Shown: positions 1 through 35,029 of the stretch, in pieces
How the letters are laid out: every line of letters starts with the position of its first letter
Numbering within the stretch: the stretch's first letter is position 1
Assembly: GCA_013791995.1 (NCBI GenBank)
Contig: VMSS01000075.1
Span: forward strand, 1 to 35,029
Origin: Desulfurivibrio sp.
GTDB lineage: Bacteria > Desulfobacterota > Desulfobulbia > Desulfobulbales > Desulfurivibrionaceae
Direction of reading: 5' to 3'
DNA: 35,029 nucleotides
Program-made: the position numbers and the translations under genes
Notes under the pieces: generated by a model
The model's database searches: none
Seen by the model: only the letters and a program-made list of their open reading frames with translations
Told to the model about the DNA's origin: nothing

Positions 1-582
1 GTGGAGTTTTCTCTGTCTGATGGGCTATGCGGTCAGCCATTGACCCTTGGCCTGGAGCCGGGAGGCTTCTGCCAGGTAAACCTCGGTCAAAATGAAAACT
101 GCATCAGGCTGCTGCTGGAATGGACACGGGAAATGAAGCCCGGAAAGGCGCTGGATCTGTTCTGCGGCATGGGAAATTTTTCCCTTCCTCTGGCCATGCA
201 GGGCTGGGAAGTGACCGGTATGGACATGCAGCGCTCCACCATCCGCAGCGGTGTGCGCAACGCCGCGACAGCCGGCCTTGCCGACCACTGCCAGTTCAGC
301 CAGGAAAGCGCCACCAAGGCGGCCCGGCGTCTGCTCGTCGAAAAGACACCCTTTGACTGCCTTCTGCTAGACCCGCCCCGATCCGGCTGTGCCGAGATCA
401 TTCCGCTGTTGCCCGGCCTCAATGCCAAACAGATCATCTACATCTCCTGCGACCCGGCCACCTTGGCTCGCGATCTGGTTGGCCTCACCAAGACCGGATA
501 CCGGCTGGTCGAAGCTCGCCTGGTAGACATGTTCCCGCAAACCGCACATCAGGAAACCATGGTGCGGCTGGAGCGGGAATAA
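1..582 (+). CDS. rlmD: 23S rRNA (uracil-5-)-methyltransferase RlmD/RumA-like, C-terminal part (5' truncated by window edge)
   Basis: Translation has the SAM-binding motif LDLFCGMGNFSLPLA and the catalytic region LLLDPPRSGC...IIYISCDPATLARDL typical of the TrmA/RumA family; no upstream part in the window. Confidence 0.88.
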   Translation: MEFSLSDGLCGQPLTLGLEPGGFCQVNLGQNENCIRLLLEWTREMKPGKALDLFCGMGNFSLPLAMQGWEVTGMDMQRSTIRSGVRNAATAGLADHCQFSQESATKAARRLLVEKTPFDCLLLDPPRSGCAEIIPLLPGLNAKQIIYISCDPATLARDLVGLTKTGYRLVEARLVDMFPQTAHQETMVRLERE

Positions 583-647
583 AGACGGGGATCGGCCTTT
601 GTTTTGGGGTTGTTCTAGATAACGAGTCAATAAAGTAAGTTGAATGG

Positions 648-1256
648 GTGGAATTGATGGAAAAACAGGTTAGTCGTTGTCCTTGGGTTGATCTTACCAA
701 AAAGGATTACGTAGATTATCACGACAGCGAATGGGGTGTTCCCGTTCACGACGATCGGCGCTTGTTCGAGTTCCTTATCTTGGAAGGTGCCCAGGCAGGG
801 TTGAGTTGGTATACCGTGTTGCGCAAGCGGGAACAGTATCGCCTCGCCTTTGAGCAATTTGACCCGGAAAAGGTGGCGCGATATGACGAGCAGCAGGTGG
901 CATCCCTTCTGGGCAATCCCGGTATTATCCGCAATCGGCTGAAAATACTTGCCGCAATCAATAACGCCCGGAGGTTTCTTGGGATACAGGAGGCATTCGG
1001 CAGTTTCGCTGCCTATATGTGGCGGTTTGTTGATGACAAGCCGATTGTGCATGACATTATTACGTTGAGCGATTACCCGATTACCAGCCCAGAATCAAAT
1101 GCGATGAGCAAGGACCTGCGCCAGAGAGGGTTTAAATTCGTGGGACCCACGATTTGCTATGCCCATATGCAGGCCATTGGAATGGTGAACGATCATACTG
1201 TGGATTGTTTCCGCAGACAGGAGATCATTGCTGGCTATGCTGGGATGAATATCTGA
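648..1256 (+). CDS. tag: DNA-3-methyladenine glycosylase I
   Basis: CPWV...YHDSEWGVPVHDDRRLFEFLILEGAQAGLSW and the C-terminal CYAHMQAIGMVNDHTVDCFR are typical Tag signatures. Confidence 0.95.
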   Translation: MELMEKQVSRCPWVDLTKKDYVDYHDSEWGVPVHDDRRLFEFLILEGAQAGLSWYTVLRKREQYRLAFEQFDPEKVARYDEQQVASLLGNPGIIRNRLKILAAINNARRFLGIQEAFGSFAAYMWRFVDDKPIVHDIITLSDYPITSPESNAMSKDLRQRGFKFVGPTICYAHMQAIGMVNDHTVDCFRRQEIIAGYAGMNI

Positions 1257-1319
1257 GTATTCCGGGAGAGCCAAAGATGGACGTATTTCAGGTTATAAAT
1301 TTCACTGCGCCAAATATTT

Positions 1320-1347
1320 TTTACAGATAAAAATTTTAGATTATAAT
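1320..1347 (+). promoter_or_regulatory. Putative sigma70-type promoter
   Basis: TTTACA (1320-1325), 16 nt spacer, TATAAT (1342-1347), about 50 nt upstream of the ORF at 1400. Confidence 0.45.
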
Positions 1348-1399
1348 CTGAAGAACCTTATTGTCTCCCCTTGAATGTTAACCAGAAAAAAGGAGCCAG

Positions 1400-1675
1400 A
1401 TGAAAGTCCAAATTGAATCAATCTTCCCGTCAAATGAATCACCACGCTACATGTTCGGCAAGAAAGACACTGATGAATATGTGGTGTTTTCCCCAATAGA
1501 TGATGGGTCAGATTTTTGCTTCGATCTAAACGATATCGTTAAATTCGGGAAAGTGTCCCAAGGACCAGTTGAAGCAATAAATCAGACCAAAAACAAAACA
1601 GCCAGGGTTGGCATCCACGATATTTGTATTAGCAAAGATGTAATCAGGGTGCGATATGATCCGCAATTCCCATAA
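1400..1675 (+). CDS. Hypothetical protein (91 aa)
   Basis: Complete ORF with AAAGGAG Shine-Dalgarno upstream of the ATG; no recognised family. Confidence 0.55.
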   Translation: MKVQIESIFPSNESPRYMFGKKDTDEYVVFSPIDDGSDFCFDLNDIVKFGKVSQGPVEAINQTKNKTARVGIHDICISKDVIRVRYDPQFP

Positions 1676-1705
1676 AATCGGCCTGTAGCAACCGAAAATC
1701 ATATA

Positions 1706-2974
1706 TTATTTTTTGCGTTTCCCTTTTGAACCGTGCATGGCGGTAAGCAATTCCAGTACCTGATCCCGGTTATTTTTCGGCTGGTTAAGCAGAAGAACAA
1801 AACTATCCAGCCCGCGCTCCCCAGCAAAATATCCGGCATACCCGTACACCCCGGTCATGGTACCGGATTTGCGCAGACAGTTGTTTTCAAAGGGAAGCAG
1901 CCCGGCATGGGGTTTAAACGCTTCCAGGATGGCGAGCATGCCCTTAGGCGTTACCCTGTTCTCCCGGGAGAGGCCGGAACCTTCCCGGACCACGATATCC
2001 TTTTCTGAAAGCCCGAGTTCGTTGCGGTAAAAAGCGGTCATGGCCCGTTCCCCCTTGTCCCAGGTGGCAGGCCAGCCGTACTGTTTTGCGCCTATGGCAA
2101 GAAAAAGCTGGTTGGCGATGAAGTTGTTGGAATATTTGAGCAGCCCGGTGAGCACCTCGTCCAGGCTCTTGCTCGAGCTATGCTCATAAAGCAGTGTAAG
2201 ACCCGCAGGCACCGGACCTGGGCTAATCGCGCCGGTTACCGGGATCCCTTGTTTTTTCAAGACAGCAGCAAACAATTCCCCAGCATAGCGCAGGCTTTGA
2301 TTGCCCGAGGCCGTTGCGTTGATCCGGTGGCTGCCGGGTTGTATCCCTTGCGCCAGTTCGCGCATCAGCGGAACGATGGGGGTTTGTTCCTCGCCGGAAA
2401 GAACTTTGCCGTCCGCTCCCTTGACGAGGCTGACGGTGTTGAAATTCACCGCCAGGCAGCTGTTTTGGGCATCGTAAGGATTCAGGGTGTTGGTGGCGCC
2501 ATCGGTTCCGTTTCCAAGCAGGCAATCACTGTCATCAACATGGATATTACGGACCGTGAAAACCCCGCGTCCCCGGAGCGCCGTTACAATTCGAGCCACC
2601 TCTTCAGAAACAAGCAGGGGATCAGCCAACCCTCGAATGTAGAGGTCGCGCTCAGGGCTCAGATAAAACCGGGTAATGAAGCGATGATCCTTGCCAAGTA
2701 TCCGGATGGATGCCAAGGCTGTGCCGATTTTTAATACGCTGGCCGGGATGAAGAGGGTGTCTGCATTGCGCTCGTATATGGCGGATCCGTTTGCCGTAAC
2801 GATGAGGCCGCCATTTTCCACGAGATTATCAACGCCCTGACCGCCTCCGGCAAGGGCCAACCCCGGCAGAGCAAGACAGAATCCAAGGCCGAGAAAAAAA
2901 ACGCGCCGCATTCCCCTCGGCTTTCGGAGCAGGGATACGGCGCGCAAGATTGACATGAGCAATGTCCGACTCAA
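1706..2974 (-). CDS. dacB: D-alanyl-D-alanine carboxypeptidase/endopeptidase (PBP4/DacB, S13 family-like)
   Basis: Signal-peptide-like N-terminus; SVLK (SxxK) in [17 protein letters not shown] in [13 protein letters not shown] in [17 protein letters not shown]. Confidence 0.85.
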
Positions 2975-4314
2975 ATTTTCGGCAGGTGTTTTTTCGCCTC
3001 TGCCACTGCTTCGGCAGGGTACTCGAAGTTCTGCAACTCTCCGGCAAAGAATTTATCGTAGCTGGAGAGGTCAAGATGACCGTGACCGGAAAGGTTAAAG
3101 AGGATGGTCTTCGGCTCCTTCAGGTCTTTTGTGGCCTCGATGATGGCCGCCCGGACAGCGTGACACGACTCCGGCGCCGGAATAATCCCTTCGGTTTGGG
3201 CAAAAAGCACCCCGGCCTCAAAGCATTCCACCTGATGCAAAGACATGGCCTCCATCAAGTTTTCCCGGAGCATGGCGCTGACAATGGGAGACATGCCATG
3301 GTACCGTAAGCCGCCGGCATGGATGCCCGGCGGCATGAAATCATGGCCCAGGGTATACATGTACAAGAGCGGAGTTCGCTCCGAAACATCGCCGAAATCG
3401 TAGGCATAGATGCCCTTGGTCAATGAGGGGCAGGAAGCCGGTTCCACTCCGATCAGCCGGATATTCTTGCCTTCCAGTTTGTCGGGCAGAAAGGGCGCGG
3501 CCAGACCGGCAAAATTGGAACCGCCGCCGCAGCATCCGATCACCACATCCGGGGTCTCGCCGATCAAAGCCAGTTGTTTCTTGGCCTCCAGGCCGATCAC
3601 GGTCTGGTGTAGGCAAACATGGTTAAGGACCGACCCCAGAGCATATTTGGTATCCTCCCGGGAAACCGCGTCTTCCAGAGCCTCGCTGATGGCGATGCCC
3701 AAAGAGCCTGGGCTATTGGGATCTTTGGCAAGGATGGCCCGACCGGTGGGGGTATCCGGACTGGGACTGGCTACGATCTGGGCGCCGTAGGTGTTCATCA
3801 TGGATTTGCGGTATGGTTTCTGGTCATAGGAAACCCGAACCATGTACACCTTGCACTCAAGGCCGAATTTCTGGGTGGCAAAGGCCAGGGCGCTGCCCCA
3901 CTGACCGGCCCCGGTTTCAGTGGCCAACCGCTTGACGCCTTCCCGCTTATTGTAATAGGCTTGAACCACGGCGCTGTTGGTTTTGTGGCTACCGGCCGGA
4001 GAAACACCTTCGTACTTAAAATAGATCTTCGCCTTGGTGCCCAGTTTTTCTTCAAGAAAGTTGGCACGCACCAGCGGGGAAGGGCGCCAGATGGACCAGA
4101 TGTCCTGAATTTCCTCGGGAATATCAATCCAGCGCTTATCGCTCATCTCCTGTTCCAGCAACCCCATGGGGAAGATGGGAGCCATCTGCTCCGGGGTCAA
4201 CGGCTCCTTGGTGGCCGGATTCAAAGGAGGGGGCATGCCGCCGGGCATGTCGGTCATGACGTTGTACCATTGGGTAACGCGATCTTCATCGGGAAGATGG
4301 ATTCTTTTTTTCAT
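2971..4314 (-). CDS. trpB: TrpB2-type tryptophan synthase beta subunit-like (PLP-dependent)
   Basis: [39 protein letters not shown] (PLP lysine region), [17 protein letters not shown]-terminal extension typical of TrpB2. Start placed at [11 protein letters not shown] (4314) instead of the longer ORF start at 4356. Overlaps dacB by 4 nt. Confidence 0.92.
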
Positions 4315-4474
4315 GGTGTTTTCCTTGATTTTGACGAATATTTTGCCAATACTCATTATGTATCGACAGTTTTACAACCAAAGCCCGGCTTTTAAAGAAT
4401 TGTAACTATTTACCCATGAATGGAATTTTTACAAAGTCTTTTTTGTCTTAAAAAACACCAAAAGGAGAAGCAGA

Positions 4475-4969
4475 ATGACCAAAACAGAAAAAAATCTTTG
4501 GGAGGCATTTGCCGGCGAATCACAGGCAAACCGCAAGTATCTTGCCTTTGCCGACAAGGCGGAGAAAGAGGGACACAAACAGGTTGCCAGGCTTTTTCGT
4601 GCTGCGGCCCACGCAGAAACCATCCACGCCCACGCCCATCTGCGGGCTCTGAAAGCCATCGGCGATACAGCCGCTAACCTGAAAGAAGCCATCGGCGGCG
4701 AGACCCATGAATTTCAGGAGATGTATCCGGACATGATTGCCGTTGCCAAGGAAGAAGGCCACAAATCAGCGGAGCGGAGCTTCAGCTATGCCAACGAGGT
4801 GGAAAAGATCCATGCATCGCTGTACCAGAAAGCTCTGGATAGCCTGGGGAGTAAAGAAGAAGCAGACTTTCATGTCTGTTCGGTGTGCGGCTACACCTGC
4901 GAGGGCGAGGCCCCGGAGAAGTGCCCGGTGTGCGGCGCCAGCAAAAAGGCTTTTGACAAGATCGACTAA
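4475..4969 (+). CDS. Rubrerythrin
   Basis: Ferritin-like di-iron domain (FAGESQANRKYLAFADKAEKEG, HAETIHAHAHL) plus C-terminal rubredoxin-like CSVCGYTCEGEAPEKCPVCGA. Confidence 0.95.
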   Translation: MTKTEKNLWEAFAGESQANRKYLAFADKAEKEGHKQVARLFRAAAHAETIHAHAHLRALKAIGDTAANLKEAIGGETHEFQEMYPDMIAVAKEEGHKSAERSFSYANEVEKIHASLYQKALDSLGSKEEADFHVCSVCGYTCEGEAPEKCPVCGASKKAFDKID

Positions 4970-4979
4970 GAAAACTGTA

Positions 4980-5041
4980 CCGTTCGTGGTGAGCTTGTCG
5001 AACCACAAACATCTGCCATTCGACAGGCTCATGGCGAACGG
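4980..5041. repeat. Intergenic inverted repeat pair (CCGTTCGTGGTGAGCTTGTCGAAC / TTCGACAGGCTCATGGCGAACGG type)
   Basis: Arms 4980-5002 and 5017-5041 are imperfect reverse complements; the same unit recurs at 29533-29611. Confidence 0.85.
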
Positions 5042-5053
5042 AGTTAGCGACAG

Positions 5054-6601
5054 TTATTTTTCATAAAAATCAAGGATGCTTTCCACCAGGGACGGAATGG
5101 TGTAGGTCTTGGGCTGCAAATCAATGGCAAGTCCTGCCTTTTCTGCAGTTCTTGCGGTAATCGGGCCGATGGTTGCCACCTTGACCCCTGCCAGCAATGC
5201 ATCACGTTCCGGCCCCAACATTTCAAGAAAATTAGTCACCGTGGACGAACTGGTAAAAGTGACCATGTCGATACCGCCTTCGGCAAGTTCCTGGCGCACC
5301 AGGTCATAATCCTTTGGCCGGACATTCTGATACACCGGCACAACAGAAACCTCGGCTCCGTTCTCTTGGAGAATCTCCGGCAGAACCTCTCGGGCTTTCT
5401 TAGCTCGGGGCAGCAGAACCTTGCAACCCTGCACCCCACGAGCCACCATGCTTGCCGCCAATCCCTCTCCGGTGAATTCCTCGGGCACCAGATCGGCGAT
5501 CAGTCCGTACTCTTTCAAGATGTCTGCGGTTGAGGTGCCAACCACCGCGATCTTCGGTCCAGCAAGGGCTCGGCAATCCATGCCCAACTCAAAGAGCCGG
5601 GTGAAGAAGAAGCGAATGGCGTTGATACTGGTAAAAACCAGCCATTGGTAATCGCCAAGCCGGCTTAATTCCGCATCCAGCGGCTCCCAGCTGTCCGGCG
5701 GAGCAAGAGCGATGGTGGCCCCCTCCACGCAATCGGCGCCCTGATCTTCCAACAAACGGACCAACTCGCTGGCCTGTTCCCGGGTTCGGGTAACGAGGAT
5801 GCGTTTGCCGAACAACGGCCTTTTCTCAAACCAGTTGATGGTGTCGCGCAGTTTGACGACCTCGCCTACCACGATCAGGGCAGGGGGCTTGATTTTTTCT
5901 TTCTTGACCACTTCGGCAATGGTGGCAAGGGTGCCGACCACCGAACGCTGGATAGGGGTGGAGGCCCAGCGTACAACAACCACCGGGGTTTCCGGGTCGC
6001 GTCCATGCTTGATCAGGTTTTCGGTGATAAAGGGAAGATTCTTGATCCCCATGTAAAAAACCAGGGTGCCGATACCGGTGGAAATCTTGTCCCAGGCGAT
6101 ATTGGAGGTTTCCTTGGTTGGATCTTCATGGCCGGTGATAAAGGCCACCGAGGCGGTATAATCCCTGTGGGTGATGGGCACGCCCGCATAGGTGGCGGCG
6201 GCAGTGGCCGAAGTGACGCCGGGCACCACCTCAAAGGCAACGCCGTGTTTGGCCAGTTCTTCGATCTCTTCTCCGCCCCGGCCAAAGATGAAAGGATCGC
6301 CGCCTTTCAGCCGCACCACGATTTTTCCGGCAGAGGCATGATCAACCAGCATCTGGTTGATCTCTTCCTGGGTATGGGCGTGGCACTCACCGCCCTTTTT
6401 TCCGGCGTAGATCAGTTCGGCGTCCTTGGGCACATACTTGAGAAGCTTGGGAGTTGCCAGGTAATCGTATACCAGAACTTCGGCCCGCTTAAGGAGTTCA
6501 AGGCCTTTTACCGTGATCAGGGTGGGGTCGCCGGGACCTGCCCCGATAAGATACACCTTGCCTCTGGAACGTGTCGTTTTTTTAGTATTGTCTTGGTTCA
6601 T
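5054..6601 (-). CDS. Fused uroporphyrinogen-III C-methyltransferase / uroporphyrinogen-III synthase
   Basis: N-terminal SUMT: GKVYLIGAGPGDPTLITVKGLELLKRAEVLVYDYL, VVRLKGGDPFIFGRGGEE, VVPGVTSA; C-terminal HemD domain: KRILVTRTREQASELVRLLE. Start placed at MNQDNTKK (6601), which is preceded by GAGAAG. Confidence 0.93.
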   Translation of the reverse strand: MNQDNTKKTTRSRGKVYLIGAGPGDPTLITVKGLELLKRAEVLVYDYLATPKLLKYVPKDAELIYAGKKGGECHAHTQEEINQMLVDHASAGKIVVRLKGGDPFIFGRGGEEIEELAKHGVAFEVVPGVTSATAAATYAGVPITHRDYTASVAFITGHEDPTKETSNIAWDKISTGIGTLVFYMGIKNLPFITENLIKHGRDPETPVVVVRWASTPIQRSVVGTLATIAEVVKKEKIKPPALIVVGEVVKLRDTINWFEKRPLFGKRILVTRTREQASELVRLLEDQGADCVEGATIALAPPDSWEPLDAELSRLGDYQWLVFTSINAIRFFFTRLFELGMDCRALAGPKIAVVGTSTADILKEYGLIADLVPEEFTGEGLAASMVARGVQGCKVLLPRAKKAREVLPEILQENGAEVSVVPVYQNVRPKDYDLVRQELAEGGIDMVTFTSSSTVTNFLEMLGPERDALLAGVKVATIGPITARTAEKAGLAIDLQPKTYTIPSLVESILDFYEK

Positions 6602-6617
6602 GCTTCTTCTCATTAAC

Positions 6618-6644
6618 AAAAAACCGGCCCGTCAGGCCGGTTTT
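6618..6644 (-). terminator. Rho-independent-like hairpin between hemC and the cobA-hemD fusion
   Basis: On the minus strand AACCGGCC-TGACG-GGCCGGTT followed by TTTT; 8 bp perfect stem. Confidence 0.7.
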
Positions 6645-6677
6645 GGTTCTGGTGCTGCCCGAAGGACAGGCACGTTT

Positions 6678-7616
6678 TTAATGCATCTCGTGGCCGTACA
6701 CTTCGGAAAGAATATCCTTGCCGCCTTCGGCCAGCAATTTTTCCGCCAGCCGTATACCCATTCCCTCGGGATCGGTTGTGTCACCCTGCAAGTCAAGCCG
6801 TACCATTTTATCTCCGGTTACGGAAGCGACCAGACCGGTCATCCGCAGCTTGCCCTCGACGAGCGTGGCAAATCCGGCGATCGGAACCTGACAGCCGCCC
6901 TGAAGCCGATGGAGAAAACCGCGTTCCGCTCGAACCGCCAGGGAGGTTTCCTCATGATCCATAAACATCAAGCCAGCCAGCAGTTCCGAATCGCTCGTAC
7001 GCAATTCGATGCCCACCGCGCCTTGAGCCACGGCAGGCAGCATTTCGTCTTCCGTGAAATACGACTTGGCCCGGTCGCTGAGCGACAAACGATTCAGTCC
7101 GGCGGCAGCGAGAATAATCGCATCATACTGGCCCTCATCGAGTTTGCGCAACCGGGTATCCAGATTACCACGCAGGTCTTCAATGACAAGGTCAGGCCGG
7201 ATATTTGCCAGTTGAGACTTACGCCGCAGGCTGCTGGTCCCAACCTTTGCGCCCTGGGGCAGATCGCGGCAGTTGGCGCATTTGTTCGAGATAAAGGCGT
7301 CAAGCGGGTTTTCCCGCTTGGTGATGATGCCGATGTGCAACCCCTCAGGCAGTTCGGCAGGCACATCTTTCATACTGTGCACCGCGATGTCCACCTCATT
7401 TTTGAGCAGGGCCTCTTCGATTTCCTTAACAAATAACCCCTTGCCGCCCACTTTGGCCAGCGGCACGTCGAGGATCTTGTCGCCCTTGGTGATGATTTTC
7501 ACCAACTCCACCGTGGTTGCCGGATATTGGGCCTCGATCAGCCCTTTGATCCAGTTGGATTGGGTCAGGGCCAGCAAACTTGCCCTGGTGCCGATTCTGA
7601 TAATTTTCTGCATCAA
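6678..7616 (-). CDS. hemC: Hydroxymethylbilane synthase (porphobilinogen deaminase)
   Basis: RIGTRASLLALTQ, VHSMKDVPAELPEGL, GTSSLRRKSQL, and LQGGCQVPIAGFA around the cofactor cysteine. Confidence 0.96.
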   Translation of the reverse strand: MMQKIIRIGTRASLLALTQSNWIKGLIEAQYPATTVELVKIITKGDKILDVPLAKVGGKGLFVKEIEEALLKNEVDIAVHSMKDVPAELPEGLHIGIITKRENPLDAFISNKCANCRDLPQGAKVGTSSLRRKSQLANIRPDLVIEDLRGNLDTRLRKLDEGQYDAIILAAAGLNRLSLSDRAKSYFTEDEMLPAVAQGAVGIELRTSDSELLAGLMFMDHEETSLAVRAERGFLHRLQGGCQVPIAGFATLVEGKLRMTGLVASVTGDKMVRLDLQGDTTDPEGMGIRLAEKLLAEGGKDILSEVYGHEMH

Positions 7617-7659
7617 CTGTTCCCCTGATGTGGTTATCGAACAGAACGTCTACGCTGAT

Positions 7660-7878
7660 TTAATGACAGGTGCTGCAACTTCCGCCTGCACAGCCGGAAC
7701 ATTTGCAGCCGCCCGTGCTTCCGGACCCTCCCTTGGTGCCGGTACGGCTGGCAAAGGTGGACATTTGTTTGATCAACTCGGGGCTGCCGCATTGCGGACA
7801 GGCCGGCTGATCCTTGCCCATGACCAAGGCTTCGAATGCATGACCGCAGGCGCGGCAAACAAAATCATGCAGTGGCAT
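7660..7878 (-). CDS. FmdB-family zinc ribbon regulatory protein
   Basis: MPLHDFVCRACGHAFEALV...CPQCGSPELIKQMSTFASRTG with glycine/cysteine-rich C-terminus. Confidence 0.85.
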   Translation of the reverse strand: MPLHDFVCRACGHAFEALVMGKDQPACPQCGSPELIKQMSTFASRTGTKGGSGSTGGCKCSGCAGGSCSTCH

Positions 7879-7966
7879 GGACGACTCCGTTCTTTATCTT
7901 TTTTCCGCTCATTGCGCAAGATAAGTCATCTGCCGGGCTCATTTTTGATGCCCTCATAAACATGTT

Positions 7967-8042
7967 GTCACCCCGGCGCAGGCCGGGGTCCAGGTAGCTG
8001 AAAGGGCTGAAAACACTGGATTCCGGCTTCCGCCGGAATGAC
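7967..8042. repeat. Intergenic inverted repeat pair (GTCA-CCCCGGC..GCCGGGG-TCCAG / CTGGA-TTCCGGC..GCCGGAA-TGAC type)
   Basis: Arms 7967-7993 and 8016-8042 are imperfect inverted copies, and each arm is itself palindromic. Confidence 0.85.
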
Positions 8043-8094
8043 GGGAAATCGCGGTTTTTCTAATTTTTTTCGAGGGCAACATTTTTCAAAAACA

Positions 8095-9045
8095 TCATTT
8101 TTCGTAGAGTTGGTCGAGCAGGGTCGCGGCAAGAAGCGGGATCAACAACTCATGATGGCCGATGATATTGTATCCCTTGCCGCCGCCCATGGTCGGCCGG
8201 TTCACCACGTTGGTCATGGTCCGGTAATGACGGATAAAATCGAAGTTGGCCGTGGTGAAATTGTTCACTGTGTGCCCCAGATTACGAACCAGAGTCAGGG
8301 CCTTTAAAAAGACCTCGGGCAAAAGCACGGCAGAACCGAAATTGAGATAGGCCCCTCCTTCCAACTCGGCAACCAGAGCGCAAAAGAGCCGAAAATCATG
8401 ATGACTGGTCTGGCCGATGGCCGCGCCATTGGCAGTGGGGTGGATATGGACGATATCCGTACCCATGGCCACATGGACGGTGAGCGGAATATTCAGCCGC
8501 TTGGCCGTGGCCAGCAAACTCATGTTGTTGTAAGGAAAGTTCTGCGCCAACAGATATTCACCTAATGCCTCGCCTAAGCCCAGTCCTTTCTCCGCGCCCT
8601 GGTTGATCCCGGCATTCACCACTTCGCCGGTTTCCTTTGCCGCGCCAAAGGCACCGCTGCCCAGCACATCACCGACTTCTTCCGAGGTGCGTCCCACCAT
8701 GGCGATCTCGGTGTCATGGACGATTCCCGCGCCGTTCAAGGCAATGGCGCTGATAATGCCCCGTTCCATGAGATCGATGAGAATGGGGTTCAAGCCCACC
8801 TTGATCACATGGGCGCCCATGCCGACGATTATGGGACGGTCATTGGCATGACTTGCGGCCAGCCGTCCGACAAGCTTGGGGAAATCCAGACCCAGAAGCT
8901 GTTCCGGCAAAGAGGCGATGAACTCCTTGAGCGTGGAACCGGGCGGTAGCGGCTTGGCGAAGTTATCCACCGTGACCTTACTGTATCGACCATGGATAGA
9001 ATAGGTGTTGAGGCCGGAAAAATCCAAAGGGAGGTATTTTTTCAT
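8095..9045 (-). CDS. Conserved protein of unknown function; possibly deoxyhypusine synthase-like fold
   Basis: 316 aa intact ORF with motif-like blocks GMGAHVIKVGLNPILIDLMERGIISAIALNGAGIVHDTEIAMVG and FGSAVLLPEVFLKA; 17 nt from gmhA, same strand. Fold assignment is a guess. Confidence 0.7.
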   Translation of the reverse strand: MKKYLPLDFSGLNTYSIHGRYSKVTVDNFAKPLPPGSTLKEFIASLPEQLLGLDFPKLVGRLAASHANDRPIIVGMGAHVIKVGLNPILIDLMERGIISAIALNGAGIVHDTEIAMVGRTSEEVGDVLGSGAFGAAKETGEVVNAGINQGAEKGLGLGEALGEYLLAQNFPYNNMSLLATAKRLNIPLTVHVAMGTDIVHIHPTANGAAIGQTSHHDFRLFCALVAELEGGAYLNFGSAVLLPEVFLKALTLVRNLGHTVNNFTTANFDFIRHYRTMTNVVNRPTMGGGKGYNIIGHHELLIPLLAATLLDQLYEK

Positions 9046-9062
9046 GGGAATTATCCAGGGAA

Positions 9063-9647
9063 TCAGGCGGAAACGCCGCGACCGTACAGGGCCTCATCCA
9101 CGATCTGGCAGAGGAGATGCTCCACCCAGACATGCGCTTCCTGGATGGCCGGAGTCACCTGCGAGGGCACGTTGATGGTCAGATCGGCCATGCCGATGAG
9201 CCGGCCGCCATCCTTACCGGTGAGTACTGCGGTTTGCAAGCCAAGACTCTTGGCCGCTTCAACCGCCTTGATGACATTGGGCGAGTTGCCGCTGGTCGAA
9301 ATGCCCAGGGCCAGATCTCCTTCCTTACCAAGAGCCAGAATCTGTTTGCTGAAAATATCATCAAATGAAAAATCATTGCCGATACTGGTGAGGATGGAAC
9401 TGTCCGTGGTCAGAGCAATGGCGGCCAGGGGCGGGCGGTCGATCATGAAGCGGTTGACGAACTCGGCAGCCATATGCTGGGCATCGGCGGCGCTGCCACC
9501 GTTACCGAAAATCATCAACTTATTGCCGCGCTTGATGGTATCGATCATCATTTGGGCCAGCTGTTTTATTTCGGCCAAATGGGTGGCAACCAGCGCTTCC
9601 TTGGCGGCAATGGAGTGTTTCAAACTTTCGCTGATAAGACGGTCCAT
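9063..9647 (-). CDS. gmhA: Sedoheptulose 7-phosphate isomerase / SIS-domain phosphoheptose isomerase
   Basis: GNGGSAADAQHMAAEFVNRF, FSKQI..GKEGDLALGISTSGNSPNVIKA, and C-terminal QEAHVWVEHLLCQIVDEALYG. Start at MDRLISESLKHS (9647) preferred over ORF start 9776. Confidence 0.93.
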   Translation of the reverse strand: MDRLISESLKHSIAAKEALVATHLAEIKQLAQMMIDTIKRGNKLMIFGNGGSAADAQHMAAEFVNRFMIDRPPLAAIALTTDSSILTSIGNDFSFDDIFSKQILALGKEGDLALGISTSGNSPNVIKAVEAAKSLGLQTAVLTGKDGGRLIGMADLTINVPSQVTPAIQEAHVWVEHLLCQIVDEALYGRGVSA

Positions 9648-9728
9648 GGATACCTCTGGGAATAGATGGGAAAAGAGAAAAAAATTTCGTGGAAGATTAG
9701 TATAGAGAAGATTCTTTGTCAACAACCG

Positions 9729-9968
9729 GGTAACTACCCTGCAGCGCCGCATCTGCTTTGTTATCGGCCTGCTCACATAGGCTGGCTATAGCTCGCAGGT
9801 CTCTTTCGCGCATCTACGGCACTGCAGGGCAGTTACCGTTGCATAATTTGCGTTCCTTCCCAGAGGCCTGTTCGCAGGTAAGCGACCACGGGAGACTCCG
9901 AAACACAAGGTATGCGAGCAGGCCGATGACAGCTAAGCGAACACAGTGAGACTGCGAGCAGATGCGGC
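9729..9968. repeat. Composite intergenic element with two interleaved inverted repeats
   Basis: IR1: 9729-9749 vs 9817-9837 (19/21 matches). IR2: 9746-9757 vs 9957-9968 (12/12) and 9763-9779 vs 9911-9927 (16/17). Arm order is IR1L-IR2L-IR1R-IR2R. Confidence 0.75.
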
Positions 9969-9981
9969 CTCCTGTGATCGC

Positions 9982-10803
9982 TTACACGCTCAGACGCATG
10001 CTGATGTCCATGGCCCTGGCCGAATGGGTGAGCGCTCCCACGGAAATGAGATCAACCCCGGTTTCAGCTATCTCCCGGACATTGGCCAGATTCACCCCGC
10101 CGGAAGCCTCTACTAAGGCCCGTTTTCTAATCAGAGCGACGGCCTGACACATCAAGGTCGGGGCCATATTGTCGAGCATGATGATCTCAACCCCGCAGGC
10201 CAGGCATTCCTCAACCTGGGCAAGATTTTCTGTCTCAACCTCGATTTTCAGGGTATGGGGTGCCTTGTCCCGGAGGGTTTGCACCGCCTTGGTGATGGAA
10301 CCGCAAGCCGCGATATGGTTATCTTTAAGCAGAATGCCGTCGGCCAGACTGAACCGGTGATTGTATCCCCCACCGACCCGAACCGAGTATTTTTCAATAG
10401 CCCTGAGTCCGGGCGTGGTCTTGCGGGTATCGATGATCCTGACCGGCAACCCCTCGACCTGATGCACAAAAGCGGCAGTCAGGGTAGCGATGCCGCTCAT
10501 TCGCTGCACCAGATTAAGCGCCACACGCTCAGCGCTGAGCAGGTCCCGCACCGGACCCTGTGCAGAAAAAATACGCTCGCCGGAATGGACCGTTTCACCG
10601 TCTTTTTTTAAAGATACACAGGTAATTTGGGGGTTACGCGTCGTAAAGACAAGAGGGGCGATATCGTTGATTCCGGCCACCACAAAATCTTCCTTGGCGA
10701 CAAATACCGCCTGGCCTTCCTGATCCGACGGAAAAACCGAATCAGTGGTGATGTCGCCCAGCCCGATATCTTCCTCAAGAAACAGCTGCAGCTGCCTTGC
10801 CAT
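9982..10803 (-). CDS. nadC: Nicotinate-nucleotide diphosphorylase (carboxylating) / quinolinate phosphoribosyltransferase
   Basis: EDIGLGDITTDSVF, RIIDTRKTTPGLRAIEKYSVRVGGGYNHRFSLADGILLKDNHI, KIEVETENLAQVEE, EASGGVNLANVREIAETGVDLISVGALTHS. Confidence 0.96.
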   Translation of the reverse strand: MARQLQLFLEEDIGLGDITTDSVFPSDQEGQAVFVAKEDFVVAGINDIAPLVFTTRNPQITCVSLKKDGETVHSGERIFSAQGPVRDLLSAERVALNLVQRMSGIATLTAAFVHQVEGLPVRIIDTRKTTPGLRAIEKYSVRVGGGYNHRFSLADGILLKDNHIAACGSITKAVQTLRDKAPHTLKIEVETENLAQVEECLACGVEIIMLDNMAPTLMCQAVALIRKRALVEASGGVNLANVREIAETGVDLISVGALTHSARAMDISMRLSV

Positions 10804-10997
10804 CTGTCAATCCATACCCTCTCCCGAACTGCCGTTTGTTTCAATTTTCGAAAAACACTTGTTATCTGCCCGTTGTACCCTATGTCAAGAAGAAAGGGGA
10901 GGGCTCCCGGAAGAAATGGCGTATCACGGTCATTTCAATGTTTTCTGGCATATTGGCCATCCCTATGGTACAGAGAGAGTCTGCGTGAGTAAAGTCA

Positions 10998-11225
10998 ATG
11001 ACTTCGGGAGGTTGGATGCTGAGTTTTTCCGTACTCAATATTTTTCTGCTGAACGGCTATTCGCTATTTCCGGCCCGATTCAACCTGATTGTCGCCAATC
11101 TCGCCGTTTTCGGCAACATGCTCGGGTCCTGCATCGGCTCCCATGTTACGGTTGCCAAAGGCAATGCCTTTATCCAAAAAATCATGGTGGACATGGTATT
11201 CTGTCCGCCATCCTGCTCATGCTGA
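10998..11225 (+). pseudogene. Remnant of TauE/SafE-like membrane permease (C-terminal fragment, frame-disrupted)
   Basis: Frame 10998 encodes FLLNGYSLFPARFNLIVANLAVFGNMLGSCIGSHVTVAKGNAFIQKIMVDMVF, resembling the C-terminus of TauE/SafE permeases; a more hydrophobic end (LSAILLMLKQ) continues in another frame, suggesting a frameshift. No N-terminal part found. Confidence 0.45.
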
Positions 11226-11233
11226 AACAAACC

Positions 11234-12490
11234 ATGTTTACCTTTCTTCACGCCGCTGATATCCATCTCGACAGCCCATTGCGCGGTCTGGAAGGCTATG
11301 CCGACGCCCCGGTTGATCAAATCCGTCAGGCAACGAGAAGAGCCTTTGACAACCTGATCGATCTGGCCATCGAAGAACAGGTCGCCTTTGTCCTCCTGGC
11401 TGGCGATATTTACGACGGAGACTGGAAGGACTACAATACTGGGCTTTTTTTCATCGATCGGATTTCCCGCCTGCGCAAAGCAGACATCCAGGTGTTCATG
11501 GTCTCGGGAAACCATGACGCGGCAAGCCAGATCAGCAAATCTCTGCACTTGCCGGACAACGTCCACCTGTTTTCCGCAAAGCATTCTGAAACCATTACCC
11601 TTGAAGCATTAGAGGTTGCCATACACGGCCAAAGCTACCATACCCGAGCATTGACCGATAATATTGCCAAAAATTATCCCCACGCCCTTCCGCATTATCT
11701 GAACATCGGTTTGCTCCACACTTCACTCACCGGCAGACAGGAGCACGAACCCTATGCTCCGTGCTCCCTCGATGATCTCCGCACAAAAGGGTATGATTAC
11801 TGGGCTCTTGGTCACATTCACAAGCGGGAGGATGTCGCGCAGGCTCCCTGGATCGTTTTCCCAGGCAATATTCAGGGCAGGCATATCCATGAGGCAGGTG
11901 CAAAAGGGGCCACCCTGGTTCGGGTGGATGATGCACAGATCACCACAGTCGAACACCGCGACCTGGATGTGCTGCGTTGGTCTCTGTGCCAAGTTGACCT
12001 GACGAATTGCGCTACTTTGGATCTGGCCATTGATGTGATCCGACAGGCCATGGAGGCGGAACAGGCGCACGCCGAGAGAAGGCCACTGGCTCTCCGGTTG
12101 CAATTGGCAGGGAAAAGCCCGCTCCATGCCGAACTTCACCGGAAATCCGCAATCCTGACTGAGGAATTCCGCAGTCTGGCCGTGGGGCTCGGCGACATCT
12201 GGCTTGAAAAAGTGCTGTTCGCCACCCAACGTCCCGTGACGCTTGGGGAAACCCTTGGCACGGAAACACCCATGGCGGATCTGGTTCGCGCCATTGACCG
12301 CCTGGACTTTGAACCAACAGCGCTCATGGAACTTGTGCCGGAGATTGGGGTGCTCCAGAGCAAGTTGCCGCCTGAACTACAGCATGAATCCGGCCTGATT
12401 TCCGTATCACCGACCGACATGAGCACGCTCTGCGAAGATATAAAGGAAATGCTCATCGCCAGGCTGCTTGGCCAGGAGGGGGGGGAATGA
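11234..12490 (+). CDS. Metallophosphoesterase, SbcD/YhaO-like DNA repair nuclease
   Basis: MFTFLHAADIHLDSPLRG, LLAGDIYDGDW, VSGNHDA, LLHTSLTG, ALGHIHKRE. The upstream part of ORF 10745-11233 lacks SbcD-like sequence, so the start is set to 11234. Confidence 0.88.
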   Translation: MFTFLHAADIHLDSPLRGLEGYADAPVDQIRQATRRAFDNLIDLAIEEQVAFVLLAGDIYDGDWKDYNTGLFFIDRISRLRKADIQVFMVSGNHDAASQISKSLHLPDNVHLFSAKHSETITLEALEVAIHGQSYHTRALTDNIAKNYPHALPHYLNIGLLHTSLTGRQEHEPYAPCSLDDLRTKGYDYWALGHIHKREDVAQAPWIVFPGNIQGRHIHEAGAKGATLVRVDDAQITTVEHRDLDVLRWSLCQVDLTNCATLDLAIDVIRQAMEAEQAHAERRPLALRLQLAGKSPLHAELHRKSAILTEEFRSLAVGLGDIWLEKVLFATQRPVTLGETLGTETPMADLVRAIDRLDFEPTALMELVPEIGVLQSKLPPELQHESGLISVSPTDMSTLCEDIKEMLIARLLGQEGGE

Positions 12491-15400
12491 GGATAACCAG
12501 GCTCGAGCTCAAGGCCTTTGGTCCTTTTACCGGACGCACCCTGCATCTGGGACCCGGCCTGCACATTATCCATGGACCAAACGAGGCCGGAAAAAGCAGC
12601 ACCCTCAGGGCGCTCAAGGCCTGGCTCTTCGGTTTCCCGGAGAGAACCCACGATAATTTCCTTCATGCCAACGATCAATTATCAGTTGGCGGAACCCTTC
12701 AGACAGATGATGGCCGGGAACTTACCTTTTACCGACGCAAAAAAAGAAAAGCCGACATCCTCGATCTGGAGGGGAATCCGCTCGAAGCAGCAATGCTCGC
12801 ATCTTTTCTGCCCATTTCCGAGCAGGGTATTTTTGAATCGCTCTATGGCCTGAGCCACGAGGATCTTATCAGGGGCGGGGAGGATATTCTGGCCCAGAAA
12901 GGCGAGGTTGGTCAGGCCCTGTTTTCTGCAGGCACTGGAATTTCTTCTCTCCGCGGGGTTCTCGCCGGACTTGAGAGTGAAGCGGATGCCTTGTTTAAAC
13001 CTCGCGGGGCAAAGCAGGAGATCAATGAATGCCTGACCGCCTACCGGGAAACCCAACGAATCGTTCGAGAGGCCTCCCTTTCCAGCAGGGAATGGAACGA
13101 ACTCAACAATGGATTGGCTGAAGCACAGGAAGCCCTGCAGGGTATCGAGGCCCGACACGGCGAAAAAGAAAGGCAACGTCGGCAACTGGAACGAATCCGG
13201 CAACTGTTTCCCCAGCTTGCCCTCCGCAATGCGCTGAGGCTGCAACTTGACGAGTTGGGTGAGGTTGTGGTGGTGCCTGATGATTTTCCTTCCAGACGCC
13301 AGGAAGTTGAAAGAGCGATTCATTCCCTGAATCATAAGGAAATAGCCCTTGCCGCAAAACTTTCTGAAATGCAGGAAAAAATGGCGACGGTTTCTTCCTG
13401 TCAGCCGGTTCTCAATGCGGAAGATGCCATTGAGGAACTTCACCAGCGATTGGGGGAATACAAAAAGGGCAGGGAAGATCGACCACGCCTTGAAGGCATG
13501 CGGATCAGCAACAAAGTTGAGGCCGCAGATTTCCTCAAACTGGTACGTCAGGATATCTCTTTGGAGCAGGTGGAGACTCTCCGGGCTGTTTCCGGGCGAA
13601 GAAAAATCACCGGACATCTCGCGGCGCGGCACGAGGGCTTGCAACAAGGACTTGCCCAAACCGAAAAACGACTGCTTGAGATTGGCGGAGAGCTGACCCG
13701 AATCAACAGGGTTCTGGCCGAATTGCCTCCGCCCAAGAACACGGCAGGACTGCACCAATCCCTGCGGATTGCTCAAAAAGCCGGGGAACTCGATGCGGAT
13801 CTGGCGGACAGGTCAAGGATTGTCGATGAAAAAAGACGAAACTGCCTTCTGGAAATACAACGTCTTGGCCTATGGTCCGGCAGCCTTGAAGAGCTGCTTG
13901 CTTTACCCCTGCCCCAACAGGAAACGGTTCGAAAATACCAGGCCATTTTTAATGAACATGGAATGCGAGAGAGAACCCTCCTGCAGGAAAGGGACCGGCT
14001 GCTTAAAAGATCAGCCGAGGTTCAAGCCGGCATTCAACTGTTTGAAAAATCGGGAAGCACACCCACGGAAGAAGAGCTGGTCCTGATCCGGAGCCAACGC
14101 GACAGGGGGTGGGAACTTCTCCGCCGACAGTGGCTCGGTGGTGAAGACCTCGCCGGTGAGGATCGCGCATTCGGGGAAGACCTGCCTCTGCCGGAGGCCT
14201 ATGAAAAAAAGGTGGCTCTGGCCGATACGGTGGCAGACCGCCTCTGCCATGAGGCAGACAGGGTTCAGGCCTTCGCGGCATTACAATCCGAGCAACAGAG
14301 TTTGGAAGGGTCTCTTGCCGAGCTGGAAAACGAAGCGACCAAAAACACTCTTGCCTTGACCGCCACGGACACAGAATGGCGTATAATTTGGAAGCCCTGC
14401 GCAATCACCCCGCTTTCCCCGATCGAGATGCTGGCTTGGCTCAACGGAGCGACAGCACTCAGAAACAGCGCGAATGAACTGCTGGCAAACGAACGCGAAC
14501 TCGTCCGAAAAAAATCGGACAGGGAGACAATCAAATCGGCCTTGCTACGCGAACTCATCGGTCTTGCGGAACATAATCCGCCTGAAACAACTGAGCTTGA
14601 GCCGCTCCTGCTCCGAAGTGAGGCTGCCTGGGAGAGATTAACAGCTTTAGAAGACAAGCGGCAGAAGCTTATTGAAAAAAAATCCTCCCTGGAAGGAGAA
14701 CTTTCCCAGGCAGAAAACGAAAAAAAACGGTTCACGGAAGAATTTCGTCTCTGGCGCCTGGAATGGCAGGATGTGGTAGGCCCTCTTGGGGGCGACCGGC
14801 AGATCCACCCTGCCGAAGCCGGGGATGTGCTGGACAATCTCAGCAACTGTTTTGCCAGGCTGAAAGAGGTTGATGATCTCCGCAAACGGATTGACGGCAT
14901 TGATCGTGACACCAAAAAATTTAAGGATTCTGCCCTGAGCCTGGCTCAAAAAATCGCTCCCACGCTCATCGAGCAACCGGCCGGACAGATCGTGGCCCAA
15001 CTCAAGATCATGCTCAATCAGGCCAGAAATGACAGGACCCTCCACGCCAGATATGCTCAGGAAATAGAAGAAACCAAAGAAGAAACGCGCAAGCTGGCGG
15101 GAGAAAGAATTCTCGCTCAACACCAGATGGAAGAACTCTGTCGCCTGGCCGGAAAGGTTTCTCCTGAGGACCTTGAAAATGCGGAAAAGCGCTCGTCTCA
15201 ATATCGGAGCCTGGCGGACCGCCTTGCACAAACCGAAAAAATCCTGATCGAAGGCGCGGGCGGCCTTCCTCTTGTCGAACTGGAAACCCAGGCAGCAAAG
15301 ATCGACCCGGACGATCTTCCCGGGGGAATCGCACATCTGTCCCAGGAAATAGAGCAGACACTGGCTCCGGAAAGCAAGCGGCTTTCCGAACTCGTTGGAG

Positions 15401-15987
15401 AAAAGAGAAACCAACTCCGGCAAATGGATGGCAATGCCAAGGCTGCCGAGGCGGCGGAGCAGGGTGCAAGGCTGCTGGCCAAACTCCGACGATTGACGGA
15501 CCGCTACATAGAGCTCAAGGTGGCAGGGCACGTATTGAAAAGCGAAATCGAGCGTTTTCGCAGCGAAAACCAGACCCCGGTTCTGGCCATCACCTCCCGC
15601 TACTTCAAAGAGCTTACCCTCGGCTCCTTTGCCGGATTGCTAACCGATGAAAATGATCAGGGCGAAGCGGTGTTGGTGGGGATACGGTCAGACAGTACCA
15701 GGGTTTTAGTGGAACGAATGAGTTCCGGCACAAGGGACCAACTCTACCTTGCATTACGTCTGGCCTCCCTGGAATACCGTCTTACAGGCCACGAGCCCAT
15801 GCCCTTTATTCTTGATGATATTCTGGTGAATGCTGACGATGCCCGTTCCCGTGCCGCCCTGAAGATCTTGGGCGAACTGGCCGCCAGAACCCAGGTCATC
15901 CTGTTTACCCATCATCGACGGATCGTTGATGAAGCACAAGAGCTTGCCACAACATCCGGCCTCCAGGTGCATGAGTTGGGTGCATAA
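12487..15987 (+). CDS. SbcC/YhaN-like AAA ATPase with long coiled coil
   Basis: Walker A IHGPNEAGKSSTLRALKAWLFGFPERTHDNFLH; ABC-like signature MSSGTRDQLYLALRLA; Walker B PFILDDILVNADDARS; ATGA overlap with the SbcD-like gene. Confidence 0.9.
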   Translation: MRITRLELKAFGPFTGRTLHLGPGLHIIHGPNEAGKSSTLRALKAWLFGFPERTHDNFLHANDQLSVGGTLQTDDGRELTFYRRKKRKADILDLEGNPLEAAMLASFLPISEQGIFESLYGLSHEDLIRGGEDILAQKGEVGQALFSAGTGISSLRGVLAGLESEADALFKPRGAKQEINECLTAYRETQRIVREASLSSREWNELNNGLAEAQEALQGIEARHGEKERQRRQLERIRQLFPQLALRNALRLQLDELGEVVVVPDDFPSRRQEVERAIHSLNHKEIALAAKLSEMQEKMATVSSCQPVLNAEDAIEELHQRLGEYKKGREDRPRLEGMRISNKVEAADFLKLVRQDISLEQVETLRAVSGRRKITGHLAARHEGLQQGLAQTEKRLLEIGGELTRINRVLAELPPPKNTAGLHQSLRIAQKAGELDADLADRSRIVDEKRRNCLLEIQRLGLWSGSLEELLALPLPQQETVRKYQAIFNEHGMRERTLLQERDRLLKRSAEVQAGIQLFEKSGSTPTEEELVLIRSQRDRGWELLRRQWLGGEDLAGEDRAFGEDLPLPEAYEKKVALADTVADRLCHEADRVQAFAALQSEQQSLEGSLAELENEATKNTLALTATDTEWRIIWKPCAITPLSPIEMLAWLNGATALRNSANELLANERELVRKKSDRETIKSALLRELIGLAEHNPPETTELEPLLLRSEAAWERLTALEDKRQKLIEKKSSLEGELSQAENEKKRFTEEFRLWRLEWQDVVGPLGGDRQIHPAEAGDVLDNLSNCFARLKEVDDLRKRIDGIDRDTKKFKDSALSLAQKIAPTLIEQPAGQIVAQLKIMLNQARNDRTLHARYAQEIEETKEETRKLAGERILAQHQMEELCRLAGKVSPEDLENAEKRSSQYRSLADRLAQTEKILIEGAGGLPLVELETQAAKIDPDDLPGGIAHLSQEIEQTLAPESKRLSELVGEKRNQLRQMDGNAKAAEAAEQGARLLAKLRRLTDRYIELKVAGHVLKSEIERFRSENQTPVLAITSRYFKELTLGSFAGLLTDENDQGEAVLVGIRSDSTRVLVERMSSGTRDQLYLALRLASLEYRLTGHEPMPFILDDILVNADDARSRAALKILGELAARTQVILFTHHRRIVDEAQELATTSGLQVHELGA

Positions 15988-16060
15988 CGAAAGCATTCAT
16001 TTTTCAGGAACTTTTGTCCTCCCGCGCGTGTCAAAGAAGCGTGGAAGGATGATATTAATC

Positions 16061-16089
16061 TTGACGTATACGTTAGTGATCCGTAGCTT
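16061..16089 (+). promoter_or_regulatory. Putative sigma70-type promoter upstream of the TPR gene
   Basis: TTGACG (16061-16066), 17 nt spacer, TAGCTT (16084-16089). Confidence 0.35.
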
Positions 16090-16147
16090 GTAACAATTCG
16101 CTCCCGTCGTATCAGCCAAACCAAACAAAGGAAGGAGACTTCAGGAC

Positions 16148-16771
16148 ATGGCCCCACAAACAGAGCAATCTTCAGCAGGTGTTTTTAAAAAGGAAACCGT
16201 GTTTGTCATCGGCCTCTGCTGCCTGATCATCGGCTTTCTCTCCGGGATCGTCTTCAGCGTTTACAAAACTCCGGCAGGCTCTGGACCGGCCAAGGTTGCC
16301 GCAAACCAGCCGCAGCCCCAGGCCGGTCAACTCACTGCCGAACAGGCCCAACAGCTGTTACAGCTTGAACTTGAGGTGCAGAAAAACCCTGGAAACATCG
16401 AGGCCTGGACCACCCTTGGGCACCTGTACTTTGACTCCGATCAGGCGGAAAAAGCAATCAACGCCTACAGCAAATCCCTGAGCCTGGCCCCGAATAATGC
16501 CGATGTGCTCACCGACCTCGGAGTCATGTACCGTCGGGCGGGAAATTTCCAGCAGGCCATCGCTTCTTTCGACCAGGCGGTTCAAGCAAACAGCAAACAT
16601 GAAACAGCCCGGTTCAACAAGGGAGTCGTCATGCTTTATGACCTCAAAGATCAGTCGGGAGCCATTGCCGCCTGGCAGGGATTGGTCAACCTCAACCCCA
16701 TGGCCACAGCGCCCAACGGTCAATTGGTCAGCGAAATTCTCAAGGAAATACAGGACAAAAAGATGAACTGA
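16148..16771 (+). CDS. Membrane-anchored tetratricopeptide repeat protein
   Basis: N-terminal TM segment VFVIGLCCLIIGFLSGIVFSVY then TPR units (AWTTLGHLYFDSDQAEKAINAYSKSLSLAPNNADVLTDLGVMYRRAGNFQQAIASFDQAV). Confidence 0.85.
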   Translation: MAPQTEQSSAGVFKKETVFVIGLCCLIIGFLSGIVFSVYKTPAGSGPAKVAANQPQPQAGQLTAEQAQQLLQLELEVQKNPGNIEAWTTLGHLYFDSDQAEKAINAYSKSLSLAPNNADVLTDLGVMYRRAGNFQQAIASFDQAVQANSKHETARFNKGVVMLYDLKDQSGAIAAWQGLVNLNPMATAPNGQLVSEILKEIQDKKMN

Positions 16772-16774
16772 TCA

Positions 16775-16813
16775 TTTTTTTCCATGTCCACGAGCGTGGG
16801 CATGGAAAAAAAA
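16775..16813. terminator. Rho-independent terminator (symmetrical, potentially bidirectional)
   Basis: TTTTTTTCCATG-TCCACGAGCGTGGG-CATGGAAAAAAAA immediately after the TPR gene. Confidence 0.8.
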
Positions 16814-16816
16814 TCT

Positions 16817-16845
16817 TTGACATCAACGTGTTACACGAATATCTT
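16817..16845 (+). promoter_or_regulatory. Putative sigma70-type promoter upstream of the PilZ gene
   Basis: TTGACA (16817-16822), 17 nt spacer, TATCTT (16840-16845), directly after the terminator. Confidence 0.5.
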
Positions 16846-16859
16846 ATAAATAGATTTTC

Positions 16860-17357
16860 ATGGAGGAACAGGCTGCATCACACGGCATAGGGGAGAATTC
16901 CCCTCTGGGGCGAATCCGAATGGGTCAAGATCATCGGCGGGCGAAACGATTCAACGTTAGAATGGCAGTCACGCTCATTCTGCACGACACAAAAAACAGG
17001 CTGAATCTTGCCGACCCTGTGCCGGGAGACCTTGTGGACATCTCGCTTTACGGAGCCCGTTTGTCCGTTTCCCACATCCGTACGGGCAACTGCCATCTTT
17101 TTTATGCCTGTAACGATGACCCGGCCAAGGTCATCAATCTCGAAGTCATCGACAGTGAAGAGGGCGACAGGCTTGTTATTCCCGCCCATCCTGTCTGGTT
17201 CGACCATGTTCTTTCCGAACCAACCAAGCATTTTGAAATCGGCTTGGAATTTCTTGACCTCCCCGAAGACCCGAACATTGCAAGACTGCATGCATTTCTT
17301 GCCCTGCAGCCCTCATTGGAAGACAGCTGGCTGAAAAGACTTTTCCGACTCGGCTAG
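16860..17357 (+). CDS. PilZ domain-containing protein
   Basis: DHRRAKRFNVRMAVTLIL (RxxxR-like c-di-GMP switch), LVDISLYGARLSV (DxSxxG), HFEIGLEFLDLPED. Real start may be the internal ATG at 16920. Confidence 0.75.
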   Translation: MEEQAASHGIGENSPLGRIRMGQDHRRAKRFNVRMAVTLILHDTKNRLNLADPVPGDLVDISLYGARLSVSHIRTGNCHLFYACNDDPAKVINLEVIDSEEGDRLVIPAHPVWFDHVLSEPTKHFEIGLEFLDLPEDPNIARLHAFLALQPSLEDSWLKRLFRLG

Positions 17358-17695
17358 GGAATGGATTTTCGCAGATTGTGCACTTCCGGCAATCGCTTTC
17401 GCAGTTTCTTCATCTCGGGATCCTTGTCCAGCCACGGACCAACTAATCCGAGCATGGCCCGACCTTGCTCGTGGCATGCGTCGTTTAACCGGTAAATAAT
17501 CCAGTTCCCCTCCTTGCGGAAAGAAACAAGATCGGCATCTTCAAGGAGGCGAAGATGCTTCGATACAGTAGGCTGGGCCACACCAAGAAGCGCAGTCAGT
17601 TCACAGACGCACAGTTCCCTCACCCCCAGCATCGAAATGATCTTGACCCGATTCGGGTCAGACAGCGCCTTCATGAGTCGGACAAATTCCTTCAT
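17354..17695 (-). CDS. ArsR/SmtB-family transcriptional regulator
   Basis: FVRLMKALSDPNRVKIISMLGVRELCVCELTALLGVAQPTVSKHLRLLEDADLVSFRKEGNWIIYRLN, including the ELCVCEL metal-site motif. Confidence 0.93.
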   Translation of the reverse strand: MKEFVRLMKALSDPNRVKIISMLGVRELCVCELTALLGVAQPTVSKHLRLLEDADLVSFRKEGNWIIYRLNDACHEQGRAMLGLVGPWLDKDPEMKKLRKRLPEVHNLRKSIP

Positions 17696-17785
17696 GGGTT
17701 CTCCATATCGGTAGAGAGCGATACCGCATTATAAATCATCCCGAAACAAAGGGTTTCTTGTCCGTCGCGGTCGCCATTGTTTTGA

Positions 17786-20700
17786 CTACTGCTTTTTCCC
17801 CGGTTCAGGAGTTGCTTCGGGCAAAATCGGGGAAAGGACATGAAAGGGCAGGAGCAATGTTCTTTTGACGATGTTCAACAATCCCTCCCCCACCGCGCTT
17901 GGTGGCAGGAGAGTAACTTGGGGATCGCTGGCCTTGCCGGTAACCCCAACTGGAAAGGTGACAAGGGTGGCTGTTTCCCCGCCGATGACCCTACCCACCA
18001 GCGGCACCTTGCTGACAATGGCGTCAAGGGTTTTGAAAGGCGAGATCATGACCACCACGTCCAGATCAAAGGTGCTGAGATTCATCTTGCCTTTGGCAAA
18101 AAGATTTAGCCCTTCACCGCGGATCACTGCTTCGTCGATGATCAGTTCGTTTTCCTTCACATAGGCTTTAAACAGAAGATTCGTGTAGGGAAACCCCTTG
18201 GAAGAGGTAGCCTCGCCATTTCCAACCGGGACCCCGCTGAAAAGATCCGTAATATTGACAACGCTGAAAATTTTCGAAAGAAGCTTCATTCGCAGAATCC
18301 GCCCCTGGTGGGAATCAATCTGTAAATATCCCTCTTTCCAGTTGTCCAGCACCCCATCCAACCGGCCATCTAACAAAAATTCCCCTTCAATGATATCCTG
18401 CGGATAGCCAAGACAAGGCAGAACGGTTTCAAATCTGGGCGGAGTGGGACAAGCAGTAGCCAGGGCAAAATGGGTCTGGCCAAGTTCGGGCGTGGAAAAC
18501 CATTCGCCGGTAGTGTTCAGACAGCAGATGCTGCCATTGGTTATAAGCGCGGAAAATCTCCACTGGGGATGAATCCTGATTTCTCCCTGCAGCGGCTGCC
18601 AAACCAGGGTGGAAGGGACGATTCCTTCTGGTTTCTCGCCGGAAGTGAACTCATCCACATCAAAGACCACGGTGCCGGTAACATTCCAGGGAGATGTCCG
18701 TGGGGTTTCACCGGAAGCAGATGGAGCGTTGCTCTTCTCTCGGAGGCGCTTCAGGGTATCCTGAAAATCAAGCAGTGTCTTTTTGGAAAGAGCCGGTGAG
18801 GTTACATCCAGCTTCAAGGCAAGCCCGTTGGCAACCCGGGAGACCAAGCCGCTGACCACAGCGGATTCCTTGTCGTTAAAAGCGCAGGCCAACCGTTTCA
18901 CCTTGAGTTCCTTGCCTATTCCTGCAAGTCGAAGCTCCTGAATATCGACAAAATGCTCAGCCTCTTCGTCAAGAAACCAACGCATATTTTGGGCCTCAAT
19001 CTGCCCCGTAAAGGCAACTTTGTTTGGATCCTGAGGCAGATAGAGCTGAAAATCCCCGGTTATTCTACCTTGCAGCAAATTTTTCCGATCGAGCAACTGA
19101 TCAACGGTTTTCTTGGACAACTCTCCCTTCCAGGAAAAAAGAAAGTTTTCCTGGGTAGTGTCCAGAAAATCCAGCTTGATAGAGGCATCCTCCTTTCCAT
19201 TGTAAATACGGGTCGCCATTTTAAGAGGTTTTCCCTTGCTCAATTCAAGGGAAAAATCGGCTCGGGGAGGGGTGAATAGTACAGCCTCCGAGCGGATCAA
19301 GCCCTTGATAGCAGTTTTTTCCTCCTGCAGGTCGATCTGCAAGGACTCCAACTGAAAAGGAAGACGGGGAAAAAGGGCGGGGGAAATAAGATGTTTCCCC
19401 TTAAGCCATTGTCCCAAACCATGTCCCACCTTTCCTTTCAGGGAAATTTTTCCGCGCAACGCGGAGAAAGTCTGGTGGGCAAGGGAAGCGCTCACGGTGA
19501 ACGAGTCGCCAAAAATGGATCCTGTGGCCTCGGAAACCGTAATCTCCTTGTTCGACACATGCCCCTTTCCCTGTTTTATCCGGATAGGTTCCGGGAAAAG
19601 GGGTGTCTCAACACCGAGATTGTGCGCAATAAAATCAGCGTTCGCTTTCCACTGTTTCGGCTCAGACGCCTTCCCTGAAATTGTCGTATTTATCAGCTCA
19701 ATCCTGCCATCCGCCCTGGTGATATTTTCGTGCAGAGCCCCGCTTATTTCCTTAAAATAGGCGAGGTTTTCCTTTTCAAGCTCTTTAACGGCCAGTACTG
19801 CGTCCAGCTGCGTCACATCGAGAAAAATATCATTCGGCCAACGCACCTGTCCGGCTGTTTTTTTCACCACATGGGGGCCATATGTTCCCCGTACGTTCTT
19901 CCATTGCAGCAAGGGCGGGGCAATTGTCATCCCCCCGCCATCGACAACGAAATCAAAAGCCATCGGCGCATAGCGCCCCTTGCCCTGCATGGAGGCAACT
20001 TCAAGATCTACCTTGAAATCTTTCAGGTGATCACCAAGACGAAGATGGCCGGTCGCTCGACCCGAGACATCATTGAACTGAACCAGTTCGTCCAGAAACG
20101 GCTGGTATGCGACGATTCGTTGCAGAACTCCCGGGAGTTCCGCCAGATCGGCATCCAGATCAACATCAAGCTTGAAAGTGAAATCATCGTCCGGCAGACC
20201 CAGAATCAGGTGCCCATTCTTGCCCCTGCTGTTGCCCATCTGCGCCTGTTCGCCATCCACAATGAGCAGGCCGTCTTCGATCCGAATCTTTCCTTTGGTG
20301 TTAGTCAGAACCAGACCACCCTCTGGAATCTTGATGGTGGCGTCAATCTCCTCGGCGGTGACATGCATGTTGCGCACGTACTCAAAATCAGCCGTCGTCC
20401 CTTTAAAACTGTAGCTGGCCTTGCCGACCGTGCCGGCCTGGACAATTTCCCCTATCTCTTTAACAATCTCGTTCTCCCCCCACATTGCGAGGACAGCTGC
20501 GCGAATCCTGGTCATATCAAGATCCTCGCCCTTGAGATCGATCTGCCACAGGGGCGCGGAGCCTGTTTCTCCATTTCCGGAACGCCGAACCGTACCGGAG
20601 ATCTTCAACCCCGGGTCGCGCATTTCAAATTCATTGAGCGTCAGCAGCAGGTCTTCCCCGTTTTTGGCAAAAGCAAGATCGAAAACCCCGCAGTTCAGCA

Positions 20701-21514
20701 GAATTTTTTTATCTTTGGGAAACGCCAGTAAACAAGGGGAATCACCCACGATTTTGCCGCTGATTGTCTCAACACCTTTCCCTTCGATGGTACCGGTTAG
20801 ATTGAGCGGGGAATCGGCAGGCACCAGTTTTCCTTGGGCGAAGGAATGGAAAACTTTATGCAAATTGAAATTTCGACAGGAAAATTGTACGCGGTAGGAT
20901 TCATCTTCGCGAAGATATTTTCCCGATACGGCAAGCAGCTCTCCATCCGTGGGTTTGCCGGAAAGCTCGAATGTGATGGCAGCAAGACTTATCGCCACGC
21001 TGCCGTTCATGGATTTCATCGAAAAATCCTTGCTGTGCAGCAAAGGCAATTGGGTATTGGGGGCAACCTCTAATGCACCGTTGCGGATCACAACCTTCAG
21101 GCCGGCAAGTTCCGGATCCGGAGGCTCGGACAACAACGTCGGAAACCGTTCCACCCTGACCTTCGGACTAAGCAACAGAACCTTGCCGATTCGGATCTGG
21201 CCACGGATCAAGGACCACCAATCAGGGTACACCTTTATTTCCGGGGCGAAGAGGGCGGTATCCTCGCTGGTAAAACGGGTGTCGCGCAGATTCATATGGG
21301 GCAGGGGCAGCCATACCCATTCCAGGCGCTCGGTTTGCAGAGTTCCCACCATTCTGGCATTTACCTGGTCACTTATCCGCTCCTTGAGCGCGTCAAGATC
21401 AATAAAATGCGGAAGCAACAAGACCGGGCCGACAACCCCTAACAGCACAATAACAACAAAGGAAAGAATGACCTTGGTTCTGAGGCGCAGGCTGGAAATT
21501 CGTGGCAGATTCAT
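17786..21514 (-). CDS. AsmA-like / DUF3971-type large envelope protein
   Basis: 1242 aa, single N-terminal TM helix (VILSFVVIVLLGVVGPVLLLPHFIDLDALKERI), long repetitive beta-rich body, C-terminal AsmA-like region (KGFPYTNLLFKAYVKENELIIDEAVIRGEGLNLFAKGKMNLSTFDLDVVVMISPF). Confidence 0.8.
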   Translation of the reverse strand: MNLPRISSLRLRTKVILSFVVIVLLGVVGPVLLLPHFIDLDALKERISDQVNARMVGTLQTERLEWVWLPLPHMNLRDTRFTSEDTALFAPEIKVYPDWWSLIRGQIRIGKVLLLSPKVRVERFPTLLSEPPDPELAGLKVVIRNGALEVAPNTQLPLLHSKDFSMKSMNGSVAISLAAITFELSGKPTDGELLAVSGKYLREDESYRVQFSCRNFNLHKVFHSFAQGKLVPADSPLNLTGTIEGKGVETISGKIVGDSPCLLAFPKDKKILLNCGVFDLAFAKNGEDLLLTLNEFEMRDPGLKISGTVRRSGNGETGSAPLWQIDLKGEDLDMTRIRAAVLAMWGENEIVKEIGEIVQAGTVGKASYSFKGTTADFEYVRNMHVTAEEIDATIKIPEGGLVLTNTKGKIRIEDGLLIVDGEQAQMGNSRGKNGHLILGLPDDDFTFKLDVDLDADLAELPGVLQRIVAYQPFLDELVQFNDVSGRATGHLRLGDHLKDFKVDLEVASMQGKGRYAPMAFDFVVDGGGMTIAPPLLQWKNVRGTYGPHVVKKTAGQVRWPNDIFLDVTQLDAVLAVKELEKENLAYFKEISGALHENITRADGRIELINTTISGKASEPKQWKANADFIAHNLGVETPLFPEPIRIKQGKGHVSNKEITVSEATGSIFGDSFTVSASLAHQTFSALRGKISLKGKVGHGLGQWLKGKHLISPALFPRLPFQLESLQIDLQEEKTAIKGLIRSEAVLFTPPRADFSLELSKGKPLKMATRIYNGKEDASIKLDFLDTTQENFLFSWKGELSKKTVDQLLDRKNLLQGRITGDFQLYLPQDPNKVAFTGQIEAQNMRWFLDEEAEHFVDIQELRLAGIGKELKVKRLACAFNDKESAVVSGLVSRVANGLALKLDVTSPALSKKTLLDFQDTLKRLREKSNAPSASGETPRTSPWNVTGTVVFDVDEFTSGEKPEGIVPSTLVWQPLQGEIRIHPQWRFSALITNGSICCLNTTGEWFSTPELGQTHFALATACPTPPRFETVLPCLGYPQDIIEGEFLLDGRLDGVLDNWKEGYLQIDSHQGRILRMKLLSKIFSVVNITDLFSGVPVGNGEATSSKGFPYTNLLFKAYVKENELIIDEAVIRGEGLNLFAKGKMNLSTFDLDVVVMISPFKTLDAIVSKVPLVGRVIGGETATLVTFPVGVTGKASDPQVTLLPPSAVGEGLLNIVKRTLLLPFHVLSPILPEATPEPGKKQ

Positions 21515-21807
21515 ATAGTATCGAAGTATGGGCCGCTGACGGCCGGTATGTGGCTGGGAAGGGGGTGCGAACCGGAATGAAAATCATGCATGCCGGTTCG
21601 CCACAATATCAGGTGGAATAGTAGCATAACTTGTCAGCCCTATAAATTGATTTCCTCTGCTTTGCCAAACTATATTCAAGAAAGGGCTTCTTGGCGTTGT
21701 TACAGGGAATCAGCAAGAGGCAACAGGGTTTTCGGCAGATTTACCTTGTCAGTTCATGCGCAATGGCGTAATTTCTCTGAAAATTCAAGCACAGGCAGAC
21801 ACGATAT

Positions 21808-22776
21808 ATGACACAGTTACGCATCGGAGTTATCGGGGTAGGGTATCTCGGCAAGTTTCACGCCCAGAAGTACATGGCCATGCCGGGGGTGGATCTGGTT
21901 GGAGTGGCGGATGTAAACCCGGCCTACGCCGCAGCTGTCGCCGGAACCTGCAACACCAAAGCTTTTGCCGATTACCGAGATCTGCTCAAGCAGGTCGATG
22001 CAGTGAGTGTGGTGGTGCCCACCAGTCTGCACCACGAAGTTGCCACTGCCTGTTTGCTGGCCGGTGTGGATGTTATGCTGGAAAAGCCCATGACCACCAC
22101 CCTGGCCGAGGCTGATGCGCTTATCGCCCTGGCAGATGACAAGCAGCGAATCCTGCAGGTCGGCCATATCGAGCGATACAATCCGGCGGTACTGGCCATG
22201 GCCGAGCACCTCACCCAGCCGATCTTTATCGAATCCCACCGAATCCATGTCTTTAAGCAACGGGGACTTGATGTCGACGTGGTGCTCGACCTGATGATCC
22301 ACGATATCGACATCGTTTTAAGCCTTGTCAAATCACCCATAGCCTCCATGCATCCGGTGGGAATGCCGGTTTTCACCCAGACCACGGATATTGCCAATGT
22401 CCGGTTGATCTTTGAAAACGGCTGCACCGCCAACCTCACCGTGAGCCGCGTTTCCCGGGAAAATATCCGGCGGCTCCGCGTTTTTCAGCCGCATTCTTTC
22501 GTGGCGGTTGATTACGGCAAGAAAGAGATCACCGTGATTCGCCCCGGCAAAGAATTGGACGCAAACGGCATGCCCCAGGAAGAAGTTATTACTTCCTGTT
22601 ACCTGCATGAAGACGCCCTGGAGATGGAGTTGTTGGACTTTGCCAAGAATGTCCGCAACCGGACCCAGCCCATGGTTTCCGGCAGAGAAGGACGACTGGC
22701 CCTGGCGGTAGCCCAAGAGATCATGGCCCGAATCAAGGAACATGCCGACACCCATCGTCAGCTGTTCAACGGCTGA
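21808..22776 (+). CDS. Gfo/Idh/MocA-family NAD(P)-dependent oxidoreductase
   Basis: RIGVIGVGYLGKFHAQKYMAMPGVDLVGVADVNPAYA Rossmann start; MLEKPMTTTLAEADAL EKP motif. Confidence 0.92.
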   Translation: MTQLRIGVIGVGYLGKFHAQKYMAMPGVDLVGVADVNPAYAAAVAGTCNTKAFADYRDLLKQVDAVSVVVPTSLHHEVATACLLAGVDVMLEKPMTTTLAEADALIALADDKQRILQVGHIERYNPAVLAMAEHLTQPIFIESHRIHVFKQRGLDVDVVLDLMIHDIDIVLSLVKSPIASMHPVGMPVFTQTTDIANVRLIFENGCTANLTVSRVSRENIRRLRVFQPHSFVAVDYGKKEITVIRPGKELDANGMPQEEVITSCYLHEDALEMELLDFAKNVRNRTQPMVSGREGRLALAVAQEIMARIKEHADTHRQLFNG

Positions 22777-22788
22777 GCACGGTAAACC

Positions 22789-23946
22789 ATGCCGGATATC
22801 AGCAGTCCCCGGATTATGATTGTAGCCGGCGAAGCCTCAGGCGACATGCACGGCGCCCGGCTCATCGCCGCCCTCAAGGAGCAGGCTCCCGAGGCGCAGG
22901 TCTGCGGTATCGGCGGGCCTGAACTGACACGCCAGGGGGTGGAGATTCTCTACGACTCCTCCCAACTGGCAGTAGTCGGCATCGTCGAAGTTATCAGCCA
23001 TCTCAGTTTTATCCGTGAAGCCTTACGCATCCTCGAAAATCGCCTCAAAGAACAGCAGCCCGATCTGTTGATCCTCATCGACTATCCCGACTTCAATCTG
23101 ATCATGGCCAAAAAAGCCAAACGGCTCGGCATCCCTGTTTTTTACTACATCAGCCCCCAGGTATGGGCTTGGCGTAGCGGCCGGGTAAAGACCATCAAGA
23201 AGCTGGTGGATCGCATGGCCGTGATACTCCCCTTTGAGCAGGAATTTTACCGCAAACGCGGGATGACGGTTGATTTTGTCGGCCACCCCCTGATGGATTC
23301 GGTACGCACAACCCGGACACGGGAGGATTTCCTGCAAAGTCTTGGCATCGCCCCGGAAAGCACGGTCATCGGTATCCTGCCCGGCAGCCGAAAACGCGAG
23401 ATCGCCGGAATGCTCCCGATTTTTCTGGAGGCTGCAAAGTGCATGCAGGACCAGCTTGTCAAACCGGTCTTTCTCCTGCCCCTGGCTCCCACTTTGTGCG
23501 AGGATGATCTCCTGGCCAACGGTCTGGCAGAATCCGGGGTCGAGGTAAAGGTGATCCGGGAGAACCGCTATGATCTCATGGGTGCCTGCGGGGCGGTGAT
23601 GGCTGCCTCGGGCACGGTTTCTCTCGAATTGGCGATCCTGGATGTGCCCATGGTTATCTCCTACCGGGTTTCGCCGCTCACCTATTTTTTAGGACGACGC
23701 CTGATCAAGGTTCAATACGCCTCCCTGGTCAATCTGGTGGCCGGACGGGAAGTGGTGCCGGAGTTACTGCAGAACGAGGCTCTTCCGGAAAAAATCGCCA
23801 GTGCCACCGTTCGCCTTATTGCAAACCAGGCGGAACGAACCAAGCACCTTAACGGTTTGGCGGAAGTTCGGAAAAAGTTGGGTGGGGCAGGGGCCTCGGC
23901 CAAAGCGGCAAAGCTGGCCCTTGCAACGATCAGGAAAAATAAATAG
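22789..23946 (+). CDS. lpxB: Lipid-A-disaccharide synthase
   Basis: MIVAGEASGDMHGARLIAAL, LIDYPDFNLIMAKKAKRLGIPVFYYISPQVWAWRSGRVKTIKKLVDRMAVILPFE, GILPGSRKREI, AASGTVSLELAILDVPMVISYRVSPLTYFLGRRLIKV. Confidence 0.96.
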   Translation: MPDISSPRIMIVAGEASGDMHGARLIAALKEQAPEAQVCGIGGPELTRQGVEILYDSSQLAVVGIVEVISHLSFIREALRILENRLKEQQPDLLILIDYPDFNLIMAKKAKRLGIPVFYYISPQVWAWRSGRVKTIKKLVDRMAVILPFEQEFYRKRGMTVDFVGHPLMDSVRTTRTREDFLQSLGIAPESTVIGILPGSRKREIAGMLPIFLEAAKCMQDQLVKPVFLLPLAPTLCEDDLLANGLAESGVEVKVIRENRYDLMGACGAVMAASGTVSLELAILDVPMVISYRVSPLTYFLGRRLIKVQYASLVNLVAGREVVPELLQNEALPEKIASATVRLIANQAERTKHLNGLAEVRKKLGGAGASAKAAKLALATIRKNK

Positions 23947-23983
23947 TAAGAAATGAAAAAATAGGGGATGGCCAGGGTAGGCT

Positions 23984-24454
23984 TTATCCTTGGGCAACCT
24001 GCCTGATCGCCTCGTAGAGCACGATGCCTGCGGCCATGCCTAGATTGATGCTGCGGATGTTGGGATTGCTCATGGGGATGGTGGCGCAACGATCCCGGTA
24101 CAGGGTGATAATCTCCTCGGGCAACCCTTTGGTCTCGCGGCCGAAAATCAAATAATCACCAGGCTGGTAGCACACCTCGGTATACGCTCGCTCCACCTTG
24201 GTGGTGAAAAAGTGCAACTGCAGCTCGTCCTGGGCTGCGAGAAACGCATCAAAACTGTCCCAGTAGCGGATATCGACAAACTTCCAGTAGTCGAGCCCGG
24301 CCCGTTTCAGATGCTTATCATCGGTGGAAAAGCCCAAGGGCCGGACCAGATGCAGAACAGTGTCCGTGGCGCCGCACAATCGGGCTATACTCCCTGTATT
24401 CGGGGGGATCTCCGGCTCGACCAGGACGATATGGAAAGGGGGAGACAAAGGCAA
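23984..24454 (-). CDS. trmL: tRNA (cytidine(34)-2'-O)-methyltransferase
   Basis: HIVLVEPEIPPNTGSIARLCGATDTVLHLVRPLGFS, DYLIFGRETKGLPEEI, IPMSNPNIRSINLGMAAGIVLYEA (SPOUT knot). Confidence 0.93.
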   Translation of the reverse strand: MPLSPPFHIVLVEPEIPPNTGSIARLCGATDTVLHLVRPLGFSTDDKHLKRAGLDYWKFVDIRYWDSFDAFLAAQDELQLHFFTTKVERAYTEVCYQPGDYLIFGRETKGLPEEIITLYRDRCATIPMSNPNIRSINLGMAAGIVLYEAIRQVAQG

Positions 24455-24458
24455 GGAC

Positions 24459-25895
24459 TTAGAGCATGGAGATCGGGTTGTTCCGGGTCACCACCACGTT
24501 TTTCACCAGAATAATCTTGGGATCATCAAGACTTCTCGCCAACTGGGTAAGCGACTGAAACTCCTGACGAAACTGGACCAACTGGGTTCCGGTCAACTGG
24601 GAACGCGGCCGAAACTTGACATTGAAGGGGTTTGCAAACACACCGTTCTGCGCCATCCGGTAATCAAGATGCGGTCCGGTGGAGATACCGGTGGAACCGA
24701 CATAGCCAATGATCTGCTTTTGATAGACCTTGGCTCCGGCCTTAATATTACTGGCGAATCTGGAAAGGTGCCCATAGTAGGTCTTGTAGCCGCCGCCATG
24801 ATCAAGAATGATCTGCTTGCCATAGCCGCCCCTCCAACCGGCAAAATTCACCCTGCCATCGGAAGTGGCCATGATCGGGGTGCCTGTGGGAGCGGCAAGA
24901 TCAACGCCCAGATGGGGGCGAACGATGTTCAAAACAGGATGGTAACGATTATAAGTGAAACCTGATGAGACTCTGGCCATGGGCACTGGAGAGCGGATGA
25001 ATGATTCGCCGAGTTCGTAGCCTTTTTGATCGAAATACGCGGTCCCCCCATTGTCTCGACCAAAATAAAAAGCTTCAAGCTGCCCGACTTCTTTGCTGTC
25101 GTAGCGTGCCACCAAGATCTTGCCATAACCGACAAACTGGTTGTTCTTGTAGTATTTTTCAAAAACCAGCTCAAAGGTGTCGCCAAATCGGGTTTCGGTG
25201 TTGAAATCGATTTTTGAAGCAAAGATATCGGCAAAACTATAAATGAGCTTGGGATCTTCGCGAAAGGCCGAAAGCGCAGCAAAAAGCGAAGACTCAACCT
25301 TGCCCTGCAATTTGACGGTGCGGCAATCAAGGGCAACATCAAGTTTCTTGGCCCTGTAAGCCCCCTCGGCAGTGCGTTCTATGGCATGGATATCAAGAGG
25401 ACCTGATTCGTAGAGGCATTTGACCAACCCCCCATCGTCATCAAGAGTGAGGGTGTACCGGTCGTTTGGTTTCATATCCCGAAAATTCACCACGCCGTCA
25501 AAGGCGGAGATCACCGACTGCCGCACCTCTTCTTCAACCCCATTGGAACGGAAGGAAGAAGTCAGCGAATCTCCAGGACGGATCTCCCCGACAATCTCCC
25601 GCACGTTGGGCAAGAACTCCTCTGTTTCGACGGATGTGTACGAACTGACCCCAGGTGCGTCCGGAATGGGGTTGCCATCCACGGCATAGAGAAAAAAGGC
25701 AACAACCAGCGCGATGGAAACGCCGATGGTGAGAAAATGCGAGGTGTTCAAGAAAAAAACCAGATGCCTTTTCGTGTGGTTATGGAAGCGGGAAACTCCA
25801 CGGGAAAGGGCCGTGAGGCACGGCGGGCATAATCGGGAAAGGACAGCTTTGCACGTTTTGCGAAAAACGGTGGATATGTTGATTTCTTTTGCCAT
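24459..25895 (-). CDS. M23-family peptidoglycan endopeptidase (MepM-like)
   Basis: N-terminal TM; C-terminal LytM core RPHLGVDLAAPTGTPIMATSDGRVNFAGWRGGYGKQIILDHGGGYKTYYGHLSRF (HxxxD and HxH). Confidence 0.92.
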   Translation of the reverse strand: MAKEINISTVFRKTCKAVLSRLCPPCLTALSRGVSRFHNHTKRHLVFFLNTSHFLTIGVSIALVVAFFLYAVDGNPIPDAPGVSSYTSVETEEFLPNVREIVGEIRPGDSLTSSFRSNGVEEEVRQSVISAFDGVVNFRDMKPNDRYTLTLDDDGGLVKCLYESGPLDIHAIERTAEGAYRAKKLDVALDCRTVKLQGKVESSLFAALSAFREDPKLIYSFADIFASKIDFNTETRFGDTFELVFEKYYKNNQFVGYGKILVARYDSKEVGQLEAFYFGRDNGGTAYFDQKGYELGESFIRSPVPMARVSSGFTYNRYHPVLNIVRPHLGVDLAAPTGTPIMATSDGRVNFAGWRGGYGKQIILDHGGGYKTYYGHLSRFASNIKAGAKVYQKQIIGYVGSTGISTGPHLDYRMAQNGVFANPFNVKFRPRSQLTGTQLVQFRQEFQSLTQLARSLDDPKIILVKNVVVTRNNPISML

Positions 25896-26046
25896 TCAAA
25901 ACTCTATTTTATGAAGATTTATGCGGACACTCACGCATCCATCTGGGTAGCACACTGGATAAACATCTATTATGTAGCAAAATCGGGCAGGTATTACAAG
26001 TTTCTTTTGCATTTTTTCTATAATTAATGATTCATCACAATCAAGA

Positions 26047-26091
26047 ATGAAAATAACGTCCAAACAATTTGTTCGGTTGAAAAAAAAATAA
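26047..26091 (+). promoter_or_regulatory. Possible lysine-rich leader peptide ORF (MKITSKQFVRLKKK) upstream of lysC
   Basis: 14-codon ATG ORF with 5 Lys codons, ending AAA AAA AAA TAA 31 nt before a terminator-like hairpin. No strong Shine-Dalgarno seen. Confidence 0.3.
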
Positions 26092-26122
26092 AATTGATGC
26101 ACACTGCAAATTCGGGATTTTT

Positions 26123-26157
26123 CCGGCCCCAATACGTGCGGGGCCGGATATTTTTTT
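26123..26157 (+). terminator. Terminator/attenuator-like hairpin in the lysC 5' region
   Basis: CCGGCCCC-AATACGTGC-GGGGCCGG followed by ATATTTTTTT; 8 bp perfect GC stem. Confidence 0.7.
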
Positions 26158-26164
26158 AGACCCT

Positions 26165-26183
26165 CGCCTGACGGCGGTTTTTT
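26165..26183 (+). terminator. Second short terminator-like hairpin in the lysC 5' region
   Basis: CGCC-TGAC-GGCG-G-TTTTTT; 4 bp stem followed by a T tract. Confidence 0.4.
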
Positions 26184-26213
26184 AACATTTTATCTCAGGA
26201 GCAGCAGGCAGCA

Positions 26214-27434
26214 ATGGCGTTAATAGTGCAGAAATTCGGCGGGACCTCAGTGGCTAACCCGCAAAAAATCAAAGCGGTGGCCGAACGGGTCATGGGCTAC
26301 AGCCGCAAGGGACACAGGGTGGTTGTCGTCCTCTCGGCCATGGCCGGCGAAACCAATCGTTTCGTCGATCTGGCCAACCAGATGCAGGCCATTCCCGACC
26401 CCCGTGAAATGGACATGCTCCTGGCCACCGGCGAACAGGCGACCATCGCCCTGTTCGCCATGGCGGTTAAGGACGCCGGGCTTAACGCGATTTCGCTTCT
26501 TGGCGATCAGGTAAAGATCACCACCGACCGGATGCATACCAAGGCCAGGATACAGACAATCGACTCGGATCTGATCAACCGCCACCTTGACGCCGGAAAA
26601 ATTGTGGTAGTGGCCGGTTTTCAGGGAGTCACCGAAGATGGCGATATCACCACTCTGGGAAGAGGCGGCTCCGACACCACGGCCGTTGCCTTGGCTGCCG
26701 CCCTGAAAGCCGATGAGTGCGAGATTTACACGGATGTGGAAGGGGTGTACACCACCGACCCCAACATCTGCTCCACCGCCAGAAAAATAGATCGTATTTC
26801 CTACGACGAAATGCTTGAAATGGCCAGTCTCGGCGCCAAGGTATTGGACATCCGCTCGGTCGGTTTTGCCAAACGTTACAAAGTACCTGTCCATGTTCGT
26901 TCCACTTTCACGGAAGCCGAAGGAACCTGGGTAGTAGAGGAGGATAAAGAAATGGAATCGAATCCGGTATCCGGAGTTACCTGCACCAAGAATGAAGCAC
27001 GCATCACCATCGCCAAGGTTCCCGACGTACCCGGCACCGCCTCGAAGATCTTCAATCCGATCACCAGCGAAGGCATAGTGGTGGACATGATCATCCAGAA
27101 TACTCGTGACGGCGCCCTCACCGACATGACCTTCACCGTGCCCCGCACCGATTATAAAAAAACCATGCAGATCATGGATCGGATCGTGGCCGAGATCGGG
27201 GCCGAAGGTGTGACCGGCGCCGAAAACATCGCCAAGGTTTCCATTGTCGGGCTAGGCATGCGCAACCATGCAGGCATTGCCTCCACCATGTTCAAGGTAC
27301 TGGCCCAGGAAGGGATTAATATCCTGATGATCAGCACTTCGGAGATCAAGGTCTCCTGTGTCATAGAGGAAAAATACACCGAACTTGCGGTTCGGGCCCT
27401 GCATGACGCCTTCGGGCTTGGAAAAGGCAACTAA
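26214..27434 (+). CDS. lysC: Aspartate kinase
   Basis: [64 protein letters not shown]-terminal ACT repeats. Confidence 0.97.
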
Positions 27435-27437
27435 AAC

Positions 27438-29030
27438 ATGGCACATCCAGTCGCTATCTACGACACCACCCTGCGGGATGGAACCCAGGCCGAGAATTTC
27501 AACCTCTCGGTGGAGGACAAACTGCGTATCACCCTGAAGTTTGATGAATTCGGGATCGATTTTGTCGAAGGTGGTTGGCCAGGCTCCAACCCCAAGGATG
27601 TGGAATATTTCAAAGAGATCCAGAATTACGATCTCAAACACACCAAGGTTACGGCCTTCGGCTCCACTCGGCTCTTCAGTAATCCGGCGGAGCAGGATCA
27701 TAATCTTAATGCTTTGATCGCTGCCAAAACTCCCGGGATCACCATCTTCGGCAAAACCTGGGATATTCATGTGCACGACGCCCTGCGCATCGAACTGGAT
27801 GACAACCTGCTGATCATCGAGGAGTCGCTGCGGTATCTGCGGCCCCATGCGCAATATCTTACCTATGATGCCGAACATTTTTTCGACGGTTTCAAGGCCA
27901 ACCCTGAATACGCCCTGACCACCCTGGATCGGGCTATTGCCGGGGGGGCCGACTGTCTTGCGCTCTGCGAGACCAACGGCGGCACCTTGCCCACCGAGCT
28001 TTCAGAGATCATTCAAGCGGTAAAAGCGCATCTGGCTGCGAAAAAGGTCGCGATCGCATTCGGAATCCACGCCCACAACGATTCCGAGTGCGCGGTGGCC
28101 AACTCCCTGATCGCCGTCTCTTTAGGAGCCACCCAGGTCCAGGGCACGGCCAACGGTTTTGGCGAGCGCTGCGGCAACGCCAACCTCACCTCGATCATGC
28201 CGGCCCTGGCATTGAAGATGGGCTACGAGTTTACGGCTTCGGCAAACCTGCACCGACTCAGCGAAGTTTCCCGATTTGTCTCCGAACTGGCCAATCTCTC
28301 CCCCAACAAATACCAGGCTTATGTTGGGCAGTCGGCCTTTGCCCACAAGGGCGGCATTCATGTCAGCGCCGTGCAACGCAACCCCCTGACCTACGAGCAC
28401 ATGGTGCCGGAAAAGGTGGGCAATGTGCGACGGGTGCTGATCTCGGATCTTTCCGGCAAAAGTAACGTGCTGGTCAAGGCGAAGAAGTTCGGTCTCGATC
28501 TGGACAGCAAGGATCCGGTGGTCAGCGCCATAGTCAAGGAGTTGAAAGATCTCGAGAATCAGGGCTTCCAGTACGAAGGGGCTGAGGCATCTTTCGAGCT
28601 GCTCATGCGTCGCGCCATGGGAACCCCGAAGAAATATTTTGATCTGCACGGCTTTCGGGTGATCAGCCAGAAATCTCCGGACGGCGTGCTTCAAGAGGAA
28701 GCCACCATCCGTTTGGCCGTGGGCGGAGAAGAGGTGCACACCGCAGCCCATGGCAATGGCCCGGTCAACGCTCTGGACAAATCGCTTCGCAAAGCGCTCA
28801 CCCAGTTCTATCCGAATCTCAAGGAGATGGAATTACAGGATTACAAGGTGCGGGTGCTGGCCAGCGAACACGGCACCGAGGCCAGAGTCAGGGTGCTGAT
28901 CGAATCCCGCGATCAGGACTCCATATGGGGCACGGTGGGAGTTTCTCCGGATATTATCGAGGCAAGCTGGCAGGCCCTGGTGGACAGCATCAACTACAAA
29001 CTCATGAAGGATGAGCGAAACAAGCAGTGA
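27438..29030 (+). CDS. cimA: (R)-citramalate synthase
   Basis: [79 protein letters not shown]-terminal LeuA dimer/regulatory domain. Confidence 0.94.
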
Positions 29031-29511
29031 TACCGGGAAAAAGGACCTGCGCCCTTTGGTGCTCGTCCTTTTCGCCCTGTGCATCCTGATCGCTGCCGCA
29101 TTCCGTGCGGGTTGGTTTTCCCTTCTTTCCGAACAACAACCCGCCGCCCCGCTAAAACTTGCCTGGTGGGATGGCTCCGTTGCCACCGGGCTCTATCGGG
29201 TGCCGACTGATTCCGTGTACCCGACGCGTAAAGAACAGGCACAATCCGAACCAACTTCCGCCCAAGAAAGCCAATCTTCGGGAACCCCCCCAGCCAGACT
29301 GGCCCCCCTGTTTTTCAAACCCATCCCCATCAATCAAGCTGATGAAGCACTGCTGACCACCATTCCGGGTATCGGCCCGGCATTTGCCCGGCGGATCATT
29401 GCATTCAGGAATCAGCAGGGCAGGATTAACGCCATTGAGGAACTGGATGCGGTGGAGGGTATTGGCCCGGCCAAGCTGAAGATTCTCAAGGCCAATCTTA
29501 CCGTTGATTAA
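29011..29511 (+). CDS. ComEA-like helix-hairpin-helix protein with N-terminal TM
   Basis: N-terminal TM ([21 protein letters not shown]) and C-terminal [57 protein letters not shown]; 20 nt overlap with cimA. Confidence 0.85.
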
Positions 29512-29532
29512 AACGTCCTCATAAAGCAGGTG

Positions 29533-29611
29533 CTTCGACAGGCTCAGCACGAACGGAAGTGTAGACACAACATACTGTCAGGAGGTACCGTTCGCCCTGA
29601 GCCTGTCGAAG
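29533..29611. repeat. Intergenic inverted repeat pair, same family as 4980-5041
   Basis: CTTCGACAGGCTCAGCACGAACGG (29533-29556) and CCGTTCGCCCTGAGCCTGTCGAAG (29588-29611). Confidence 0.88.
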
Positions 29612-29639
29612 GGGCTTTTTTGAGCACATCAAGAATCTA

Positions 29640-30884
29640 CTACGCCTCAAAAAGTCGCCCCTGAACCAAACATTTCCCCAACTCCCGGTACACCTCCCGA
29701 AGCCGCGCCCTCTCAGGATTCTCGCCAAGCGCCCGGATAATCCTCCGGGACAACGGCCCCTGCGCAAGAATGGCCTCCACGCTCTCCTGGATAGCATGTC
29801 CGGCTCCAGCCAGTTCTTGAGCGCAATCCGAGTCAAGTTCCCGCCATAACTCTTTCGAAGTCATGGTGGCGTTCCTACCCCTGCCAAACAGAGCCAGGTA
29901 ACGGTGATCGTCGATCACCGTCTCTTCACCGTCCTTGATCGTTTTAACAAAAATCTCAGCCAGAGGTCCGGTTGTCGCCGCCTTCTGTTCCTCCAGCCCG
30001 GACCAACGCTCTTCAGTCAACCCCTTGAGCACCGCGCTGATCAGCACGCTTAAAGAAACGTCGGCCAACGGGCATTCCTGAATATCCAGAACCCGGATCT
30101 CAATGGCGTTGCGATCGAAGCGGGCGATAGCCCCCCGGGAGTTGAGCCATTCCGCTTCCAGAATCCCGTTCGGATCGTGGGACGCGATGTCACGGCGCAG
30201 GGGGGTGTATATCGCCTGCTCATAGTCGGCCTCACTGAAAACCGGCTCCGGGATCACCTGACTAGTAATGAAGGGAATACGTTTTTGATTGTTTCGGTAA
30301 TACTCCAATCGGGAGTCCAGCCACCCGGTAAGCGTGCCATCCACTGCGGGCGAGCTTGCGGCAATGGCGGGGAGGATGGGAACCAGCACCCGGATCGCCG
30401 CGTGCAAACGGCCGAACTCTTCGTCCGTGGCAAAACCCAGATTGAGATGGGTGGACTGCACATTGGACCAGCCATGGCCCTGGCAGTTGAAGATTAGGTT
30501 GTAGGTGTTGTAAATATCTTTGTTGCCGTGGGGCCAGAGGTGGGTTTCGGTGTGCGGGTCCATCCAGGGGTGCATGGCGGTAGGCAGGAGAATCGCCCCC
30601 TGTTCGTTTGCAAGCCGGGAGATTTCCTTAACCTCTTTCTGGAACTTCTCCACGAGCATCGGCAATCCGGAAACCGGACCGCTGTTTTTGATCTCGATAA
30701 CATGCAGGGCCAGCTCATTGGACCAGGCCATGATGCCGCGCTCAACCTCGTTGGTGACAACACCCGCTTTCTGTTGCAGAATACGATCGGCAATGGGTGC
30801 CACATCCAGGGTGTCCTCGCGGACCAGCATGTACTCCAGTTCAATCCCGAACTTTTTAAACAATCCGGACTGACTCACGCCCAC
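29640..30884 (-). CDS. Glutamate-cysteine ligase family 2 (GCS2)-like carboxylate-amine ligase
   Basis: FGIELEYMLVRE; LLPTAMHPWMDPHTETHLWPHGNKDIYNTYN; HLNLGFATDEEFGRLHAAIRVLVPILPAIAASSPAVDG; RFDRNAIEIRVLDIQECP. Confidence 0.85.
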   Translation of the reverse strand: MGVSQSGLFKKFGIELEYMLVREDTLDVAPIADRILQQKAGVVTNEVERGIMAWSNELALHVIEIKNSGPVSGLPMLVEKFQKEVKEISRLANEQGAILLPTAMHPWMDPHTETHLWPHGNKDIYNTYNLIFNCQGHGWSNVQSTHLNLGFATDEEFGRLHAAIRVLVPILPAIAASSPAVDGTLTGWLDSRLEYYRNNQKRIPFITSQVIPEPVFSEADYEQAIYTPLRRDIASHDPNGILEAEWLNSRGAIARFDRNAIEIRVLDIQECPLADVSLSVLISAVLKGLTEERWSGLEEQKAATTGPLAEIFVKTIKDGEETVIDDHRYLALFGRGRNATMTSKELWRELDSDCAQELAGAGHAIQESVEAILAQGPLSRRIIRALGENPERARLREVYRELGKCLVQGRLFEA

Positions 30885-32356
30885 AACCCTCCGCCCTTGC
30901 GCTCGTCAACCCTGCGGACAAACACCCGCATCAGTCGCAGATAGAGATCGTCTTTCAAAACCTTATCTTCCACCCCAGCATCGATATTGGGGTTGTCGTT
31001 GATCTCGATGAGATAGAAGCGATTGCCGATCTGTTTGATATCCACCCCGTAGAGCCCGTTGCCGATGAGAGCCGAACCCTTGAGCGCCAGCTTGATCAAA
31101 GCGGGAGGGCAATGTTCCACCGGCAGGGTCTCAGCCTCGCCATCGGTGAGCTTGCGCCCGTCCTGATCGCGCTTGATGATCTGCCAATGCTTCCTGGCCA
31201 TGAAATATTTGCAGGCAAAAAGCGGTTGCCGGTCAAAAACGCCGACCCGCCAGTCAAAGGTGGTAGGCATGAACTCCTGGGCGATAATCAACTCGGACTT
31301 CTGGAGCAGGGCCGTAACCTCTCGGGCCAGCTCTGTTTCATTCTCAACCTTTACAACCCCTTGGGAAAAAGAGCTGTCCGGTCTTTTGAGCACGCAGGGA
31401 AAGCCCAAATCCGCGCTGAAATGCTGCCAGTTGCCCTGATGCAGAATGCGGGTCTTGGGAATGGGAATCCGGTGCCGGGTAAAAATCTCGGCCAGAAACA
31501 CCTTGTTGGTACAGCGGAGGATGGATTCCGGATCATCGATCACCACCAACCCTTCGGCCACGGCCCTGCGCGCAAAACGATAGGTGTGGTGGAGGACGCT
31601 GGTGGTTTCCCGGATAAAAAGGGCGTCGAACTCGGCAAGCCTGCCGTAATCATCCTTCTGGATGAACTCGACGCCAAAGCCAACCGCCTCGGCACCCTTG
31701 ACCATTCGTTGCAAGGCCTTGGCATTGGAGGGTGCTTCCGCCTCTGCCGGGTCATGGAGAATGGCCAGATCGTAACGAGCGGTTCGCCGCCGGTGAAAAA
31801 TGCGATGCCGCCCCTTAAAATATTCACGGGCCATCTCCACCGCGAAATCGCGATGGTCCTCAGGAATATCGCTGGCCGCAATGGGAGTGATCCCACTCAG
31901 CTGCCATTTTCGCTCTTTTTCATTATGACTGAAACTGGCCCGCAGAAAGGGGGCCTGAAATATCTTGAACAGCTGCTGGGCAAGATTTTCGTGCCGTTTG
32001 GCCACATTATGGCCAAAATAGATACTCACCACGAATTCCGGCGATTTTATCTGACCCAGGCTCTGCTGAATAATCTGGTCCAGGTCATCGGAGGCGATGC
32101 GGATAATGGCCTGGGTCTTGAAATCCTGGATAGTGGCAACATCCGGCAAGGGCTTGTGCCCCCTGGCCGCAGCCAACAACGAGACATAATAGCCCGTGCT
32201 CTGGTAGCGATAGGATTTGCACAGGTTGAACACCCTGGCCGAGGTCATCTCCGCATAGGCGGCATCGGTAAGATACGCGCGGGCCGGAACGATCTCCACG
32301 TCGCTGATGGCAAGGGGCCAGTCCTTGGGGTCGTTGACAACAATCAGCACCTTCAT
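30875..32356 (-). CDS. RimK-like ATP-grasp ligase with N-terminal extension (RLAN-type)
   Basis: ATP-grasp hallmarks FPCVLKRPDSSFSQGVVKV, YGVDIKQIGNRFYLIEINDNPNIDAG; N-terminal block MKVLIVVNDPKDWPLAISDVEIVPARAYLTD...ARVFNLCKSYRYQSTGYYVSLLAAARGHKPLPDVATIQDF. Confidence 0.87.
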   Translation of the reverse strand: MKVLIVVNDPKDWPLAISDVEIVPARAYLTDAAYAEMTSARVFNLCKSYRYQSTGYYVSLLAAARGHKPLPDVATIQDFKTQAIIRIASDDLDQIIQQSLGQIKSPEFVVSIYFGHNVAKRHENLAQQLFKIFQAPFLRASFSHNEKERKWQLSGITPIAASDIPEDHRDFAVEMAREYFKGRHRIFHRRRTARYDLAILHDPAEAEAPSNAKALQRMVKGAEAVGFGVEFIQKDDYGRLAEFDALFIRETTSVLHHTYRFARRAVAEGLVVIDDPESILRCTNKVFLAEIFTRHRIPIPKTRILHQGNWQHFSADLGFPCVLKRPDSSFSQGVVKVENETELAREVTALLQKSELIIAQEFMPTTFDWRVGVFDRQPLFACKYFMARKHWQIIKRDQDGRKLTDGEAETLPVEHCPPALIKLALKGSALIGNGLYGVDIKQIGNRFYLIEINDNPNIDAGVEDKVLKDDLYLRLMRVFVRRVDERKGGGLWA

Positions 32357-33096
32357 GCAATCACCGTAGACGCCGTATGGCCATTACCTTTTTTTCTGCC
32401 GGGTTCGATGATGAGAAGATTGGCGTCATAGGTGACAATGCCCAGCAGAATCGCGCAGATGACCCGATCTATGGAGACCTCGTATTTCTGGCCTTCGGCC
32501 ATGGGGTTATCCATGTGCGGATCGGCGATGACCACCAGTCTGTCCGGCCTGTTATAGCCACAGAGAAGAACAAAATGGCCGGAAGGGTTGCCGCGCACGT
32601 CGTCATCCTCGCAGCGGTCGCCGTATTCACGCATGCTTCGGTAGAGATAGGTGGAACTTAAGCCGGTGAGCACCGGAATGGCCCGTTTCAGGTATTTGCG
32701 GAGCAGGGAAGGGGTGAGATCGGCGAAGCGGAGTTCCCCGCCGAGGTTGAGGAAGTTGAGATAGCCCCGGGTGGCAAGGTGGAGCTTTGCATCATCTTTG
32801 ACCTCCATCTGGGCCAGAAGCCGCTCCTCGATATAATCAGGCCCGTGTCCAAACCAGGTGGGATCGAAAACCTGCAGGTTATAGGTGTAGATCCGCGCCC
32901 GGTAACCGCGCCGCAGGGCATGACAGGCGAGGAAGACATCCAGGGTGCCGCCGGTTTCCAGGCTTTTCACCTCATCGATTACTTGAGCAAGGGGAGTTTC
33001 GTCACCGTAGTATTGATACACGGCATGGAGACAGGTGGGGCCGCAGGTAGTGTCGTCGGGCTGCGGCAGGATAGTGACGTCAAGGAAGGCTTCCAT
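32353..33096 (-). CDS. Cytoplasmic C39-like cysteine peptidase family protein
   Basis: LPQPDDTTCGPTCLHAVYQYYGDE (Cys nucleophile), SGHFVLLCGYNRPDRLVVIADPHMDN (His and Asp); no signal peptide or TM. ATGA overlap with the ATP-grasp gene. Confidence 0.8.
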   Translation of the reverse strand: MEAFLDVTILPQPDDTTCGPTCLHAVYQYYGDETPLAQVIDEVKSLETGGTLDVFLACHALRRGYRARIYTYNLQVFDPTWFGHGPDYIEERLLAQMEVKDDAKLHLATRGYLNFLNLGGELRFADLTPSLLRKYLKRAIPVLTGLSSTYLYRSMREYGDRCEDDDVRGNPSGHFVLLCGYNRPDRLVVIADPHMDNPMAEGQKYEVSIDRVICAILLGIVTYDANLLIIEPGRKKGNGHTASTVIA

Positions 33097-33126
33097 GGTG
33101 GTATCCTCCTGGCAATCGTGCGAGGA

Positions 33127-33777
33127 TCAGCCAGCTACTTTCGCTACCAACGCCGCCATACCTGCCCGAATCCGTCCATATTCCTCAGGGGAGAGTCCGG
33201 CGCCGAGGGCCACCATCTCCGCCATTTTTGCGGTGAGAAAATCGCCGGGGCCATGGGCATCGGCATTTACGGCCATACCAGCGCCGGCAGCCAGGGCCAT
33301 CTTGGCGACATGGCCATTGGTGAGTGAATGTCCCTTTCTCCCGGAAAGCTCGATCAAGATACCCTTCTTCGCGGCAAGTTTCGCCTCTTCCAGGGTGATG
33401 AATCCGGGATGGGCCAACACATCCACGCCTGCCTCAAGGGTGGCCCGGTTGGTCCCAGGCCGCACCGGCTCCACCGGGGTTTCCCCGTGGCCGACCACGA
33501 TCTTGGCACCAAGCTGCCTGGCCCGACGGGTGAGTTCACCAATCTGCTCCAGCGGCACATGGGTCAGTTCGATGCCGGGCAGGAGCTGAGTCTTGGAATA
33601 CTTATTCAGATCAGCCGCCGCCTGGACAATGCGGGGAATGATAAAATCCAGATTGGAGGAATCGGCATGATCGGTGATGGCAATGGCGGAATAACCGAGG
33701 ATTTCCACCCTCCGCAGATGCTCGGCCGGAACGAGTTCGCCGTCGCTGAACAGAGAGTGGGTATGCAGATCGATCAT
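33127..33777 (-). CDS. PHP-domain phosphoesterase (histidinol-phosphatase-like)
   Basis: MIDLHTHSLFSDGELVPAE, AITDHADSSN, LLPGIELTHV, DVLAHPGFI, VNADAHGPGDF. Start placed at 33777 (GGAG upstream); ORF track start 33801 is possible. Confidence 0.85.
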   Translation of the reverse strand: MIDLHTHSLFSDGELVPAEHLRRVEILGYSAIAITDHADSSNLDFIIPRIVQAAADLNKYSKTQLLPGIELTHVPLEQIGELTRRARQLGAKIVVGHGETPVEPVRPGTNRATLEAGVDVLAHPGFITLEEAKLAAKKGILIELSGRKGHSLTNGHVAKMALAAGAGMAVNADAHGPGDFLTAKMAEMVALGAGLSPEEYGRIRAGMAALVAKVAG

Positions 33778-33902
33778 GGGGAGGTCTCCATTTTTTTTCA
33801 TAACGGCTTAACGCTGTGAAACGCACACCGCAGTGGATTTTCCACGCTTTGCTTTGCGTCAAAAACAAATAAAACAAACACCGTGTCGTCGGAGAAGCTG
33901 AT

Positions 33903-34094
33903 CTATTTTATATGAATACATTCTGCCGGGCATGACGCTGCGGCCTCATCAGCGCACTCGATACTTCCTCCGTCTGGATTTATTACAAAAGCTTTATTAT
34001 CGTCATCATTAAAGCCAAAAACGTCCGGGCATATTTCCACACAACTTTGACAACCTATGCATTCATCCGTATCGATGATAACTTGCTTGGACAT
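33903..34094 (-). CDS. Ferredoxin (Desulfovibrio ferredoxin-like, single cluster)
   Basis: MSKQVIIDTDECIGCQSCVEICPDVFGFNDDDNKAFVINPDGGSIECADEAAASCPAECIHIK; AAGGAA upstream of the ATG at 34094, so the ORF track start at 34313 is rejected. Confidence 0.93.
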   Translation of the reverse strand: MSKQVIIDTDECIGCQSCVEICPDVFGFNDDDNKAFVINPDGGSIECADEAAASCPAECIHIK

Positions 34095-34122
34095 AGTAAG
34101 TTCCTTGTCTGTTGATTTGTTA

Positions 34123-34749
34123 TTATTCGCGTTCCCTATGTCCGTTACTCCCCTCACCATGGTGACCCCCGCTACCTTTGATGGTAGCGTGCAAGCCCTC
34201 CACGTAATGCGTGAAAAGGACATAGGCTTCGACAAAATCGCGACCCGCAGCCACGGAATCATCGGCATGCTTTTGCGTTTCGCCAGCATGTTGAAAACGT
34301 ACACGAATGCCATTGGCCATAGCTTTCGTCAAGACATCGACCAGATTATCCACCGACCCAATTTCCAAAGCTTTATCCGCCAGGGCAACAGCCGGATCTA
34401 CAGCCTCACCTGGCTTCAAACCAGTATAGGGCGCTCCTTCACCGGCCCGATGAATACGAACCAGAGTTTCGAAAAAATACATATCAGCTAACTCTTTAGC
34501 CTCAGCACCTGCGGCACGAACAGCAAGAGTTTTTTGAAACGCGGCTCGAATCTCTTTTTCCTTTTCAGCCTGCACCCATTTAAGCAGTGGAGTTACATCA
34601 CCCTTTTCGAGGGCTATTCTTGCCGTTTGCACCACTGGGCCATCAAGCGTGTCACAATGTGCAAAGGCATTTTTGCTCACTGAAGCGAATACAAGTCCGA
34701 TTCCAAGGAATGCCACCAACGTACTAGTCAAAAAGTTTCTTGTAGCCAT
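34123..34749 (-). CDS. DUF6448-like secreted protein of unknown function
   Basis: N-terminal signal peptide (LTSTLVAFLGIGLVFASVSKNAFA|HCDTLDGPVVQTARIALEKGDVTPLLKWV); histidine-rich C-terminus. Family name recalled, not searched. Confidence 0.65.
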   Translation of the reverse strand: MATRNFLTSTLVAFLGIGLVFASVSKNAFAHCDTLDGPVVQTARIALEKGDVTPLLKWVQAEKEKEIRAAFQKTLAVRAAGAEAKELADMYFFETLVRIHRAGEGAPYTGLKPGEAVDPAVALADKALEIGSVDNLVDVLTKAMANGIRVRFQHAGETQKHADDSVAAGRDFVEAYVLFTHYVEGLHATIKGSGGHHGEGSNGHRERE

Positions 34750-34845
34750 TGTTCTCCTCCTTCGGTTGTTTCGTTACCAGCAATATCACCGCTATGTTTT
34801 GATTATAGGCTTGAACGGAATTATGTGAAATACAGATTTTGCGCC

Positions 34846-35029
34846 CTAGATCATTTTCCCACGCAAGGAATTCTGGCAAGCACTTTCGATCTCCACCATG
34901 AGCAACTGCCCCGGAACCAGCTTACTTTCGCAGGAAAAATTCACGATCTGATTCCCACCGGTCCTACCGCTCCATTGATTGGCTGGAGACTTGCTTGCCC
35001 CTTCCACCATGACTTCCAAAGTTTTCCCA
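34846..35029 (-). CDS. MiaB-type methylthiotransferase, C-terminal TRAM region (truncated by window edge)
   Basis: Minus-strand translation GKTLEVMVEGASKSPANQWSGRTGGNQIVNFSCESKLVPGQLLMVEIESACQNSLRGKMI*, matching the TRAM-domain pattern of MiaB/MtaB-type enzymes. Confidence 0.8.
   Translation of the reverse strand, partial: GKTLEVMVEGASKSPANQWSGRTGGNQIVNFSCESKLVPGQLLMVEIESACQNSLRGKMI

Follow-up and report, generated by a model that had tools for sequence, protein, structure and literature searches.

Premature termination of transcription in 5' UTRs is widespread in E. coli and has been mapped there genome-wide (PMC7815308); the promoter-proximal terminators concerned lie between promoter and coding sequence, and many of them have no known sensor. 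Classical leader-peptide attenuators, such as those of the trp, his, leu and ilv operons, combine conserved peptides, repeated codons for the regulatory amino acid and alternative terminator and antiterminator hairpins (PMC1262725). The lysine riboswitch (L box, RF00168) has lysC as a target and stops transcription before this gene in some hosts, and T-box leaders (RF00230) carry a terminator in the leaders of amino-acid genes. Here, we describe the leader of lysC, which encodes the enzyme that opens aspartate-family synthesis, in a window of 35,029 nucleotides (the whole stretch of DNA analysed) from Desulfurivibrio sp., a member of a poorly studied group for which a literature search on the regulation of lysC-cimA returned nothing useful. 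An initial annotation of this DNA had tentatively read the leader as lysine-responsive, peptide-based attenuation; comparison with related genomes replaces that plausible but apparently wrong account with a model of a promoter followed by a terminator.

The window encodes a monofunctional aspartate kinase, lysC (26214-27434, plus strand; NCBIfam NF005155, 7e-189, and TIGR00656), followed after a gap of 3 nt by the citramalate synthase gene cimA (27438-29030, plus strand; NCBIfam TIGR00977, 1.7e-227), and the two genes probably form one operon. A Shine-Dalgarno-like AGGAG (26197-26201, plus strand) is kept upstream of the lysC ATG in the genus alignment. The neighbour on the other side encodes an M23-family peptidoglycan endopeptidase (24459-25895, minus strand; Pfam PF01551, 4.9e-33), and 29 of 33 loci examined, drawn from several families of the order, have an M23 homologue as the divergent upstream neighbour of lysC. 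The earlier statement that no plus-strand gene directly precedes lysC thus holds, and the strong hairpin ahead of lysC (hairpin 1) is therefore not the terminator of an upstream gene; it faces lysC only, and a minus-strand terminator scan of the M23-lysC intergenic region found nothing. A second conserved block, kept in most genus genomes, reads as a good candidate promoter for the divergent M23 gene (25971-25999, minus strand), with TTGTAA (25999-25994), a 17 nt spacer and TACATA (25976-25971). Upstream regions for comparison were collected with the lysC protein as query, within the same family and then the order; the family sample comprised 14 genomes of the genus with a complete upstream region (window included) and five other genera, and loci on the minus strand were reverse-complemented before alignment.

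Hairpin 1 (26122-26148, plus strand) has a 9 bp stem, TCCGGCCCC/GGGGCCGGA, with arms at 26122-26130 and 26140-26148, a loop of 9 nt and a folding energy of -19.3 kcal/mol, and the adjoining T tract TATTTTTTT (T-A-T7; 26149-26157, plus strand) completes an intrinsic-terminator-like site. This is the strong 8 bp hairpin with T tract initially described at 26123-26157; it is present, with the small correction that the stem starts at 26122. The hairpin occurs in 12 of the 14 genus genomes and is lost in L008 and L013, and a terminator with T tract at -10 kcal/mol or better is found in 10 of 14, in L010 by way of a second segment. Across the 12 genomes that keep it, 94.4% of the alignment cells pair and three of the nine pairs carry two-sided changes; the covariation score was reached by 3 of 500 shuffles, and with the 3' arm slid out of register no more than 63% pair. 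Hairpin 1 is thus real beyond chance. With the hairpin gone from two of the 14 genomes, and the adjacent T tract lost or degraded beside a retained stem in L011 and L012, the terminator has disappeared or decayed in 4 of 14 genus genomes and thus appears not to be essential.

L011 and L012 can also be taken to favour a different role, in which the chief effect of the hairpin would be to stabilise the lysC-cimA mRNA at its 5' end, or to act on translation, with the T tract incidental; a position about 10 nt from the predicted 5' end would suit this as well. Against it, most genomes, and other genera too, keep the T tract next to the stem, and we regard such a role as quite improbable. As a terminator, hairpin 1 has the GC-rich stem and T7 tract of promoter-proximal intrinsic terminators, lies before the first gene of the operon as in leader-peptide attenuators, and sits downstream of the putative promoter of the gene and away from the end of any upstream gene.

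Leader hairpins of such strength are not rare: in 0.8 Mb of a same-genus genome, for which genes were called by a rough home-made procedure, 9 of 160 divergent gene starts have a leader terminator at -15 kcal/mol or better (about 6% of comparable starts) and 19 of 160 at -12 kcal/mol, and it is conservation that makes hairpin 1 credible. Among lysC upstream regions of the order, 19 of 64 contain a terminator at -10 kcal/mol or better, compared with 6% of dinucleotide shuffles. This count is not independent, since the sample consists of related genomes with too large a share from the genus, and many of the 64 regions have none.

A second hairpin (26165-26183, plus strand) had been annotated as a further attenuator element. 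It is present, with arms of 4 bp (26165-26168/26173-26176; -6.4 kcal/mol) followed by G and T6 (26178-26183), and it proved weak and lineage-specific: the segment is absent in L006, L007, L009, L014 and L015, and the hairpin is weak or missing in L003, L004, L011 and L012. A simple terminator scan of 24500-30500 reported 8 sites where 7.5 are expected, so that hairpin 2 by itself is indistinguishable from chance, and it was rejected as an essential second attenuator. L004 and L009 carry, between the terminator and lysC, similar segments of about 50 nt whose ends (GAGGCT...) form an imperfect inverted repeat.

Upstream of hairpin 1 lies a core-promoter-like block (ATTTGTTCGGTTGAAAAAAAAATAAAATTG.TGCACACTGC; 26066-26107, plus strand) that is near-invariant and free of indels in the 14 genus genomes. 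The block, ATTTGTTCGGTTGAAAAAAAAATAAAATTGTTGCACACTGC, is almost unchanged in the genus, whereas the length of the linker upstream of it varies, and each of its halves has its sole exact copy in the genome here. It contains a candidate -35, TTGAAA (26077-26082, plus strand; 14/14 in the genus, TTGCAA in genus g5), and a weak candidate -10, CACACT (26100-26105, plus strand; 12/14 in the genus), and their 17 nt spacing is kept in 15 of 15 genomes, namely all 14 of the genus and L016 of another genus. DNA conserved with such fixed spacing is as expected of a -35/-10 promoter, and the best reading of the block is as the lysC core promoter, with transcription predicted to start near 26110-26113. The candidate -10 matches at three of six positions, and because of this weakness a simple sigma-70 scan did not report the promoter. 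Aligned by eye, the genus block TTGTTGCACACT corresponds to the extended -10 TTGTTACATACT of genus g4.

A comparable putative promoter is seen in other genera and families, with an A tract, a weak -35, a 17 nt spacer and an extended -10 of the form TTCTTGG/T-TAnnnn. The distance from this -10 to the start of the terminator is 40-44 nt in genera g2 and g4, which belong to the same family as the window, and also in g19 of family f14, and 21-35 nt in f3g26; the leader sequence between promoter and hairpin is unconserved between genera. Genera g3 and g6 (L018, L021-L024) are without the hairpin-1 terminator and share CTTGATTTTTCC...TATGAT-like blocks, which look like a different lysC promoter. A natural long-leader variant is seen in L007 (genome G014), which carries about 150 nt of inserted sequence between the promoter block and hairpin 1 and keeps both hairpin and T tract. 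When the genome was searched for a regulon of the promoter block, with patterns at 2-3 mismatches, matches apart from the lysC site were scattered and background-like. A palindrome, CCAAACAATTTGTTCGG, at 26060-26076 was considered as an operator and rejected, its left half being unconserved.

We therefore read the region as a promoter-proximal intrinsic terminator in the lysC-cimA leader that serves as a conserved brake on expression, and give this reading, with promoter function, start site, termination in vivo and the brake itself all taken as predictions, a probability of roughly 0.68. The lysC-cimA transcript would start at the conserved promoter about 10 nt upstream of hairpin 1, and RNA polymerase would meet the hairpin and T7 soon afterwards; some transcripts would be terminated at a length of about 45 nt, while others would read through into lysC. 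Hairpin 1 thus probably stops part of transcription before lysC. With a start near 26110 the hairpin would begin about 10 nt into the RNA, so that neither a peptide nor an aptamer could fit before it, and any input to the brake would be neither a leader peptide nor a riboswitch.

The feature that had suggested a leader peptide is a 14-codon ORF, MKITSKQFVRLKKK (26047-26091, plus strand; ATG at 26047-26049, TAA at 26089-26091), which does end in three AAA codons and a stop, as first described, about 30 nt before the strong terminator-like hairpin. On the peptide reading, ribosomes stalled at these lysine codons would favour an antiterminator and let transcription enter lysC, and the C-terminal reading QFVRLKKK recurs in several relatives, in consequence of the conserved DNA block. 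The alignment of lysC 5' regions, proposed at the outset as a check, bears out hairpin 1 and fails to bear out the small ORF, its lysine codons or hairpin 2. Only 2 of the 14 genus genomes, the window and its closest relative L003, have the ATG, the site reading GGAAAAT in most of the others; no common start was found among the genus genomes when all frames were read, and no Shine-Dalgarno sequence precedes the ORF in the window, in line with a caveat attached to the original proposal. Homopolymer changes in the block put the AAA run out of frame in L008, L010, L011 and L013, and the linker from the divergent promoter block to the AAA block ranges from 43 to 153 nt among the genus genomes and takes all values modulo 3, so that they share no conserved in-frame run of regulatory lysine codons. 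The AAA run sits between the candidate -35 and -10, and the conserved spacing places the predicted start, near 26110, downstream of the whole ORF.

The apparent lysine codons are thus best read as the end of the -35 followed by an A-rich spacer, and a lysine leader peptide MKITSKQFVRLKKK is rejected on the unconserved ATG, frame and lysine run. The ORF, given that it is not conserved, is judged no more than a chance occurrence inside putative promoter DNA. The initial annotation had tied its proposal to conservation of the small ORF in relatives, and in the genus comparison the ORF is unconserved; what survives of the attenuation idea is an attenuator-like terminator in the lysC leader, conserved, covarying and placed after a promoter-like block. 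Of the parts of the trp-, his-, leu- or ilv-type attenuator, which likewise combines a leader terminator and T tract with a short ORF containing codons for the product amino acid of the operon, the window keeps the terminator alone: the start and frame of the ORF are unconserved, the ORF overlaps the putative promoter, and no conserved antiterminator was found. Judged from these comparisons, lysine-responsive peptide attenuation of lysC is not supported and appears exceedingly unlikely. The case carries a caution, that a lysine run beside a terminator can be a -35 and its A-rich spacer.

The folding analysis agrees with the earlier caveat that no convincing antiterminator could be seen: neither folding nor RNAalifold yielded a conserved, mutually exclusive antiterminator in short or long leaders. 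In the short leader, forbidding hairpin 1 costs 14 kcal/mol in the window, and the penalty is 4.6 kcal/mol or more in all genus genomes tested apart from L007, the one with the insert. In long leaders, with a simulated start further upstream, several species have folds lacking hairpin 1 within about 1 kcal/mol of folds that contain it, as would be expected if the conserved block were an RNA element (an aptamer or antiterminator) of a longer transcript and not a promoter. Such alternatives of similar energy differ from species to species, however, L002 and L003 have no such competitor, and the two-sided changes that RNAalifold reports over the longer region are confined to hairpin 1, so that the consensus fold carries no compensatory change elsewhere. 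The fixed -35/-10-like spacing also suits a promoter better, and we consider an RNA element of this kind very improbable.

Known RNA families gave a consistent picture. No Rfam family reached its gathering score in the window, and nothing meaningful matched the leader at E<=5. The lysine riboswitch RF00168, which shares its target gene with this leader, matched neither the window nor 27 family genomes while control genomes matched, and the lysC leader here is without that aptamer; the T-box RF00230, which shares the arrangement of a terminator in an amino-acid gene leader, had no match in the 27 family genomes although the B. subtilis control matched, and the leader here is in any case too short for it. 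In 20 upstream regions of the order, the only match to a known RNA family was one to a c-di-GMP aptamer, on the opposite strand in L145 (44-122, minus strand). This c-di-GMP-I-GGC riboswitch-like match lies near lysC in a family f11 genome, and its 52.2 bits fall slightly short of the gathering score.

Should the terminator be regulated, then, neither a peptide nor a riboswitch would be its input. Termination might instead be decided by a protein that binds the RNA or the polymerase, by a small RNA, by the choice of start site, or by slippage at the T5 run that follows the start, tuned to the supply of aspartate-family amino acids or isoleucine. It would fit such control that lysC-cimA is an amino-acid biosynthesis operon, that promoter and terminator are kept together in several genera of two or three families, and that the conserved TCGGAATTTTTCCGG around the predicted start can fold a small competing hairpin in about half of the species. 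In the short leader, however, hairpin 1 is by far the stronger of these two structures, the sequence from promoter to hairpin is unconserved between genera, and no known RNA element was found, so that we consider attenuation by another input a tentative and rather unlikely alternative to the reading of a brake that may have no input at all. A broader version, in which lysC of several families of this order of Desulfobulbaceae-like bacteria has a conserved promoter-proximal attenuator with no room for peptide or aptamer, termination being decided by a protein, start-site choice or slippage, is speculative and seems to us unlikely.

The lysC leader terminator can accordingly be placed beside the promoter-proximal 5' UTR terminators of E. 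coli (PMC7815308) as a further case of that type; it likewise lies between promoter and coding sequence, and differs in being predicted from sequence and in having a predicted leader of only about 10 nt before the hairpin.

We also noted a repeat, about 70-98 nt long (CTGTCCAGCAGCACCGCATCTGCG...), that is dispersed over many sites within the 0.8 Mb from a same-genus genome. Its sites include a 35 nt match in the window (9741-9775), two in L036 (2783-2880 and 6276-6373), and others in L154, L163, L171, L180, L185, L192 and further loci; in genome G011 a copy is inserted between the M23 and lysC promoters. The CTGTCCAGCAGCACCGCATCTGCG repeat is possibly a small mobile element.
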